A DNA stretch of 64,000 nucleotides from Romboutsia hominis. Lineage in GTDB: Bacteria > Bacillota > Clostridia > Peptostreptococcales > Peptostreptococcaceae. Both the position numbers and the translations under genes were made by a program. Positions 1 through 64,000 of this stretch are shown piece by piece (positions within the stretch are counted from its first letter, which is position 1; the number at the start of each line of letters is the position of its first letter). Under the pieces are notes generated by a model that saw only the letters and a list, made by a program, of their open reading frames with translations, had not been told where the DNA came from and made no database searches. Location: positions 930,001 to 994,000 of the forward strand of contig NZ_LN650648.1 in assembly GCF_900002575.1 (NCBI RefSeq), read 5' to 3'.

Positions 1-1559
1 ATATAAAGGAAGATAAGTCATATAAAAATAATAGTAATGTAGTTTGGGAAGTAATATTTCCATTAAGTTATAATGCAAAAACTAAGGATGAATCAATAAA
101 ATTACTAAAATCATATATAGAAGAAACTAGCAATTTAGATATAGAGACTAAAATGGCATTAAGGGGAAATTTAGCTATAATATATACTATGGATAGAAAG
201 TATGGCAAAGCTATATATAATTATTTAGATGTTATAAATTTAGCAAAGAAACATCCAAATATAGATAAAGCTGGTGTGTATGAAGCTAAAGCATATACTT
301 TTATAGGTAATATAGTATATGAATTAGGTCTGCATAAAGAAGCTATAGATTGGTATGATATGGCAATAAATATAAAAATACCAAATAAATTAAACAATGC
401 AGAAGCAAAGGTAAATACATATATAAATCAGATGCATGCATACTTAAGTATCGGTGATTACGATAAATGTAGTGATGTAGTAAATGAGACAAAAAAATAT
501 ATAAAATATCTAGATAAAAATGAACAAGATGATGTAGAAATTCTTCTAAATTATAATATAGCCAATATAAATATACATAAAGGAAATTATGAAGAAGCTA
601 AAAAATATATAAAAAAAGGTTCAGAGTTATTAAAAGAAGATAAAGTAGAATATTTTATTCATAAAGATATTTTCTTAGGATTATCATATGCAAGTATATT
701 AAAAGAAGAAGGAAATTATAAAGAAGCTTTAGATATATATAATAAAATACTAAAGCTAAAAAATGAAGGTGCTAAATATATAGAAATTGATATCTATTCT
801 GATATAGCTGAAATATACAGTAAAATAGGAGATCTAGAATCATATAAAAAATACAATGAAATACTAAAAGAAAAGAAAGAATCTTTAGATGAAATTATAA
901 AAAATGATTATATTGAATATTCAATAAAGGCATATGAAAATGAAGTATTAAAAGAGAAAGAGAAAAACGAACAAATAAAAGTATTAATTATGACATGTAT
1001 AGTAGTAATATTAATTATTATTTTAATAGCAAGAATAGTTCGTGTGAAAGCATTAAAAAAATTACACTATCAAGATAGTATGACAGGTCTTTATAATAGG
1101 AGATATCTAGATGATTATGAACAGAGAAATATAAAGAAACTAGAAGAAAAGGAAATTTCTATAGTATTACTAGATATAGACTACTTTAAGAAATATAATG
1201 ATAATTATGGACATATAGAAGGAGATAAAGTAATAAAAGAAGTATCAAATTCAGTTCTTATGAATATTAGAAAGAAAGGGATAGGAATAAGATTTGGAGG
1301 TGAAGAAATAGTTATTATACTAGAGGACACTAGTGAAAATGAAGCCATAGAAATAGTAGAAAAAATACAAAAAGATATAAAAAATAAGGCAATAGAACAT
1401 AAGTATTCATTAGTTAATGACATAGTAACTACAAGTATAGGTATATATACTAAAAAGAAAAATATGAAAGAAGATATATATTTAGCAATAGATAAAGCAG
1501 ACAAGGCATTGTATGAGTCTAAAAATAATGGAAGAAATAGATATAGTATATATAATTAA
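1..1559 (+). CDS. TPR-GGDEF diguanylate cyclase-like protein (5' end outside window)
   Basis: The reading frame is open from base 3, so the gene starts upstream and only its 3' part is here. It encodes several tetratricopeptide-like helical repeats, one membrane helix (bases about 978-1040) and a C-terminal GGDEF domain. The domain has DSMTGLYNRR and DIDYFKKYNDNYGH, and a GGEEI active-site loop (about 1296-1310) in place of GGDEF or GGEEF. The residues before the loop do not form an RxxD inhibitory site. Known role of the family: c-di-GMP synthesis. Seen: extracytoplasmic or cytoplasmic TPR sensor, then membrane anchor, then GGDEF. Whether the I at the fifth loop position still allows catalysis is uncertain. 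A strong terminator follows. Confidence 0.9.
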   Translation, partial: IKEDKSYKNNSNVVWEVIFPLSYNAKTKDESIKLLKSYIEETSNLDIETKMALRGNLAIIYTMDRKYGKAIYNYLDVINLAKKHPNIDKAGVYEAKAYTFIGNIVYELGLHKEAIDWYDMAINIKIPNKLNNAEAKVNTYINQMHAYLSIGDYDKCSDVVNETKKYIKYLDKNEQDDVEILLNYNIANINIHKGNYEEAKKYIKKGSELLKEDKVEYFIHKDIFLGLSYASILKEEGNYKEALDIYNKILKLKNEGAKYIEIDIYSDIAEIYSKIGDLESYKKYNEILKEKKESLDEIIKNDYIEYSIKAYENEVLKEKEKNEQIKVLIMTCIVVILIIILIARIVRVKALKKLHYQDSMTGLYNRRYLDDYEQRNIKKLEEKEISIVLLDIDYFKKYNDNYGHIEGDKVIKEVSNSVLMNIRKKGIGIRFGGEEIVIILEDTSENEAIEIVEKIQKDIKNKAIEHKYSLVNDIVTTSIGIYTKKKNMKEDIYLAIDKADKALYESKNNGRNRYSIYN

Positions 1560-1598
1560 AAAAGTAATGAACTTTTAATTATAAAAATTATATTAAAT

Positions 1599-1651
1599 TT
1601 TAAATAAAAGCCCTTAAAATGATATTAATGTTTTAAGGGCTTTTATTTAAA
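1599..1651. terminator. Hairpin terminator after the GGDEF gene
   Basis: Two 21-base arms are perfectly complementary around an 11-base loop. A-rich and T-rich flanks let it work in both directions. Confidence 0.85.
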
Positions 1652-1712
1652 ATTTGAATAAGTATGAAGGAATTTATATGTTAATATCTAATATTGTATA
1701 AAGAAAGGTATA

Positions 1713-1728
1713 TGATAAACGTTTATCA
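1713..1728. promoter_or_regulatory. Perfect 16-bp palindrome in the lipA leader
   Basis: TGATAAACGTTTATCA is perfectly self-complementary and lies directly upstream of the lipA ribosome binding site. Position and symmetry suggest a repressor operator. No matching regulator is recognised. Confidence 0.45.
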
Positions 1729-1738
1729 GGGGGATTAT

Positions 1739-2596
1739 ATGGAAAAAACAAAAGTAAGAAGAAAGCCAAAGTGGCTAAGAGTAAATTATGAACGTCAATC
1801 TATAAAAGAGATTGAAGTTATGATGGAACAGTTATCATTAAATACAGTATGTAAAGAAGCAAAATGCCCTAATTTAGGTGAATGCTATAAAAAAAGAACA
1901 GCTACATTTATGATAATGGGAAGTCAATGCACTAGAAATTGTAGGTTTTGTAATGTAACTAATGGTAAACCTCAAAATCTTGATATAAATGAACCAGAAA
2001 ATGTAGCAAAAGCAGTAAAAGAACTAGGATTATCTCATGCAGTTATAACAAGTGTAACAAGAGATGATTTAGAGGATTGTGGAGCTAGTCACTTTGCAAA
2101 AACTATAGAAGCTGTGAAGAGTTTAAATCCAGATACTACTGTAGAAGTGCTAATACCAGATTTAAAAGGTATCAAAGAAAATTTAGATATAGTTATAAAA
2201 GCAAATCCTGATGTAATAAATCATAATGTCGAAACTGTAGAAAGATTATATGATACAGTTCGTCCAGAAGCAATATATGAAAGAAGTATAGATGTTTTAA
2301 AATATGTAAAGGAAGTAGCACCTCACATATTAACAAAAACTGGTATAATGGTTGGCCTTAGTGAAAGTGATGAAGAAGTATTTAAGGTTATGGATGATGT
2401 ACTTAAGGTAGGATGCGACATATTTACAATAGGTCAATATCTAAGACCATCAAACAAACACATAGAAGTTTATGAATACGTAACACCAGAAAAATTTGAA
2501 GAATATAGAGTGGTTGGAGTAGAGAAAGGATTTAAGTATATAGCAAGTAGTCCTTTAGTTAGAAGTTCGTATAATGCACAAGAAGCTATTAAATAG
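1739..2596 (+). CDS. lipA: Lipoyl synthase LipA
   Basis: Radical SAM enzyme that inserts two sulfurs into protein-bound octanoyl groups. The start at 1739 is preferred over an in-frame ATG at 1694 because an AGGGGGA site sits just upstream of it, giving 285 residues, the usual LipA length. It has the LipA-specific auxiliary cluster ligands C38, C43 and C49 (CX4CX5C), the radical SAM C64-X3-C68-X2-C71, and the C-terminal RSSY motif (about 275-278) whose serine ligates the auxiliary cluster. It forms an operon with lplA, 18 bases downstream. A palindrome in the leader may be an operator. Confidence 0.97.
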   Translation: MEKTKVRRKPKWLRVNYERQSIKEIEVMMEQLSLNTVCKEAKCPNLGECYKKRTATFMIMGSQCTRNCRFCNVTNGKPQNLDINEPENVAKAVKELGLSHAVITSVTRDDLEDCGASHFAKTIEAVKSLNPDTTVEVLIPDLKGIKENLDIVIKANPDVINHNVETVERLYDTVRPEAIYERSIDVLKYVKEVAPHILTKTGIMVGLSESDEEVFKVMDDVLKVGCDIFTIGQYLRPSNKHIEVYEYVTPEKFEEYRVVGVEKGFKYIASSPLVRSSYNAQEAIK

Positions 2597-2614
2597 ACAA
2601 AAGGGGATAAAACC

Positions 2615-3598
2615 ATGATATATGTAGAAAATAATTCAACTAATCCATACTTTAATTTTGCACTAGAGTATTATCTTATAAATGAGAAAGACTTAAAAGA
2701 TGATGTTATATTTATGTTTTGGAGAACAAATCCAACACTTATGATAGGAAAATTCCAAAATACAATAGAAGAAATTAATGAAGATTATGTAAAAAATAAT
2801 AATATAAATGTAGTTAGACGTATAACAGGTGGCGGAACCATATATACGGATATGAATGGATGGCAATTTAGCTTTATAACTAAAAACTATAATGGAAATG
2901 GAATAGACTTTAAAACATTTACAACACCAATTATTGAGGCATTAAAAAGTCAAGGAATAGATGCATACTTTAATAGTAGAAATGATTTATTAGTAGATGG
3001 CAAAAAATTCTCTGGAAATGCACAATGTGTTAAAAATGGATGTAAATTACACCATGGTTCTATACTATTTGACACTAACATAGAGGAAATGGTAAGAAGT
3101 ATAACTATAGCTGAAGATAAGATAATATCTAAAGGAATAAAATCAGTTAAAGATAGGGTTGCAAATCTTAAAAACTATTTAAAGGAAGATATGGATAGTT
3201 TAAAGTTTAAAGATATAATGCTAGAGAGTTTACTTAAAGAATCTAGTGGAGTTTATAATTTAACAAAAGAAGATATAAAGAGAGTAGAAGAAATAGCTAA
3301 AGAAAAATTTGAAACTTGGGAATGGAACTACGGTAAATCTCCTAAATTTGAAATCACTAAAGGAAAAAGATTAGATGGAGGAAAGGTAGAATTTAGGATT
3401 AATGTAGATAAAGGCATAATAAAAGAATGCAAGATAAATGGAGACTTTTTTGGAGAGGGCGAAATAGATGATATATCAAGTTTACTATGTGGATGTAGAT
3501 ATAATAAAAAAGATATATTAGATATATTAGAAAATATTGATATAAATAAGTATTTCTATAGAGTGAACAAAGAAGAACTTATAGAATGTATAATATAA
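2615..3598 (+). CDS. lplA: Lipoate-protein ligase A
   Basis: ATP-dependent ligase that attaches free lipoate (or octanoate) to lipoyl domains, such as GcvH or 2-oxoacid dehydrogenase E2. The 327-residue length fits a full LplA with its C-terminal accessory domain. The catalytic-domain motif RRITGGGTIYTD (about 70-81) and the conserved region around DLLVDGKKFSGNAQ are present. It is co-transcribed with lipA and shares a terminator at 3615-3651. Having lipA next to lplA with no lipB suggests LplA may also supply the octanoylated substrate (inference). Confidence 0.95.
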   Translation: MIYVENNSTNPYFNFALEYYLINEKDLKDDVIFMFWRTNPTLMIGKFQNTIEEINEDYVKNNNINVVRRITGGGTIYTDMNGWQFSFITKNYNGNGIDFKTFTTPIIEALKSQGIDAYFNSRNDLLVDGKKFSGNAQCVKNGCKLHHGSILFDTNIEEMVRSITIAEDKIISKGIKSVKDRVANLKNYLKEDMDSLKFKDIMLESLLKESSGVYNLTKEDIKRVEEIAKEKFETWEWNYGKSPKFEITKGKRLDGGKVEFRINVDKGIIKECKINGDFFGEGEIDDISSLLCGCRYNKKDILDILENIDINKYFYRVNKEELIECII

Positions 3599-3614
3599 TT
3601 TTAGATATAATAAT

Positions 3615-3651
3615 AAAAAACCTGTATCAATAATATTGATACAGGTTTTTT
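3615..3651. terminator. Bidirectional terminator between lplA and the symporter gene
   Basis: Two 18-base arms are perfectly complementary around one base, beginning with six A and ending with six T. It lies between convergent genes. Confidence 0.9.
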
Positions 3652-3696
3652 ATTTAAAATAACATATATAAAATATAAGTTATTAATGTAATTTAT

Positions 3697-5067
3697 TTAT
3701 ATATTAATAGCATAAGAATCTTCTTTTTTTAATTTTAAATAATTCATATAGGTATTAGTTTCAGCTATAACTACAGGAGTAAGATAAATTAGAGCTATAA
3801 GGTTAGGTATAGCCATAAGAGCATTAACAATATCCGCAATTATCCAAACCATTTCAAGTTTTAAAAATGACCCAATAAGTATCATTAAAACAAAGACAAC
3901 CCTGTAAGCGCTTATAAACTTAATACCAAATAAAAACTCAAAACATCTTTCTCCATAATAACACCAACCAAGTATAGTAGTAAAAGCAAATAAACTTAAA
4001 CTAATAGTTAAAAATAAAGGTCCAATATGTGGAAGAACACTTTCAAATGCACTTTGAGTCATAAGAGCACCATTTAAATCTCCTTTCCATACACCAGATA
4101 ATATAAGAGAAAATCCAGTAAGAGAACAGATTATCAAACTATCTATAAATGTCCCAGTCATAGATATAAGACCTTGCTCAGCTGGATGATTAGTTTTAGC
4201 AGCAGCTGCTGCAATTGGAGCACTACCAAGTCCAGATTCATTAGAAAATACACCTCGAGCAATACCATTTCTAATAGCCATAGATACACTAGCTCCCATA
4301 AATCCACCTATAGAAGATGTAGGTGTAAAAGCACTTTTTAGTATTAAGATAAATGTAGATGGTATTTTATTAAATGAGCCTAAAATAATTAAAAAGCACA
4401 TTAGTATATATACAAAAGACATAAATGGAACTACTGTAGATGCTACTTTTGAAATATTTTTAATACCTCCAAATATAACTAAGGCTACAATTAATGTTAA
4501 TATAATTCCAGTTATTTTAGGATTAATTCCAAAACTTCCATTAATAGAATCAGTTATAGAATTAACTTGAGTAAATGTACCTATACCTAAAAGAGCAACT
4601 AAAATACCACTTATAGCAAAGAAAATAGCAAGAGGTTTATACTTAGATCCCATACCATTTACTATATAGTACATAGGACCACCAGAAATTTCGTTTTTTT
4701 CATTTTTAGTTCTATACTTTATAGCAAGTACTCCTTCAGCATATTTAGTAGCCATTCCAAAAAATGCTGCAACCCACATCCAAAATAATGCACCAGGACC
4801 TCCTATTTTTAGAGCAGTAGCAACACCAACTATATTTCCAGTACCAACTGTAGCAGCAAGAGCAGTGCATAAAGCGCTAAAGCTTGAAATATCTCCACTA
4901 CCATTATTTTCTGATTTAAATATTAATTTTAAAGCAGTAGGTAATTTAGTTATTTGTAAAAATCCAAGTTTAAAAGTAAATAATATACCAGTACCAACTA
5001 ATAGTATTAGTAAAGGTGGTCCCCATATAAATGAGTTAATTTGAGATAAAACATCAATTAAATTCAT
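3697..5067 (-). CDS. agcS: Alanine/glycine:cation symporter (AgcS/DAGC family)
   Basis: Polytopic membrane protein of 456 residues importing alanine or glycine with sodium. Family hallmarks are the N-terminal ALAATVGTGNIVGVATAL segment (about 68-85), the GGPMYYI stretch and a FSNESGLGSAPIAAA motif. About ten hydrophobic segments are visible. The gene stands alone on the minus strand, and its long leader holds a tandem glycine riboswitch followed by an intrinsic terminator. This supports glycine as a physiological substrate and glycine-responsive expression. The start is the ATG after an AGGAGTG-like site. Confidence 0.95.
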   Translation of the reverse strand: MNLIDVLSQINSFIWGPPLLILLVGTGILFTFKLGFLQITKLPTALKLIFKSENNGSGDISSFSALCTALAATVGTGNIVGVATALKIGGPGALFWMWVAAFFGMATKYAEGVLAIKYRTKNEKNEISGGPMYYIVNGMGSKYKPLAIFFAISGILVALLGIGTFTQVNSITDSINGSFGINPKITGIILTLIVALVIFGGIKNISKVASTVVPFMSFVYILMCFLIILGSFNKIPSTFILILKSAFTPTSSIGGFMGASVSMAIRNGIARGVFSNESGLGSAPIAAAAAKTNHPAEQGLISMTGTFIDSLIICSLTGFSLILSGVWKGDLNGALMTQSAFESVLPHIGPLFLTISLSLFAFTTILGWCYYGERCFEFLFGIKFISAYRVVFVLMILIGSFLKLEMVWIIADIVNALMAIPNLIALIYLTPVVIAETNTYMNYLKLKKEDSYAINI

Positions 5068-5220
5068 AAAAATACACTCCTTATATATTCGCTTATTTTT
5101 AAGCGAAGTGAATTTTATGCCTTAATAAATCAATAAAGGAAAATGAATTAATTGACAGGAAGATAAGATATTTAGAAATTTTTAATTTTCTAAATAATAA
5201 GAATAATAATTGCTTGAATA

Positions 5221-5252
5221 AAAAAAGCCAAGTCTTAAGACTTAGCTCTGGA
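5221..5252 (-). terminator. Riboswitch expression-platform terminator upstream of agcS
   Basis: On the minus strand a stem AGCTAAGTC/GACTTGGCT with a TTAA loop is followed by seven T. The bases TCCAGAG at its 5' side (5246-5252) are complementary to CTCTGGA at the start of aptamer 2 (5365-5371). This offers an alternative antiterminator pairing. Confidence 0.85.
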
Positions 5253-5284
5253 TAAACTACAACTATAAAACTATACAAAAAGTA

Positions 5285-5475
5285 AGTATAGTACATAATC
5301 CCTGTCCTTTTGCCTGAGAGATTGAGCAAAATTGCCTTGCCCCTTCGGCGCCTATATAGGTCTCTCCAGAGTTCCCTAAGCTTTACAGTCCTACTTATAA
5401 AAGTACCTGAGAGTGCGACTCCTTCGGTGTGTCAAAATGACATCTCTTCTATAAAGCTTCAATCGGGTATTGATT
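5285..5475 (-). ncRNA. Tandem glycine riboswitch
   Basis: Read on the minus strand, aptamer 1 (about 5465-5385) carries AAGAGATG, CACCGAAGGAG and ACTCTCAGGT. A short linker follows, then aptamer 2 (about 5375-5289) with CTCTGGAGAG, GCGCCGAAGGGGCAA and CTCTCAGGCAAAAGGACAG. These are the conserved blocks of the cooperative two-aptamer glycine riboswitch. It lies in the leader of agcS. The likely logic is an OFF switch: glycine stabilises aptamer 2, freeing the terminator at 5221-5252. Confidence 0.95.
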
Positions 5476-5494
5476 TGTTATTGCATTTGCTATA

Positions 5495-5523
5495 ATAGTA
5501 CAAAAAAAAATATCAAATGTCAA
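5495..5523 (-). promoter_or_regulatory. Promoter of the glycine riboswitch/agcS transcript
   Basis: On the minus strand TTGACA (5523-5518) and TACTAT (5500-5495) are separated by 17 bases. This is a sigma-A-type promoter positioned just ahead of aptamer 1. Confidence 0.75.
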
Positions 5524-5683
5524 ATCAAAAAAAATAAAATTAAAAACTTTAGCTATATAAACTAGATATTTAAAATCTTAGGATAATTTCTACAATATAT
5601 ATTTTTTGACTTAATCAAACTAGAATAAAAATATGTTTATTGAACAATATAACTAATGAAAATTAATTAAAAGGAGATATAAA

Positions 5684-5911
5684 ATGAAACCAAATCCAGA
5701 CGATAGAAGAGACAATGTTGAGAAAATACAATGTAATATAAATCATACTCTAAAAAATATTAGATTAGCAAATGAAATGATTGAAAAAGTAGATAATCCT
5801 GAAGAAAGAAGAAAATTAGAGGAAAAAAATAAAAGAAGAGAGGAATCTCTTAGTAATATGCGTAGTGAAATAAAAGAAGAAGCTAATGTAAATAAAAATG
5901 AGTATAGATAA
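5684..5911 (+). CDS. tlp: Small acid-soluble spore protein Tlp
   Basis: A 75-residue hydrophilic protein opening with KPNPDDRRDNVEKIQ, which closely resembles the N-terminus of Bacillus Tlp. It continues with the family's helical charged body (EERRKLEEKNKRREESL) and a C-terminal NEYR. Tlp is a thioredoxin-like-named minor small acid-soluble spore protein made in the forespore. This is the clearest sporulation marker in the window. An AAGGAGAT site precedes the ATG. It is monocistronic and closed by a terminator shared with the convergent HTH gene. Confidence 0.9.
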   Translation: MKPNPDDRRDNVEKIQCNINHTLKNIRLANEMIEKVDNPEERRKLEEKNKRREESLSNMRSEIKEEANVNKNEYR

Positions 5912-5941
5912 TTAAAATATATAATTTATAGTTAGACATAA

Positions 5942-5983
5942 AAAAGGTAATAAGTATGTACTAACATAAACTTATTACCTTTT
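5942..5983. terminator. Bidirectional terminator between tlp and the HTH gene
   Basis: Complementary 14-base arms AAAAGGTAATAAGT and ACTTATTACCTTTT lie between convergent genes. Confidence 0.85.
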
Positions 5984-5989
5984 AAAATA

Positions 5990-6424
5990 TTAATCATCTA
6001 AACAAGCCAAACCTCTATCGTATAAAAGTTCATTTAATTTTAGAATACCGATTCCTTTGTTTACACCAAATATAATTACAGCATCTCTTAAATTTTTAGA
6101 ATATAGCTCACCACAATCTGCAAGTCTTAAAGCTTTATTAGTTTCTTTAATATCTAGACTTGCTCCGATACAAAGTTTGATAACTTTATCGCGACTAGGT
6201 TTTTTACTTCCATTTAAAATTTGATAACCATAAGTTCTATCTATACAAGCATTTTTTATAAGTTCACTTTTAGTAATTTGTTTATGTTTTAAAATATCTT
6301 CAAAAAATGTTTTGAACTCTAAGCCTTTATATTTATCATAGATATCTACTAGATATTCATCTAAGCAGCTTTCATCTTTTATATTTTTTAAAACTCTCAT
6401 TAACTCTATTGTTTCATTATTCAA
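5990..6424 (-). CDS. HTH protein of the kinase cassette
   Basis: 144 residues starting at a TTG behind GGAGGTGAT. Residues about 45-105 look like a helix-turn-helix of the XRE class (ITKSELIKNACIDRTYGYQILNG, then KPSRDKVIKLCIGASLDI). The flanking helices are not typical of phage repressors. It is the second gene after the DUF308/papain-like gene, with a 15-base gap, and is divergent from a Ser/Thr kinase gene. Small HTH proteins of this type are commonly found beside protein kinases in Firmicutes (general knowledge). A role as regulator or kinase substrate is inferred only. Confidence 0.75.
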   Translation of the reverse strand: MNNETIELMRVLKNIKDESCLDEYLVDIYDKYKGLEFKTFFEDILKHKQITKSELIKNACIDRTYGYQILNGSKKPSRDKVIKLCIGASLDIKETNKALRLADCGELYSKNLRDAVIIFGVNKGIGILKLNELLYDRGLACLDD

Positions 6425-6439
6425 GCTATCACCTCCAAT

Positions 6440-7735
6440 TTATATAGAAGATTGTTTCATATAAAGTTGTTTTTTTACAACTATAGTATTTTTTCTTTTA
6501 AATAAATTATCTAAATAATTATAATAAGTACCAGGTGTTATTATACCATTTATTGCTATTAAGTCTAAACCTATAGAACCTACGATAGTATCTGCAAGTC
6601 TTACACAATTTGCTGTTAGAGTAAAGTATGTTTTAAAATACCCAGATTTGAATTTATAAAATTTACAATTAGTATCTAAAAACATTAGATTTGTTTCATC
6701 AGTATACTCTTTAAATGGATCTTTCTTTGAATTACATTCCCAGTGAATACAATTATTTTTAATAGATGATATTTTATCTTTAATAGCATTATGTTGAATT
6801 TTATTTAATGCTAAAGTAAACCCTATTAGAGAACGATTGCATTTAGAATTTATAAAATTAATATATTTTTTAGTATCAGCTTCTAATAAAACACCATCGC
6901 TAACAAGTGTAAATAATCTATTAGAACTACTATCATAAGTTCCATATGAATAAGTTATTCCATCAAAAGATATATCAACATGACCAAATCCATTAGCACA
7001 ATCAGGAGCTAGATGAATAAATATATCTATTGTTGAAAAAGAGTTATCTATTAGATTATCATAGTCACTACTTTCAACTAAAACTTTATTATTAGGATTT
7101 ACCTTGATAAAATTATTAATTTTATCTAATAGATGTTGAGGTATAAATGCGGCATAAACTATTGGTAGTGTAATCCTAAATCTCCTTTTTAAATTAGATT
7201 TAAAGGCATTGATATCTAAAATCTCCCTTAAAAAATCAGAAAAAAGTGTAAGAGATATTAGTATCACATATATACTGCATATTTTATCTACTATAGATAT
7301 ATAATCTAGTGGATAAAATAATAAAACAACACCAAATCCTAATGATATTAAGCTAAAAATAAAGCCTCTTACACATTCTTTTACATTGTTTTTGTATAAA
7401 ATAATAGCTGCAGTAATTCTACCTACAAAATTTAATAATGCATACAGACCTATTATTCTTATAATAGATACCGTTAAAAAAATAGGATTATATTTAATAA
7501 AAAGCCCAAGAGAAATACAAAGAATACCTTCAACTAGTGTATTTATATGGCGCTTTTCTTTGTTAAAAATATAAGTTAGCATAGATAATGTACCTATAAC
7601 TAATAAAAAAGTTAGTATCATATCAGTTGTTATACTTCCTATAAAATCAGAACTAAATAACATAATAAGTCCTAGTATAAATAAAATTATAGATTTTGAT
7701 AATATAGAAAAAGGGGATATAGTTTTTACGTTCAT
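6440..7735 (-). CDS. DUF308/HdeD-like membrane protein with a papain-like C-terminal domain
   Basis: 431 residues. The N-terminal ~170 contain about six hydrophobic segments in the HdeD/DUF308 style. The rest is soluble and holds GHVDIS (H252) and TANCVRLADT (C377), followed by TPGTYYNYLD (400-409). The His-then-Cys order and the TPGTxYN tail resemble permuted NlpC/P60 papain-like hydrolases of the YiiX/YaeF type. Function is therefore proposed, not shown: a membrane-anchored amidase or peptidase. It has a good GGAGG site and is first of a two-gene unit with the HTH gene. It is divergent from the kinase gene across about 110 bases. Confidence 0.7.
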   Translation of the reverse strand: MNVKTISPFSILSKSIILFILGLIMLFSSDFIGSITTDMILTFLLVIGTLSMLTYIFNKEKRHINTLVEGILCISLGLFIKYNPIFLTVSIIRIIGLYALLNFVGRITAAIILYKNNVKECVRGFIFSLISLGFGVVLLFYPLDYISIVDKICSIYVILISLTLFSDFLREILDINAFKSNLKRRFRITLPIVYAAFIPQHLLDKINNFIKVNPNNKVLVESSDYDNLIDNSFSTIDIFIHLAPDCANGFGHVDISFDGITYSYGTYDSSSNRLFTLVSDGVLLEADTKKYINFINSKCNRSLIGFTLALNKIQHNAIKDKISSIKNNCIHWECNSKKDPFKEYTDETNLMFLDTNCKFYKFKSGYFKTYFTLTANCVRLADTIVGSIGLDLIAINGIITPGTYYNYLDNLFKRKNTIVVKKQLYMKQSSI

Positions 7736-7846
7736 ATAAAACCTCCTTACAGATAGTATAATATTATCATTAAATTAGAAGTTTAACAAAATAGTATTTA
7801 TGTATGATATAATTTTACTGAAAATGTAGATAAAGAGGGATTAAAT

Positions 7847-9004
7847 TTGAATTTAGAAGCAGAACTAGAGTTGTCTTTATATGAAGAACTAAAAACAATA
7901 CATAAAAGTAGTAAAAGTGAAGTAATACTTGTTCATAATAATATAAAAAACAAATTATATATAAAAAGATTATTAAAAGAATGTAATAAAGATGTATACT
8001 ATGCTTTAAAAAATATAAAAAGTGAAAATATACCTAAAATATATGAAGTATTTGAAATAGATAATAAGTTGGTAGTAATAGAGGAGTTTGTAAATGGTAA
8101 AACTCTTCATGAAAAATTAAAAGAAACAGATCATTTAGAAGAAATAGAAGTTATAAATTATATAATATCTTTATGTGACATATTAAATATATTACATAAT
8201 CTAAATCCACCAATAATACATAGAGATATTAAGCCATCTAATATAATGATAAGTAATGATAATGTATTAAAGCTTATTGATTTTGATATATCTAGAAATT
8301 ATAAATACGGAGAAAATATGGATACAATTTTACTAGGCACTAAAGGTTATGCATCTCCTGAACAATTTGGATTTGAACAAAGTGATTGTAGAAGCGATAT
8401 ATACTCATTGGGTATTATGATGAATGTGCTAACTACAGGAAAGCATATAAAAGAAGTTGAAAATAAAGGGTTATTGGAAAATGTTATAAAGAAATGTACT
8501 AAGATATCTCCAGATGATAGGTATCAAGATGTATCAGCACTAAAGAGTGATTTAATAAAATTAATTTATAAAACACAAGCCAGTAAAGAAAAAAATATAA
8601 ACAAAATAGGATATAAATTAAAAGAAAAAATTATAAATGAAGATAGTAGTAAACCTATAAATATTAAAACTAAAAAAATTAATAAAAACACTAGGTTAAA
8701 ATCTAAGTATATACCAGGGTTTAGAAATGGAAATAGGATCAATATGACACTATCTACAGTATTTTATATATTTTTAATAATAGGACTATTTGTTGTAAGT
8801 AGCATTGGTGAATTAATACAAAACTTAATAGTAGTAATAATGCTTTTAATGTATTTTTTATTATATACTAATTTTCTAGATATAAAAAACAAGTTACCAA
8901 TTATAAAAAGTAATAAATTACATATAAAGATACTTGGATATGTACTATATTCTAATATAATATTTTGGAGCCTAGGTATACCATTAACTTATATTGTAGG
9001 GTAG
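7847..9004 (+). CDS. Membrane-anchored Ser/Thr protein kinase
   Basis: 385 residues with a TTG start behind AAGAGGGA. Catalytic elements are present: lysine in LYIKRL (K40), IIHRDIKPSN (HRD 125-127), LIDFDISR (DFD 145-147 replacing DFG), GTKGYASPEQFG (SPE replacing APE) and SDIYSLG. The glycine-rich loop is poorly recognisable. The C-terminal third holds a basic linker, then three or four membrane helices, with no PASTA repeats. It is divergent from the HTH and papain-like genes and is followed by an FxLYD lipoprotein gene. Kinases of this type are known in Clostridioides beside PrkC (general knowledge). Confidence 0.88.
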   Translation: MNLEAELELSLYEELKTIHKSSKSEVILVHNNIKNKLYIKRLLKECNKDVYYALKNIKSENIPKIYEVFEIDNKLVVIEEFVNGKTLHEKLKETDHLEEIEVINYIISLCDILNILHNLNPPIIHRDIKPSNIMISNDNVLKLIDFDISRNYKYGENMDTILLGTKGYASPEQFGFEQSDCRSDIYSLGIMMNVLTTGKHIKEVENKGLLENVIKKCTKISPDDRYQDVSALKSDLIKLIYKTQASKEKNINKIGYKLKEKIINEDSSKPINIKTKKINKNTRLKSKYIPGFRNGNRINMTLSTVFYIFLIIGLFVVSSIGELIQNLIVVIMLLMYFLLYTNFLDIKNKLPIIKSNKLHIKILGYVLYSNIIFWSLGIPLTYIVG

Positions 9005-9082
9005 TTGTATGCTATGAGCATACCAATAGGCTATAAATAAACTTTATAATAAATAATGAAATAGTTATTATGGAGGTTATTT

Positions 9083-9493
9083 ATGAAAAAAGTTTTACTA
9101 GGAGTTATAATAGGATTTGTAGTTATAATAGGAGGTTGCGCTCTAATGCTTGCACAAGGTGCATCTAGTGTTAACCATGCTATAGAAGAAACACAATCAC
9201 AATCAGAAAAAGAAAATAAGAAAATAGAAGAGATGGCTAAAAATATTACTTGGGAAATAAAAAAAGAAGATTACATGACTAAAATAGTTGGAGTTTTTGA
9301 AAATACAAGTAATGAAATGATAGATTATGTTCAGTTTGATTATAAGCTATTAGGAAAAGATGGTACTGTTATAGAAAAATCTTTTACTAATGAAAGTGAT
9401 ATAGCACCAGGAGAAAAAAGAAAAGTTGAAATATTATGTGAAAAAGATGATTTTGATAGCTACGAAATAATTGCTACGAATACTGCATTTTAA
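9083..9493 (+). CDS. FxLYD-type small lipoprotein/membrane protein
   Basis: 136 residues with an N-terminal hydrophobic segment ending in IIGGC, a possible lipobox, then a short helical linker and a domain containing VGVFENTSNEMIDYVQFDYKLLGKDG. The domain matches the FxLYD immunoglobulin-like fold seen in extracytoplasmic proteins. An ATGGAGGT site precedes the ATG. It lies 78 bases after the kinase gene, with a terminator directly after it, so it may be read with the kinase gene. Function unknown; probably an envelope protein. Confidence 0.7.
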   Translation: MKKVLLGVIIGFVVIIGGCALMLAQGASSVNHAIEETQSQSEKENKKIEEMAKNITWEIKKEDYMTKIVGVFENTSNEMIDYVQFDYKLLGKDGTVIEKSFTNESDIAPGEKRKVEILCEKDDFDSYEIIATNTAF

Positions 9494-9495
9494 GG

Positions 9496-9533
9496 AAAGT
9501 ATATCTTAACAATTGTTAAGATATACTTTTTTT
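9496..9533. terminator. Terminator after the FxLYD gene
   Basis: An almost loop-free inverted repeat AAAGTATATCTTAACA/TGTTAAGATATACTTT is followed by T residues. Its left side is A-rich, so weak activity in the other direction is possible. Confidence 0.85.
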
Positions 9534-9624
9534 AATACTAAATGCTAAACTTGATTAACGGAAGTAGTTGTCGGTGATATGAAACACTTTGCCTATACGT
9601 AGTTCAAGTGAAGGAAATTTTTTA

Positions 9625-10284
9625 TTAAAGTATGGCTAAATTATCAACTAATCCATTTTTTATAGTTATGCTTTTATCGGAAATTTTATTTGCAAAATCT
9701 AAGTCATGAGTAATTATTAAAATAGTCATACCATTTTCTTTTAACTTATACATGATATTTATTATATCCTCTATAGATTCTAGGTCTAGTGCAGATGTAG
9801 GTTCATCAAAGCATAATATCTTTGGGGATAGGGCTATTGCACGAGCGATTGCTACTCTTTGTTTTTGTCCACCAGATAGTTCAAACGGATATGAATTTAG
9901 TTTATCTTTTAAGTTAACTAAATCTAAAATACTAGTAGCTTTTTCTAAAGCTTCTTTCTCACTTTGACCTAGTACATTAACTAATGCACAGGTAATGTTT
10001 TCAAGTACAGACATATGTGGAAATAAATTAAAATTTTGAAATACCATTCCAATTTGACCTTTTAACTTTAGTATATCCATAGAGCTTTTCATAGTGGTTT
10101 TATCTATTACAATACTTCCACTATCAAAATCTTCTAGTCCACATATACATCTAAGTAAAGTTGTTTTACCAGCACCGGATTTTCCAAGTAAAACTCCAAT
10201 TTCACCTTTATTTATATTAAATGATATATTATTTAATATTTTATTTTTACCAAATGATTTATTTAAATTTTTTATTTCTAACAT
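9625..10284 (-). CDS. Polar amino acid ABC transporter ATPase (HisZ/GlnQ-type)
   Basis: 219-residue cytoplasmic ATPase. Walker A GKSGAGKT (34-41), Q-loop VFQNFNLFPH, signature LSGGQKQRVAIARA and Walker B ILCFDEPTSALD are all intact. It is the last gene of a three-gene importer operon (binding protein, permease, ATPase), 10 bases after the permease. The operon has a T-box leader whose specifier appears to be CAC (His), which argues for histidine as substrate (HisXYZ-like). Glutamine or arginine transport remains possible. Confidence 0.92.
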   Translation of the reverse strand: MLEIKNLNKSFGKNKILNNISFNINKGEIGVLLGKSGAGKTTLLRCICGLEDFDSGSIVIDKTTMKSSMDILKLKGQIGMVFQNFNLFPHMSVLENITCALVNVLGQSEKEALEKATSILDLVNLKDKLNSYPFELSGGQKQRVAIARAIALSPKILCFDEPTSALDLESIEDIINIMYKLKENGMTILIITHDLDFANKISDKSITIKNGLVDNLAIL

Positions 10285-10294
10285 ATAAAAACTC

Positions 10295-10906
10295 CTATCT
10301 ATAATATGAATACTTATTTTCTAAAGCTTTAAAGACACTACTTAGTATGAAAATTAATCCTAAATATATAAGACAAACCTCAAGTAGAGGAATTAAACTT
10401 AAAGTTCTATTAGAAGCTATCTGAGCAAGTCTTAGTATATCGTTAAGTCCTAATATATAAACTAAAGATGTATCTTTTATTAATGTTATAACTTCATTAG
10501 ACATTGGAGCTAAAATACTTTTTACTACTTGGGGTACTATTATTTTTTTATAAGTTGTTAATCTGTCAAATCCAAGTACTAAAGAGGCTTCATATTGACC
10601 TTTATCTATTGACTCTATGCCTCCTCTAAATATTTCTGCAAAATATGCACTATAGTTTAGAGAAAAGGCAAGTATTGCTACTGTAAATCTATCAAATACA
10701 ATTCCTAAAAGAGGAAGTCCGTAGAATATAAATATTAGTTGTAATAAAAGTGGAGTACCTCTAAAGATTAATATATAAAATTTTGAAATACCATTTAAAA
10801 TATTGTTTTTAGATAATCTTAATGTGCAAATAATTATACCTAGAGGTATTGATATTATAAGTGTTAGCATAAATACAATAAACACTATTTTTAATCCTTG
10901 TAACAT
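10295..10906 (-). CDS. Polar amino acid ABC transporter permease
   Basis: 203 residues with about five membrane helices. The EAA loop is EASLVLGFDRLTTYKKIIVPQ (about 125-145), with the conserved glycine. It has the ~200-residue size of HisM/GlnP-type permeases (PAAT family). It lies between the ATPase and binding-protein genes of the T-box-controlled operon. A GGAGGA site precedes the ATG. Confidence 0.92.
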   Translation of the reverse strand: MLQGLKIVFIVFMLTLIISIPLGIIICTLRLSKNNILNGISKFYILIFRGTPLLLQLIFIFYGLPLLGIVFDRFTVAILAFSLNYSAYFAEIFRGGIESIDKGQYEASLVLGFDRLTTYKKIIVPQVVKSILAPMSNEVITLIKDTSLVYILGLNDILRLAQIASNRTLSLIPLLEVCLIYLGLIFILSSVFKALENKYSYYR

Positions 10907-10923
10907 ATTAAATCCTCCTAAAT

Positions 10924-11715
10924 CTAGTTAAACCATTTTTTATAAATTTTATCGAAAGTTTTATCTTCTTTAACTTCAGTTAAAGCTTTATTGACTTTAT
11001 TGGAAAGTGAAGTATTTCCTTTTTTAAATCCGATAACAAAGCTTTCCTCTCCAAAGTTATCCTTTAAGATAACAAAATTTTGTTTATTTGAATTGCTTAT
11101 ATAATACTTTGCTAATACTTCATCAGCTACAACTGCATCAACTCTACCAAACTCTAAGTCTCTAAATGCATTGTCAAAGCTATCATAAAGTATAGGTGTT
11201 TTATCCTGTAAGTTATTAACTATATTAGTATCTTTTTCTATAACATCAAAACCAGCACTACCTTGTTGAGTTCCTAGCAACTTTCCTTTTAAATCAGATT
11301 TATTTTTTATAGAAGAATTATCTAAGGTAACTATAACTTGTTTGTTAGTTAGATAAGGATTAGAGTACTCTACTTTTTTCTTTCTTTCTTCTGTTAGTGT
11401 ATAACCATTCCATAAAGCATCTATATTACCAGAGTCTAGCTCTGTATCTTTCATGCTCCAATCTATATTTTGAAATTTTACATTCATATTAAGCCTAGAG
11501 AAAACTTCTTTAGCAAGGTCTATATCAAATCCTACAACTTCATTATTTTCATCTAAAAAACCCATAGGTACAAAGGTATTGTCATACCCTATAACTACTG
11601 TATTATCTTGATTATTATTTTTATAATTAGTAAATTTTTTCTCACAACCTCCAATTAATATTAGAGGGATTATAATTAATATCATTAAACTAAATTTTTT
11701 TAATATATTTTTCAT
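10924..11715 (-). CDS. Polar amino acid ABC transporter substrate-binding lipoprotein
   Basis: 263 residues. The signal peptide ends in LILIGGC, a good lipobox with the cysteine at about 24. The mature part is a family-3 solute-binding fold: VIGYDNTFVPMGF, VGFDIDLAKEVF and ALWNGYTLTEERKKKVEYSNPY. It captures the amino acid outside the cell for the permease. First gene of the importer operon, directly downstream of the T-box. Confidence 0.93.
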   Translation of the reverse strand: MKNILKKFSLMILIIIPLILIGGCEKKFTNYKNNNQDNTVVIGYDNTFVPMGFLDENNEVVGFDIDLAKEVFSRLNMNVKFQNIDWSMKDTELDSGNIDALWNGYTLTEERKKKVEYSNPYLTNKQVIVTLDNSSIKNKSDLKGKLLGTQQGSAGFDVIEKDTNIVNNLQDKTPILYDSFDNAFRDLEFGRVDAVVADEVLAKYYISNSNKQNFVILKDNFGEESFVIGFKKGNTSLSNKVNKALTEVKEDKTFDKIYKKWFN

Positions 11716-11782
11716 ATAATATCTCCTTATAGTAAATTTAATTTTTTAAGTGTATTTCTTTGCGCGCATAAGGAAATAAACT

Positions 11783-11825
11783 AAAAAAACTCCCGCCTCT
11801 AGCTATTGCTAGAGGACGGGAGTTA
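11783..11825 (-). terminator. T-box terminator hairpin
   Basis: On the minus strand AACTCCCGTCCTCTAGC and GCTAGAGGCGGGAGTT pair around AATA and are followed by seven T. It competes with the T-box antiterminator. Confidence 0.92.
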
Positions 11826-12045
11826 ACTCACGTGGTTCCACCTCTATTTATTAATGCCTCACGACACTAACCTCTTTGAGTACGACAAATAAATTGTTTA
11901 TACTCTAGCACTATAACGGGTGCAGGGAATCCGGAAACAGCCTACTAAGATATCTTTTCGGTGCTCTGCTTAAAGATGTGTTCAAAGTAAAATCAATTGC
12001 ACCTCTCACCAACCGGTAACTCTCTGTTAAAGATACTTACTTTTA
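11783..12045 (-). ncRNA. T-box riboswitch upstream of the amino acid ABC importer
   Basis: On the minus strand a stem I region carries ACAGAGAG and GGTTGGTGAGAGGTG. It is followed by GAACACATC, stem II/III structures and the T-box core GAGGTGGAACCACG (about 11848-11832) that pairs with the uncharged tRNA end. A terminator hairpin closes it. In the GAA-NNN-A context the specifier reads CAC (11980-11978), a histidine codon. Uncharged tRNA would let transcription run into the importer genes. Confidence 0.93.
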
Positions 12046-12153
12046 CTATTTCTTATCATTGCATTTAGTTATGTAATTAACTTTATTGTTTTAAATAATA
12101 AATCTATTTTTTATTTATGTCAATATTTTTTTTTAATACTAAAAATTAATATA

Positions 12154-12501
12154 TTAGTTTTTATTAATATATTCAATTTCTTTATTTAAGAAATAAGAGA
12201 TAATTGTCCTTATTATAACTATGGCAGCAAGGCCTAATATATGATTAAGGCTAGGGTCTAGTATTGATTCTATAATATCTGCACCTATTAGAATTTCTAA
12301 GCCAAATAGTATGTATGTGCCCAAAAAGTTTTTGATGGTAGTAACATTTTCAACAGCAGTCTTTCTAGTCTTAGATACAATTTCTGATTTTAACCATAAA
12401 GCAAATTGAATTGCTATACCCCATATTATTACTATTGTAGATAAACCTTGTAAAATAATTATTAATTTTTCTAAAATATTTTTAAAATCCAAATTAACCA
12501 T
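12154..12501 (-). CDS. DUF1622 family membrane protein
   Basis: 115 residues with three hydrophobic segments. The second half, LFGLEILIGADIIESILDPSLNHILGLAAIVIIRTIISYFLNKEIE, carries the DUF1622 hallmark order of LEIxIGADII, then DPS, then FLxxEI (shown here as separate motifs). Function of the family is unknown. It stands alone upstream of, and divergent from, the YfcC gene. No strong regulatory signal was seen. Confidence 0.8.
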   Translation of the reverse strand: MVNLDFKNILEKLIIILQGLSTIVIIWGIAIQFALWLKSEIVSKTRKTAVENVTTIKNFLGTYILFGLEILIGADIIESILDPSLNHILGLAAIVIIRTIISYFLNKEIEYINKN

Positions 12502-12680
12502 ATCCTTTAAATAAATTATATAAATATAGGTTGTGTAAAATATAAAAACTTATTACTAATTAGATATGACAAAATATAAAAAAAAACTACTGAATATAAC
12601 ATAAATTTAAAAGTAAAGTATTTTAATTTATTATTAAGTATGCTATAACTATTTTAGAAAAAAAATATACGGAGGAAGTT

Positions 12681-14084
12681 ATGGGAAGACAAACTGACAA
12701 AAAGAAGTTTAACCTGCCTACTGCATATACTATATTGTTTTCTATAATTATAGTAATAGGTGTAATTACACAGTTTATACCACAGGTTAATAAAGCAGGG
12801 ATATCAGACGTTGTAATGTCTCCTATAAAAGGATTAAAAGATGCTATAGATGTATCTTTATATGTGCTTTTAATGGGTGGATTTTTAGGTGTTGTAGCAA
12901 AAACAGGGGCACTTGATGCAGGAATAGGTTCAATAGTAAAAAAGCTAAATGGGAAAGAATTTATATTAATACCAATACTAATGTTTACATTTTCATTAGG
13001 TGGAACTTGCTTTGGTATGTCAGAAGAAACATTAGCCTTTTATGCATTAATAACAGCTACTATGTTAGCTGCTGGATTTGATTCTTTAACAGCAGTTGCT
13101 ACTATATTATTTGGTGCTGGATGTGGAGTTTTAGGTTCAACTGTAAACCCATTTGTGGTTTCAATAAGTATAGATTCTCTTAAAGGTGTTGGAGTTGAAG
13201 TTAATCAAGCGGTAGTTATGGGAATTGGAGCAGCACTTTGGTTGTCATCACTATTAATATCTATATACTTTGTTATGAAGCATGCTAAAAAGGTTAAAGA
13301 AAATCCTAATGCAACTTTATTATCAAAAGAAGAAGTAGAATCAGCTAAAAGTGCATTTATAAATTCAAAAAAAGAGACTTTAGAATTTACAACTAAGAGA
13401 AAAATAGTATTAGCTTTATTTGGATTATCATTTGTAGTTATGATATGTGGAGTTATTCCTTGGGAAAAGTTTGGAATAACTATATTTAAGCATACTGACT
13501 TTTTAACAGGTAATGCACTTGGAAACTGGTGGTTTTCAGAACTTGCTACATGGTATACATTAATGGCTATTGTAATTGGTGTAGTATATGGATTAAAAGA
13601 AAAAGAAATAGTTTCAGCTATAATAGACGGAGCATCTGAGATGGTAGGAGTTGCGCTTATAATAGGTATATCAAGAGGAGTATCTGTTATAATGAGTAGT
13701 ACAGGACTTGATGTTTATGTTCTTAATAATGCATCACATGCATTAAGTGGAATGTCACCTATATTATTTATAAACATAGCATTTTTAATATATATAGGTT
13801 TATCATTTTTAATACCTTCTACATCAGGCTTAGCTAGTGTATCAATGCCTATATTTGGACCATTAGCAAAAAGTTTAGGATTTCCATCAGAATTAATTAT
13901 ATCAACTCTTGGTGCTGGATGCGGACTTGTAAATCTTATAACACCAACATCTGGAGTTATAATGGGGGGACTTGCTATAGCAAAGGTTGAATATAGTACA
14001 TGGGTTAAGTTTGCAAGTAAGATAATCATTTGTATATATATATCATCAGCTATTATATTATCAATAGGGATGATGTTATTATAA
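12681..14084 (+). CDS. YfcC/DcuC-type carrier (C4-dicarboxylate or basic amino acid anion carrier family)
   Basis: 467-residue polytopic protein (about 12 helices) with the YfcC signature segments FSLGGTCFGMSEETLAFYAL, LFGAGCGVLGSTVNPF and FLIPSTSGLASVSMP, and a repeated NLITPTSGVIMGG near the end. The family covers C4-dicarboxylate and arginine/ornithine-type exchangers. The substrate cannot be read from sequence. A CGGAGGAAG site precedes the ATG. It is monocistronic and ends at a terminator. Confidence 0.9.
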   Translation: MGRQTDKKKFNLPTAYTILFSIIIVIGVITQFIPQVNKAGISDVVMSPIKGLKDAIDVSLYVLLMGGFLGVVAKTGALDAGIGSIVKKLNGKEFILIPILMFTFSLGGTCFGMSEETLAFYALITATMLAAGFDSLTAVATILFGAGCGVLGSTVNPFVVSISIDSLKGVGVEVNQAVVMGIGAALWLSSLLISIYFVMKHAKKVKENPNATLLSKEEVESAKSAFINSKKETLEFTTKRKIVLALFGLSFVVMICGVIPWEKFGITIFKHTDFLTGNALGNWWFSELATWYTLMAIVIGVVYGLKEKEIVSAIIDGASEMVGVALIIGISRGVSVIMSSTGLDVYVLNNASHALSGMSPILFINIAFLIYIGLSFLIPSTSGLASVSMPIFGPLAKSLGFPSELIISTLGAGCGLVNLITPTSGVIMGGLAIAKVEYSTWVKFASKIIICIYISSAIILSIGMMLL

Positions 14085-14100
14085 TTAAAAATATTTAATA

Positions 14101-14156
14101 AATATGAGATAGTGATAGTAGTGTTTTAAATTATACTATAACTATCTCATATTTTA
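14101..14156. terminator. Terminator after the YfcC gene
   Basis: AATATGAGATAGT and ACTATCTCATATT pair around a ~25-base loop, followed by TTTACTTT. It is shared with the convergent secreted-protein gene. Confidence 0.8.
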
Positions 14157-14164
14157 CTTTATAC

Positions 14165-14581
14165 CTAATTTATACTAAAAAGCATATTAATAGAATTTGA
14201 AGGAGACTTATCTTTTATAAAAGATTTAAATATTACATTTCCATCTTTGAGGTTATACTTTTCTAAATTGAATTTATTTTCAAAAACAAATTCTAAATCT
14301 ACATAACTATTTGGAGTAATATTATTTATATCTTTAGATTTTATAGTATAGCTATATTGTTTTTCGTATTTATCGCTTAATATTAAGCTAATATCTGGAT
14401 CTATAAATTCATCGTTCGATTCATTTTTTAATCTTATATTTATTTTTGTGCAATTATTATCATTTATATAACCTAAAAATTCAAATTTCAAATTAGGGTC
14501 TATATTATTATCAAAAGAATTAAAACCTATTAAATACATACTTAATGAAAATAATAAAAAAGCCATAAATAACTTTCTCAT
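14165..14581 (-). CDS. Small secreted protein, unknown function
   Basis: 138 residues. The N-terminal 20 are a signal-like hydrophobic helix after MRK. The rest is beta-rich and polar (LKFEFLGYINDNNCTKINIRLKNES, split here as a strand-turn-strand pattern). It resembles the immunoglobulin-like domains of small clostridial envelope proteins, but no family is recognised. A GGAGG site precedes the ATG. Confidence 0.6.
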   Translation of the reverse strand: MRKLFMAFLLFSLSMYLIGFNSFDNNIDPNLKFEFLGYINDNNCTKINIRLKNESNDEFIDPDISLILSDKYEKQYSYTIKSKDINNITPNSYVDLEFVFENKFNLEKYNLKDGNVIFKSFIKDKSPSNSINMLFSIN

Positions 14582-14783
14582 AATATAAAAACCTCCAAAT
14601 TAAAAGATTATATAAGTATTCTTTATAATATATAGAGTTTCCTCTATATAATTAGTTATTAAGTACAAAAAAATATAAGTATTTATAAAAGTTAACTCAC
14701 ATTTTGTAGAAGACTGCATATATATATTATTAAGAAGATGATATTTAATATATCATGTCTAATAAAAAAAAAGGGTGGATATT

Positions 14784-15317
14784 ATGGTATGCAAAAAAGG
14801 AAATTATAAAAAGCATAATTGTGGATGTCATAAAAATTTTTGTTGTAAAGGCATAAATATAAATAAAAAAGAGTGTGAAAAAAATCATAAATGTAAATGT
14901 GATCATGATATTGATTGCTCAGAATGTAGAAGACTTAAATGTTTAGCTCAAAGAAAATGTGATGAAGCGAATGAAAGAATAAATAGAGCAAATCAAGCTG
15001 CACAACAAGCACAACAATCAGAAAGAAGAGCAGAGGAATTAAAAAGACAAGCTATGGAAGAATGTGAAAGAGCTCGTAGATTATGGAATGATTGTAGAAG
15101 AATATCAAATGAGGGTGAAGAGTTAATGTGTGAAGCTCGAAGACTTATGAAACAAAGTGATGAATGTCATAAAAATTGTCATGAAGAGAATGATGGATGT
15201 AGCTCAAATGGTCATAACTGTGAATGTAACTCGAATAATCATAGCTGTGGGTGTAATTCAAATGATCATAACTGCGGGTGTAACTTAAATTGTAAATGTG
15301 TATGTAATTGTAGATAA
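14784..15317 (+). CDS. Cysteine/histidine-rich protein with coiled-coil core, candidate spore-surface protein
   Basis: 177 residues, starting at the ATG behind AAAGGGTGG (a GTG nine bases upstream is less well spaced). Three parts are visible: a basic Cys/His-rich head (CGCHKNFCCKG, CKCDHDIDCSEC), a central Glu/Arg/Gln helix (AQQAQQSERRAEELKRQAM) and a Cys-rich tail built on imperfect 12-13-residue repeats of the CNSNNHSCG/CNSNDHNCG type. About 30 cysteines are present. Cysteine-rich proteins of this look form disulfide layers in clostridial spore coat and exosporium. The role is inferred. Confidence 0.65.
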   Translation: MVCKKGNYKKHNCGCHKNFCCKGININKKECEKNHKCKCDHDIDCSECRRLKCLAQRKCDEANERINRANQAAQQAQQSERRAEELKRQAMEECERARRLWNDCRRISNEGEELMCEARRLMKQSDECHKNCHEENDGCSSNGHNCECNSNNHSCGCNSNDHNCGCNLNCKCVCNCR

Positions 15318-15318
15318 T

Positions 15319-15347
15319 AAAAATCCCTAGAATAACTAGGGATTTTT
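15319..15347. terminator. Bidirectional terminator, Cys-rich gene/rubrerythrin
   Basis: AAAAATCCCTAG and CTAGGGATTTTT pair around AATAA between convergent genes. Confidence 0.9.
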
Positions 15348-15348
15348 A

Positions 15349-15942
15349 TTAATTTTCAAATGGTGAATTAGAATATAATATAAAATATCCTTGTGGATAT
15401 GAACAAACTGGGCAAGCCATTGGAGCTTTAGTACCTGTATGAACATGACCACAGTTTAAGCAAATCCACTTTTCTTCAGTATCTTTTTTAAATAGAGTAT
15501 TGTTTTCAAGGTCACTAGCAAATCTTCCAAATCTATCTCCATGAATTTTTTCTATTTCAGATATTTTCTCAAAACTATTAGCTACCTCTAAGAAACCTTC
15601 TTCACGAGCTGTTTTAGCAAATTCTTTGTAAACTTTATCCCATTCTTCGTATTCATTATGTTGAGAATCTTTTAATGTTTTAATTAAATCGTCATATACT
15701 TCAACAGGATATCCAGCATCTATAGTTATAGAAGAGCCAGAAAGTTCTTTTAGATGATTATAAAAAACCCAAGCATGAGCTTTTTCTTGTTCTGCTGTAT
15801 AATTAAATACTTTTTGAACTACATATAAATTTTGCTTTTTAGCTAAACTTTCTCCAAATGTATATCTGTTTCTAGCTTGACTTTCTCCAGCGAAAGCCCT
15901 CATTAAATTTTCTTTTGTTCTACTATCTTTTAATAAACTCAT
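15349..15942 (-). CDS. rbr: Rubrerythrin
   Basis: 197 residues from the ATG at 15942, which has an AGGAG site; an upstream in-frame ATG (16005) adds an unlikely tail. The N-terminal ferritin-like four-helix domain carries the diiron ligand motifs FAGESQARNRY and EQEKAHA, then EEGFLEVANSFEKISEIEKIH. The C-terminal rubredoxin domain has CLNCGHVHTG and CPVC. It reduces hydrogen peroxide in anaerobes. It is monocistronic and shares a terminator with the convergent Cys-rich gene. Confidence 0.95.
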   Translation of the reverse strand: MSLLKDSRTKENLMRAFAGESQARNRYTFGESLAKKQNLYVVQKVFNYTAEQEKAHAWVFYNHLKELSGSSITIDAGYPVEVYDDLIKTLKDSQHNEYEEWDKVYKEFAKTAREEGFLEVANSFEKISEIEKIHGDRFGRFASDLENNTLFKKDTEEKWICLNCGHVHTGTKAPMACPVCSYPQGYFILYSNSPFEN

Positions 15943-16117
15943 ATTATACTCCTTTAATAAAATATTGCTATTAGGATTATTTACCAAAATAAATAAAATA
16001 TACATTTATAGTAATTTAATAACTTTTAATTAATAAAGATTGATATTTTTAATAAAAATTAAGTAAATTAAAGCATTTGTTAAATTATTTATTAAAGTTT
16101 TATATAAAACTTTTCGT

Positions 16118-16125
16118 GGTATAAT
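16118..16125 (+). promoter_or_regulatory. Extended -10 promoter of ydbC
   Basis: TGGTATAAT-type extended -10 preceding the ydbC leader. The same element (GTGGTATAAT, 20495-20504) precedes the deleted ydbC copy, showing the promoter was duplicated with it. Confidence 0.5.
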
Positions 16126-16157
16126 TACTATATATACAAACATAAAGAGGTGAAATC

Positions 16158-16379
16158 ATGTCAAGTATAAAATATGATATAGTAAAAGAGGTAGGGATAA
16201 TATCAACTACAACTTCAGGGTGGAAAAAAGAATTAAATATTATAAGTTGGAACAATAGGGAACCTAAGTATGATTTAAGAGATTGGTCATCAGAACATGA
16301 AAAAATGGGAAAAGGAATAACTTTAACAGCAGAGGAATTAAAATCTCTTAAAGAATTATTAAATAATATGGATATATAG
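16158..16379 (+). CDS. ydbC: YdbC-family ssDNA-binding protein (PC4-like)
   Basis: 73 residues: SIKYDIVKEVGIIS, SGWKKELNIISWN and PKYDLRDWS match the YdbC/PC4 (transcriptional coactivator p15) fold, a single-stranded nucleic-acid-binding domain. Lactococcal YdbC is known to bind ssDNA. An AAGAGGTGA site precedes the ATG. A second copy missing 41 internal codons is at 20535-20633. Confidence 0.9.
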   Translation: MSSIKYDIVKEVGIISTTTSGWKKELNIISWNNREPKYDLRDWSSEHEKMGKGITLTAEELKSLKELLNNMDI

Positions 16380-16484
16380 AAATTTTAGTTTATATATTTT
16401 TTATATTGAAGTAAAAACTTAGATAACTTAGCATATTTATATATTTTTATTTTATGATGGATTTAAGATAGCATTTTATACACA

Positions 16485-16526
16485 AAAAATATCTCCAAAA
16501 GCAAACTAGCTTCTGGAGATATTTTT
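16485..16526 (-). terminator. Terminator overlapping the end of the Cys-containing protein gene
   Basis: ATATCTCC and GGAGATAT stems with A/T flanks. On the minus strand a T-run follows. The stop codon of the 16506-17111 gene lies in the hairpin. Confidence 0.8.
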
Positions 16527-17111
16527 ATCATGTTTTTTGTTACAAGTTATCCTGTTTTTGCAGTTGTGATTTTTTTTACATATGCAATTAAAATTATTTT
16601 TTATTTCATAAAAAGTAGAAAATTTTCTAGGGTAATAGTTTAGAGAACTAAATGATGAAATATCACACTTAGAGTAATCATCGCAGTAATTTTGGTTACA
16701 ACAAGAATCACAGTTGTTAGATTCAAGTGATACTACCTTTTCTGAATCATAAGTAGCTTTGTTTACTAATAATTTGAAACTAGAATATTTATCTTCATAG
16801 TCAGATAAATCAAATTGATAAAATCCTTCACAATCGCTTATAGTATGAGCTATTCCTTTATAGTAAATTTGATCGTCATAACATTCAACTCCTAACAATT
16901 TTACTAAGGCATTTTCTACTGGCTCTCCTTTATGATTTACTATTTGCCCCCAAAGTCTAACTGATTTGTACTCAGGCATAACAATGTCTGATCTTATTTC
17001 AGGCTCACAGTAGTCAACATCAATATCTAAAGAATTAGCTCCAACTATACTATATTTTGATAAGCAGCTGCAATTATATTCATTGTCTTGGTAGTATGAT
17101 ATACCAAACAC
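16506..17111 (-). CDS. Carboxypeptidase-regulatory-like domain protein with Cys-rich tail
   Basis: 201 residues without a signal peptide. The middle (about 50-110, RLWGQIVNHKGEPVENALVKLLG then TISDCEGFYQFDL) is a carboxypeptidase regulatory-like/Ig-like fold. The tail has clusters of Cys, His and Lys (NNCDSCCNQNYCDDY and CICKKNHNCKNRI). Such proteins are found on spore surfaces, so a coat or exosporium role is a guess supported by the nearby Cys-rich gene at 14784. A GGAGG site precedes the ATG. The stop codon sits in the loop of its terminator. Confidence 0.6.
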   Translation of the reverse strand: MFGISYYQDNEYNCSCLSKYSIVGANSLDIDVDYCEPEIRSDIVMPEYKSVRLWGQIVNHKGEPVENALVKLLGVECYDDQIYYKGIAHTISDCEGFYQFDLSDYEDKYSSFKLLVNKATYDSEKVVSLESNNCDSCCNQNYCDDYSKCDISSFSSLNYYPRKFSTFYEIKNNFNCICKKNHNCKNRITCNKKHDKNISRS

Positions 17112-17329
17112 CTCCTTTGAAATTTAGTAATTTTTAGCGTCTAATATAGCATATGAACAAAGCATTAAATGTGATTTTTATTATTTAATAATTTTAATGT
17201 TTAAAGTTATACATGATGTTTTATATAATAAAATTTGAGAATATAAATATATAATAACTTTATTAAAAGTACTTAAAAATGTATGAGTATAATTAATTAT
17301 AAAAAATTTAAAAATGAAAGGGCTTTGTC

Positions 17330-18031
17330 ATGTCTATTAGATTAGTGAATGTAGGGAAAATTTATAAAAGTGGAGAAGTTGAAACAGTAGCATTAAAAGA
17401 TATAAATATAGAAATTAAGGATAGTGAATTTATAGTTATACTAGGTCCAAGTGGTAGTGGAAAAAGTACAATGTTAAATGTTATAAGTGGATTAGATACA
17501 CCAAGTAGTGGAGAAATCTATTATAATGATGAAAAAATAAGTGATTACAATGAAGATAAGCTTACAAAATTTAGAAGAAATAATTTAGGGTTTATATTCC
17601 AACAGTATAATCTACTTCAAAATCTTACAGTAAAAGAAAATATTGAAATAGGTTCAAGTATAGGAAAAAATCCATTAAATATTGATGAAGTGTTAGATGC
17701 AGTAAGTATGAAAAATGAAAAAGATAAATATCCATACCAATTAAGTGGTGGGCAACAGCAAAGAGTTTCTATAGCTAGAAGTATAGCTAAAAATCCAAAG
17801 ATAATGTTTTGTGATGAACCAACTGGTGCATTAGATGAAGAAACTGGAAAGCAAGTATTAGAAATGATACAAAATATGAATGAAAGATTTAAAACAACAA
17901 CAGTAGTTATAACTCATAACCCAAATATTGCATTTATGGCTGATAGAGTAATAAAAATGAATTCAGGAAAAATAGTCGAAGAAATCTTAAATACCAAAAA
18001 AAGAAAGGCAAGTGAAATAAAATGGGGGTAA
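17330..18031 (+). CDS. MacB/LolD-type ABC transporter ATPase
   Basis: 233 residues with Walker A GPSGSGKST (about 39-47), Q-loop FIFQQYNLL, signature LSGGQQQRVSIARS and Walker B IMFCDEPTGALD. This is the type that works with FtsX-like permeases. Its 3' end overlaps the start of the permease gene by 10 bases, so the two are translated together. Many such pairs export or confer resistance to antimicrobial peptides; the substrate here is unknown. Confidence 0.93.
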   Translation: MSIRLVNVGKIYKSGEVETVALKDINIEIKDSEFIVILGPSGSGKSTMLNVISGLDTPSSGEIYYNDEKISDYNEDKLTKFRRNNLGFIFQQYNLLQNLTVKENIEIGSSIGKNPLNIDEVLDAVSMKNEKDKYPYQLSGGQQQRVSIARSIAKNPKIMFCDEPTGALDEETGKQVLEMIQNMNERFKTTTVVITHNPNIAFMADRVIKMNSGKIVEEILNTKKRKASEIKWG

Positions 18032-20433
18032 GAGTTTTATTTAAAAATACTTTAAATACATTTAAGAAAAAGAAATTACAAATTCTTGCCATAGGTATAA
18101 TAATAGCACTTAGTTCTTTTTTATATACAACCATGTTTTATGCTATTGATAGCTTAAAAACACCTTTGGAAAATTTTATTAATGAAACTAATCAAGAAGA
18201 TTTTTCTATAAGTATGATAAATAGTTTAACAGAATTTGATATTAATAATTTATCAGATAAAGAAAAAATGAAAGCAAGTAGTATGCTTATATATACATTA
18301 AGTGATATAAAAAAGTCAGATATTAATATTTATAATAAGATAATAGAAAATAGAATAAATGCATTTGAAAAAGATTATAAAGGTTTTAAATTAGAAAATA
18401 GATCTTACAAAGAAGTAAACTTTAAAAATAATGGTAAAAGTAATAAGATAACATTATTTAAAGATAGTAAAAATATAAACCTATCATATATAGAAAAAGG
18501 AAATAAGCCTAAATTAGATAATGAAATAGCAGTAACTAATATATATGCTAAGAAAAATAACTTAGATATAGGCGATAGTATTGACATAAACGGAAAGAAT
18601 TACATTATAACAGGGTTTGTATTGTTTGCAGATAATACACTGCCTATAAGTGGAACAGATTTTAATATAGATAATTCTAAAATGACTTTAGGATTAGTAA
18701 ATAATACAGAATATGAAAGTATAAAGGGAAAAGAAGATTTTTATTTATCTGGAGTTTCTAATAATGAAGAAAGCTTAAAAAACTTCAATGAAGATATTAT
18801 TAAAACATATAAGGATAAAAATGATTTAAAGTATATAACTAGTATAGTACTTACAAAAAATCAAATGAAAAGTGGAGCAATATATGAAGAAATAAAGGGC
18901 GGTCAAGCTATGACTATAGGTATAAGTGTAAGTATTAGTACAATAGCTGTTTTAATAGTACTTATGATAACTTATAGAATAGTTAAAAATGAAAAAACTC
19001 AAATAGGAGTTTTAAAAGCACTAGGATATTCAAAATATGAAATACTTAAACCATATATAATGATACTAACAATAATATCTTTACCACTTTTACTTATTGG
19101 ATATATATTAGGGGTATATACAGCACCATATATGAGTAATTTTTACTTAGAGTTTTATTTAATACCTAGTGGAGAAATAAAAACTAATTTAAGTGTATTA
19201 TTAGTAGCAATAGTAGTACCATTAGTAGTTATAATAGGACTGTCAACTATACTTATAAATAAGATGCTTTCTAAAAAGGCAATAAACCTTATAAAATCAA
19301 GTGATAATGAAAAGGTAGGAAAACTTAATAAATTAGTTAGTAAATTATTAAAAAATGCTAAACCTCAAACAAAATTTAAATACTCATTTATACTTGCAAA
19401 TACTAATAAATTTATAGTATTTTTCTTAGGAATAGTATTTTCATCAATGCTTATAATAATGAGTCTTATGATGTCTGATTTCTTTGATAAAATGAGTGTA
19501 GATTATTATAAATCAGTAGGATATATATATGAGGGAATTGTCGATATGTCTAAAGAATATCCAAAGCTTAACAATGATGATGAGAAATTTATAAGTTTAC
19601 CTAATGGCATATACAAAGAAGACAATATAAACATTACTGGAATAGACAGTGATAATAAATTACATAAAATATATGATAAAAAAATTAATGATATAACTAA
19701 AGAATTAAAAGATGGTATTGTAGTAAATAATAGTTTTTACTTAACTTATGGAGTAAAAAATGGTGAAACTATAAATATAACTATAAATGATAAAGTATAT
19801 AAAGAAAAGATAGTAGGAATATCTAGGGATTATGGAGAGCCTAAAGTATATATGGATAGAAAGAATTTAAGTAATATAATAACTAAAGATGAAGCATTTA
19901 AAAATATAGATAAAGATGATTTTTATACTGGTGTATATTCAAAAGATAAATTGGATAAAGGTGATTATTTATCAGTTATAAATAAAAATGATATATTAGA
20001 ACAAACAAAATCAATGCAAGGATTTGTAAAAGTAGCTATATATTCAATGATAATTACTGCAGTATTTATAGCTGTTATAGTTTTATATGTGCTTACAACT
20101 ATGACTGTAGAAGATAATTATTATTCAATATCTTTACTTAAAGTAATGGGATATTCTAAAAAAGAAGTTAATTCTATGATGTTAAGTAGTTACCTAGTTT
20201 ATTCTATAATTTCATATATTGTAAGTATACCAATAACTGTACTTGGGTTAGGATTTGGCATTAGATACCTAGCTAGTGAGTTTGGAATGGTTATGCCATT
20301 TGAATTTGAAATATGGCAAGGTATAGTTGGCTTAATTATAATATTATTTATATTTATGCTAGGAACATATGCAGCTAAGAAAAAAATAGAAAAAATATCA
20401 TTACAGGAAGTTTTAAAATCTTGTAGTGAGTAA
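18022..20433 (+). CDS. FtsX/MacB-like ABC transporter permease
   Basis: 803 residues: an N-terminal membrane helix, a large extracytoplasmic domain (about 40-290), three helices (MTIGISVSISTIAVLIVLMI onward), a cytoplasmic stretch, a second extracytoplasmic domain and three C-terminal helices. The duplicated FtsX domains with KALGYSKYEI and KVMGYSKKEV turns are diagnostic. It partners with the overlapping ATPase gene. No adjacent regulator was seen. Confidence 0.92.
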   Translation: MGVRVLFKNTLNTFKKKKLQILAIGIIIALSSFLYTTMFYAIDSLKTPLENFINETNQEDFSISMINSLTEFDINNLSDKEKMKASSMLIYTLSDIKKSDINIYNKIIENRINAFEKDYKGFKLENRSYKEVNFKNNGKSNKITLFKDSKNINLSYIEKGNKPKLDNEIAVTNIYAKKNNLDIGDSIDINGKNYIITGFVLFADNTLPISGTDFNIDNSKMTLGLVNNTEYESIKGKEDFYLSGVSNNEESLKNFNEDIIKTYKDKNDLKYITSIVLTKNQMKSGAIYEEIKGGQAMTIGISVSISTIAVLIVLMITYRIVKNEKTQIGVLKALGYSKYEILKPYIMILTIISLPLLLIGYILGVYTAPYMSNFYLEFYLIPSGEIKTNLSVLLVAIVVPLVVIIGLSTILINKMLSKKAINLIKSSDNEKVGKLNKLVSKLLKNAKPQTKFKYSFILANTNKFIVFFLGIVFSSMLIIMSLMMSDFFDKMSVDYYKSVGYIYEGIVDMSKEYPKLNNDDEKFISLPNGIYKEDNINITGIDSDNKLHKIYDKKINDITKELKDGIVVNNSFYLTYGVKNGETINITINDKVYKEKIVGISRDYGEPKVYMDRKNLSNIITKDEAFKNIDKDDFYTGVYSKDKLDKGDYLSVINKNDILEQTKSMQGFVKVAIYSMIITAVFIAVIVLYVLTTMTVEDNYYSISLLKVMGYSKKEVNSMMLSSYLVYSIISYIVSIPITVLGLGFGIRYLASEFGMVMPFEFEIWQGIVGLIIILFIFMLGTYAAKKKIEKISLQEVLKSCSE

Positions 20434-20534
20434 TAAATTACACAAATTCCATATAACAATATACTGTTTGTATAAGTATTATACAATCATTTTTGTGGTA
20501 TAATCATTGTATAATAAAGGTAAAGATGTGAATT

Positions 20535-20633
20535 ATGGCAAGTATAAAATACGATATAGTTAAAGAAATAGGAGTGATATCTAGTATAACTTCAGGATGG
20601 AGTAAAGAACTATTAAATAATATAGATATATAA
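20535..20633 (+). pseudogene. Internally deleted ydbC copy (32 codons)
   Basis: The frame encodes MASIKYDIVKEIGVIS.. SGWSKELLNNIDI. This is the head and tail of the 73-residue YdbC at 16158 with exactly 41 codons missing. In the intact gene the 9-base repeat AAAGAATTA occurs at 16227 and 16350, 123 bases apart, matching the deletion. The extended -10 promoter and the downstream TTTTTATATTGAAGT region are also duplicated. The remaining peptide cannot form the PC4 fold. Confidence 0.9.
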
Positions 20634-20727
20634 AACTGTAGTCTAAACTACAGTTTTTATATTGAAGTTTAAATTTAAATAGTTTAGATAAGTTAAAAAT
20701 TGATTGTTAATATTAGGAGAAATAGTT

Positions 20728-22446
20728 ATGAAAATGCTTTTGAAATATGCTTTAAAATACAAAGGGCAGTTTTTTACAAGAATAGCTACGATATCTTTAG
20801 TAGCATTAGCTAGTATATGTTTTGATTTTATGATGGGATTTATAGTAGACATATTTGCAAGTGGGGATGTAAATAAATTTATACCAATAATAGTGGCAAC
20901 AATTGGATTAATAATTATAATGTTTATAACAGAGTATTTAGATGGTCTTGTAATGTCTAAATATATAAAAAATACAGTAAATTACTTAAGATGTGATATA
21001 TTTTTTAAAGTAATAAATAAAGATATAAAAGACTTTTCACTAGATAACAGTGGTAAGTACATATCAGTATTATACAATGATGTAAAAATGATAGAAGATA
21101 ATTTTTTAAATAATATATTTTTAATAATATCATCATTAATATCTTTTACAATATCATTGGGAGTATTATTTTTTATAAGTCCATCTATAGTTGTATTTAT
21201 AGCAGTATTTGGAGCACTTGGATTTATAATACCAAATGCTTTATCTAAGAAGTTAGTTATAGAAAAGAATGAATACTCAAAAAATCTAGAAGAAATAACT
21301 TCATTAACGAAAGATTTGTTTACAGGATTTGAAGTTATAAAAGGCTTTAATATAAGTAATAAGATAAATAAAATATTTAAAGAAAGTTCGATTAAAGTAG
21401 AAAGTAGTAAAAGAAGATATGCAATACTTGAAGCAATAATAAAAGGATTTTCTCTATCTTTTAGTGTAACTATATACCTAGGAGTATTAATTTTAGGTGG
21501 GTATTTAATGTATAAAAAAAGTATATCAGTAGGTACTGCCATAATAATAATACAATTAAGTACCCATATAGTATCTCCAGTTAAAACAAGTATATCTCTC
21601 ATAAATCAAATAAAATCAGTATCTCTTATAGCAGATAAAATAGAAGAAATACTTGAAACATCCAATGAAAGTATAGAAGAAGTTAAGCTTAATGAGTTTG
21701 AAAATTCTATAGAAGTTAAAAACCTTAATTACTCATATACTAGTGATAGAAAAGCTTTAGATAATATAAATTTAACTTTTGAGAAAAATAAAAAGTATGC
21801 AATAGTTGGAGAAAGTGGATGCGGTAAAAGTACTTTAATAAAATTACTTATGAGGTATTATACAGACTATGAAGGAAGTATAAATTTTGATAATAAAGAT
21901 TTAAAAGAAATATACAGTTTAGATTTATATAAAAATATATCAATGATACAACAAAATGTATTTATGTTTGATGATTCTATAAAGGAAAATATAAAATTAT
22001 TTGCAAATTATAGCGATGAACAAGTGTTAGAAAGTTGTAAAAGGTCAGGGATATTACCTCTCATAAATAAACTTGAAAATGGAATAGAGTCACATGTTGG
22101 AGAAAATGGAAATAAGTTATCAGGTGGAGAAAAACAAAGAATTGCTATAGCTAGAGCACTTATAAATAATACACAGATACTTATACTAGATGAGTCTACA
22201 TCTGCATTAGATAATGAAACTGCTTATAACTTAGAAACATCACTGTTAAGTCTTAATGATTTAACGATGATAGTTGTAACTCACAAGCTTATAAAAAATA
22301 TATTAATAAATTATGATGAGATAATAGTTATGAAAGAAGGAAGGGTTATAGAAAAAGGAAGCTTTAAAGAATTAATCGACCTTAAAGGATATTTTTATAG
22401 CTTATATTATATACAAAGTGATGATAACAAAAATAAAATAACATAG
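20728..22446 (+). CDS. ABC exporter (fused transmembrane and ATPase domains)
   Basis: 572 residues from the ATG at 20728, behind TAGGAGA (a TTG at 20704 is less likely). An N-terminal six-helix ABC exporter domain (to about 310) is followed by an ATPase with GESGCGKST, SMIQQNVFMF, LSGGEKQRIAIARAL and ILILDESTSALD. It is a half-transporter expected to dimerise. The substrate, lipid, peptide or drug, is undetermined. A hairpin (22501) follows. Confidence 0.92.
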   Translation: MKMLLKYALKYKGQFFTRIATISLVALASICFDFMMGFIVDIFASGDVNKFIPIIVATIGLIIIMFITEYLDGLVMSKYIKNTVNYLRCDIFFKVINKDIKDFSLDNSGKYISVLYNDVKMIEDNFLNNIFLIISSLISFTISLGVLFFISPSIVVFIAVFGALGFIIPNALSKKLVIEKNEYSKNLEEITSLTKDLFTGFEVIKGFNISNKINKIFKESSIKVESSKRRYAILEAIIKGFSLSFSVTIYLGVLILGGYLMYKKSISVGTAIIIIQLSTHIVSPVKTSISLINQIKSVSLIADKIEEILETSNESIEEVKLNEFENSIEVKNLNYSYTSDRKALDNINLTFEKNKKYAIVGESGCGKSTLIKLLMRYYTDYEGSINFDNKDLKEIYSLDLYKNISMIQQNVFMFDDSIKENIKLFANYSDEQVLESCKRSGILPLINKLENGIESHVGENGNKLSGGEKQRIAIARALINNTQILILDESTSALDNETAYNLETSLLSLNDLTMIVVTHKLIKNILINYDEIIVMKEGRVIEKGSFKELIDLKGYFYSLYYIQSDDNKNKIT

Positions 22447-22500
22447 ACAATTTAAGCAAACAAAATTAACTTAAAAATTTGTAAAAATAGCATATATTAT

Positions 22501-22546
22501 AACCCTCTTAAATATATCAATTATAAGAGTATATTTAAGGGGTTTT
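22501..22546 (+). terminator. Hairpin between the ABC exporter and the DUF4177 gene
   Basis: AACCCTCTTAAATATA pairs with TATATTTAAGGGGTT and runs into six T, ending two bases before the ATG of the DUF4177 gene. The AAGGGG in the 3' arm is also that gene's ribosome binding site. Confidence 0.75.
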
Positions 22547-22548
22547 TT

Positions 22549-22713
22549 ATGAGCAAAAAAACATATGAATATAAATGTGTAGTAATAAATGAAAATGCTA
22601 AAAAGACAGCTGAAATATTAAATAAATATGGAAGTGATGGATGGAAGTTAGTATCTGTTTGGAACTCTTGGCACTATCTTAGCAAAAAGATAAAAATAGA
22701 AGATGAAGATTAA
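22549..22713 (+). CDS. DUF4177 family small protein
   Basis: 54 residues, MSKKTYEYKCVVIN through EILNKYGSDGWKLVSVW, matching the DUF4177 pattern of YEYK, then a helix, then GWxLV. Function unknown; family members are small beta-alpha-beta proteins. Its only ribosome binding site, AAGGGG, lies in the 3' arm of a terminator-like hairpin that abuts the ATG. Translation may therefore depend on unfolding. Confidence 0.8.
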   Translation: MSKKTYEYKCVVINENAKKTAEILNKYGSDGWKLVSVWNSWHYLSKKIKIEDED

Positions 22714-22777
22714 AATAATCTATAAAATATATTAGCCTAATTAAATATGTAAAAATTAATGTATAAGTAAATTAAAA

Positions 22778-22838
22778 AAATGTACCCTATAGAGTAGTTT
22801 TTAAATTATCTACTTACATAGGATACATTTTTATATAT
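22778..22838 (+). terminator. Terminator after the DUF4177 gene
   Basis: Imperfect stem AAAAATGTACCCTAT / ATAGGATACATTTTT with a T-run. Confidence 0.7.
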
Positions 22839-22917
22839 TTAAATTTTAAAATTTTTAAATAAAACTATATTCAATCAAACATATTAGATATAGATATTAA
22901 CTTATTTAAGTTTTTAT

Positions 22918-23999
22918 CTAAAATTGTTTGATGGCTTTACATTGATAATTAAAAGAAGGTATATTATCAACAAAAGGCTCTAGGTTACGTCTACATCCAC
23001 CACCGCAAAGCTTAAAGTACTTACATTTTTTACAGGTATTATGTATGTATAAAGAACGATTTAAAAATTCTAATGCCTTAGAAGAAGCCATAAGTTCGTC
23101 TAAAGAATCTTTATTAATGTTACCTAATTTCCAATAATCAAAGCAGTATAAGTCACAAGGATAAACATCACCATTGGATTCAATAGCTATATTAAGACTG
23201 CAAAATCCATTCATACCACAGCTAGTTGGATTATATCCTTTAAGAACAGTTATATAATCCATAAAGTTTCTTATTTCTACAAACTTACCGTTTTTAATAT
23301 CTTTATACCAAAGATTAAATAATTTATCTAAAAATATATAAAAACTAGTAGTATCTAAGTAATTTTTAAACTCATTTTCTATATATTTATTTTGATTATC
23401 TATCTCGAAGTTTTTTATATAGGGTATAAATTGTATATATGGAAAATCATTAGATTTAAAATACTCATAAATCTCATCTATATTTTTAGCGCTTTCTTTA
23501 GTTACAACAGATAGTATATTAAAATTAACCTTATATTTTTTTAATATATTAATAGCTGATATAACCTCATCAAAAGTGGAAGAGCCATTTTTATATGTCC
23601 TATATAAATCGTGAGTTTCTTTTAAACCATCTAGTGATATTTCAACTAAAAAATCGTTTTCTTTAAAGAAAATCGCAAATTCATCATCTATATTTATACC
23701 ATTAGTTTGAATAGAATTTACAATATTAATATTATTATTGTTATATTTATTTTGTAATGTTATAAGCTTTTTATAAAAATCAATGCCTACTAAAGTAGGC
23801 TCTCCACCTTGAAATATAAAGTTTATATAATCTACATTTTTACTTAAAGCATTTTTAACTATATTTTCTAGTGTAGAAATATCCATAAAATCATTAGTAT
23901 AAACATCCCTATTTTTGATATATCTTTATAAAAACAATATTTACAATCTAAATTACAAGCACTAGAACTAGGCTTTATTAAAATTGTTAAATGATTCAT
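22918..23999 (-). pseudogene. Radical SAM/SPASM protein (anSME-like), frameshifted near the N-terminus
   Basis: On the minus strand a good AAAGGGGGA site and ATG at 23999 begin MNHLTILIKPSSSACNLDCKYCFYKDIS, with the radical SAM CX3CX2C motif. The frame then breaks at the run of five T on the plus strand (23912-23916). Adding one A in the coding strand restores ..KNRDVYTNDFMDIST, joining the 322-codon frame that has FQGGEPTLVG, CGMNGFCSLN, YPCDLYC and C-terminal CKKCKYFKLCGGGCR (SPASM). The family matures sulfatases or peptides. No sulfatase or precursor peptide is near. Inactivation, a sequencing error or slippage are all possible. Confidence 0.85.
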
Positions 24000-24082
24000 A
24001 AAATCCCCCTTTAGGTAGATAAAATTGTATATCTGTTATTAATAACTATTATATATTAAAAAATAATATTTATTAAATATAA

Positions 24083-24133
24083 AATATATTAATAACCCCT
24101 GTTTTTATATTAAACAGGGGTTATTAATATATT
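24083..24133 (-). terminator. Strong terminator after the ferredoxin gene
   Basis: Perfect 19-base arms with core AATAACCCCTG/CAGGGGTTATT and a 13-base loop. Confidence 0.85.
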
Positions 24134-24144
24134 TTATTATAAAA

Positions 24145-24534
24145 TTAACCTTCTTTAATCTCAAGAATTCCCATAGGACAAGCATCAACACAAAGTCCAC
24201 AAGCTATACATTTAGATGGCACAGGCTTATCATCTACTTTTGCTATTATGCCTTTAGGACAGGCATCAACACAAGTAAGGCAACCATTACATTTTTTCTT
24301 ATTAATCATATAAACACCTTTAGGATTTTGAGTTATTGCTCCTTGAGGACATTTTTTAGCACATAGACCACATTGATTACATGCCTTAACATCTAAAGAA
24401 TCATCTTTCTTTAATCCTATTTTTATACATGGAGTGTTTAATCCATAATGCTTATAAAATGCATTTGAGCAAGTCATTTCACAAGCTAAGCAATTTTGAC
24501 ATAGAGATCTGTCTGTAACAACTAATTTTTTCAT
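24145..24534 (-). CDS. 4Fe-4S ferredoxin-like electron carrier with four cluster motifs
   Basis: 129 residues holding four cysteine clusters: CQNCLACEMTC, CNQCGLCAKKCP, CNGCLTCVDACP and CIACGLCVDACP. This is the arrangement of HycB/CooF-type electron-transfer subunits. No catalytic partner is next to it. It could supply electrons to an enzyme elsewhere, perhaps the adjacent frameshifted radical SAM gene. GGGGGAAAAGGG precedes the ATG. Confidence 0.9.
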   Translation of the reverse strand: MKKLVVTDRSLCQNCLACEMTCSNAFYKHYGLNTPCIKIGLKKDDSLDVKACNQCGLCAKKCPQGAITQNPKGVYMINKKKCNGCLTCVDACPKGIIAKVDDKPVPSKCIACGLCVDACPMGILEIKEG

Positions 24535-24791
24535 TCCCTTTTCCCCCTAAAAATTTAGATTGTATTGCTAACTGTATTCAAGTTAAGTGTAGGACAAATA
24601 CTTATAAAAATCAATTTGAAATTATGACAAGTAAGATAATTTATAAAACTTAAAAATTTTAGAACAACAATATGAAAAATATATTAAATATGAAGAAGAA
24701 AATAACAAATTAATCAAATGAAATTACAAATACATAAATAAAGTAAATTTATATAATATTAGTGTAATCATAAAAAGGGAGGACAAAGATT

Positions 24792-25727
24792 ATGATAACA
24801 GTTATAACATTTAATCCATCAATAGATACACTTTACAAATTAGAAACTTTTGAAATAGGAAAGGTTCAAAGGGCAGGGGATGTTAAAAAAAGTGCAGGTG
24901 GAAAAGGTATAAATGTAGCTAGAGTACTAAATCAATTAGGACATAGTCCCATGTGTATGGGTTTTGTAGGTGGATACAATGGCCTTTATATAAAGGATGA
25001 AATAAAAAAAATTGGTCTTAGAGATGAATTTATAAAAATAGATGGTGAAACTAGAGTTTGTTTAAATATAATAGATAAAAATAAAGTAAGTACAGAAATA
25101 CTTGAAAGTGGTCCTATAGTAGAAGAAAACGACATGATAAAGTTTGAAAGACATCTAGAAAATATATTAGAAGAAACTAAGATACTAGTAGCTAGTGGAA
25201 GTTTACCTAAAGGATTGCCAATTGATTACTATGGATTGTTAGGAGAAATATGTAGGATTAAAAATATAAAATTTATATTAGATACTAGCGGTAAATACCT
25301 TGAAAGTGCAATAAATAGTCATATATATATGATAAAACCTAATATAGATGAACTAGAGGCTTTATGTAAGTGTAATATAAATAATAAAGAAGATGCTATA
25401 AAAGAAGCTTATAAATTATTAAGATATAATATAGAAAATATATGTATATCTATGGGCAAAGATGGGATGATTCTTGTAAACAAAGATAGTATATATGAAA
25501 TAAAAATACCAAATATAAAAATAGAAAATACAGTTGGTAGTGGAGATTCATCAATAGCAGGATTTGCATATGGATTATTAAATGATTATTCATTAAAGGA
25601 TTGTCTAAGGTTATCTAATGCTTGTGGAATGTCTAATGCTATGAATATTAAAACTGGATTTATAGATGTAAATGAAATTGAAAAATTATTTAAAGAGATA
25701 GAAGTATTAGAGTATAGTAAAATCTAA
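24792..25727 (+). CDS. 1-phosphofructokinase/hexose-phosphate kinase (PfkB family)
   Basis: 311 residues with the PfkB signatures KSAGGKGINVARVLNQLG (about 37-54) and TVGSGDSSIAGFAYG, where the aspartate is the catalytic base. The length and MITVTFNPS-like N-terminus resemble FruK and LacC. It is not in a fru PTS operon, so fructose-1-phosphate or tagatose-6-phosphate cannot be decided. AAAGGGAGG precedes the ATG, and a terminator follows. Confidence 0.88.
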   Translation: MITVITFNPSIDTLYKLETFEIGKVQRAGDVKKSAGGKGINVARVLNQLGHSPMCMGFVGGYNGLYIKDEIKKIGLRDEFIKIDGETRVCLNIIDKNKVSTEILESGPIVEENDMIKFERHLENILEETKILVASGSLPKGLPIDYYGLLGEICRIKNIKFILDTSGKYLESAINSHIYMIKPNIDELEALCKCNINNKEDAIKEAYKLLRYNIENICISMGKDGMILVNKDSIYEIKIPNIKIENTVGSGDSSIAGFAYGLLNDYSLKDCLRLSNACGMSNAMNIKTGFIDVNEIEKLFKEIEVLEYSKI

Positions 25728-25765
25728 TATAATTAGGTTATGTAAACTAAAAAATAAAATAAGTT

Positions 25766-25812
25766 AAAAAAGCTATAAAATTAGGGAAGATACTAAATTT
25801 TATAGCTTTTTT
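25766..25812 (+). terminator. Terminator after the PfkB kinase gene
   Basis: AAAAAAGCTATAAAATTTAG-like arm pairs with CTAAATTTTATAGCTTTTTT. T-run present. Confidence 0.88.
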
Positions 25813-25919
25813 AATTATAAAATAATATAAATACAAAAACCTCTATTTGAATGAATATGCGTTAAAAATGTTGTGTGTTATAATTAAATTAGCAGTTAAT
25901 ATCAAACTAAGGGGGAAGT

Positions 25920-26192
25920 ATGAAAAATAAATTTTTAATTGGTTCATTAAAGTGTATGGTAATTTCGTTTATTATCGGTATGATATTAATATTTTTATCG
26001 ACATCTATAGGGCTAAAAATGGGATATGATGCAATTCAAGCTAGTGGTGGAGGAATGGAAACATCTCAATATGAAATGATTGTTAAATCTAATATAGATA
26101 ATTTTAGAACAGGTGGATTTGTTTTTTCTTTTATAGGTGGATTAGGGATGTTGATGAGTGGATATACTTTATATAAAAATATTGAGGAGTAA
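25920..26192 (+). CDS. Small two-helix membrane protein, unknown
   Basis: 90 residues with two hydrophobic helices (about 7-30 and 65-85) separated by a polar loop. AAGGGGGAAG precedes the ATG, which supports it as a real gene. No family is recognised. It is monocistronic, with a terminator-like hairpin at 26225. Confidence 0.6.
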   Translation: MKNKFLIGSLKCMVISFIIGMILIFLSTSIGLKMGYDAIQASGGGMETSQYEMIVKSNIDNFRTGGFVFSFIGGLGMLMSGYTLYKNIEE

Positions 26193-26224
26193 TATTTATC
26201 TATTTAAATAAAATTATTATATTG

Positions 26225-26256
26225 AGAGTAGTAAGATTGAAATTACTGCTCTTTTT
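26225..26256 (+). terminator. Terminator after the small membrane protein gene
   Basis: AGAGTAGTAA and TTACTGCTCT arms followed by TTTTTATTTTTT. Confidence 0.75.
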
Positions 26257-26355
26257 ATTTTTTATTTGATTTTAAGAATATATAAAGCCTTGTGAAGTAG
26301 TCAAAATAATATATAAGTATTTATAAAATCGTGGACACATTTTTATTATTAAAGA

Positions 26356-26378
26356 AGGAGGAACGAAACGTTCCTCCT
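26356..26378. repeat. Copy 1 of the GGAACG..CGTTCC hairpin family
   Basis: AGGAGGAACG and CGTTCCTCCT pair perfectly around AAA. Unlike the other copies it has no T-run on the plus strand. On the minus strand TCTTT follows. The same core occurs at 40582, 43025 and 49368. Confidence 0.85.
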
Positions 26379-26475
26379 AGGATAAAATATATTTATGTAT
26401 TAATAATAAGTAAATAAGATGTATAATTAAAATAAATCAATTTTATTAAAACAAAGAAGTAAAAAGGGTGAAAAA

Positions 26476-27312
26476 ATGAATTATAAAATACTTACACATG
26501 AAGACTATGATGATATAGTGGATATATCAAGAAATATTTGGGAAGGAAATGATTATCTACCTAGTGTATTTCACAAATGGGTAGATGAAAAAGATGGGTG
26601 TTTTTTAGGGCTAGTTGTAGATGATAAGGTGGTAGCAGTAGGAAAATATAGTATTCTAATAGATGGACAAGGATGGCTTGAAGGGCTTAGAGTACATGTT
26701 GATTATAGAGGGAGACAATATGCACATGCAATTTGCGATATGCTATTTAATTTAGCAAGAGAAGATTTAAGAAATAATAAGATAACTAATATAGCAATGT
26801 GCACTCATAAAGATACTGTAGCTAGCATAAATATGATGAAGGCAAAGAATTTTTATTTAGAAGATAGTTGTATGGTAGTATTTAAAGAAAATGATAATTA
26901 TAATAAAGATATAAATGATATTAATATTGAAAAATGGGACATATCATATGAAGAATTTAAAAACTTAGATTATTTTAAGAAAAATAAAAATAGAATAACT
27001 TATGGATTTACTTATTTTAATTTATGTAAAGAAATATATGATGAGTTAGTTGAAAGTAATTCTTTAGTAATAGTAAATGGTCATAGATGTATAGTTAAAG
27101 TAAAAGGAAATCCTTCTATAATATGTATAGATAATACTTTTGAAGGTATTAATGACTGTGTAAATTATTATTTATTAAAAGAGAACTATAGTGAAGCTGA
27201 AATATATATACATAATCCAAGTGATGAATTAATAAGCAAGTTAAAAGAAAACAAATATGAGTCATTAACTAATTTTGAAAATGATTGTTTGTATTATGTT
27301 TATAAAGAATAG
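26476..27312 (+). CDS. GNAT-family N-acetyltransferase with extra C-terminal domain
   Basis: 278 residues. The N-terminal ~140 hold the GNAT fold with the acetyl-CoA motif LRVHVDYRGRQYAHAICDML (about 76-95). The C-terminal half is an additional alpha/beta domain with no recognised family. The substrate is unknown. The stop codon lies at the start of a perfect 40-base palindrome. A second GNAT gene follows in the same direction. Confidence 0.88.
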   Translation: MNYKILTHEDYDDIVDISRNIWEGNDYLPSVFHKWVDEKDGCFLGLVVDDKVVAVGKYSILIDGQGWLEGLRVHVDYRGRQYAHAICDMLFNLAREDLRNNKITNIAMCTHKDTVASINMMKAKNFYLEDSCMVVFKENDNYNKDINDINIEKWDISYEEFKNLDYFKKNKNRITYGFTYFNLCKEIYDELVESNSLVIVNGHRCIVKVKGNPSIICIDNTFEGINDCVNYYLLKENYSEAEIYIHNPSDELISKLKENKYESLTNFENDCLYYVYKE

Positions 27313-27350
27313 AAATAAAGTATATAGATTAATCTATATACTTTATTTCT
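27311..27350. terminator. Perfect 40-base palindrome between two GNAT genes
   Basis: Twenty bases are followed directly by their exact reverse complement (AGAAATAAAG..CTTTATTTCT) with no loop. It contains part of the upstream stop codon and lies just before the ribosome binding site of the next gene. Confidence 0.8.
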
Positions 27351-27368
27351 ATAAAGGGGGAAAAATTA

Positions 27369-27896
27369 ATGGGTGTAGAACTAAAAAAGATAACACATAA
27401 AGATATAGATGATTTTAAATTAATACAAAAATGGAATAATGACAACAGTATAAAGTATTTACTTAGACCTAATTTTAAAGAAGGAGAAATAGAAGATATA
27501 ATATTAGAGGAATTAATAGAAGGAACTAGAATAAATGAATACAAGCATACATACATGATAGTTGAAAATGATAAAAAGGTTGGATTTGTAACTATTAATA
27601 CAAATTTTAAAATGTTATTTAATGAAAGTGATGACACTGCTTGGATTAGTATATGTGTAGGGGATAATAAATGTAGGGGTAAAGGTATTGGACTAAAAGT
27701 AATGAAGCTATTAGAAGATAAGGTAATGAAGTTAGGTAAAAATAAAATAGAGTTAGGAGTGTTTGAATACAATACTAAAGCTATAAATTTTTATAAGAAA
27801 AATGGATATAAAGCAATAGGAAAATCTGAAAACTTTGTGTATTACAATGGAAATTGGTATAGTGATATAAGAATGGAAAAACAGATAAATTTATAA
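27369..27896 (+). CDS. GNAT-family N-acetyltransferase
   Basis: 175 residues. The motif ICVGDNKCRGKGIGLKVMK (about 96-114) contains the R-x-x-G-x-G acetyl-CoA loop. The family's C-terminal NFYKKNGYKAIG is present. It resembles RimJ/RimL or aminoglycoside-type enzymes, substrate unknown. AAAGGGGGA precedes the ATG. It is likely read with the maltose-acetyltransferase-like gene 27 bases downstream. Confidence 0.9.
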   Translation: MGVELKKITHKDIDDFKLIQKWNNDNSIKYLLRPNFKEGEIEDIILEELIEGTRINEYKHTYMIVENDKKVGFVTINTNFKMLFNESDDTAWISICVGDNKCRGKGIGLKVMKLLEDKVMKLGKNKIELGVFEYNTKAINFYKKNGYKAIGKSENFVYYNGNWYSDIRMEKQINL

Positions 27897-27923
27897 TCAA
27901 AATTAGTTAGGGAGATATTTGCA

Positions 27924-28490
27924 ATGAAGGAGAAAATAATACATCAAAAAACAGAAAAAGAAAAAATGTTATCAGGAGAACTCTATTGTGCCTTAGATAG
28001 TGAATTAGTAAAAGAACATGAGAAAGCTCAAAGCATTCTTAGAAAATTTAACAATTCTTCAGATATAAATAGAAGTGAAATATTAAAATCTCTATTTGGA
28101 AAAACAGGTGAAAATTTTTGTGTAAAACCTACTTTCCGTTGTGACTATGGATACAATATTTATGTAGGAGAAAATTTCTTTGCAAATTATGATTGCATTA
28201 TATTAGATGTTTGTAAAGTAACAATAGGAGATAATTGTATGATGGCTCCAAGAGTATGCATATATACTGCAACTCACCCATTAGATGTAGAATTAAGAAT
28301 ATCTGGCTTAGAATATGGTAAGCCAGTTACTATTGGAAATAATGTTTGGCTTGGTGGAAATTCAGTTATAGCGCCTGGGGTAACAATTGGTGATAATGTA
28401 GTGGTTGCAGCAGGAGCTGTAGTTGTAAAAGATGTTTTGGATAATGTAGTAGTAGGTGGAAATCCTGCTAAAATTATAAAATATTTATAG
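27924..28490 (+). CDS. maa: Maltose/galactoside O-acetyltransferase
   Basis: 188 residues. An N-terminal helical Mac domain ([18 protein letters not shown]) is followed by left-handed beta-helix hexapeptide repeats. The catalytic histidine lies in [12 protein letters not shown] and the C-terminal part has [19 protein letters not shown]. Family members acetylate sugars with acetyl-CoA. AGGGAGAT precedes the ATG. Confidence 0.93.
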
Positions 28491-28981
28491 TAAATATCTA
28501 TTATTAAATATTTTTCAAAAACTATAAAACTTTATTAAAGATAAGTAATACCAAGTAATATCATAGAATTTATTCTGATATTAGTTGGTGTTAATTTATG
28601 TACATTTTTAGTTATATATTATTAATTATAACCTTCAAATAAATGCCTTCCAAAAATATTAACTTTTTATTTAAAATATTTTTAACTTCTTTTCTAAGTG
28701 ACTTATCTGTATAAAAATCAATAATACATTCTTGTGTTTTTTACTTACACTTGCGTATCTATAAATCATTTGGTATAAAGTTCTTTGTGATAAAATCTAT
28801 AAATTAATAGTTTATGGCACTGTTAAATGTATTGATTTTGCTAGAGTAATTTAGTTAGTGTCAAAATTTTGATTATATAACAAATAAATAATTAAATAAA
28901 AAAATATTTAAACATGCAAGTTTTTTAATTTTATTTACGAATTAATTAGTGTAAAAGCTTTTATAGTTAGGAGGAAGTAAC
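28491..28981. other. Gene-free AT-rich stretch
   Basis: About 490 bases without a convincing gene. On the minus strand a short frame beginning at 28769 reads MIYRYASVSKK, faintly like a resolvase N-terminus, but it is too short to support. The right end holds the leader of the sigma factor gene. Confidence 0.4.
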
Positions 28982-29515
28982 TTGCAAGACAAATTAATGA
29001 TTAAATATATCAAAAAGGAAAATCAAAAAGGAATGGAAATTTTAATAGACCAGTATAATGCTCTTATTACTTCAGTAGTTAGATATCATTTAGGTACACT
29101 TATTAATTACGAAGAAGAATGTGTTAGTGATACTTTACTAGCCATTTGGGATAATATAGAAGGATTTGAAAAAGATAAAAACTCTTTTAAAAACTGGATA
29201 TGTGCAATAGCTAAATATAAAGCAATTGACTACAAAAGAAAATATCTAAATAAGATAGAGACATCTAGTTTAGATGAACAAACATATTATATAGACAAAA
29301 ATTTATTAAAGGTAGAAATTCAAGAGGAATTAAATGAGACATTAAACTTCTTATCAGAAGAAGACAAAGAAATATTTAGACGATATTATCTAGATGATGA
29401 AAGTGTAGTAGATATAGCAAATGATAAAAAGTTAGCTATTTCAAGTATACATAGTAAATTATCTAGGGGTAAGGCGAAAATAAGAAAAGCTTTATTAAAT
29501 GACGGAGGAAAATAA
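28982..29515 (+). CDS. ECF-type RNA polymerase sigma factor (copy 1)
   Basis: 177 residues with a TTG start behind TAGGAGGAAG. Sigma region 2 (about 10-75, FKNWICAIAKYKAIDYKRK) and region 4 (about 110-170, LNFLSEEDKEIFRRYYLDDESVVDIANDKKLAISSIHSKLSRGKAKIRKAL, read as separate helices) are present without region 3. This is an ECF sigma. It is followed one base after the stop by a DUF4179 membrane protein, its probable anti-sigma. A parallel pair is at 56407-58032. Confidence 0.92.
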   Translation: MQDKLMIKYIKKENQKGMEILIDQYNALITSVVRYHLGTLINYEEECVSDTLLAIWDNIEGFEKDKNSFKNWICAIAKYKAIDYKRKYLNKIETSSLDEQTYYIDKNLLKVEIQEELNETLNFLSEEDKEIFRRYYLDDESVVDIANDKKLAISSIHSKLSRGKAKIRKALLNDGGK

Positions 29516-29516
29516 T

Positions 29517-30614
29517 ATGATAGATAAATATAAAGTATTAAATAATGAAAAAATTCAATTTGATAGATATGATGAAGTAAAAACTGATAACGAAAAAATG
29601 AAAAATATAATGAAATCTAAGTTAAAGTCAAGAAAACAAGTAAATAAAAAATTAATAGCAGCAAGTATATCAGCAACACTTATACTAGGCTCTGTGGCTC
29701 TAACTAATGAAACTACATGGGCATATATTGATAGATTAGTAAATCATATTGAATCTTTCCTAGATAGAGATTATGGTGAATTTGAGAAGTACAAATTTGA
29801 AGGGAATCAATCAATAGAAGATAATGGATTAGTTCTTAATCTAGGAGATGTAATGCTTGATGATAGACAATTAATTATAAGTTTAAGTATGGATTATACT
29901 AATTTTGATTTTAAAGAGCATGGCATTAATAAAAAAGATTTTATACCAGATATACCAATAATAACTATAGGAGATATGTCTTTCCCTGGTCAAGGAGGGG
30001 GAATCATGCAAAGAGATTTAAGAGCTGAAAATAAAAAAGAGTTTTTATATACTGTTAATTTAACTAGTATTGACACTGACGGAGATGGACTTGTGGATAC
30101 TGACTTTGAGATACTTGATAATCTAGAAAAAAATAAAGATTATAATTTAAAAATTAAATTTAAAGATTTTGATATAGGGGAATCAAAGACTGAAAAAGGA
30201 AGGTTATTAAGTAAAAGTTTTGGCAATTGGGAGTTTAACACAACTATAAATAGTTCTAATATATCTAGTGATTTAAAAATTGTTGATATTAACAAAGTTA
30301 TGGATATAGGTAAAGGGGTTAAATTTAAAATTGATCAAGTAAGAATTTCTCCTACTTCAGTGAATATTAAAACACAATTAGAAGGAGATGAGTCCAATGT
30401 AACATCCTTAATACATAATGCAGATGTCTCTGTAAAAGATGAAAGTGGAAATAGATTATTTGGTGGGGGAATTGGTAATTCAAATGGAAATGGCATATAC
30501 CATAATTTTGAACGTAAAGGTAGCGAAAAGAAGATTACTATAATTCCTGTAATCTATTCTGAAAATAATACTAAATATTTTGAAGATGAAAAAATAGAAA
30601 TAGATATTCCTTAA
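29517..30614 (+). CDS. DUF4179 membrane protein, probable anti-sigma (copy 1)
   Basis: 365 residues from the ATG at 29517, behind GGAGGAAA (a GTG/TTG-type start upstream lies inside the sigma gene). A cytoplasmic ~45-residue head, one membrane helix (about 50-70), then NETTWAYIDRL, IESFLDRDYGEF and a large extracytoplasmic beta domain. The order sigma, then single-span protein, with translation coupled, is typical of anti-sigma pairs. The same block structure is shared with the 56950 protein. A terminator follows at 30628. Confidence 0.85.
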   Translation: MIDKYKVLNNEKIQFDRYDEVKTDNEKMKNIMKSKLKSRKQVNKKLIAASISATLILGSVALTNETTWAYIDRLVNHIESFLDRDYGEFEKYKFEGNQSIEDNGLVLNLGDVMLDDRQLIISLSMDYTNFDFKEHGINKKDFIPDIPIITIGDMSFPGQGGGIMQRDLRAENKKEFLYTVNLTSIDTDGDGLVDTDFEILDNLEKNKDYNLKIKFKDFDIGESKTEKGRLLSKSFGNWEFNTTINSSNISSDLKIVDINKVMDIGKGVKFKIDQVRISPTSVNIKTQLEGDESNVTSLIHNADVSVKDESGNRLFGGGIGNSNGNGIYHNFERKGSEKKITIIPVIYSENNTKYFEDEKIEIDIP

Positions 30615-30627
30615 ATTAATATTTTTT

Positions 30628-30667
30628 AATAATACCAATGATTATTAATATAGTCATTGGTATTATT
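30628..30667 (+). terminator. Terminator after the first DUF4179 gene
   Basis: AATAATACCAATGA and TCATTGGTATTATT pair around a 12-base loop. Confidence 0.85.
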
Positions 30668-30753
30668 TATTTTTATTAAACTTTTGTGAATTTTTAATAA
30701 GGTTATATAAATATTTTAGATAATATAATTGCAAAAAAAGTGTAATAAAAAAA

Positions 30754-30836
30754 TATCGAAAAACAATAAAAAAGTATTGAAATATATTTTTATGTATTAT
30801 ATAATTTATTTATCGAAAAACAATAATTATATATCG
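30754..30836. repeat. Two 16-base direct repeats ahead of the DUF3955 gene
   Basis: TATCGAAAAACAATAA occurs at 30754-30769 and again, identical, at 30821-30836. Both are upstream of the ribosome binding site and may be regulator sites. Confidence 0.5.
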
Positions 30837-30851
30837 CGTATGGAGGAAAAT

Positions 30852-31067
30852 ATGAAAAAATATATTTTAAATTTAATACCATTTATTATAAGTATAGGAT
30901 GTTTTGTAAGTTTTAATTTTATAGGAAGTGAAGTAGCACCAGATGGTACTTTAGTAGAGCCATTTTTCTTAATACCTATAGGATATCTATTTTTATTTAT
31001 AGGAATAATAGGAGTATTAGTTAGAGTAGGATTAAATTATTTTAAAAGATCAAAATGTAATCAATAG
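30852..31067 (+). CDS. DUF3955 family small membrane protein
   Basis: 71 residues from the ATG behind TGGAGGAAA; an upstream TTG (30729) would add an unlikely Lys/Asn-rich tail. Two hydrophobic helices flank IGSEVAPDGTLVEPFFLIPIGYL, the DUF3955 signature. Function unknown. Two identical 16-base repeats lie in the leader, and a terminator follows. Confidence 0.8.
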   Translation: MKKYILNLIPFIISIGCFVSFNFIGSEVAPDGTLVEPFFLIPIGYLFLFIGIIGVLVRVGLNYFKRSKCNQ

Positions 31068-31074
31068 ATAAATT

Positions 31075-31101
31075 AAAAGCTGGCATATAAGCCAGCTTTT
31101 T
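31075..31101. terminator. Terminator, DUF3955 gene/AraC gene
   Basis: AAAAGCTGGC and GCCAGCTTTT pair around ATATAA. It lies between convergent genes. Confidence 0.9.
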
Positions 31102-31157
31102 CATATATATAGAATTTATGTTAAGTATAAAATTGTTTAGAATTAATAAAAATGAGG

Positions 31158-32300
31158 TTAATCATATATTGATTTTGAGTATTCAGTTGGAGAAATACCA
31201 AATGATGTCTTAAATTTTTTAGAAAAATAGTGAATAGAAGAAAACCCAAGCATATCAGATATTTCACTAATAGTATAAGAAGTGTTTTTAATAAGTTCTT
31301 TACTTTTTGATAATTTTAATTCATTTATATAATTTTTTACAGTATTATCCATATTCTTTTTAAATAATGAGTGTATCATAGATGGACTTATACAAAAATG
31401 ACTACATAATGTATTTATAGATAATTTTTCGTATATATGTTCATCTATAAATAAAAGTATTTCATTTAATAAGCTGTTTTCATAAGTTTGTCGCATGTGA
31501 GTCGTTGGTTTAGATTGAAAGTAGGTATTTTTTAGTCTGGCAGTATGTATAATAAGCTGTTTTAAGTAACAAATAGATAAATCATTGGAGTATATATCGT
31601 CGTTTGAAAGTTCTTCTATAAGTTTGCTTATAATATTGTAGGATTCTCTTTCTAAAGTAAATACTTTATTACAAAGTACTTCATAGTCATTAGAGTCCAT
31701 TTTAAAGTTAATAGTTAAGTAAGAGCTAATATTATTTAAAGTAGCTTGAGTATGAAATTGAAATGGAGCATAAAATATGAGATCGCCTTGTTTTAAATTA
31801 TATTCTTTACCATCTACATTAGTAGATAGGTTTCCTTTATCAACATATGTAAGCTCCCAATAAGGGTGAGATTCACCAGCAAAAGAATAGTTAGTCCCCT
31901 TTTCTTGATAAAACTTAGTATAAATTTGATCAATATTAAGGGAAGATGAAATTTTAGTATAAGTATATTCTTCTTTTAGATTTATAGACTTAAATTCATC
32001 TTTAGATATTATGCTTACTTCACTTTCATCTGAAATTGATATTAAATTGAAATATATTCCTTTTTTTAAGTTAATTATCCTATTTATTATAAAAGATTTT
32101 ATATCTTTTCCATCTAATGAAACTAGTATCATAACAACACCTTTATTTACTTTTAAAAAGGTAGAGTTATCAGATGTTAATTTTAACTTCTTAATACTTT
32201 TGTTTTTTATATTTATATCTTTTGAAAAATCTCTATCTAAACTATCACAAACTAGTTCCCCAAAATTTTTAAAGGTAGGATTAGTAGTTTTTATGAACAT
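31158..32300 (-). CDS. AraC-family transcriptional regulator
   Basis: 380 residues. The middle (about 145-210) is a cupin-like sensor (HPYWELTYVDKGNLST, LKQGDLIFYAPFQFH). The C-terminal ~100 residues contain two helix-turn-helix motifs (LSINTLCSHFCISPSMIHSLF and YTISEISDMLGFSSIHYFSK). The N-terminal ~130 residues are an extra beta-rich domain. The ligand is unknown. No obvious target operon is beside it; the CorC gene diverges about 440 bases away. Confidence 0.92.
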   Translation of the reverse strand: MFIKTTNPTFKNFGELVCDSLDRDFSKDINIKNKSIKKLKLTSDNSTFLKVNKGVVMILVSLDGKDIKSFIINRIINLKKGIYFNLISISDESEVSIISKDEFKSINLKEEYTYTKISSSLNIDQIYTKFYQEKGTNYSFAGESHPYWELTYVDKGNLSTNVDGKEYNLKQGDLIFYAPFQFHTQATLNNISSYLTINFKMDSNDYEVLCNKVFTLERESYNIISKLIEELSNDDIYSNDLSICYLKQLIIHTARLKNTYFQSKPTTHMRQTYENSLLNEILLFIDEHIYEKLSINTLCSHFCISPSMIHSLFKKNMDNTVKNYINELKLSKSKELIKNTSYTISEISDMLGFSSIHYFSKKFKTSFGISPTEYSKSIYD

Positions 32301-32674
32301 GGATACCCCCTAAAAAGTTTAATATGTTAAAATTTTCCCCTAATATAATTTTATACTATTTAATATGGTATGTAAATTAAGATAAATAAAAGTGTATTTA
32401 TTAAAAAAGTTGTAAAGGAAAATGTTTATTCTAAGTAAATTAGGGTATAAAAGTAAAAAATGTATAATGAATTATTTTTGTAGGATGAAACAATCCTAAA
32501 GTGAATTTATTAAGTAAAATATATGAATAAAAGTTCAAAGTAAATTTTATAAAAATTGGTTTTAAAATATTTAATTTTAATATAAAATAAAATTATAAGA
32601 TATAAGTATAGACGTAGTAAATATTTGTCTAACAACTTATACAGACATAAGTCATAGTATATACTATAGGTAAA
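32301..32674. other. Intergenic region between divergent AraC and CorC genes
   Basis: Mostly AT-rich. A small hairpin TAGGATGAAACAATCCTA (about 32482) is the only structured part seen. Confidence 0.35.
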
Positions 32675-32703
32675 TTGACTTATATAATTAACTGTGATAA
32701 AAT
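32675..32703 (+). promoter_or_regulatory. Promoter of the CBS/CorC gene
   Basis: TTGACT (32675-32680) and TAAAAT (32698-32703) with a 17-base spacer, 35 bases ahead of the start codon. Confidence 0.7.
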
Positions 32704-32737
32704 CATTTAAAAATTTATATTTAAAGGAGATATGAGT

Positions 32738-33547
32738 ATGTTAGAACCTGAACCCGAAAGGACCATCTTACAATCAATTTTTAAAAATGTGAAGGACTTT
32801 ATAAATAATATTATTCACATTATAACAGGTAAAAAAGAAAATAATGAATTAGATAATCTAGCTGTAGATAGTAAGTTTGAATTAAACGATAAAGTAGCTA
32901 GAGAAATTATGGTATCAAGTAAAGATGCATTTTTAATAGATGTAAATGAAAATATAGATACTATATTAGATGATATATCTATAATAAATTATTCGAAAAT
33001 ACCTGTATACGAAGAATATGTAGACAATATAATAGGAGTCTTACATGTAAAAGATTTAATGATTGAGGCTAGAAAAGAAGGATTTAAAAATATAGACATA
33101 AGAAAGATTCTTCATAAACCATGTTTCATACCAGAAACTAAAAATGTAAGTGAATTATTCAATTCAATAGATTCACAAAATGATAATTTATTTATATTAA
33201 TAGATGAATATGGAGCATTTTCAGGCATAGTAAGTATGGAAGATTTAATCTGTGAGATCAAGGGTATAACTTATGACAAAAGTGATTTACACCATGATAA
33301 AATCAAAAAAATAGATGACAACAACTTTATGGTTAAAGGAGTATTAAGTGTAAGTGACTTTAACGAAATATTTAATGTTAACATTGAAGAAGGAGATTAT
33401 GACACCTTAAACGGTTATATTATAAATCAGCTAGGAAAGATTCCAAATGAGAACGAAGACATACAGATTAATTTAGGGAAGTTAATTCTTAAATTAATAA
33501 GAATTAATAAAAGAAGAATAGAAGATATTCAAATAAGTATATTATAG
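32738..33547 (+). CDS. CBS-pair/CorC-domain protein without DUF21 membrane domain
   Basis: 269 residues from the second ATG, chosen because AAAGGAGA is too close to the first. Two CBS motifs (VAREIMVSSKDAFLIDV and SKIPVYEEYVDNIIGVLHVKDLM, then VSELFNSI and IDEYGAFSGIVSMEDLICEI) precede a C-terminal CorC/HlyC transporter-associated domain. HlyC/CorC proteins usually carry an N-terminal DUF21 membrane domain; this is the soluble form, also known from gram-negative CorC. Likely linked to divalent-cation handling. Confidence 0.85.
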   Translation: MLEPEPERTILQSIFKNVKDFINNIIHIITGKKENNELDNLAVDSKFELNDKVAREIMVSSKDAFLIDVNENIDTILDDISIINYSKIPVYEEYVDNIIGVLHVKDLMIEARKEGFKNIDIRKILHKPCFIPETKNVSELFNSIDSQNDNLFILIDEYGAFSGIVSMEDLICEIKGITYDKSDLHHDKIKKIDDNNFMVKGVLSVSDFNEIFNVNIEEGDYDTLNGYIINQLGKIPNENEDIQINLGKLILKLIRINKRRIEDIQISIL

Positions 33548-33683
33548 GTGTAGATTATTCTACACCTTTTTATAATATTATAAAAAATAATAGTATCTAT
33601 TTGATATACATAATAGAGTAACTTTTAATTATATATTGTCATATACATATACAAAATAAAAAAATCAACTAGGGGGATTTTAC

Positions 33684-34598
33684 ATGCAATTAAATAATGA
33701 CAATATGAATAAAAATAATATGAATAATAAATCTTTACAAGGGCAAGGAACAAATCAACAATTTCCAGGTGGGTCTCAAAATCAAGGAACAAATCAACAG
33801 TTTCCAGGAGGATCTCAAAATCAAGGAACAAATCAACAGTTTCCAGGAGGATCTCAAAATCAAGGAACAAATCAACAGTTTCCAGGAGGATCTCAAAATC
33901 AAGGAACAAATCAATTATTTCCAGGAGGATCTCAAAATCAAGGAACAAATCAGCAATTTCCAGGAGGATCTCAAAATCAAGGAACAAACCAACAATTTCC
34001 AGGAGGATCCCAAAATCAAGGAACAAATCAACAATTTCCAGGAGAATCTCAAAATCAAGGTGTAAATCAACAATTTCAAGGAGGATCCCAAAATCAAGGA
34101 ACAAATCAACAATTTCAAGGAGGATCCCCAGGACAAGTTGGTTTACCAAGCATGCCACCGCAACCACAACCACAGCAACAACAACAACAACTAAAGTCAA
34201 AGCCTCAGCCTGATAGTGGTAATGAAAGGTCAAGAGTAAAGATAAAGTCAGTATTTGACGATAAATTTGTAGTAATTGGTAGAGATGTTTTTTTATATGC
34301 AACAGCTCAAAATGCTAATAGCGGTGATACATTTAGACTTATAATAGATGGTAATAAAGCAAGAATAAGAGAAGCAGGAGGAAGTTTCGTAAGAGTAGAT
34401 AATAGAGATTTTTTAATTGCAGATACTGATAGAAGAGGAGCTACAGAGTTTACAATATATAGAACAGGTGATAGAGAATATGTATTAAGGGCACCTAATG
34501 GATACTTTGTTAGAGTTAGAGAAAGTGATGCTAGACTAGTAGCAAGGGCAGTAAATGCTGATGAAAGAACTAGATTTAAATTTAGAAGAGTAGACTAA
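33684..34598 (+). CDS. Gln-rich 13-residue-repeat protein with beta-trefoil-like C-terminus
   Basis: 304 residues. After an Asn/Met-rich N-terminus come ten tandem 13-residue repeats, consensus GTNQQFPGGSQNQ (residues 22-151), encoded by 39-base repeats. A Pro/Gln linker (PQPQPQQQQQQ) follows, then a ~120-residue basic beta-rich domain with SVFDDKFVVIGRDVFLYATA, FRLIIDGNKARIREAGG and RAPNGYFVRV. These internally similar strands look like a fascin- or ricin-type beta-trefoil. There is no signal peptide. A spore-surface or matrix role is possible but unproved. AGGGGGA precedes the ATG. Confidence 0.8.
   Translation: MQLNNDNMNKNNMNNKSLQGQGTNQQFPGGSQNQGTNQQFPGGSQNQGTNQQFPGGSQNQGTNQQFPGGSQNQGTNQLFPGGSQNQGTNQQFPGGSQNQGTNQQFPGGSQNQGTNQQFPGESQNQGVNQQFQGGSQNQGTNQQFQGGSPGQVGLPSMPPQPQPQQQQQQLKSKPQPDSGNERSRVKIKSVFDDKFVVIGRDVFLYATAQNANSGDTFRLIIDGNKARIREAGGSFVRVDNRDFLIADTDRRGATEFTIYRTGDREYVLRAPNGYFVRVRESDARLVARAVNADERTRFKFRRVD
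33747..34136 (+). repeat. Ten tandem 39-base repeats inside the Gln-rich gene
   Basis: The unit encodes GTNQQFPGGSQNQ. The first seven units are almost identical in DNA; the last three diverge (FPGES, FQGGS). Near-identity at the DNA level suggests recent expansion and length instability. Confidence 0.95.
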
Positions 34599-34640
34599 AA
34601 ATAAAGCGTACCTTATAATTTTATAAGGTACGCTTTATTT
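34599..34640. terminator. Terminator, repeat protein/ABC-2 permease
   Basis: Perfect 20-base arms (AAATAAAGCGTACCTTATAA and its complement) around TT, between convergent genes. Confidence 0.92.
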
Positions 34641-34656
34641 GATTAAAAAATGAATT

Positions 34657-35754
34657 TTATATTTTTCTATATCTTTTTAGACCTACTATATTTAATAATG
34701 AAAGTATTATAGCAAAGAGTAGCAATATAATTATATCCATATATATATCATTAAAGGTATATCCTTTTAGGACTACACCACTAAGTGCATTAGAACCATA
34801 GTATAGTGGTGTAAATCTAGATAAAACTTGTAACCAATTAGCCATAGATTCTACTGGAATTATTCCTGTAAAAAATATTTGAGGTACTATTATAATTGGT
34901 ACAAATTGCATCATCTGAAATTCTGAATTTGCAAAAGTAGACATTAAAACACCTAAAGTTAATGCTACAAAGGCTATTAATATATTTATAATTATTACTA
35001 AAAATACACTTCCAACTATTTTTATATTTAGTATATATACAGAAAATAGTACTAAAATTATAGTTTGTATAACTGAGAATAATCCATAACCTAGTAAGTA
35101 ACCTCTTATAATCTCACTTCTTTTAATTGGAGTAGAAAGCAGTTTGTCTAATGTACCTGAAGTTCTTTCCTTTAAAAGAGATATACCTGATACTAAAAAT
35201 ACAAAGAAGAATACAAAAAATCCAATTAGTATAGGGTTTAAAGTATCAAAGTAAGATAAATTTTTATCTCCATATATATAGTTATTTTTAACAGATACTT
35301 TGCTAATACCTAAGTTAGCGCTTAAGTTAGGTGTATTTTTAGCAAAGGCAAATTGCTTTTGATATGAGCTAAGTGAATTTTTAATATTAATCATTTCGTC
35401 TTTTGCTAATGTAGCATTTATCTTAGCTTCAATCTGTTTACTATTTTGAGGAGAACTATTTTCATAAGTAACATTTAAAGTATTATCATCTAAATATATA
35501 AATGCGCTTAAATCATCTTTTATATTATCTTTATTTGAATAATTTAGTATATTTAAATCTGTTTCCTTTAAGTTATCATTAAATTCACTATTAGTATTAT
35601 AAACACCTATATTTAGTTTTACATCTTTACTTGAATTAAATAAAAAATATACTAAAGACATAACTATAAGAGGTGCAAACATCATAAGAGCTAGGGTTCT
35701 TTTATCGTTTATAGTTTGTTTTATAATTCTAATTGCTAATGCTTTAACTCTCAT
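34657..35754 (-). CDS. ABC-2 type transporter permease
   Basis: 365 residues: one N-terminal helix, a ~130-residue extracytoplasmic domain, then five helices (LIGFFVFFFVFLVSGISLL onward). The motif LLKERTSGTLDKLLSTPIKRSEI is typical of the ABC-2 permease family (NatB/YhaP class). Its start overlaps the ATPase gene stop by four bases (ATGA), showing coupling. The substrate is unknown; such pairs often export drugs, peptides or sodium. Confidence 0.92.
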   Translation of the reverse strand: MRVKALAIRIIKQTINDKRTLALMMFAPLIVMSLVYFLFNSSKDVKLNIGVYNTNSEFNDNLKETDLNILNYSNKDNIKDDLSAFIYLDDNTLNVTYENSSPQNSKQIEAKINATLAKDEMINIKNSLSSYQKQFAFAKNTPNLSANLGISKVSVKNNYIYGDKNLSYFDTLNPILIGFFVFFFVFLVSGISLLKERTSGTLDKLLSTPIKRSEIIRGYLLGYGLFSVIQTIILVLFSVYILNIKIVGSVFLVIIINILIAFVALTLGVLMSTFANSEFQMMQFVPIIIVPQIFFTGIIPVESMANWLQVLSRFTPLYYGSNALSGVVLKGYTFNDIYMDIIILLLFAIILSLLNIVGLKRYRKI

Positions 35755-36470
35755 TTAGTTTCACCTCCTAATTTTAAAAATATTTCTTCTATAGTATTAA
35801 CTTCAAATTCTTTTATTAAATTATTAGGAGTACCAGTAGCAATTATTTTACCGTCCCTTATTAAAGCTAATCTATCACATTTTACTGCTTCATCCATAAC
35901 GTGAGTTGTTACTATTATAGATTTTCCTTCATTTTTTAAGTTATAAAGCTCATTCCATATATCAAATCTAAGGCGAGGGTCTATACCTACAGTAGGTTCA
36001 TCTAATATTAAAAGAGCAGGGTCTTGAATTAGAGATATAGCAAGTGATAGTCTTCTTTTCATACCTCCTGAAAAACTTTTAACTTTTTTAGAAAGGTGAT
36101 TTTCAAGATTAACTAATTTTGAAGTATAATCTATTCTTTCTTTTATTTTAGATTTATTTAATCCAAATATTTTTCCAAAGAAATCTAAATTTTCTTTTGC
36201 ACTTAAATCTTCATATAAAGCATCTGACTGTGCCATATATCCTATGTTTTGTAATACATCTAAATTAGGAATGGGTTTATTAAATACTTTTATAAATCCG
36301 CTATCTATTTTTTCCATACCTATTATAGCTTTAACAAAAGTCGTTTTACCAGCACCAGAAGGTCCTATAAGACCAACTATTTCACCTTTTTTTATATCTA
36401 AGCTTAAATCATCTAAAATTATAGATTTAGATAGTTTCTTAGATATATTTGAAACTTCAACAATATTCAT
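35751..36470 (-). CDS. ABC-2 type transporter ATPase
   Basis: 239 residues with Walker A GPSGAGKTT (about 36-44), Q-loop MAQSDALYED, signature FSGGMKRRLSLA and Walker B LLILDEPTVGID. Partner of the overlapping permease gene. First gene of the operon, reading away from the divergent DUF2178/XRE module about 260 bases off. AAGGAGTAT precedes the ATG. Confidence 0.93.
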   Translation of the reverse strand: MNIVEVSNISKKLSKSIILDDLSLDIKKGEIVGLIGPSGAGKTTFVKAIIGMEKIDSGFIKVFNKPIPNLDVLQNIGYMAQSDALYEDLSAKENLDFFGKIFGLNKSKIKERIDYTSKLVNLENHLSKKVKSFSGGMKRRLSLAISLIQDPALLILDEPTVGIDPRLRFDIWNELYNLKNEGKSIIVTTHVMDEAVKCDRLALIRDGKIIATGTPNNLIKEFEVNTIEEIFLKLGGETK

Positions 36471-36641
36471 AAAATACTCCTTTCTATTTTAGTATGTACT
36501 GTGCTTATTAATGATTATACTACAATTACAATAAAGTTAGAAAACTTAAGGATAATTAAAATTTTCATATAAAAATAAATTTATAAGTTTAATTTAAAAT
36601 AATATATATTTATGTAAGTTATTCCAAATGAGAAATAAGTA

Positions 36642-36670
36642 TTGACATTTTTCTACAAAATATGTAATAT
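36642..36670 (+). promoter_or_regulatory. Promoter of the DUF2178/XRE module
   Basis: TTGACA (36642-36647), 17 bases, TAATAT (36665-36670). Confidence 0.8.
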
Positions 36671-36705
36671 GAAGTTAACTTCATGTGAAATAAACTTCAT
36701 ATGAA
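36671..36705. promoter_or_regulatory. Operator-like palindromes at the DUF2178/XRE promoter
   Basis: GAAGTTAACTTC (36671-36682) is followed by TTCATGTGAA (36680-36689) and TTCATATGAA (36696-36705), the last two 16 bases apart. They overlap the expected transcription start, so binding would block the promoter. Autoregulation by the downstream XRE protein is the simplest reading. Confidence 0.6.
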
Positions 36706-36738
36706 AATTAAATATTATAATATTTAGAGGTGAACTAT

Positions 36739-37140
36739 TTGGAGGATAAATTTATACAACGTGTTATTATATCAGTAATAATTATTCTAATGGGAATTAT
36801 CGAAATGGTAATTAATTCATCTATAGAAGTAAATTTTGGATATTTAACCGCAATTATAGGTGGAATTCTTTTTATATTATCTATTGCTTCTAACATTAAA
36901 TATCAAGTAAATAAAGAAGAAATAGATAAAGAATTTTCAAGAAAGTACGATGAAAGAGATGACTTAATAGATGGTAAAGTTGCTAAATTTACTTTAAGGG
37001 TTTTAATAGCTATAATCCTACTTACTATGTTCATTTCAAACTGGGTCAAAATTCAAACTGATAATGCTTTATTAATTATAATAATATCTTTTATGGTCAC
37101 TGAATTTTTAGCTAGAAAATATTATAATAGTAGGATTTAA
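36739..37140 (+). CDS. DUF2178 family membrane protein
   Basis: 133 residues from the TTG behind AGAGGTG (a GTG at 36730 overlaps the site itself). Four hydrophobic segments are visible. The central SRKYDERDDLIDGKVAKFTLRV is the DUF2178 signature. Function unknown. The XRE regulator gene starts 14 bases later. The same layout, membrane protein then XRE, is seen at 54955-55526. Confidence 0.82.
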   Translation: MEDKFIQRVIISVIIILMGIIEMVINSSIEVNFGYLTAIIGGILFILSIASNIKYQVNKEEIDKEFSRKYDERDDLIDGKVAKFTLRVLIAIILLTMFISNWVKIQTDNALLIIIISFMVTEFLARKYYNSRI

Positions 37141-37154
37141 TTAGGAGTGATTTG

Positions 37155-37358
37155 GTGAGGAATAGAGTAAAAGAATTACGGTTAGAACATGGATTAACAC
37201 AACAAGAATTAGCTGATAAGGTATATGTATCTTCGAGAACAATAATATCTTTAGAAAAACAAAAATATAACCCATCTGTTTTACTTGCATATAGAATTGC
37301 TTCAGTTTTTGATTTATCGATTGAAGAAGCATTTATATTTGATGATGGGGACAAATAA
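37155..37358 (+). CDS. XRE-family transcriptional regulator (module 1)
   Basis: 67 residues, a bare helix-turn-helix: RNRVKELRLEHGLTQQELADKVYVSSRTIISLEKQKYNPSVLL. The GTG at 37155 is better spaced from AGGAG than the TTG before it. Related to the 67-residue XRE protein at 55323 (LTQEELANKV, NPSLELA, IEELFIFE). A candidate autorepressor acting at the palindromes at 36671-36705. Confidence 0.9.
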   Translation: MRNRVKELRLEHGLTQQELADKVYVSSRTIISLEKQKYNPSVLLAYRIASVFDLSIEEAFIFDDGDK

Positions 37359-37369
37359 GAAATGGAGAA

Positions 37370-37585
37370 ATGAAAATAATGAGAATAGCATTTATAATTT
37401 TTGGAATAATTTTAACACTTTGGGGAATACATAGAATGAAAACTGATGATGCATTTTTTGGAAAAAGCCAAACAGGTAAAAACATATTTAATTTAATATT
37501 AATGGGAGAAGCATCTGGGCTAGGACAATTTTTAGGTGGAGTTTTATGTATAGTTATAGGTATAATATCTTTTATAATTAAATAA
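37370..37585 (+). CDS. Small membrane protein, unknown (module 1)
   Basis: 71 residues with two hydrophobic helices (about 4-20 and 52-70) and a polar loop with KTDDAFFGKSQTGKN. It follows the XRE gene by 11 bases and ends at a terminator, so it belongs to the same operon. No family is recognised. A second ATG at 37379 is possible. Confidence 0.6.
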   Translation: MKIMRIAFIIFGIILTLWGIHRMKTDDAFFGKSQTGKNIFNLILMGEASGLGQFLGGVLCIVIGIISFIIK

Positions 37586-37587
37586 AT

Positions 37588-37617
37588 AAAAGAGAGGACT
37601 TTTAAGTCCTCTTTTTA
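37588..37617. terminator. Terminator of the DUF2178/XRE operon
   Basis: AGAGGACTT and AAGTCCTCT with A and T flanks. It is shared with the convergent 37618 gene. Confidence 0.88.
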
Positions 37618-37848
37618 TTAATCTATTATTTCTATAGATTTTATATTATTTTTATCTAAAGATATAGAACTACCAAGTTCAAATCCAGAGACAGTAAGTA
37701 AACTTACATATTGATTAGAATTAAATTTGTCCATCCAATCAAGTAGGGCATTAAAGTTTTTAATGTTATTTCTTTCTACTATTTTAGTAAAGCCATTATT
37801 AAAGGTTATTTTTAATTTATCAACGCTCAAATATGTCACACCTTTCAA
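37618..37848 (-). CDS. Small hypothetical protein
   Basis: 76 residues with no signal or membrane segment, predicted alpha/beta (VDKLKITFNNGFTKIVE, ALLDWMDKF, SISLDKNNIKSIEIID). No family is recognised. It starts four bases after the DUF6873 gene stop, with an AAAGGTGTG site, so the two are probably co-transcribed. Confidence 0.6.
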   Translation of the reverse strand: MKGVTYLSVDKLKITFNNGFTKIVERNNIKNFNALLDWMDKFNSNQYVSLLTVSGFELGSSISLDKNNIKSIEIID

Positions 37849-37851
37849 AAT

Positions 37852-38601
37852 TTAGTACATAATAGGTATTAAAGAGCCTAAGTCTAATAATTTTTCATCA
37901 CTTAAAGAAATAATTTCTTTATTTTTAGATTTAACAAAATCATAAATTTTATCATAATCAGGGTGAAGCTTGATATTACCGTAAAAAGCTAATTCTTTAT
38001 GAGATATAAGTCCGCTACATCCACCTATAAATCCATAATTCATATTAAATAAATCAATATTTCCTTTAGATATAAGTAAACAATCAATATTGTGTTTTAT
38101 TACTTCTTTATATATACCTTCATCTGAAGTTATAATAGAATTTTCATCAACAATACATACTGAACATTTTGTATATCCTTGATTTACATTAATCATAGTA
38201 AGATTATTTTCTTTTATGTACTTTAAAATGTTTTTGTCTGTATAATCAAAATTATGAATAGCATACTTTCCAAACAAGCAAACATTATATTGTATATTGT
38301 TTGGATATTTACTTTCTATAGGTAGATTTCCTTTTATAACATTAAAGTTATACTTTTTTAATTTATCATTATAATAATCATAGACATCAGGAGATACAAC
38401 TATATTTTCATCATTTAATTTAAATATACTTATATCTGGATGAAACTTTATAGCATCATAAGAATTTTTACATCCAATTGTTTTTATTAAATCTATACCT
38501 CTAGCTCTTAAATTTTTCTCCATAGTAGGAGTAATTCTTTTGTCTACTATTGCTAATTTAACATAGTCATTAACTATAAAAGAATCTTTTATAAATTTCA
38601 T
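37852..38601 (-). CDS. DUF6873 family, GME-fold-like protein
   Basis: 249 residues. Repeated beta-beta-alpha units with NVNQGYTKCSVCIVDENSIITSDEGI (shown in parts) and GFIGGCSGLISHKELAFYG match my recollection of the clostridial DUF6873 family, described as having the guanidino-modifying-enzyme (GME) propeller. The usual GME catalytic Cys could correspond to the one in GGCSG. Function unknown. AGGAGAAA precedes the ATG. Confidence 0.65.
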   Translation of the reverse strand: MKFIKDSFIVNDYVKLAIVDKRITPTMEKNLRARGIDLIKTIGCKNSYDAIKFHPDISIFKLNDENIVVSPDVYDYYNDKLKKYNFNVIKGNLPIESKYPNNIQYNVCLFGKYAIHNFDYTDKNILKYIKENNLTMINVNQGYTKCSVCIVDENSIITSDEGIYKEVIKHNIDCLLISKGNIDLFNMNYGFIGGCSGLISHKELAFYGNIKLHPDYDKIYDFVKSKNKEIISLSDEKLLDLGSLIPIMY

Positions 38602-38664
38602 AAATTTTCTCCTAAATATATAATAATTTTAGCTTATCATAAAAATTTAATATTTTACAATATT

Positions 38665-38690
38665 AAAAGGCATGTTTTTACATGCCTTTT
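38665..38690. terminator. Terminator near the small acidic protein gene
   Basis: AAAAGGCATGT and ACATGCCTTTT pair around TTT. It lies just after the minus-strand 38702 gene. Confidence 0.85.
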
Positions 38691-38701
38691 AAGTAACTTT
38701 A

Positions 38702-38914
38702 TTATTTGTTATCTTCACTATTACTTTCATAAATATTAGGATCTTGAGATGGATAAGAGTTATTTGTATTTATTACTCTAAAATTTATTAAATCAGTAGT
38801 TTCACTATCAGAACTTTCAAAAACGTCGTTATTATCTATTATTTGATTGTATTGGTCATCAAAATGATTTAAAAATGATAAATTATCATGTTTTTTGTTA
38901 GAGTTTTTTTTCAT
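38702..38914 (-). CDS. Small acidic Asn/Asp/Ser-rich protein
   Basis: 70 residues, hydrophilic and acidic after a basic start (MKKNSNKKHDNLSF). No hydrophobic segment and no recognisable domain. AAAGGAGTAT precedes the ATG and a terminator follows, which supports expression. Function unknown. Confidence 0.5.
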   Translation of the reverse strand: MKKNSNKKHDNLSFLNHFDDQYNQIIDNNDVFESSDSETTDLINFRVINTNNSYPSQDPNIYESNSEDNK

Positions 38915-39326
38915 TTTATACTCCTTTGATAATAAATTATATATTAAAAGTATATGTAAGCTAATATATTTTATACTAATACTTAGATTAAATTGTTATA
39001 AATTTAGATAATATAAAGATTGAAAATGGGTAATATATATACAAATGGGTAATATATATAAAAATGTAAATAAATAATTAATAAATAAAATAAAAGTCTT
39101 GTCATAATAAATAAGAAAAGGTTATAATATTAAAGAAAAATAACATTTACATTTTAATTATATTGGTAAATAAAGTTTTGTTAATTGTCGAAAAGTATTG
39201 AAAAATGATATGTGTGGGGCAAGGCTTCTAATATTTAATTTTTAAGAAGTGCATATTATAAATACTTAGACTAGATAAATAAACTAAATTTATCAGAAAT
39301 TAAACAAAAGTAGAGGGCGAGAAAAT
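38915..39326. other. Leader region of nupC with repeats and a hairpin
   Basis: It holds two 18-base direct repeats AAATGGGTAATATATATA (39024 and 39043, 19-base period) and a two-stem structure at 39208-39256. The latter has outer ATATG/CATAT, inner CTTCT/AGAAG and a 12-base G-rich bulge. No known riboswitch is recognised. Confidence 0.4.
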
Positions 39327-40562
39327 ATGACAATACTAATAAATGCACTAGGCATAATTATTTTGTTAGGAATATTGTATCTATTATCATCTGATAAAAA
39401 AGCAATAAATAAAAAGATGATAGCTAAAGCATTTATAATACAATTTATCCTAGCATTTTTACTGGTAAAATTCCCACTTGGAAGAGCTGCACTACAAAAG
39501 GTATCTGATGTAGTAACTGCTACTTTAAGTTATGGATTTGAAGGTTTATCATTTGTATTTGGGCCACTAGCAGATTCAGGTGCTCCAACAGGGATGATAT
39601 TTGGTATACAAGTTTTAGGTAACATAATATTTATATCAGCGTTAGTAGCTGCATTATACTACTTAGGTATAATAGGAGCTGTTGTTAAAGCAATAGGTGG
39701 GGTTATAGGTAAAGTACTTGGAACTTCTAAAGTAGAAAGTTTCGTTGCTGTTGCTAATATGTTCTTAGGACAAACTGAATCTCCAATATTAGTTTCAAAG
39801 TACTTATCAGGAATGACTAAAAGTGAAATAATGTTAGTTTTAGTATCTGGTATGGGTAGTATGTCTGCAACTGTTTTAATGGGATATGCAGGTCTTGGAA
39901 TACCTATGGAATACTTACTTATAGGTGGAGCATTAGTGCCACTTGGAAGTATAATAGTATCTAAGATAATACTTCCAGAAACAGAAGTTGAACATGAATT
40001 TGTAGCTAAGGGTCATGAACATGAAGGTGCTAAAGAAGAAATAAGCATAGATAATAAAGGGGATAATCCAAACCTTATATCTGCAATATCTCAAGGTGCT
40101 AATGACGGGCTTCAAATGGCATTAGGTATAGGTGCTTCACTTATAGCTATAATAGCTTTAGTTGCACTTGTTAATGGTATATTAGGAGTTGTAGGATTAT
40201 CATTAGAACAAATATTATCATATATATTTGCACCAATAGGAGCATTAATGGGTCTTCCTACAGACAAGATATTAACAGCTTCTCAGCTTTTAGGAAGTAA
40301 GTTAGTATTAAATGAATTCGTTGCTTTTGGACAATTAGGTACAATGTTACCAAACTTAGACTACAGAACTGGTCTTATGATGGCAATATCTCTTTGTGGA
40401 TTTGCTAATATATCAAGTATGGGTATATGTATATCAGGAATATCAGTATTCTGTCCAGAAAAGAGAAGTTTATTAGCTAAATTAGCATTCAAAGGAATGT
40501 TAGGTGGATTCTTCGTTAGTGTACTAAGTGCATTAGTAGTTGGATTAATAATAGCTATATAA
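39327..40562 (+). CDS. nupC: Concentrative nucleoside transporter (NupC/CNT)
   Basis: 411 residues, about ten hydrophobic segments. CNT signatures include the N-terminal gate MFLGQTESPILVSKYLSGMTKSE and C-terminal ALCGFANISSMGICISG-like segment, and an acidic loop (HEFVAKGHEHEGAKEEIS). It imports nucleosides with a cation. Monocistronic, ending at a hairpin of the GGAACG family. The leader contains repeats and a possible RNA structure. Confidence 0.93.
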   Translation: MTILINALGIIILLGILYLLSSDKKAINKKMIAKAFIIQFILAFLLVKFPLGRAALQKVSDVVTATLSYGFEGLSFVFGPLADSGAPTGMIFGIQVLGNIIFISALVAALYYLGIIGAVVKAIGGVIGKVLGTSKVESFVAVANMFLGQTESPILVSKYLSGMTKSEIMLVLVSGMGSMSATVLMGYAGLGIPMEYLLIGGALVPLGSIIVSKIILPETEVEHEFVAKGHEHEGAKEEISIDNKGDNPNLISAISQGANDGLQMALGIGASLIAIIALVALVNGILGVVGLSLEQILSYIFAPIGALMGLPTDKILTASQLLGSKLVLNEFVAFGQLGTMLPNLDYRTGLMMAISLCGFANISSMGICISGISVFCPEKRSLLAKLAFKGMLGGFFVSVLSALVVGLIIAI

Positions 40563-40581
40563 TTAAATAAATAAGATTATT

Positions 40582-40611
40582 AAGGAGGAACGAATCGTTC
40601 CTTCTTTTTTT
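40582..40611 (+). terminator. Terminator after nupC (GGAACG family copy 2)
   Basis: AAGGAGGAACGA and TCGTTCCTTCTT pair with one G-T and run into seven T. Confidence 0.92.
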
Positions 40612-40650
40612 GTTATACTAATTAAGATATAAATAAAAAGGAGAGTTAAA

Positions 40651-41361
40651 ATGGAAAATAAATTTATAAAAAGAACAGCCATTTTAATAGGTGAAGATGG
40701 ATTAGAGAAACTTAAAAATTCAAATATTCTAGTTATAGGAGTAGGGGGAGTAGGAAGCTTTTGTGTAGAAGCTTTAGTAAGAGCTGGAATAGGAAATATA
40801 ACTATAGTAGATTATGCTAAAGTTTGTGAAAGTGATTTTAATAGGCAACTACCAGGGCTTAACTCAAAATTAGGCAAAGACAAAGTAGAAGTAGTAAAAG
40901 AAAGGCTTTTAGATATAAATAAAAACTTAAATATAAAAGCTATAAATACTATATTTAATAAAGATACTAGCAAAGAAATAATTAATGATGATTATGATTA
41001 TGTAGTAGATGCAATAGATATGGTATCATCTAAAATTCATTTAATAGAAGAGTGTAAAAAAAGAAATATACCAATAATTAGTTCTATGGGTATGGGCAAT
41101 AAATTAGATCCAACAAAAATAGAAGTAAGTGATATTTCAAAAACTCATACTTGTCCTCTAGCTAAAGTAGTAAGAAAAGAATTAAGGGACAGAAATATTG
41201 ATCATTTAAAAGTAGTTTTTTCAAGTGAAAACCCTTTAGAGTTAAAAGAAAAAATATCAGATGGTCATAGAATAATTCCTGGAAGTATATCTTTTATGTC
41301 ATCTTCTGGAGGTCTTATTATAGCATCTGAAGTTGTTAGAGATTTGTTAAATAATAAATAG
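40651..41361 (+). CDS. tcdA: tRNA threonylcarbamoyladenosine dehydratase TcdA (ThiF/E1-like)
   Basis: 236 residues with the Rossmann motif VIGVGGVGSFCVEALVRAGIG (about 28-48) and VDYAKVCESDFNRQ (nucleotide binding). This is the ThiF/MoeB-like fold of TcdA/CsdL, which cyclises t6A37 in tRNA using ATP. A central AKVVRKELRDRNI and GGLIIASEV end are typical. AAAGGAGAG precedes the ATG. Confidence 0.9.
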   Translation: MENKFIKRTAILIGEDGLEKLKNSNILVIGVGGVGSFCVEALVRAGIGNITIVDYAKVCESDFNRQLPGLNSKLGKDKVEVVKERLLDINKNLNIKAINTIFNKDTSKEIINDDYDYVVDAIDMVSSKIHLIEECKKRNIPIISSMGMGNKLDPTKIEVSDISKTHTCPLAKVVRKELRDRNIDHLKVVFSSENPLELKEKISDGHRIIPGSISFMSSSGGLIIASEVVRDLLNNK

Positions 41362-41455
41362 AATTTTTTCTATAATTTCTTTAAGTGGCAATGATAATAA
41401 ATATTGCATATTATAATTAAATTCTAATTATAGCATGGCTACGGGGGGAGTATGT

Positions 41456-41935
41456 TTGATTAATTTTATTATTTATTTAATGTGTATTATTTTATTTATT
41501 TTTTCATTTATAAGAGATTCAAAAAAAACAAAAAGTGCTTTTGTAAAAGGTGTGAAATCATTAGAAGCGATAATGCCTCAATTTTTTCTTATCGTAATTA
41601 TAATTGCTATAATCTTATCTGTATTAGACACAGAGTCTATATCAAAGCTTATTGGCGAAGAATCAAAATTTATTGGAACAACTATATCATCAGTGATAGG
41701 TGCAGTTACTATGATGCCTACATTTGTGGCTTTTTCAGTAGGGGATTCTCTACTTAAAAGTGGGGCTGGATATGCACAAGTAGCAGCATTTATATCAACT
41801 TCTACTATGGTTGGAATACTAACACTTCCACTAGAATCAAAATTTATAGGAAAGAAGGCTGCTTTTTATAGAAATGTTGTAGCATTTTTATTTGCTTTTG
41901 TAGTAGCTTCTTTTGTAGGGGGAATTTTAGGATGA
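41456..41935 (+). CDS. Half-permease, ArsP/YraQ-like (first half)
   Basis: 159 residues from the TTG behind GGGGGGAG. About five hydrophobic segments, with AVTMMPTFVAFSVGDSLLKSG and FISTSTMVGILTLP. The following gene overlaps by four bases. Its segment CFAAGPMYAAFPFAKVLMDKG is similar, so the two products look like two halves of one ArsP_1-type permease. Substrate unknown. Confidence 0.72.
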   Translation: MINFIIYLMCIILFIFSFIRDSKKTKSAFVKGVKSLEAIMPQFFLIVIIIAIILSVLDTESISKLIGEESKFIGTTISSVIGAVTMMPTFVAFSVGDSLLKSGAGYAQVAAFISTSTMVGILTLPLESKFIGKKAAFYRNVVAFLFAFVVASFVGGILG

Positions 41936-42465
41936 TAAATATAAGATTTATTTTAAATAGATATAAATATGTACTTATTGGATTTATTATTTGCATATTT
42001 ATATATTTTTTTAATAATAATTTGGGAACTAATATTTTTAGTAACGTAAAATCTAGTACTTTGCAGATGTTAGGTATACTTCCAGGGGTTATGATTTTAC
42101 TTTCTCTTTTGGATGAGTGGGTTCCTAGAGAGTATTTTATTAAGTATATGGGAAATAAATCAGGGCTACTTGGTATATTTTTATCTTTTGCTTTAGCTTG
42201 TTTTGCAGCAGGTCCTATGTATGCAGCATTTCCTTTTGCCAAAGTTCTTATGGATAAAGGGGTTAGGTTTTCAAATATAATTATATTTTTAAATGCTTGG
42301 TGTGTTGTTAAGATTTCTACGTTGACATTTGAAATAGATGCTCTTGGATATGAGTTTACATTAGTTAGACTTATAGTTGATATAATTGGAGTAATATTTA
42401 TGGGATACTTAGTTGAGTTTATAGATAAAAAACAAATACCTTTTAGTAGAAGACATAATGCCTAA
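41932..42465 (+). CDS. Half-permease, ArsP/YraQ-like (second half)
   Basis: 177 residues with about five hydrophobic segments. ALACFAAGPMYAAFPFAK and FLNAWCVVKISTLTFEIDALG carry the permease motif. The ATG overlaps the stop of the first half-gene (ATGA), giving a fixed ratio. It ends in a terminator shared with the 42488 gene. Confidence 0.75.
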   Translation: MINIRFILNRYKYVLIGFIICIFIYFFNNNLGTNIFSNVKSSTLQMLGILPGVMILLSLLDEWVPREYFIKYMGNKSGLLGIFLSFALACFAAGPMYAAFPFAKVLMDKGVRFSNIIIFLNAWCVVKISTLTFEIDALGYEFTLVRLIVDIIGVIFMGYLVEFIDKKQIPFSRRHNA

Positions 42466-42482
42466 AGGTATTATATCTTCTA
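42446..42482. terminator. Hairpin at the end of the half-permease operon
   Basis: TAGAAGACATAATGCC and GGTATTATATCTTCTA arms, starting inside the last codons of the gene. Convergent position. Confidence 0.65.
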
Positions 42483-42487
42483 AAATA

Positions 42488-42919
42488 TTATACAAATGTT
42501 TTAGTTTTATTAACTATAGAATTTGTAATTAGGTCAAATTTAACGTAATTTCCAAATTGGACTTGGTCTAAATATTCTACAATTATAGGATTTAAATCAA
42601 CGTAAATATTTGATGCAAATATACCTATATTTTCAATTGGTTTAAGCTTTATATGAAAACCATTATCTACTAAACTTAATTTTATATTTTTTAGATTATT
42701 TATAGCTTGTTTAGTTTGAGATACTATATCCATACATTCTATTGTTGAGTTTTTAATAATTTCTATTATTTCATTTATATTAATTTCTATATTTAAATCT
42801 TTAGTGTTTTCATCTTTGCATTTAAATGCTTTGTCAATTATATAGTAAAGTATTGTTTTTTCAAGTATTGGTAGCTTAGTTGGTGAATTAGCTATTATTT
42901 TTGGTAAGTAAATTTCCAT
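42488..42919 (-). CDS. Hypothetical protein with winged-helix-like pattern
   Basis: 143 residues: MEIYLPKIIANSPTKLPILEKTILYYIIDKA, then ININEIIEIIKN and helix-strand alternation. The arrangement faintly recalls initiator-Rep winged helices, but key residues are not identifiable. An AAAGGAT site precedes the ATG. Function unknown. It could be a fragment of a plasmid or phage replication protein. Confidence 0.45.
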   Translation of the reverse strand: MEIYLPKIIANSPTKLPILEKTILYYIIDKAFKCKDENTKDLNIEININEIIEIIKNSTIECMDIVSQTKQAINNLKNIKLSLVDNGFHIKLKPIENIGIFASNIYVDLNPIIVEYLDQVQFGNYVKFDLITNSIVNKTKTFV

Positions 42920-43024
42920 ATTGTATCCTTTCTATTATGTATTTATTGGTTATTATAACATGAATTTATGTTAAATTTAATCTATGATAATGAGATGATA
43001 TTAGTAAGTGTATGAAAAAAAGCT

Positions 43025-43047
43025 AGGAGGAACGATTCGTTCCTCCT
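43025..43047 (-). terminator. Terminator (GGAACG family copy 3)
   Basis: AGGAGGAACGA and TCGTTCCTCCT around one base. On the minus strand CTTTTTTT follows, so it can end the sensor-kinase transcript. On the plus strand TCTTTT follows. Confidence 0.88.
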
Positions 43048-43060
43048 TCTTTTAATATAT

Positions 43061-43138
43061 ATTTTTTAATGGTATTTGCACAAATATTAAGGATAACATT
43101 ATTATCAAAGAAGCCAATGTGGTAGTATTAGAATAAAG
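43061..43138 (-). pseudogene. Fragment of a BASS-type symporter gene
   Basis: Twenty-six codons on the minus strand read LYSNTTTLASLIIMLSL then IFVQIPLKN, matching residues 31-55 of the symporter at 48310-49272 (YSEYLIMPSLIIMLFLVF..). It is too short to be functional. Confidence 0.8.
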
Positions 43139-43172
43139 CTAAATTAAGGGGAAGATTATAGTATTATATATA

Positions 43173-44444
43173 TTAAATTTTAATAATTGCCAATAAATTA
43201 AATTCACACTCAGTATAAGTGATATTAAGCGTGCCACTATATTTTTTTACAATATCATCTATGTTTTCAATACCAAAGCCATGCATATTTGCATCTAACT
43301 TAGTAGAGTTATACTTTCCACTTTTAAATTTAATAACACCATTATAATTATTAGAAATAGAGTAACTAAAATAACCTTTATTGCAGCGAGCTTTTAAAGA
43401 TATTTTTCTCTGTGAAATGTCACTTAACTTTAAAGAAGCCTCAATAGCGTTATCAAGTGTATTTGAAAAAATAGAACAAAGGTCAATATCTTCTAAAGGA
43501 AGAATCTCGTCTATATCAATATTAAAAAAACAATCAATTTGATTTTGTATTGCTAAATTGTATTTTGAATTTATAACTGCATTTACAATACTATTTTTAC
43601 AAAACACTCTATTGCTTACATTAAACTTATCTGAAAGTTCATTAAAATAATCTTTTGCACCTTCTAAATTATCATATTCTAAAAATGAATATATTACAGA
43701 TAAGTGGTTATTCATATCGTGATGTAGCTTTCTTACATTTTTTTGATTTTCTTCAAGCTCTCTATAGTAGCTATATTCTAGTTTTAGGTTTTGATTTTCA
43801 AGGCGATTTTTAACATTTTTAACTATATACTCAATAAGAAATATCATACTCAAGCTAGTAATTATACATGCAATTGCTATGGGATATGCTTGATATTCTT
43901 TTCCTAAAGGTGTATTTATAATTGTTGTTATTATGGAAATAAAAGGTGCTAAGCATATAATATCTATCATAATCCATGTTTTTATATCAATATATCTACC
44001 TATATTACTTAGCTTGTCTTTAGAAAAATGGTAAATTAAAAACCAAGAAAATGAAATAATACACATTTCTAGTGTTTGAGCAAAATAATCCATCCATAAA
44101 GTTTCACCTAAATAAATATAAACCTTAGCACAAAAGTCATTGGCCATTAAATTTATAGATACTACAATAGGATAAAAAATCATTACAGCAGAAATATTTT
44201 TAATATAGCTAGATTTATAAAAAACAACCATTATTAAAATAAAACCAATCATAGTATAAAAAACATTAACAATATCTGAAGTATATATAATTACATTTGG
44301 AATAAGATAAGCACCAAGTATAGAAGTAAATTTAGCATATTTATTATCTTTAACTGATGAAAAATTTGATATAACCTTATAAAAATAGTAGCTTGTTACT
44401 GCATAAAGTATTAAAGTTGTAAGATTGTAAATTATATCATACAT
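43173..44444 (-). CDS. GHKL sensor histidine kinase (AgrC-like)
   Basis: 423 residues: six or seven N-terminal membrane helices (to about 215), then a dimerisation helix with KLHHDMNNHL (phospho-acceptor His) and a GHKL ATPase with LCSIFSNTLDNAIEAS (N-box) and HGFGIENI (G-box). It senses an unknown signal and phosphorylates the LytTR regulator encoded 8 bases upstream. No AgrD-like peptide or AgrB gene is nearby. The divergent ABC genes suggest a peptide or antibiotic signal. Confidence 0.9.
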   Translation of the reverse strand: MYDIIYNLTTLILYAVTSYYFYKVISNFSSVKDNKYAKFTSILGAYLIPNVIIYTSDIVNVFYTMIGFILIMVVFYKSSYIKNISAVMIFYPIVVSINLMANDFCAKVYIYLGETLWMDYFAQTLEMCIISFSWFLIYHFSKDKLSNIGRYIDIKTWIMIDIICLAPFISIITTIINTPLGKEYQAYPIAIACIITSLSMIFLIEYIVKNVKNRLENQNLKLEYSYYRELEENQKNVRKLHHDMNNHLSVIYSFLEYDNLEGAKDYFNELSDKFNVSNRVFCKNSIVNAVINSKYNLAIQNQIDCFFNIDIDEILPLEDIDLCSIFSNTLDNAIEASLKLSDISQRKISLKARCNKGYFSYSISNNYNGVIKFKSGKYNSTKLDANMHGFGIENIDDIVKKYSGTLNITYTECEFNLLAIIKI

Positions 44445-44452
44445 AAAAGTAC

Positions 44453-45154
44453 CTACCTTAGCATTGTTTTTGCAAATTCAATCATAAATGAATTATATCT
44501 ACCACGACTTATAGGTAATGTTTCTTTATTTATAACTAAACTACTAGATTCTACTGAAGATACATGATTGATATTAATAAGATAACGTTGATGAATTCTT
44601 ACGAAAAATGAAGGTAGATTTTTTTCAAGATTGTCTAGTTTATCATAAAAATCTATAGTTTCCGTGAAAGTAACTGCATTTACCTTACGCCTATCGCTAG
44701 TAAAATAATAGGTATTACTTAAGTTTATCTTTTCAGTTTTAGATTTGGATTCTACAATATAAAACTTATCTTGAATTTCATCTAATTCTTCAAGAGCAGA
44801 GTTTAAAACCTGTCCTATTTTTTCTGGTTTATAAGGCTTTAATATATAGTTAAATGCCTTAACTTCATACCCTTGAAAAACAAAATCGGGATATGATGTA
44901 ACAAATATAATTATAGATTTTTTATTATGTAATCTAATGTTTTTGGCAGTATCTATTCCATTTAGAACTTTCATTTCTATATCTGAAAATATAATATCAT
45001 AATTTTCTTTAGTAATTGAATCAATAAGACTTTCCCCACAATCAAATTCATAGATTTTATAATCTAACCCCTTTAAATCTAAATGTATTGATAATATATT
45101 TTTTAGTAAATTAATTTGAGATTTTTCATCATCACATATTGCAATTTTTAGCAT
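44453..45154 (-). CDS. LytTR-family response regulator
   Basis: 233 residues from the ATG at 45154, behind AGGGGGGATA (an upstream ATG at 45193 is disregarded). The receiver domain has DDE (about 8-10), the phospho-acceptor region IIFSDIEMKVLNGID and a lysine in LKPYKPEK. The C-terminal LytTR DNA-binding domain has FVRIHQRYLININHV. First gene of the two-component operon. It likely acts on the repeats in the 45188-45229 divergent region. Confidence 0.92.
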   Translation of the reverse strand: MLKIAICDDEKSQINLLKNILSIHLDLKGLDYKIYEFDCGESLIDSITKENYDIIFSDIEMKVLNGIDTAKNIRLHNKKSIIIFVTSYPDFVFQGYEVKAFNYILKPYKPEKIGQVLNSALEELDEIQDKFYIVESKSKTEKINLSNTYYFTSDRRKVNAVTFTETIDFYDKLDNLEKNLPSFFVRIHQRYLININHVSSVESSSLVINKETLPISRGRYNSFMIEFAKTMLR

Positions 45155-45187
45155 AAAAATTATCCCCCCTACTTTTTTATTATAGCA

Positions 45188-45229
45188 TACCAAAAATTAC
45201 AATATCACTGCAAAAGATTACATTTGGTA
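45188..45229. promoter_or_regulatory. Candidate LytTR operator between divergent operons
   Basis: A TACCAAA / TTTGGTA inverted pair (45188-45194, 45223-45229) encloses two ATTACA half-sites (45196-45201 and 45217-45222) 21 bases apart. LytTR proteins bind two half-sites about two helical turns apart. Confidence 0.5.
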
Positions 45230-45290
45230 CAGTTTTTAATTGTGCCTTAAAAATATACAATTAAATTATAAAATATTAGGAGGGAAGATT

Positions 45291-46046
45291 ATGCTTAAAG
45301 TTAAGAATTTATATAAAAGTTATAAAACAGGAAATGTAAATTATGATGTACTAAAAAATATATCTTTTGATGTGAAAAAAGGAGAGTTTGTAGCTGTTAT
45401 GGGGCCATCAGGAAGTGGAAAAACTACACTTTTAAATTGTATTTCTTGCTTTGTGCCTTTTGAAAAAGGTGAAATATTACTTGGAGGAGAAAATATATCA
45501 GGATTAAATGAAGAAAGTTTAGCGGATATAAGAAATCAAAAGTTAGGATTTGTTTTTCAGGACTTTATGTTATTAGATGGATTAAGTGTAATAGAAAATA
45601 TTTGTTTACCACAAATTATAGCAGATAAAGATGTTACTAAAATGGAAGTACTAGCAAATAAGCTTTGTACTACTTTTGGTATTTCACATATTAAAGATAA
45701 ATATCCAGCAGAAATATCAGGAGGAGAAAAACAACGTAGTGCTGTTGCAAGAGCTCTTATTAATAAACCATATATTATTTTAGCAGATGAACCAACTGGA
45801 AACTTAGATAGTAAATCATGTAGAGCTGTTATAGATTCGTTTGTTCAAGCAAAAAAAGAATTAGGTGCAACTGTATTTATGGTAACTCACGATAGTTTTG
45901 CAGCATCATTTTGTGATAGAGTTATAGTTCTTAAAGATGGTGAAGTATATACAGAGCTTACTAAAACTACAAATAGAATTGAGTTTATGGATAGACTCCT
46001 AGATACACTTAAAAAACTAGGAGGTGATGATAGTGACAATGAATAA
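45291..46046 (+). CDS. ABC transporter ATPase (BceA/MacB-type)
   Basis: 251 residues from the ATG behind AGGAGGGAAG. Walker A GPSGSGKTT (about 39-47), signature ISGGEKQRSAVARAL and Walker B IILADEPTGNLD. It pairs with the overlapping permease and is divergent from a LytTR two-component operon. Such arrangements export or sense antimicrobial peptides (BceAB-type), here probably under the LytTR regulator. Confidence 0.93.
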   Translation: MLKVKNLYKSYKTGNVNYDVLKNISFDVKKGEFVAVMGPSGSGKTTLLNCISCFVPFEKGEILLGGENISGLNEESLADIRNQKLGFVFQDFMLLDGLSVIENICLPQIIADKDVTKMEVLANKLCTTFGISHIKDKYPAEISGGEKQRSAVARALINKPYIILADEPTGNLDSKSCRAVIDSFVQAKKELGATVFMVTHDSFAASFCDRVIVLKDGEVYTELTKTTNRIEFMDRLLDTLKKLGGDDSDNE

Positions 46047-48132
46047 TGTTATATCAAAGCTTAGAAAAAACAGCATAAAAAATTATTATATGCTTGCTTT
46101 TTGTATAACCTTATCAGTTTTATTAGTTACTTCATATGCATTGATGTTTTTTAGTCCAACAGTAATGAACATCTTACCATCAGGAGGAGATAGTAGAAAA
46201 CAAGGTTATATGATATTTTCTATAGCAATTATTGGATGTGCTGTATTTACAACTTATGCATCTTCTTTATTCTATAAATATAAAAGTCGTGAGTTTGGAA
46301 TTTTAATGGCATTAGGAGAAAGAAAGTCAAAGCTTAAAAAAGTTTTATTAAAAGAACTTATATTAATTATTCCTATATGTTTAATAGTTGGGGTGGTTCT
46401 TAGTATTCCTGTTTCTTATATAATATGGAAAGTTTTTCAGATATTTATTATAGATACAAAAGAAATGACATATCAATTTGGAGCTACAGGACTTATATTT
46501 GGATTTGGATTTTGCATTTTTGTAACATTATGTATATTTATAAATGGTGCTAAGTTTATAAAAAGAAGTAATATTATGGATATTATTTATGAACAAAGAA
46601 AGTCTGAAGTTGTAAAAGATATTAAACCTTGGACTGGTGTAGTTGGCTGGATATTAGTTATAAGTGGATTATTTTTAGGATATGGTGTTCCAAATATAAT
46701 AGTAGAAATAATAGGATATATTATGCCATCTATATGGAATGTTATGTATTTATTATCATTTTTAGGTCTTTATATGGTATTAACTCACGCAATAATCTAT
46801 AGCAAAAAAGGAAAAAATCCTAAAAAGTATTATAAAAATATTATATCAACAAATATGATGAGATTTTCAGGAAAACAGACAGTTAGGAACATGTGTGTAA
46901 TAACATTTTTAATTGCAGGAGGATTGTTTGCAGCATTTTATACACCTACAATTATGGCTAGTCTTTTAGTAGATATAAAAAACAATCCTATAGATTATGC
47001 TTTTTACTATAAAGGAAATGAAAATCAAATAAATAAAGAAGAAATATATTCTCTTTCTAAGGATAATAATGTTTCTATAACAGATTACTATGAAGTAGAT
47101 GCTATTTCACTTATTACAAATGGATATTATAGAGATTATGATGAAAATAATATGCTTATAAATGAGTATGTAGAAAAGATGCAGTATAATGCGTTTTTCA
47201 AAGAAAGTGATTTTAATAAAGTATCAGGACAAAATATTGATGTTACTAAAGGCGAGTATTATAAAGTTATAGCTGAGGGAGAATCTGAAAGCATTTGGTC
47301 AAAATTTAATGATTTAGATAAAATAACTCATCCAGCAACAGGTGAATCTGACAAAATAAAATTTGCAGGAACAGTTTCTTTTAGACCTTTTGCGAAAAAA
47401 CATCAAGGAAAGTATGTAATATCAGATGAAGATTATTTAAGACTTTCAAAAGGATTACCAAAAGAACAATACGAGAAGTTTGTGTTATTTAATGTTATAA
47501 ATCCTAATGAAACTTATGAATTTGCTAAAGCTTTAAAAGAAGAAATTATAAATAGAAGTTCAAAAGATGTAGCAGTATTAACTTCTTTTGATGAGTATGA
47601 AAAAATGTTAGCACAAAAAAATGGAGGAGAGTATGATTATGATATCAAGTTAGAACTTTCTTCAGATAATAATCAACTTTTTAATGAGTGGAAGTATTAT
47701 CCTATGTTTAAACCTTTAGATAAACAAGATTTACTTAAGAATATGGCTGTATTTATTATGTTATTCATTTATATAGCAATAATATGTTTAGCATCAACTG
47801 CAATAATAGCCTATACTAGAGCAGTAACTATTGGACTTGATAATAAACAGCTATTTTCAGATATAAAAAAGCTTGGAGCAAACAAAAAATATATTGAAAA
47901 AAATATTAAAAAGCAGCTAGCTAAGGTATTTATATATCCAACAGTAATAGGAAGTATTTTTACATATATGATATATCTTACTATATTCTACGGAAATAGC
48001 GGAGGTAATATATCGCAAGGAGAGTTTTTAGCTCTTGTTGTAGGATTATTAATAATTTTACTAGTAATATTATTTATGTTTATAATATATAAGTTTTCTC
48101 TTGAAAAAGTTAAAAAGATAGCAAAAATTTAG
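46033..48132 (+). CDS. FtsX-type ABC transporter permease (BceB-like)
   Basis: 699 residues from the GTG at 46033 (AGGAGGTGAT six bases upstream); GTG 46024 and ATG 46027 overlap the site. About ten helices with a ~190-residue extracytoplasmic domain between the seventh and eighth (about 320-530), the BceB layout. LGERKSKLKKVLL is the FtsX cytoplasmic motif. It overlaps the ATPase gene by 14 bases. Confidence 0.9.
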   Translation: MTMNNVISKLRKNSIKNYYMLAFCITLSVLLVTSYALMFFSPTVMNILPSGGDSRKQGYMIFSIAIIGCAVFTTYASSLFYKYKSREFGILMALGERKSKLKKVLLKELILIIPICLIVGVVLSIPVSYIIWKVFQIFIIDTKEMTYQFGATGLIFGFGFCIFVTLCIFINGAKFIKRSNIMDIIYEQRKSEVVKDIKPWTGVVGWILVISGLFLGYGVPNIIVEIIGYIMPSIWNVMYLLSFLGLYMVLTHAIIYSKKGKNPKKYYKNIISTNMMRFSGKQTVRNMCVITFLIAGGLFAAFYTPTIMASLLVDIKNNPIDYAFYYKGNENQINKEEIYSLSKDNNVSITDYYEVDAISLITNGYYRDYDENNMLINEYVEKMQYNAFFKESDFNKVSGQNIDVTKGEYYKVIAEGESESIWSKFNDLDKITHPATGESDKIKFAGTVSFRPFAKKHQGKYVISDEDYLRLSKGLPKEQYEKFVLFNVINPNETYEFAKALKEEIINRSSKDVAVLTSFDEYEKMLAQKNGGEYDYDIKLELSSDNNQLFNEWKYYPMFKPLDKQDLLKNMAVFIMLFIYIAIICLASTAIIAYTRAVTIGLDNKQLFSDIKKLGANKKYIEKNIKKQLAKVFIYPTVIGSIFTYMIYLTIFYGNSGGNISQGEFLALVVGLLIILLVILFMFIIYKFSLEKVKKIAKI

Positions 48133-48250
48133 ATAGCAGTGTATATTTATGCTTGCCTATATAACTATTTGAATGATTAATATATTAATTAAAGAAAATA
48201 TAAAACTATTAGTAAATTTTATTATTTTAAACTATAATATAAAATTTAAT

Positions 48251-48306
48251 AAATAACTGTACCTGAGATTTTAAAGTGTTTAAATACATAAGGTACAGTT
48301 ATTTTT
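48251..48306. terminator. Bidirectional terminator, ABC permease/symporter
   Basis: AAATAACTGTACCT and AGGTACAGTTATTT arms around a ~26-base loop, followed by T. Confidence 0.88.
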
Positions 48307-48309
48307 ATA

Positions 48310-49272
48310 TTATGTTTGTTTAACATAATTAATATTTAATAATATTTTAGACACTAGAAATAACACAGGCAATTCTATTAAAGGTCCTATTATAAGCGCT
48401 AATGATATTAAAGGCTCATTAGGAAAAGCTGAAACTGCTATTGCAAGTGCTATAGGTGAGTTTCTAGCTAAAGTAGTTAAGTTTAAAGCAACATTATCCT
48501 CTTTACTTAATTTTATTTTTCTACCAACAACTTGTCCAATAACTAAGTTAATTATAAAAAATAGTAGCACCGGTAGTAAAAGCTGTAAAAGTACTTGAGG
48601 ATTTTTAAGTAATACTTTACCTTGAGATGCAAACATTGAAATTATTGCTAAATTTAAAAAATAACCTTGGTAATCACAAGCCTTTGGAGATATATTTTCT
48701 TCAAAATAACTTAAACCTTTTTTATTAATTGTAATTTTTCTAAAAATAGTAGCTAATAAAAGAGGTATAAATAAGCTTACAACCATTCCTTGAGTAAGGC
48801 TTAATGCATCTATGTTTACACTTGAGCCTCCAATTAAAAATACATACACAGGAAGCAGTAGTAATTGAAGCATAAAGTTTAGTGGTAAAATTGATGCTCC
48901 TAATGCAACATTACCTTTTGCTATAGCTGTAAATATTAAATACCAATCAGTACAAGGTGTTACCATAAGCATTATAAATCCAATTAAAAGCTCTGGACTA
49001 TTTTGTAAGAAAAATTTCCCTAAAAAGAATATTAAAATAGGTGTCCATACAAAATTTATAAGTATTGCTGTTAATGTAAACTTTATATTTTTAAATGATT
49101 TTGTAATATCTTTTAATGGTATTTGTATAAATACTAAAAATAACATTATTATCAAAGAAGGCATAATTAAATATTCAGAATAGGTTTGTATAATATTTAT
49201 TTGCCCGAGTATTATTCCTATTAAAACCATCAATAATATAATCAAACTTTGAAATTTATTAATATTGTCCAT
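48310..49272 (-). CDS. BASS/ACR3-superfamily symporter
   Basis: 320 residues with about ten hydrophobic segments. MLMVTPCTDWYLIFTAIAKGNVALGASI aligns to the conserved ACR3/bile-acid-sodium symporter core (TPCT then a cytoplasmic loop). It might export arsenite or take up organic anions. No arsR or arsC is nearby, so bile-acid-type uptake is equally possible. A 26-codon copy of its N-terminus remains at 43061-43138. AAGGAGGTTT precedes the ATG. Confidence 0.82.
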   Translation of the reverse strand: MDNINKFQSLIILLMVLIGIILGQINIIQTYSEYLIMPSLIIMLFLVFIQIPLKDITKSFKNIKFTLTAILINFVWTPILIFFLGKFFLQNSPELLIGFIMLMVTPCTDWYLIFTAIAKGNVALGASILPLNFMLQLLLLPVYVFLIGGSSVNIDALSLTQGMVVSLFIPLLLATIFRKITINKKGLSYFEENISPKACDYQGYFLNLAIISMFASQGKVLLKNPQVLLQLLLPVLLFFIINLVIGQVVGRKIKLSKEDNVALNLTTLARNSPIALAIAVSAFPNEPLISLALIIGPLIELPVLFLVSKILLNINYVKQT

Positions 49273-49668
49273 TTTAAACCTCCTTATATATTTACAATTT
49301 TATAGATATTTATTATCAATTGCAACTGTTTATTAAGAAGAATTAAAATATAAAAAATGGGAAAATAAAAGAGGAACGATTCGTTCCTCTTTATCTAAAG
49401 TTTATATTCAATTATATTATCATCACAATTAGTAATTATTACTGGAGTGATTAAAGATATATGCTCTGCTCATATTGTAAAAACTATATTAGATGATACA
49501 TATGGAAGCTAATAAAGATTTATGAAAAACACTAAAATAATAGATAAAAAGGGAATGTATTTCATTCCTTTTTTTATTTTATATGTTTAAAAGAATTGTT
49601 GGTTTTTAAATATATGATACTGATATTAAGTTATAATATAAGTATGCAAAAATTGTAGGGGGGATTTT
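49273..49668. other. Gene-poor stretch with degraded coding sequence
   Basis: It includes the GGAACG hairpin (49368-49392) and a short plus-strand frame (about 49412-49510) reading VIITGVIKDICSAHIVKTILDDTYGS then stop, with no start codon, probably a gene relic. A terminator-like GGGAATGTATTTCATTCCTTTTTTT hairpin (49551) follows it. Confidence 0.4.
49368..49392. repeat. Copy 4 of the GGAACG hairpin family
   Basis: AAAGAGGAACGA and TCGTTCCTCTTT pair around one T. It lies upstream of the symporter gene, not at a recognisable gene end. Confidence 0.85.
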
Positions 49669-49866
49669 ATAGAAGCCATTACGACAGATATAGTTGATGA
49701 TGAATTTCACAACAAAATAGACAAAGAGTTTTTAGAAAGGCAAAAAGCAAAATGTTATACGTTAACTAATCCACCGGTAGAAAAAGCAACCCAAGGGATA
49801 CTTAGCAATTATAAAGTAGTAAAAAAAGGAATTTTATACTTCGCTGATTATTATAGTGATGGATAG
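49669..49866 (+). CDS. Short ORF with AUA as the only possible start
   Basis: The frame reads (ATA) EAITTDIVDDEFHNKI through GILYFADYYSDG, 65 codons. A strong TAGGGGGGA site lies five bases upstream of the ATA where ATG would be expected. Either the start codon has mutated (ATG to ATA) and this is a decaying gene, or AUA is used. No family is recognised. A small membrane protein gene follows 26 bases later. Confidence 0.45.
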   Translation: MEAITTDIVDDEFHNKIDKEFLERQKAKCYTLTNPPVEKATQGILSNYKVVKKGILYFADYYSDG

Positions 49867-49892
49867 TAAAGAAGAGATAAGGGGGAGATAGT

Positions 49893-50081
49893 TTGGATAA
49901 AAAAATACTATATTCATTATTAATTACTATAGGTATAGTTTTGGTATGTGTGTTTGTTGTAAATATGGTTTTAAATGCTGTATTAGGAGAGCTTGGGATA
50001 TATGTATCAATGTTTGCAACTATAATATTTACCATAATTTATTGTACTCAACTAATACTTAGTAAATTAGATAATAAATAA
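49893..50081 (+). CDS. Small membrane protein, unknown
   Basis: 62 residues with a TTG start behind GGGGGAGA. Two hydrophobic helices cover most of it (ILYSLLITIGIVLVCVFVV.., then VSMFATIIFTIIYC). Perhaps co-transcribed with the 49669 frame. No family is recognised. Confidence 0.55.
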   Translation: MDKKILYSLLITIGIVLVCVFVVNMVLNAVLGELGIYVSMFATIIFTIIYCTQLILSKLDNK

Positions 50082-50237
50082 AGAGTGTAAAAATGTTATA
50101 AATAGGAATGTTCACGAAAACATCTATTTTTATGTACACTTATTTTCTTATAAGTTATTAAAGGATATTAAATTAATATGTAAAATTTTATGTAGTAGTG
50201 TTTATTATAAAATTTTTATTAAAAGGGGATAAGCAAA

Positions 50238-50831
50238 GTGATTAATAGCAAAAATTTAATAATAAGACAATTGGAATTAGGAGATGAAGAATACTTATAT
50301 AAATGGTAGAATGATGGAGATATGATGGAACATGCTACTCATGTATTTGGAACTTTACAGAGTAAAGAATCGATAAAGAAGAGCATTTTAAAAGATATTG
50401 AAGATACAACAATGTTTCCAAATTCTAAAAGATTTATTATTTGTAAAAAAGATACTTTGGTTCCGATAGGGGAAATAAATTATTGTAATTGGGATAGTAG
50501 GAATCAGAAAGCTGAGTTAGGCATAAAAATATGCAATATTGAAGAGCAAGGTAAAGGTAATGGAGTAGATGCTTTATATCACTTTATAGATTTTATGTTC
50601 AAGTTCTTAAATATAAATAAAATAGAGCTGACTACTATGAGTGATAATAAAAGAGCACAACAATTATATAGAAAATTAGGCTTTAAAGAAATTGGTATAA
50701 TTAGAGAGGCTTATTTTGATAGTCGATATGGTAAGTTTGCAGATGTAATGTATATGGATTTATTAAAAAAAGATTGGGATAATTTAAAAAGTGACATACT
50801 TAAATTTGAGAGAATTGAAGAATTCATATAA
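50238..50831 (+). pseudogene. GNAT acetyltransferase interrupted by an amber codon
   Basis: From a GTG behind AAAGGGGATAAG the frame reads VINSKNLIIRQLELGDEEYLYKW, then TAG (50307-50309), then NDGDMMEHATHVFGTLQ onward to a full RimJ/RimL-like GNAT with IEEQGKGNGVDALYHF and KLGFKEIG. Family members have W-N-D after a tryptophan, so TAG probably replaced TGG. An in-frame ATG at 50322 gives a 169-residue remainder missing the first strand. Likely inactive, or a read-through product or base error. Confidence 0.85.
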
Positions 50832-50842
50832 CAGGAAAAATA

Positions 50843-50875
50843 AAAAGCTGGCAGGAAAAAATCCTACCAGCTTTA
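50843..50875 (+). terminator. Terminator after the interrupted GNAT gene
   Basis: AAAAGCTGG..AGG and CCT..CCAGCTTT arms around an A-rich loop. Confidence 0.8.
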
Positions 50876-50999
50876 ACACAGAAAACAAATTTAACACAGA
50901 AAGGTATCTGTATTAAAATTGAACATTTAACATTATATCATAAATTTTATAAAAAGTATAATAAGAATAGTGAATATATTTTTAAAAATTATTTAAATA

Positions 51000-51434
51000 T
51001 TAATACTTTTCTACTATTCCAAGTTCTTTTTTTAAAGCATCTTGTAGTATTTGAGAAAAATTTAAATTTTGTTTCATAGCTTCTATATTTAACCATTGTG
51101 GAATAGTTAAAGTTTTCTTTATAGATATATTATCGAAAGCCTTTCTTACTCTAGGCATTATTGCATTTACAGACATTAAAAACTCATTATCCTTTAACTT
51201 ATCTTTATATTCAATAGGATTTATTGGATCTGGTAAATCTTCATTGTCTTTTTCCCTTCCATATATTCCAAATTCTAAGCATTCAGTTATATTTTTTAAG
51301 AGTTCTTCTAAGTCTTCACCATCTGTATATACTTCACCAAAATTTGGGACATATGCTGCATAATATTCATCAGGACGTGAATCATCTTTTTCTAAAGATA
51401 CTACGGCTATATAAGTATAAAAATCTTTTTTCAT
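51000..51434 (-). CDS. HicB-like antitoxin, no HicA partner
   Basis: 144 residues. The N-terminal YYAAYVPNFGEVYTDGEDLEELLKNITECLEFGI is the HicB partial-RNase-H-like domain. The C-terminal KKTLTIPQWLNIEAMKQNLNFSQILQDALKKELG is a ribbon-helix-helix DNA-binding segment. No HicA toxin gene is found upstream or downstream. It may be a stand-alone regulator or a remnant of a HicAB pair. AGGAGAA precedes the ATG. Confidence 0.85.
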   Translation of the reverse strand: MKKDFYTYIAVVSLEKDDSRPDEYYAAYVPNFGEVYTDGEDLEELLKNITECLEFGIYGREKDNEDLPDPINPIEYKDKLKDNEFLMSVNAIMPRVRKAFDNISIKKTLTIPQWLNIEAMKQNLNFSQILQDALKKELGIVEKY

Positions 51435-51691
51435 TTTTTATTTTCTCCTTTGATAATAATTGGTTTGTTAATATAAAGAAAAATAGACTTAAGATAATTT
51501 TTTAATTTATTATTTATATATAAAATAACACGTATTTGAATACGTGTAAATAGGTAAATACAAAATAATCCAATATATAAATAATTATATTTTTAGTTGT
51601 GATTTATTTATTTTTATAAATTTAATAATAAATTTAATTCTATTTGTTAAACATAGTAATGAACTTACTAAGAAATGAAAAGAGGACAGCT

Positions 51692-52660
51692 ATGTTTAAA
51701 ATCAAAGTTATATTTTTAATTACAATAGCACTAATAAGCACACCTATAATAGGAATATGTGAAGGAAAACATGATAAATTAACACTAGGTGGAAAATATA
51801 TAAAAGAAAGAAAAGTAGAAGATGAACATGATGTTGATAATAGTGAAGAACATTATAGCCTAGAAAGATTTTTTAGACCATCTAATATGCCTATATTAAA
51901 CGATAGAATAGAAACTTCACTTTACGATATCTATAATGGCAAACCTTCTGATGTAAAATTACCTAAAAAGCTTTTAGAAAATCCAAGGGACACTATAATA
52001 AACTATTTTAGTGTTTTAAGAGAAGCAGCAAATCCTACTAAAAGCACAAACACTGGATGTGGTACATTAGGTGAAGCAAAGGGTCCTTATCCTGTTTCAT
52101 ATAACTTTTTATCAGACTCTTATAAAGAAAAATATTCATATAAAGATTATTTAAAATCATTTGAAAACAAGCTACACATTAATTTAATAAAGCTAAATGA
52201 AGTTCCACCAAGTGAAAATAATCCTAATGAAATTAAGTACTTTGTTGAACTAGAAGTAATAGAAGGCTCTAAGGAGCAAAAGGGATTATTTACATATTAT
52301 TATGGATATATTTATTTAGATAAAGAAAATGGATATTATAAAATTAAAGATATAAAATATACAGCTGAAAACTATTTGTGTGCACCTTATCATGGATGGT
52401 CATATGATGCAAGGAGTCTTGTTGCCATTGAGTATGGAGATTGGTGTTCTTTAGTTAGTGGTGATATAGATGTTAAGGAAGAAGGATATGAAAAGAGAGT
52501 TTATTTTAATGATAAAGATGGAAATGAATACTATGTTTTATTTTATCAGTTAACTAATGGTGTTGATATAAAAATAGCTGATTATAAAAAAGGTAAAGAT
52601 GGCAAATGGGAATTAATTTATATTTACCCTGAAAAATGCCTAGAGAAGAAAAAGAATTAA
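51692..52660 (+). CDS. Secreted protein, unknown function
   Basis: 322 residues from the ATG behind AGAGGAC. The signal peptide FKIKVIFLITIALISTPIIGICEG is followed by a long mature part: PSNMPILNDRIETSLYDI, LENPRDTIINYFSVLREAANP and two Cys-containing stretches (TGCGTLG, ENYLCAPYHGWSYDARS). It resembles DUF4829-type secreted domains only loosely. No recognised enzyme motif. A terminator follows, shared with the convergent YvrJ gene. Confidence 0.65.
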   Translation: MFKIKVIFLITIALISTPIIGICEGKHDKLTLGGKYIKERKVEDEHDVDNSEEHYSLERFFRPSNMPILNDRIETSLYDIYNGKPSDVKLPKKLLENPRDTIINYFSVLREAANPTKSTNTGCGTLGEAKGPYPVSYNFLSDSYKEKYSYKDYLKSFENKLHINLIKLNEVPPSENNPNEIKYFVELEVIEGSKEQKGLFTYYYGYIYLDKENGYYKIKDIKYTAENYLCAPYHGWSYDARSLVAIEYGDWCSLVSGDIDVKEEGYEKRVYFNDKDGNEYYVLFYQLTNGVDIKIADYKKGKDGKWELIYIYPEKCLEKKKN

Positions 52661-52663
52661 AAT

Positions 52664-52691
52664 AAAAAGGGATGAAATTCATCCCTTTTTT
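52664..52691. terminator. Bidirectional terminator overlapping the yvrJ stop codon
   Basis: AAAAAGGGATGAA and TTCATCCCTTTTT are perfectly complementary. It contains the TGA of the minus-strand YvrJ gene. Confidence 0.9.
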
Positions 52692-52831
52692 ATACTTAAT
52701 ATATTGTTAGATAAATTATTAATACTATCAGTAAGATTTAATAGCTTTCCTTCAATTCGTATAAGTAAATACATAGACAAAGTGATAGGAAATCCAATAT
52801 TAGATATTAAAGTTTGTATATCAAATTCCAT
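52679..52831 (-). CDS. YvrJ family small protein
   Basis: 50 residues: MEFDIQTLISNIGFPITLSMYLLIRIEGKLLNLTDSI (as separate segments) has the YvrJ pattern of one N-terminal membrane helix with GFPI and YLLxRxE, then an amphipathic helix. Function of the family is unknown. It is third in the minus-strand unit DUF1659, DUF2922, YvrJ. The gap to DUF2922 is 13 bases. Confidence 0.85.
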   Translation of the reverse strand: MEFDIQTLISNIGFPITLSMYLLIRIEGKLLNLTDSINNLSNNILSIKKG

Positions 52832-52844
52832 AATATCACCTATA

Positions 52845-53072
52845 TTATAATACTAAATCGTATTCAGTAGTGCCAGTCTCAACAACTTTAGCCTCAACTA
52901 AAGAATCTAAATCCTCACCATTTACCTTAAATATATTTTTAGATAATATAGTATTCATAGCTGTTTTTATTTCAGATTCAGTTAAATTTTCTCTAGGGTC
53001 ATCAACTGATATAGATATTTTTTTACCAGATAAAGTTTTAAAAGACATAATTAATTTTTTCTTGATTTCCAT
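52845..53072 (-). CDS. DUF2922 family small protein
   Basis: 75 residues: KLIMSFKTLSGKKISISVDDPRENLTESEIKTAMNTIL (in parts) is the DUF2922 pattern of a beta-hairpin with D-P-R and a helix. Function unknown. Between the DUF1659 and YvrJ genes in one operon, with GGAGGTATG ahead of the start. Confidence 0.87.
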   Translation of the reverse strand: MEIKKKLIMSFKTLSGKKISISVDDPRENLTESEIKTAMNTILSKNIFKVNGEDLDSLVEAKVVETGTTEYDLVL

Positions 53073-53101
53073 AGCATACCTCCTTAAAATTATAATTAAT
53101 A

Positions 53102-53326
53102 CTAAGCTGATAAAGTATTGTTATCAACTTTAGCCACTTCAAGTAATGTTTGATTTTGAAGTGATGATAATATAGTCCCTACGTCATATACATCTTGATC
53201 AGTTGCATCTGGATTTACATTTGAGTAAGACTTTGTTCTTACTACTGTTTTACCAGTTTCATCATCTTTTCCACAATCAAATCTAAGCTTTAAATATGAT
53301 GGATTTTTAGTTATAGTTACTGCCAT
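53102..53326 (-). CDS. DUF1659 family small protein
   Basis: 74 residues from the second ATG; the first (53332) is only one base from GGGGGA. VTITKNPSYLKLRFDCGKDDETGKTVVRTKSYSNVNPDATD (in parts) is the DUF1659 signature. The three genes DUF1659, DUF2922 and YvrJ co-occur in many Firmicutes; no function is known. First gene of the unit, divergent from the Mor-like regulator gene. Confidence 0.87.
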   Translation of the reverse strand: MAVTITKNPSYLKLRFDCGKDDETGKTVVRTKSYSNVNPDATDQDVYDVGTILSSLQNQTLLEVAKVDNNTLSA

Positions 53327-53446
53327 TTTCATTCCCCCTTTAAATTTAAACTATAAGTAACTTCCCTTACTTATAATTAGATAGTACTTAAGATTAAACA
53401 CATGTAGTTAAAACATAAGTGTACAAATTTTGTTTAGGAGGAGAAT

Positions 53447-53728
53447 ATGAAGATAAAAAATGAAGATGTTAGTGAAAGATTAGAGGTGCTACTTGAAATA
53501 GTAGGTAAGGAGAAGTTTTTAGAAATAGCTAGAATGTATGGAGGGAGTAATATTTATATACCAACATATACTAGCGCTATAAAAAATGCTAGAAATAGAG
53601 AGATTATAAAAAAATACAATGGGTTTAATGTAAATAATTTAGCTAGAGAGTACAATATGAGTGTTACTCATATAAAAAGAATACTAAAAGAAGATATAAC
53701 AACAGCTAAATTAATTAGACAAAGCTAA
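53447..53728 (+). CDS. Mor-family transcriptional activator-like protein
   Basis: 93 residues. VGKEKFLEIARMYGGSNIYIPTYTSAIKNARNREIIKKYNG matches the N-terminal dimerisation part of Mor/C activators. NVNNLAREYNMSVTHIKRIL is a helix-turn-helix. Phage Mu Mor activates the middle promoter; chromosomal relatives are regulators. Divergent from the DUF1659 operon, 120 bases away, so it probably controls it. AGGAGGAGAA precedes the ATG. Confidence 0.85.
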   Translation: MKIKNEDVSERLEVLLEIVGKEKFLEIARMYGGSNIYIPTYTSAIKNARNREIIKKYNGFNVNNLAREYNMSVTHIKRILKEDITTAKLIRQS

Positions 53729-53748
53729 TTAAATAAAGGGGGATTTAT

Positions 53749-53922
53749 ATTAAAGAATTATTATTTAATGAAAATTTAAGAGCTCTTGGGATTACTGAAA
53801 TTAAGAAAAAAGAATTAGCAGATGCTACAATAACCCCACTTGGTCATGAAAGACTACTAACTGGAGCACTAGCGTTAGCATACACAGGATATGATGTTTT
53901 AACTAATAAGGTAAATTTATAA
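53749..53922 (+). CDS. Short ORF with AUU as the only plausible start
   Basis: 57 codons, (ATT) KELLFNENLRALGITEIKKKELADA then TITPLGHERLLTGALALAYTGYDVLTNKV. AAAGGGGGA lies five bases upstream of the ATT; the frame contains no ATG, GTG or TTG that could serve. Coding composition is convincing. It follows the Mor-like gene by 20 bases in the same direction. Function unknown. Non-canonical start or a lost ATG are the alternatives. Confidence 0.5.
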   Translation: MKELLFNENLRALGITEIKKKELADATITPLGHERLLTGALALAYTGYDVLTNKVNL

Positions 53923-53975
53923 TAAAGTATTTATTAAAATTATTGGAGACTAATAAAATAGGTTTAAGATTTAAT

Positions 53976-54016
53976 AAAGGAAGGGATTCAAAATAACATG
54001 TAATCCCTTCCTTTTT
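53976..54016 (+). terminator. Terminator after the AUU ORF
   Basis: AAAGGAAGGGATT and AATCCCTTCCTTT arms, then T-run. Confidence 0.88.
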
Positions 54017-54433
54017 ATATTTATATACTAAGTTTTATTTGTTTAAAATTTGTAACGAGTCGTACCACTATACGTATAACCAATCGTCAACAAGTGGTGA
54101 AAAAAATTGTAACGACTCGTATTAAAATATAGGACAAGAAAAAGAAGAAGAAAAAGAATAAGATAAAGAAGAATAATAAAAAGAAGAAGTAAGTAATGTA
54201 GATTTAATTTGTTTATTAATATAAATAACTAGTTTATTTAATGAACACTAAATTGATAAATAATAGATATAAAGTTTAAGTATGCTTTGTCTAAAAAACT
54301 TTGAACTATTTTGTACTTGGTAAATAATTCAATAAAATGTATAATATAACCAAAGTTAGTAACTGTAATTTAACGTCAATTATTTTTCGTTAAACAAATA
54401 CATAAGTTAGAAAGCTAGGGGGTAAATATCATT
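54017..54433. other. Intergenic region with paired palindromes and a purine tract
   Basis: The element at 54050-54121 holds two near-copies of TTGTAACGASTCGTA, each a palindrome at ACGASTCGT, and ACCACT/AGTGGT between. A purine-rich AAGAAG tract (54131-54190) follows; it has no start codon. Confidence 0.45.
54050..54121. repeat. Palindrome pair TTGTAACGASTCGTA
   Basis: TTGTAACGAGTCGTA (54050-54064) and TTGTAACGACTCGTA (54107-54121) differ only at the centre base. ACCACT and AGTGGT lie inside, so the whole can also fold as one long interrupted hairpin. Confidence 0.7.
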
Positions 54434-54748
54434 ATGGATTATGGTCTGTTAAATAGGGGAAGCTTACTATTTGGGGTGATTGCTGTTATACTTCCAATAA
54501 TTAATCTTATGAGGGAGAATAAGTCTATTAATAAGAATTGGAGTATTTTCTCTATAGCTAGTGCTAGTGCATGTGCTATTTCATTATGTATGCAAATTTT
54601 CTACATAAATCATTTAGTTAATATAGAGGACTGGACAGCAATGATGGATACTTTAAGTACAGTAGCACTTGCATCAGCATTACTTCTTGTAATTACAATT
54701 ACACTAAATGCTATTGTTTGTTCTATATATTGTAAAATAAAATCTTAA
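54434..54748 (+). CDS. Small membrane protein, unknown
   Basis: 104 residues, three hydrophobic helices (about 9-25, 38-57 and 76-100), starting at an ATG behind GGGGGTAAATATC. No family recognised. Monocistronic, with a good terminator. Confidence 0.55.
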   Translation: MDYGLLNRGSLLFGVIAVILPIINLMRENKSINKNWSIFSIASASACAISLCMQIFYINHLVNIEDWTAMMDTLSTVALASALLLVITITLNAIVCSIYCKIKS

Positions 54749-54756
54749 ATTTAGTA

Positions 54757-54812
54757 AAAGATGCACCTTAGTATTTTAATATATTGAAATAACTAAGGTA
54801 CATCTTTTTTTA
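54757..54812 (+). terminator. Terminator after the 54434 gene
   Basis: AAAGATGCACCTTAGT and ACTAAGGTACATCTTT arms, seven T following. Confidence 0.85.
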
Positions 54813-54893
54813 TCTATAATTTATCACAAAGTTGGCTAATAAAGCCAAATATTAAAATATATATTTTTTACTTTAGTCATAATATAAAAATCA

Positions 54894-54934
54894 ATGTGAT
54901 ATATATGTAATATAGAGATATAAATATATCACAT
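54894..54934. promoter_or_regulatory. Operator-like inverted repeat ahead of the DUF3796/XRE module
   Basis: ATGTGATATAT and ATATATCACAT form perfect 11-base arms around a 19-base spacer that contains TATAGAGATATAA. It lies directly before the ribosome binding site. Confidence 0.6.
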
Positions 54935-54954
54935 ATATGAAGGGGGATTTATTT

Positions 54955-55317
54955 ATGAAAGAGTTAAACAAGTATTCAATTTTTTTTGCACTTTTTGGAT
55001 TTTTAGGTTTTAAAGAATTAAACGGTGACCCACTAGGACTTATATATTTTGCCTTCTTTGGTCAATTAGCTAATTATTGGTGGTACAAGCTAGGTGATTG
55101 TGAAGATGAGAGATTAATTTACAATAAACATAGAGCAGCTTCTATAGTATTTCCTGCATGTTTTGCTATAGCAATTGTATCAAGTGTATTAATTCAGTTA
55201 TATACAGTAGATGTACTAACACTTTATAGACTACAAATATTAATAGTAGCACTTACTTTTGCAATATCAATGAATTTATGGGCATTTTTAACTTACAAAT
55301 TTGATTTAGGGAAGTAA
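54955..55317 (+). CDS. DUF3796 family membrane protein
   Basis: 120 residues from the ATG behind AGGGGGA (an upstream ATG at 54937 overlaps the site). YSIFFALFGFLGFKELNGDPLGLIYFAFFGQLANYWW and DERLIYNKHRAASIVF match DUF3796. About four helices. Function unknown. The XRE gene starts 5 bases later. It mirrors the DUF2178/XRE module at 36739. Confidence 0.83.
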   Translation: MKELNKYSIFFALFGFLGFKELNGDPLGLIYFAFFGQLANYWWYKLGDCEDERLIYNKHRAASIVFPACFAIAIVSSVLIQLYTVDVLTLYRLQILIVALTFAISMNLWAFLTYKFDLGK

Positions 55318-55322
55318 AGATT

Positions 55323-55526
55323 ATGGCAAAGTTTATTAGTAATTTAAAGAAATATCGTCAATTTAATGAGTTAACTCAAGAAGAATTAGCTAATAAAGTT
55401 AGTGTTAGAAGAGAAACTATAGCTCGTTTAGAAAATGCAAAATACAATCCTTCACTTGAATTAGCTGTTAGAATTTCAAGGGAGTTAAATACTCCCATTG
55501 AAGAATTATTTATTTTTGAATTTTAA
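55323..55526 (+). CDS. XRE-family transcriptional regulator (module 2)
   Basis: 67 residues: ISNLKKYRQFNELTQEELANKVSVRRETIARLENAKYNPSLELA then EELFIFEF. Minimal HTH. It probably represses the module promoter at the 54894-54934 inverted repeat. It is similar in layout to the XRE gene at 37155. Confidence 0.92.
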   Translation: MAKFISNLKKYRQFNELTQEELANKVSVRRETIARLENAKYNPSLELAVRISRELNTPIEELFIFEF

Positions 55527-55570
55527 TAAATTTAGAGAAATGTAGAAATAGGTTCACAGGTGTATTTTTA

Positions 55571-55648
55571 ATGAATAACGGAATAGTAAAATGGTTTAAC
55601 AATGAAAAAGGATTTGGTTTTATATCAGTAGAAGATATTAAAGAATAA
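55571..55648 (+). pseudogene. Cold-shock protein fragment
   Basis: 25 codons, MNNGIVKWFNNEKGFGFISVEDIKE, then stop. This is the first strand and RNP1 motif (KGFGFI) of CspA-type cold-shock domains; the remaining ~40 residues are absent. Confidence 0.9.
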
Positions 55649-55809
55649 TATTAATATAATGCGAACGAAAAGTAGGAGTTATCCAATTGGTACACCCCTA
55701 TTTTTTTATTATTGAAGTTGTTTCTAATATCAACATTGACTTAAAACATAGCCTATTTTTTTAATTTTTCCAAATACATATAAATAAATCATCTTAAAAA
55801 TTTAACCTT

Positions 55810-55871
55810 ATTTATATTTGTATCAATTGTATTTATCTTGATTTATATTTGTATCAATTGTATTTATCTTG
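55810..55871. repeat. Perfect 31-base tandem duplication
   Basis: The unit (ATTTATATTTGTATCAATTG then TATTTATCTTG) is present twice in direct, adjacent copies. Confidence 0.9.
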
Positions 55872-55930
55872 TCTCTTACTTTATTTCATTATTTGTCTCT
55901 GTTAGATAATTTTGTGATTAATAGTAAATA

Positions 55931-55977
55931 AAAATGACTATAGGTATTGAAAACACAGTAACCTTTAGTCATTTTAC
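55931..55977. terminator. Terminator-like hairpin
   Basis: AAAATGACTATAGGT and ACCTTTAGTCATTTT arms. Its sequence resembles the hairpins at 58076 and 61545. Confidence 0.6.
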
Positions 55978-56335
55978 TCTTTTCTCATTAATTACCACTA
56001 TAAAAAAATGAGTTCATTTAAAAAAAGTTACCTGTGATAATTAATACTTGTTCGTATTATATTAAAATTACGTATTTTTATACATTCATACTGACCAGAT
56101 AAAATAAGTTCATATAATCCGGAAAATTAACTCTTGCAAGACTTGATTCCATTCAAAATTCTTTATATTCTTGACAAACTCATTAAACACATAATTTTAA
56201 GTAAATTAACAATTAAAATATTCTTTCTTATAGATCTTGACTCCTTGATTTGTTTGAAATAATATTTCTTACTATACATAACGTCTTTAAATTATAATTT
56301 GTGACAGAAAAAAGTTTTAAGACTTTTAAAAAAAC

Positions 56336-56362
56336 TGAAACTTTTGATACACTTATTACGTC
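56336..56362 (+). promoter_or_regulatory. ECF-type promoter upstream of the second sigma gene
   Basis: TGAAAC (56336-56341), a 17-base spacer and CGTC (56359-56362) fit an ECF sigma promoter. It points to autoregulation. Confidence 0.55.
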
Positions 56363-56406
56363 TAATAAAGGGAATATAAAGGACACATAAGGGAGAATTA
56401 TTACTA

Positions 56407-56949
56407 ATGAAAACTATTAAAGATCTAAATAATAACAGATATAGGCTCATAGTAGAAAAAGCTATGAGGGGAAATAGGGATGCAATTGAAAAAATTATAA
56501 ACGATCATAAAGAATACTTATATAAAACAGCTTTTTTATACATAAAAAATGAACAAGATGCTGTAGAGGTATGCCAAGAAACAGTATATAAAGCAGTTAT
56601 AAATATACATAAACTAAAAAATCCTGATTATTTTAAAACATGGATTACTAGAATACTAATAAATAATGTTAACGATAGAAGTCGAAATGAGGGCAGAACT
56701 ATTAATAATATTGAAAAACTCGAATCAATTGAAGATATATCATATGAAAAATTAGAAGATAAAATTGATTTGTATAATGCTATAGACATATTAGAAGATA
56801 AATTTAAAACCCCTATAATACTTCAATATTTTTATGATATGACTATAAAAGAAATCGCGGATATAACTGAAACTAATGAAAATACAGTTAAAACTTACCT
56901 AAGACGAGGTAAAGAAAAACTATATAAGATATTAATGGAGGGTAACTAA
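56407..56949 (+). CDS. ECF-type RNA polymerase sigma factor (copy 2)
   Basis: 180 residues with sigma region 2 (DHKEYLYKTAFLYIKNEQDAVEVCQE, KTWITRILINNVNDRSR) and region 4 (KTPIILQYFYDMTIKEIADITETNENTVKTYLRRGKEKLYKIL, as separate helices). GGGAG precedes the ATG. A DUF4179 gene begins directly after its stop. An ECF-like promoter is upstream. Parallel to the 28982 gene. Confidence 0.93.
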   Translation: MKTIKDLNNNRYRLIVEKAMRGNRDAIEKIINDHKEYLYKTAFLYIKNEQDAVEVCQETVYKAVINIHKLKNPDYFKTWITRILINNVNDRSRNEGRTINNIEKLESIEDISYEKLEDKIDLYNAIDILEDKFKTPIILQYFYDMTIKEIADITETNENTVKTYLRRGKEKLYKILMEGN

Positions 56950-58032
56950 GTGAATAAATTAGATCATATAAAGATACCGAGTAATTTTGATTGTGCTATA
57001 GATGAGGCTATAGATAAGGCTTTTAGTGAAAAAAAGAGAATTAAATCACGTAAAAGAAAAAGTATAGCAGCAGGACTATCCGTAGCTCTTATCGTAGGAA
57101 CTATAGCTATAAATAGTGAAACAACATGGGCTTATATAGAAAATATAACAAAACATATTGAATCTTTTCTAGGCAGAGAGGATAGTATATTTGATAAATA
57201 TAAATTTGAGGGGTTGCAAACTGTTGAAGATAATGGACTAAAATTTAGCTTAGGTGAATTAATGATAGATGATGGACAGATATTAGTTAGTATGAGTATG
57301 GACTATACAAATTTTAAACCAAAAGATAAAAATATAGATGCATCTAAGATACATCCATCTCTTCCTACTGTTACTATTGATAATATTCCATTATTAGCTC
57401 CAAGTGGTGGTGTAGTAGAATATGAAAAGGTCGAAGGGGAGAATAAAGTAAATATGTTATTAAAAATTAATTTCTGGGATCTAAATACTGATATAAATAA
57501 TACAGATAAAAATTCATATGAAATTTTAGATAATATAGAATCTGGCAAGGAGTATAATTTAAAGATGACTATCAGCAATCTTTATTATAATGATAAAGAA
57601 GAATATAATCTTGGTTCGGGAAAATGGGAATTCAACACCAAAATCAATGCATCGAATATAATTAAAGATACTCACGTTCATAAAGTAAATAAAAAAATTA
57701 AAATCGACGAAGATGTATATAAAGGCGATTTAGATATAGAAGAAATTAGAATATCTCCTCTATCAGTTAAAGTTAAATATAATTATGATTTATATACTGA
57801 TATTAGTGTTAATAAGAGACGTGAACCTCGTTTTATAGTAAAAAATCAAAATGGAAAAGAATTAGAACTAGGGTCTGGCGCAGGCGGACAACTAAATAAT
57901 GGAAAATGGTATATTGGTGACGAATTTAATTTAAAAGGTAATGAGAAAAAAATTATTATAACACCTTGTGTGTATATTAATGACAAAGCAAAACTATTTA
58001 CAGAAGATGCTATTGTATTAGATATTGATTAA
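56950..58032 (+). CDS. DUF4179 membrane protein, probable anti-sigma (copy 2)
   Basis: 360 residues starting at a GTG right after the sigma stop codon. A short cytoplasmic head, one helix (about 38-56), then SETTWAYIENI, HIESFLGRED and a beta-rich extracytoplasmic domain with FKYKFEGLQTVEDNGLKFSLGELMIDDGQILVSMSMDYTNF (in parts). The first DUF4179 protein has the same blocks in the same order. Likely anti-sigma of the 56407 factor. Confidence 0.87.
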   Translation: MNKLDHIKIPSNFDCAIDEAIDKAFSEKKRIKSRKRKSIAAGLSVALIVGTIAINSETTWAYIENITKHIESFLGREDSIFDKYKFEGLQTVEDNGLKFSLGELMIDDGQILVSMSMDYTNFKPKDKNIDASKIHPSLPTVTIDNIPLLAPSGGVVEYEKVEGENKVNMLLKINFWDLNTDINNTDKNSYEILDNIESGKEYNLKMTISNLYYNDKEEYNLGSGKWEFNTKINASNIIKDTHVHKVNKKIKIDEDVYKGDLDIEEIRISPLSVKVKYNYDLYTDISVNKRREPRFIVKNQNGKELELGSGAGGQLNNGKWYIGDEFNLKGNEKKIIITPCVYINDKAKLFTEDAIVLDID

Positions 58033-58075
58033 ACTTAATAGTTATTCTCTTAGATATGTTAATATACATAAAAAA

Positions 58076-58126
58076 CACAAAAATGACTAGAATTTCATGA
58101 TTAGAAATTGCTAGTCATTTTTTGTG
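58076..58126 (+). terminator. Terminator after the second DUF4179 gene
   Basis: AAAAATGACTAG and CTAGTCATTTTT with an AATTTC/GAAATT extension. T-run present. Confidence 0.88.
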
Positions 58127-58187
58127 GATTTAATTTATTTATGGTAAAATTAGTAAATAAGCTAACTTGAATGGAGTGAATTCAGAA

Positions 58188-58499
58188 ATGAGTAAGTATA
58201 AAGACTGGAAGATGGTAGATTGGATTATAGCAGGAATTTTAGCTCTCTCCTCTGTATCAGTACCTAATTGGATTATAGACCACAATCTATATGTGGTTCC
58301 TATAATGGCAACAGTTTATGATTACCCATATAATATTCCTATAATGGTAGCAGGTGTATTTTTAATATATTGCTTTTTATTAGTAATATATTGGATAATA
58401 AATAAAAATATAAATATGGTAATTCATTATTGCTTAATAGCAATCATATATATAACAATTCCTATGCTATATGTTATTGCATATAACTCGGGCGTTTAA
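58188..58499 (+). CDS. Small membrane protein, unknown
   Basis: 103 residues from the ATG behind TGGAGTGA. Three hydrophobic helices (WIIAGILALSSVSVPNWII, VAGVFLIYCFLLVIYWII and YCLIAIIYITIPMLYVI). No family recognised. It lies just before a secreted-protein gene in the same direction. Confidence 0.55.
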   Translation: MSKYKDWKMVDWIIAGILALSSVSVPNWIIDHNLYVVPIMATVYDYPYNIPIMVAGVFLIYCFLLVIYWIINKNINMVIHYCLIAIIYITIPMLYVIAYNSGV

Positions 58500-58596
58500 A
58501 AAACTTAGTAAATAAAATAATTATTCCCCGAAACTAAAGTAAGTAGTCTTAAAATTTTACTTTAGAGACTAGTTATATATATATGGAGGCTATCAC

Positions 58597-59211
58597 ATGA
58601 TAAAGGCGAAAAACAAACGGTTTATTCTTTTGCTAGGGTTATCAATTCTTCTTATTTCTAGTGTATATGTATATAAACATGCTATTTTTGAAAGAAGTTC
58701 TATAACAGAAGTATTGGAAACTTTTATCAAAGATGATTACAATTATAATGGAGGAAAGAATGATTTCTCAACAGTTGGAAATGAACAATTAAAGAAATAT
58801 CTATTAGCAAGAAATACTGTAAAAGCTACTAATAATAAAACAAATTATATAAAAGTACTTTCTCAAAATTTTAAATTTGATTATGGAAACTTTGTGAGCT
58901 CTGGAAACTGTGTAAAAATTAATGTTTATATAGAGGAATATTACTCTTTTAAAGATGAAAATACTGGGGAAATAAATGAAGCCGGGGCAGGAAATGATTA
59001 TGTAGTATATCTTTCAAAAATAAATGGGAAATGGAAAGTTATGTCTGCAACAATTAAAGTTAATGCTGATGCAGTAGATGATGAATTTGATGTAAACAAA
59101 GAATTAGGTTATGAAGGAAAGAAAAATCAAAAAAATGTTGAAGCAAATCTAAATAAAATGCTTGATAGGCTTAACTATTTAAAAGACATATATTCTAAAC
59201 CTCTAAAATAG
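58597..59211 (+). CDS. Secreted/anchored protein, NTF2-like fold possible
   Basis: 204 residues with an N-terminal uncleaved-type signal anchor (KRFILLLGLSILLISSVYVY). The mature part contains ITEVLETFIKDDYNYNGGK, then a beta-rich domain with NYIKVLSQNFKFDYGNFV, VYIEEYYSF and DYVVYLSKINGKWKVMS. The strand pattern ending in NGKWKV suggests an NTF2-like/DUF4829-type fold. Function unknown. ATGGAGG precedes the start. Confidence 0.6.
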   Translation: MIKAKNKRFILLLGLSILLISSVYVYKHAIFERSSITEVLETFIKDDYNYNGGKNDFSTVGNEQLKKYLLARNTVKATNNKTNYIKVLSQNFKFDYGNFVSSGNCVKINVYIEEYYSFKDENTGEINEAGAGNDYVVYLSKINGKWKVMSATIKVNADAVDDEFDVNKELGYEGKKNQKNVEANLNKMLDRLNYLKDIYSKPLK

Positions 59212-59726
59212 AATGTTTAAGTATAAATCAGATAATCTATATTTATTTAATTATAATTCTTAATACATAAAATTAATCACTAATCCCGAAATTTAGATTT
59301 TCGGAATAGCTGTATATACAAAAGAGTATATCCTTTGAAATAACTATATTTCATTAGATATACTCTTTTGTATTTTTTAAAAAACTATATTAACTTTATT
59401 TTTCAAAGACTTTACTTTGCAATGCTAAATATAGAAAAATATACCATAATATTTTAGTTTCTAATGTCAATTCATTCTAATTATATAATATAATCTTGTA
59501 GTTGCATAAAACCTATACTTTCCCAATTTTAGAATAGTTACTTAAAGATATAAAGTCAGTACTTTGATTAACATTGTAAATACTCAAAATGCTGACTCTA
59601 CCCATAGATAAACTTAATACAATAGTGTAAATTTAAGCGAATATCTCAGCATAGAGATGTTCCTATTTTTGAATTTTAAAAATATTTTTAGTTCTTAGGA
59701 ATCTAATTTTATATGTTACTATATGA
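59212..59726. other. Intergenic region with terminator
   Basis: It includes the terminator at 59315-59378 and AT-rich sequence. No gene seen. Confidence 0.4.
59315..59378 (+). terminator. Terminator after the secreted-protein gene
   Basis: TACAAAAGAGTATATC and GATATACTCTTTTGTA arms around a 24-base loop, then six T. Confidence 0.85.
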
Positions 59727-60221
59727 TCTGCTATAAAGTATATAAGTATAATACTAATTGGATGGATAGTTCAAAGTTCTGCCGAAGAAATTGTAACTCG
59801 CGGATGGCTTATGAATGTTTTAAGTGCTAAGTACAATGTATGGGTTGGTTTAATTGTATCATCTACTTACTTTGGATTTATGCATTTACTTAATCCAAAT
59901 GTTAGCTACATAGCGGTTATAAATTTAGTTTTAACAGGATTTTTATTTGGACTTTATGTTCTAAAAACTAATAACCTTTGGGGGGCTTGTGGCATTCACT
60001 GTTCTTGGAATTTCTTTATGGGAAATATATTTGGGTTTGAAGTTAGTGGAACTAATACTTCTGTTGGTACACTATTTGATTTAAACCTGGTTGGAAATCC
60101 CTCATTGTCAGGTGGACAGTTTGGACCTGAAGGAGGTATTTGTGAAACTATTGTAATAATTGTAGCTATAATAGTCATTATTTATTTAGATAAGAAAAAG
60201 TTTTTTAAACAATGTGCATAA
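59727..60221 (+). pseudogene. CPBP-family membrane protease lacking its start
   Basis: The open frame begins after a TGA (59724-59726) and reads SAIKYISIILIGWIVQSSAEEIVTRGWLMNVLS.. with the CPBP EExxxR motif, FGFMHLLNPNV and GIHCSWNFF (second and third motifs). No start codon exists between the TGA and the EExxxR motif; the first ATG (59811) lies beyond it. The N-terminal helices are lost. An intact CPBP gene is at 61957. Confidence 0.85.
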
Positions 60222-60509
60222 AATTTTATCTAATACTATAAACAGAGGTTGCCTTAAAATTATATAGAAAACTGATTATTTTAATTAGTTTGATTAACTG
60301 TATTTATTTTATTGGCTCTGTTTTAAACCAATGTTGATTTTATAAATTATTTTTACAATAAAAGCAGGAGTATAACCCCTGCTTTTAATTTTGCATTATA
60401 TAATAATTGTATATTTATTTTAATAATATCATTTTCAATATTAATTTAAAATATAGCCATTTGATTAAAGAGTAAAACTGGTAAAATTATTAAATCTAGG
60501 GGGAGATTT
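60222..60509. other. Intergenic region
   Basis: It holds the terminator at 60360-60387, and the duplicated leader block starts at about 60466. No gene seen. Confidence 0.4.
60360..60387 (+). terminator. Terminator after the CPBP remnant
   Basis: AAAAGCAGG and CCTGCTTTT arms around GAGTATAACC, then T. Confidence 0.8.
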
Positions 60510-60548
60510 ATGAATAAAAAAAGAAATATTGTAGACTTAATATTTTAA
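60481..60548 (+). pseudogene. 5' fragment duplicated from the 63459 gene
   Basis: Bases 60481-60531 match 63430-63480 with about three differences: leader, ribosome binding site and MNKKRNIV. The frame ends after 12 codons (..DLIF stop). It is directly followed by the GNAT gene. Confidence 0.88.
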
Positions 60549-60563
60549 TAAGGGGATTAGAAT

Positions 60564-61094
60564 ATGAATTTTAAGAATTTAGAAACCAATCGATTATTGT
60601 TAAGAAGCATATCAAAGAATGATTCATTAGATATATTTAACTACCTATCAAAGGATGAAGTGACTAAATATCTAGGAAAAACATCACTTAAATGTGAAAA
60701 TGAGGCTAAAATATTAATTGATAAAATTTTAAAAGCTAGTTCAGAAGATAATGGTATGAGATGGGGAATTGTTCTTAAGGAAAATAATAAATTAATTGGG
60801 TTAGCAGGGTATAATAGCATAGATTTTAAAAACAAAAAATGTAATTTAGGATATGATATAGATAGTACTTATTGGCACAATGGATATGGAATGGAAGCTG
60901 TTAGTGAAATAATTAGATACGCATTTTATGATTTAAATTTACATAGGATAGAAGCTGAAGTTGTTATAGGGAATAATCCATCTTCTAACTTATTGATAAA
61001 GCTTGGATTTAAAAAAGAGGGAATACTTAGACAAAGTATATTTAAAGAAGGCGTCTTTTTGGATGTGGAAATATTTTCATTAATTCAAGAATAG
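60564..61094 (+). CDS. GNAT-family N-acetyltransferase (RimJ/RimL-like)
   Basis: 176 residues: FKNLETNRLLLRSISKNDSLDIFNYLS, then GYDIDSTYWHNGYGMEAVSEII (acetyl-CoA loop HNGYG) and NLLIKLGFKKEGILRQ. Complete RimJ/RimL-type domain, possibly acetylating ribosomal protein N-termini or a drug. AAGGGGATT precedes the ATG. Confidence 0.9.
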   Translation: MNFKNLETNRLLLRSISKNDSLDIFNYLSKDEVTKYLGKTSLKCENEAKILIDKILKASSEDNGMRWGIVLKENNKLIGLAGYNSIDFKNKKCNLGYDIDSTYWHNGYGMEAVSEIIRYAFYDLNLHRIEAEVVIGNNPSSNLLIKLGFKKEGILRQSIFKEGVFLDVEIFSLIQE

Positions 61095-61259
61095 ATTCAT
61101 TGAATTAGTTTAAATTTATAAGGGCTGGATTTAATTTATTTAATTATTGGAAAAAAATTTAGAAAAGTATATAATATAAAAAAGCAACAATTACTATATA
61201 TAAAAAACTATATAAGTAATTCTTAAAATTTTCAATAAAAGGGTATGGGGAGAGAGACA

Positions 61260-61472
61260 GTGGAAGAACAAAATCAAATAATAGAGCAACTTAAAGATAT
61301 ATCTAGTGAAATATCTAATTTGCAAAATAGTGTAGACAATGTAAATAATAGTATAAATAATTCAGGTGGCACAGGAATTATAGGTATTTTAATTCTAATA
61401 TTATTAATTTCTATAAATGATAATTTGCGTAAATTAACACGAGCAATAAAAGATAATAAAAATAATGTATAG
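61260..61472 (+). CDS. Small coiled-coil/membrane protein
   Basis: 70 residues from the GTG behind GGGGAGAGA. EEQNQIIEQLKDISSEISNLQNSVDNVNNSIN is a heptad-like coiled coil. GIIGILILILLISIN is a membrane helix, with a basic tail. No family recognised. Shape resembles small holin- or hemolysin-like accessory proteins, but nothing supports that here. Confidence 0.55.
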   Translation: MEEQNQIIEQLKDISSEISNLQNSVDNVNNSINNSGGTGIIGILILILLISINDNLRKLTRAIKDNKNNV

Positions 61473-61544
61473 CTTATTAGTATAATAAATGTCTTTTTTA
61501 TTAAATTTAGACCTCATTAGAATTTGTATTAAAAATAAGCAAAA

Positions 61545-61590
61545 AAATGGCTAGAACTATTGTAATTATCAAAAGTCTAGCCATTTTTAT
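61545..61590. terminator. Bidirectional terminator after the coiled-coil gene
   Basis: AAAAATGGCTAGA and TCTAGCCATTTTT arms. Similar to the hairpins at 55931 and 58076. Confidence 0.85.
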
Positions 61591-61647
61591 ATACTTTAGT
61601 TTAAATATGTTAAGATTCTTTATTTGATCTACTCAATAAATTGGTAA

Positions 61648-61926
61648 TTATTTTTTTAAAAATGTAGGTTTTAGCAATAATTTAGCTGATATCATAAAAA
61701 TAGCTAAAGATATAAAACATGGTACAACTCCAGATAAATTTGGGGGTAACTTGGTAAATACAGGCTCCATTAATAATATTGCTCCAAGAACTGCTATGCC
61801 TAACCCTATATAAGAAATTACTCCATATTTTTTTATGTATTTTCCATCTTTATAATTTTTTACAATAAAATAAAGTCCCACAACAAAGAGTAAAGTACCA
61901 AGAAACACCATAATCCATAATAACAT
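61648..61926 (-). CDS. Small membrane protein downstream of CPBP gene
   Basis: 92 residues with three hydrophobic segments (LWIMVFLGTLLFVVGLYFIV, then YIGLGIAVLGAILLM and VPCFISLAIFMISAKLLL). No family recognised. It lies 30 bases downstream of the CPBP gene on the same strand, so the two are probably one operon. Confidence 0.6.
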   Translation of the reverse strand: MLLWIMVFLGTLLFVVGLYFIVKNYKDGKYIKKYGVISYIGLGIAVLGAILLMEPVFTKLPPNLSGVVPCFISLAIFMISAKLLLKPTFLKK

Positions 61927-61956
61927 GATAAAGTACCTCCCACCGTAAATTTATAA

Positions 61957-62811
61957 CTAATTATCTATAGCTAGCTTATTATTTTTTTCTTGTAATTGTT
62001 TTATGTAGTTTAGCCCCTTTAAAATACAATATAATCCTAAACAAATGTATGCAATTTTAAATATTATATTACTTGGTACTGGTATGAATATAATTAAATT
62101 ATTTATAAAATGAGCTAAAATAGATAGTTTCATAGATTTTGTATAATAATAAATATATCCTAGTATTACTCCTAATATAAAAGCATTTATCCCTTGAGGT
62201 ATATTTAAATGTGCAATAGCAAATATTATCGCAGAATATATTATAGCTTTTTTATGATTTATTTTATATTTACTTAGAAATCCATTTAATAATATTCCCC
62301 TAAAAAACAGTTCTTCAAATATAGGTGCTTCTATAAGTGTTTGTAAAAATAACATTAAACTTAGTACAAAAAATTCTATACCACTAGAATTTTCAATAAT
62401 AAAATCAATAGTTTCATCAGGTATAGGTCCTTCAAACTGTGTTAATACTTCAAACAATACAGCCTCTCTAATTAAAATATACCCTATTATTATCAAACAA
62501 ATATGTAAATAATCTTTCTTGTTAGGTTTAAAATTATTGTTATTTATTTTAGTACTACCTTTTTCAGTAAATATATGTCCTGCCAATATTACCATAGCTA
62601 TACTTATAGATACTGTTACTATCATTACAAGTATAATATTATTTCCAAAAGACATATTTGGATTTATTAAAACACTAATAAAAACTGATAACAAACTTAT
62701 TATATTTTGAACTAAAATATATATAGCTATAGCAAAAAGTGATTTTAATAAAGATATTGGTTTAATTTTTATTTCATTTTTATATATTTGCTTTAAATTA
62801 TACATCTCCAC
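61957..62811 (-). CDS. CPBP-family intramembrane metalloprotease
   Basis: 284 residues, about eight helices. All three motifs are present: EELFFRG (EExxxR) in APIFEELFFRGILL, FAIAHLNIP (FxxxH) and AHFINNLI (HxxxN). Family members process or protect against peptides, as in bacteriocin self-immunity and prenyl-type CAAX processing. First gene of a two-gene unit. GGGGTGGAG precedes the ATG. Confidence 0.92.
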   Translation of the reverse strand: MEMYNLKQIYKNEIKIKPISLLKSLFAIAIYILVQNIISLLSVFISVLINPNMSFGNNIILVMIVTVSISIAMVILAGHIFTEKGSTKINNNNFKPNKKDYLHICLIIIGYILIREAVLFEVLTQFEGPIPDETIDFIIENSSGIEFFVLSLMLFLQTLIEAPIFEELFFRGILLNGFLSKYKINHKKAIIYSAIIFAIAHLNIPQGINAFILGVILGYIYYYTKSMKLSILAHFINNLIIFIPVPSNIIFKIAYICLGLYCILKGLNYIKQLQEKNNKLAIDN

Positions 62812-63458
62812 CCCTTAAATTATTTACCCACATATATTATTTACAATTTATAACAATTTCAAACTTTAGTTATATTATACATAATATTTAATCGTTTTCC
62901 TATTACAAAATGGTTTCATTAAACTTGAAGTAAAGTATCTTGATTTAAGTTAGCTAAAGAAATTAAATGGGTATTTTTTTGCATAGCATATTGTATATAA
63001 AGAGGACAAAAATTAGCCTTCTTTAATAATATTTATAAGATTATTAACAAAATTTTATTTAGTAGATTTATTAGAGAATTTAATGATAAAAATTTAAAAA
63101 AAATATTGACAAATTAATTGAAAAATATTATCATTTAATTAGAAAGTTTGATAAAGATAATCAATTTCCTTTAATGGATATATATACTTTGGTGAGGAAG
63201 TAGCCAAACTATAATAAATCCTTAAACCCTTAATTATGTATTCAAATTATGTATTCAAAAAAGTATCTTAATTTTTAAGATACTTTTTTTTGTGCATATA
63301 AACTAGTTAAATTTTAAAAATAGGTAAAATAATTATGTACCATAATTTAATATTATTGGTGTTTTGATTTAAATAAAATTATAGAAAATTAATCTATTGA
63401 TAGTACAATATTATTAAAGATAAAAGCTAGTAAAATTATTAAATCTAGGGGGAGACTC
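62812..63458. other. Gene-poor region with a start-less frame
   Basis: From about 63001 a frame of about 60 codons reads RGQKLAFFNNIYKIINKILF.. to ..FPLMDIYTLVRK then stop at about 63200. It has no start codon or ribosome binding site and ends before a strong terminator (63257), so it looks like a gene relic. A GATAAAGATAATC stretch near 63150 is Fur-box-like. Confidence 0.35.
63257..63291 (+). terminator. Terminator after the start-less frame
   Basis: AAAAAAGTATCTTAA and TTAAGATACTTTTTT arms. Eight T follow. Confidence 0.85.
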
Positions 63459-63677
63459 ATGAACAAAAAAAGAAATATTGTCTTAAGGATATGTTTTTTA
63501 TTGGGAATAGTAGGAATGGTTATGGTATATATGAAGGGTAATGATGGTAAGAAAATAAAAAGCTTAAAACAAGTGTATTTTGAAATGATAGAGGATGATA
63601 TAAAAGGAGAAAAAATTACTTCAGATGAAGTGATGAAAAATATTGAAAATACTAAGGTATGTTTACTTTTATCATAA
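63459..63677 (+). CDS. Small anchored protein, unknown (possibly truncated)
   Basis: 72 residues. An N-terminal signal-anchor helix (LRICFLLGIVGMVMVYM) and a short charged tail (SLKQVYFEMIEDDIKGEKITSDEVMKNI). The end TKVCLLLS resembles the break-off of a longer protein. Its 5' end is duplicated at 60481. GGGGGAGA precedes the ATG. Confidence 0.5.
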   Translation: MNKKRNIVLRICFLLGIVGMVMVYMKGNDGKKIKSLKQVYFEMIEDDIKGEKITSDEVMKNIENTKVCLLLS

Positions 63678-63850
63678 TATTATCACAAAGTTAGCTAACA
63701 CATAGCCAAAAAGAAAAATAAACAGACTTGAATAAGAAAATAAAGAACTTAAAGAGTAGATTAAAATTAATTATGATGATATATATAAACAGTTATAATA
63801 TAATTATATCATAGAGATATATTAAAAAAAGGTATTGGAGAATAGTTAAA

Positions 63851-63882
63851 AATAATAGTTAAAGTTCAGCTATTATTTTTTA
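63851..63882 (+). terminator. Hairpin ahead of the YczE gene
   Basis: AATAATAGTT and AGCTATTATT arms, T-run present. Confidence 0.65.
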
Positions 63883-63893
63883 GGAGATTAATT

Positions 63894-64000
63894 ATGAAAA
63901 GAATATTAATGCTTTTTCTAAGAATGTTATCAGGATTTTTATTATGTGCACTTTCTACTGTACTGTCAATAAAATCAAATTTGGGTTTGAGTCCATGGGA
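63894..64000 (+). CDS. YczE/YitT-family membrane protein (3' end outside window)
   Basis: The first 35 codons, MKRILMLFLRMLSGFLLCALS then IKSNLGLSPW, carry the YczE family N-terminus with the LG(L/M)xPW motif. TAGGAGA precedes the ATG. The gene is cut by the window end. Family function is unclear (membrane protein, DUF161-like). Confidence 0.75.
   Translation, partial: MKRILMLFLRMLSGFLLCALSTVLSIKSNLGLSPW

Follow-up and report, generated by a model that had tools for sequence, protein, structure and literature searches.

Within the 64,000-nucleotide stretch of the Romboutsia hominis genome analyzed here (the window; the host genome is assembled in one 3.04 Mb contig), four genes lie between positions 5990 and 9493. 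All four ORFs, together with the motifs named for them in a preliminary description, are present exactly as described, and the features of the locus are as follows:

5990–6424, minus strand: HTH gene (144 amino acids, TTG start), encoding a small, predicted XRE-type HTH regulator with Thr5 as candidate phospho-acceptor
6440–7735, minus strand: DUF308/papain-like gene (431 amino acids), a lineage-specific neighbor outside the conserved module
6461–7084, minus strand: permuted papain-like (NlpC/P60) domain, residues 218–425 of the DUF308 protein, predicted cytosolic
6980–6982 and 6605–6607, minus strand: codons for H252 and C377, respectively, of the DUF308/papain-like gene
7736–7846: putative ancestral promoter region shared by the HTH and kinase genes, split by an insertion and today bounded by the DUF308 and kinase genes
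7761–7789, minus strand: candidate promoter of the DUF308 gene, TTGTTA-17-TAATAT, a sequence match only
7803–7813, plus strand: extended −10 element of the kinase gene, TATGATATAAT, identical in eight relatives
7847–9004, plus strand: membrane Ser/Thr kinase gene, non-PASTA (385 amino acids, TTG start)
7922–8575, plus strand: kinase domain, residues 26–243, with K40, HRD (125–127), N132, DFD (145–147) and SPE (170–172)
8714–8725, plus strand: PGFR motif, kinase residues 290–293, ahead of the first transmembrane helix
9083–9493, plus strand: FxLYD-domain lipoprotein gene (136 amino acids, invariant Cys19), located 3′ of the kinase gene in all family modules
9497–9529: likely terminator of the kinase–FxLYD transcript, a perfect inverted repeat and then a T run, seen in the sequence and not called as a terminator by a pattern scan

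On the other side of the locus, a gene for the small acid-soluble spore protein Tlp (5684–5911; E 1e-25) is convergent with the HTH gene, and an inverted repeat at ~5940–5985 between the two probably terminates both transcripts.

The kinase matches the Pkinase profile with E=5.5e-34, and its Hanks-type catalytic residues (K40, H125-R126-D127, N132, D145 and E172) are invariant in seven orthologues. The glycine-rich loop GxGxxG is not found, residues 17–29 being free of glycine in the orthologues; since the other motifs are intact, the product is best called a divergent kinase-domain protein and not a canonical kinase. The DFD (D145-F146-D147) and SPE (S170-P171-E172) variants that had drawn attention to it are indeed present, but they are normal among the kinase's own relatives and were therefore dismissed as a special feature. 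Its non-PASTA nature was upheld, with no PASTA match among Pfam and NCBIfam profiles; a PrkC/Stk1-type NCBIfam model matches at 7.5e-39, but scores 134 bits where the cut-off is 450. Elsewhere in the genome, a second kinase, a 639-codon frame at 2.25 Mb, is probably the PASTA kinase. The architecture of the family consists of the kinase domain, a linker, the PGFR motif (present in 44 of 55 kinases, where it directly precedes the first hydrophobic helix) and, usually, three C-terminal hydrophobic segments. No external sensor domain was found in the kinase; the protein ends after these helices, and the placement of a membrane-anchored kinase inside the cell is supported.

The HTH protein is less easily classified, with an HTH_19 match (E=0.018) that falls below the Pfam cut-off. 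Profile matches to the restriction-modification controllers C.AhdI and C.BclI (E 0.007–0.01) and a helical AlphaFold model (pLDDT 91, rising to 96–98 in a block over residues 41–100) nevertheless support a predicted XRE-type fold. Additional elements include an N-terminal helix with Thr5, a conserved DRTYGYQI segment and C-terminal LYxKxxRD helices. The fourth protein possesses an FxLYD domain (E=8.2e-12; NCBIfam 44.8 bits against a cut-off of 23), and Cys19, at the predicted lipobox, is invariant in 12 homologues, which supports the earlier suggestion that it is a lipoprotein. A small exported protein encoded at 14165–14581 of the window shares with it a sub-threshold match to the Pfam family WxLIP_HBD.

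Whether the four genes form one cassette, as had been proposed, can be judged from their inheritance. The co-occurrence of all four in other genomes had been set beforehand as a test, and the outcome was split. In a survey of 71 genomes from 23 genera of Peptostreptococcaceae (HTH E < 1e-30; kinase orthologue at least 50% identical; FxLYD E < 1e-49), the HTH, kinase and FxLYD genes were confined to the identical 11 genomes and were adjacent in all 11 (Fisher p 4e-13). The HTH gene is divergent from the kinase gene and the FxLYD gene lies downstream of the kinase gene, so that the conserved unit in this family is one of three genes (HTH, kinase and FxLYD lipoprotein), and the perfect co-occurrence and adjacency bear out the FxLYD gene as a partner of the kinase. 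In two of the 11 genomes the kinase is broken (G030 and G066), with the HTH gene also interrupted in G030; these sequences suggest a joint decay of kinase and HTH. The breaks are frameshifts or stops in the kinase at L039 (G066) and at L004 and L043 (G030), and the HTH gene of G030 holds a stop. The FxLYD gene of that genome nevertheless retains a near full-length match.

The DUF308/papain-like gene does not travel with the other three. Whole or in part, it occurs in 11 family genomes, five of which also hold the module, and only in the window genome does it separate the HTH gene from the kinase gene. In the others it lies ~1 Mb from the module (G027 and G030) or on another contig (G026 and G051), and no HTH or kinase gene was found in the ~1.5 kb flanks of the 27 other DUF308/papain loci (9 + 18) that were read. 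Because the gene lies elsewhere in the relatives and its other copies have neither HTH nor kinase beside them, the arrangement in the window would represent a lineage-specific insertion between the two, as judged from one genome of the genus.

Traces of such an event can be seen in the intergenic region. In the compact form found in relatives, ~50–100 bp separate the start codon of the HTH gene from that of the kinase gene, and the promoters overlap in eight of eight cases; the HTH promoter (TTGATT-17-TATCAT) and the extended −10 of the kinase (TATGATATAAT) occupy the same bases on opposite strands. The window retains the latter at 7803–7813, while the ancestral HTH promoter is lost, its −35 element being gone. 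As the HTH gene begins 15 bp 3′ of the DUF308 stop codon, it is probably transcribed from the DUF308 promoter, and the DUF308 gene has thus probably taken over HTH transcription in this genome. A generic promoter scan revealed no enrichment (35 sites versus 35.5 in shuffles), and no operator common to the families was recognised, only promoter-like elements.

It has to be asked, then, if all four genes could still be one envelope-signaling cassette, in which the papain-like protein is a working member in this lineage. The 15-bp gap and probable co-transcription of the DUF308 and HTH genes would fit this notion, as would the five family genomes that hold both (Fisher p 0.01). In every other genome with both, however, the two genes lie at distant loci, no other DUF308 copy that was read adjoins an HTH or kinase gene, and the papain-like domain is predicted to be cytosolic, all of which makes such a cassette very improbable.

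The predicted location of this domain follows from the loop charges of the DUF308 protein. Its N-terminal part matches DUF308 above the cut-off (E=3e-6) and is HdeD-like, and an AlphaFold2 model built from 27 homologues (pLDDT 83.5, pTM 0.80) has an alpha/beta domain in addition to six membrane helices. All 27 homologues retain H252 and C377, with His before Cys, i.e., in the permuted order. While a Foldseek search with the whole model gave no significant match (best E 0.19), a second structural aligner placed residues 230–430 on TseH (6v98) with Z 11.7 and rmsd 3.3 Å over 147 residues; the next-best row had Z 8.3 over 60 residues of the helical part. The model is therefore in agreement with the papain-like fold foreseen for the C-terminal part, for which TseH appears to be the closest match, with the DUF4105/Lnb group nearby (an Lnb_N match was seen in two of the 27 homologues, weak, with best E 0.02). 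Together with TseH, DUF4105/Lnb, YiiX and LRAT, it would share the permuted NlpC/P60 fold and the His-before-Cys order, but differs in its fusion to a DUF308 membrane part of six helices and in its predicted cytosolic orientation. K+R values are 3.0, 2.6 and 5.4 for loop 2, loop 4 and the tail, versus 0.5–0.7 in loops 1, 3 and 5, and the tail has 5.4 K+R versus 1.0 D+E; because of this positive charge, the papain-like domain should face the cytosol. An extracellular domain, which the preliminary description had envisaged outside or at the membrane, was rejected on the same loop charges.

Enzymes of the permuted NlpC/P60 type are connected with lipids. YiiX binds fatty acid (PMC3142127) and Tox-Act1 is a phospholipase; for TseH, one assay showed phospholipase activity and another did not, and DUF4105/Lnb, which includes a Firmicutes branch, is a lipoprotein N-acyltransferase (PMC12994826). 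The DUF308/papain-like protein is probably a separate, cytosol-facing membrane enzyme acting on lipid or acyl groups. The two parts also occur as neighboring genes, with DUF308 first (L140:811–2295 and L141:1498–2854), in what could be an ancestral or a split form. In Paraclostridium benzoelyticum (G026, L021:1195–2019), an in-frame deletion has taken out the final membrane helices along with the beginning of the papain-like domain and its catalytic His.

Beyond the family, the HTH and kinase genes remain together. A scan with the HTH alone, covering one genome per species in 84,980 species, led to 59 fetched loci, mostly from Lachnospiraceae and other Clostridia, plus Erysipelotrichaceae. A kinase gene adjoins the HTH gene in 55 of these and is divergent in 51, with gaps that are mostly short, while two of the four loci without a kinase are at contig edges. 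As the search made no use of kinases, the pairing was not built in. Among 391 Clostridia genomes, 66 strong HTH matches were found, 54 of them with a kinase match less than 5 kb away (43 divergent), and the best 23 kinase matches were all paired with an HTH. Adjacency across many lineages, the mark of a kinase–regulator pair, is therefore established. In addition, HTH and kinase distances correlate (rho 0.54, 51 loci), a figure that partly reflects shared ancestry. FxLYD was encountered in a single Clostridium locus outside the family and is thus not essential to the pair. A search of part of the literature found nothing relevant on the kinase–HTH pair, the PGFR kinase motif or the DUF308–papain fusion.

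One could suppose that the pair belongs to a phage-defense system, given that the best PADLOC models for the kinase are defense kinases (mad6, 1.5e-38; PD-T4-6, 2.4e-38). These matches, however, span only the kinase domain, as they would in any Hanks kinase; the HTH, DUF308 and FxLYD proteins have no PADLOC match, and the module is flanked mostly by ordinary housekeeping genes. A defense role is accordingly scarcely credible.

A more substantial alternative is that the HTH protein is merely a local repressor of its own gene and that of the kinase, with the kinase acting on other substrates, such as cell-wall or division proteins, and not through the HTH protein. The very short divergent intergenic regions and overlapping promoters are much like those of an auto-regulator, and CD2148, a non-PASTA membrane kinase of C. 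difficile, influences the phosphorylation state of dozens of proteins (PMC9674922). In some lineages, however, the HTH gene is in tandem or tail-to-tail with the kinase gene, an arrangement in which their linkage cannot be put down to a common divergent promoter, and neither the unusual conservation of the HTH sequence nor the invariance of Thr5 would be expected of a local repressor. This explanation is considered unlikely, though not implausible.

Thr5 is present in 80 of 80 aligned kinase-adjacent HTH proteins and is never replaced by Ser (one further sequence was unaligned there). It also occurs in 12 HTH proteins for which no kinase was found, a set that includes the window HTH, whose short locus excludes its kinase, and some at contig edges. 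Five of six macrodomain-fused HTH proteins lack Thr5, and their DRTYxYQI segment is altered. Since the residue is invariant when a kinase is paired and missing in most macrodomain fusions, it is the best candidate for a phosphosite, although it could alternatively serve as a helix cap. Thr64, in the recognition helix, was discarded as a phosphosite, for paired HTH proteins carry S, I, N, V or E in its place. The macrodomain fusions (320–365 amino acids; L012:1492–2454, L013:1474–2568, L014:736–1833 and L190–L192), in which the macrodomain precedes the HTH, adjoin a vWA gene of the TerY-like kind, and no kinase was seen when the surrounding stretches L188–L192 were read. On the basis of weak matches, they could form a separate, ADP-ribose-linked regulatory pair through the Clostridia.

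The HTH protein was previously regarded as the likely effector of the kinase, and that view has gained support. The reading preferred here, considered moderately probable, is that of a three-gene module (XRE-type HTH, kinase and FxLYD lipoprotein), with an unrelated DUF308/papain insertion, in which the kinase phosphorylates the HTH protein, likely at Thr5. Pairing and co-inheritance, protein architecture, and promoter overlap with its remnants are steps drawn from the data. The PGFR segment and the C-terminal hydrophobic helices would keep the kinase on the inner side of the membrane. For the steps of sensing, phosphorylation and DNA binding, we infer that the kinase, without an external sensor domain, may respond to the state of the envelope, perhaps via the lipoprotein, and would phosphorylate the HTH protein, the most likely site being the invariant Thr5 in the flexible N-terminus of the latter. 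Phosphorylation might then alter how the HTH protein binds DNA, both in the overlapping divergent promoters and at its targets in the rest of the genome.

In bacteria, a Ser/Thr kinase typically acts diffusely on many substrates and lacks an obvious partner. A kinase with one adjoining DNA-binding protein across distant Clostridia and Erysipelotrichia would offer a clean kinase-to-gene pathway, for which both a phosphosite (Thr5) and an operator region are predicted in this case. Many of the bacteria carrying the pair are gut bacteria. There is perhaps an even chance that it represents an undescribed, widespread form of signaling in Clostridia and Erysipelotrichia, wherein a sensorless PGFR kinase controls an XRE regulator via Thr5, one kinase to one regulator, as the Ser/Thr equivalent of a two-component system.

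Several known systems invite comparison. CD2148 of Clostridioides difficile is, like the window kinase, a membrane-anchored Hanks-type kinase without PASTA repeats (PMC9674922). CD2148 is monocistronic, however, whereas the window kinase has approximately three C-terminal hydrophobic segments, the PGFR motif and a paired HTH; within the 71-genome survey, no HTH match was found in the genus taken as Clostridioides. PrkC/Stk1-type kinases share the kinase domain but differ in their PASTA repeats, which are absent from the window kinase. Likewise, the C.AhdI and C.BclI controllers have the predicted XRE-type core in common with the window HTH, which differs in its Thr5 helix, its LYxKxxRD helices and its lack of adjoining restriction genes. 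In Mycobacterium tuberculosis, the membrane Ser/Thr kinase PknH is encoded beside EmbR and phosphorylates it, and the likeness lies in a membrane Ser/Thr kinase gene beside a transcription-factor gene. The window pair shows neither the SARP/FHA make-up of EmbR nor an external domain like that of PknH. In its working, then, the pair would resemble a two-component system or PknH–EmbR, while belonging to neither.
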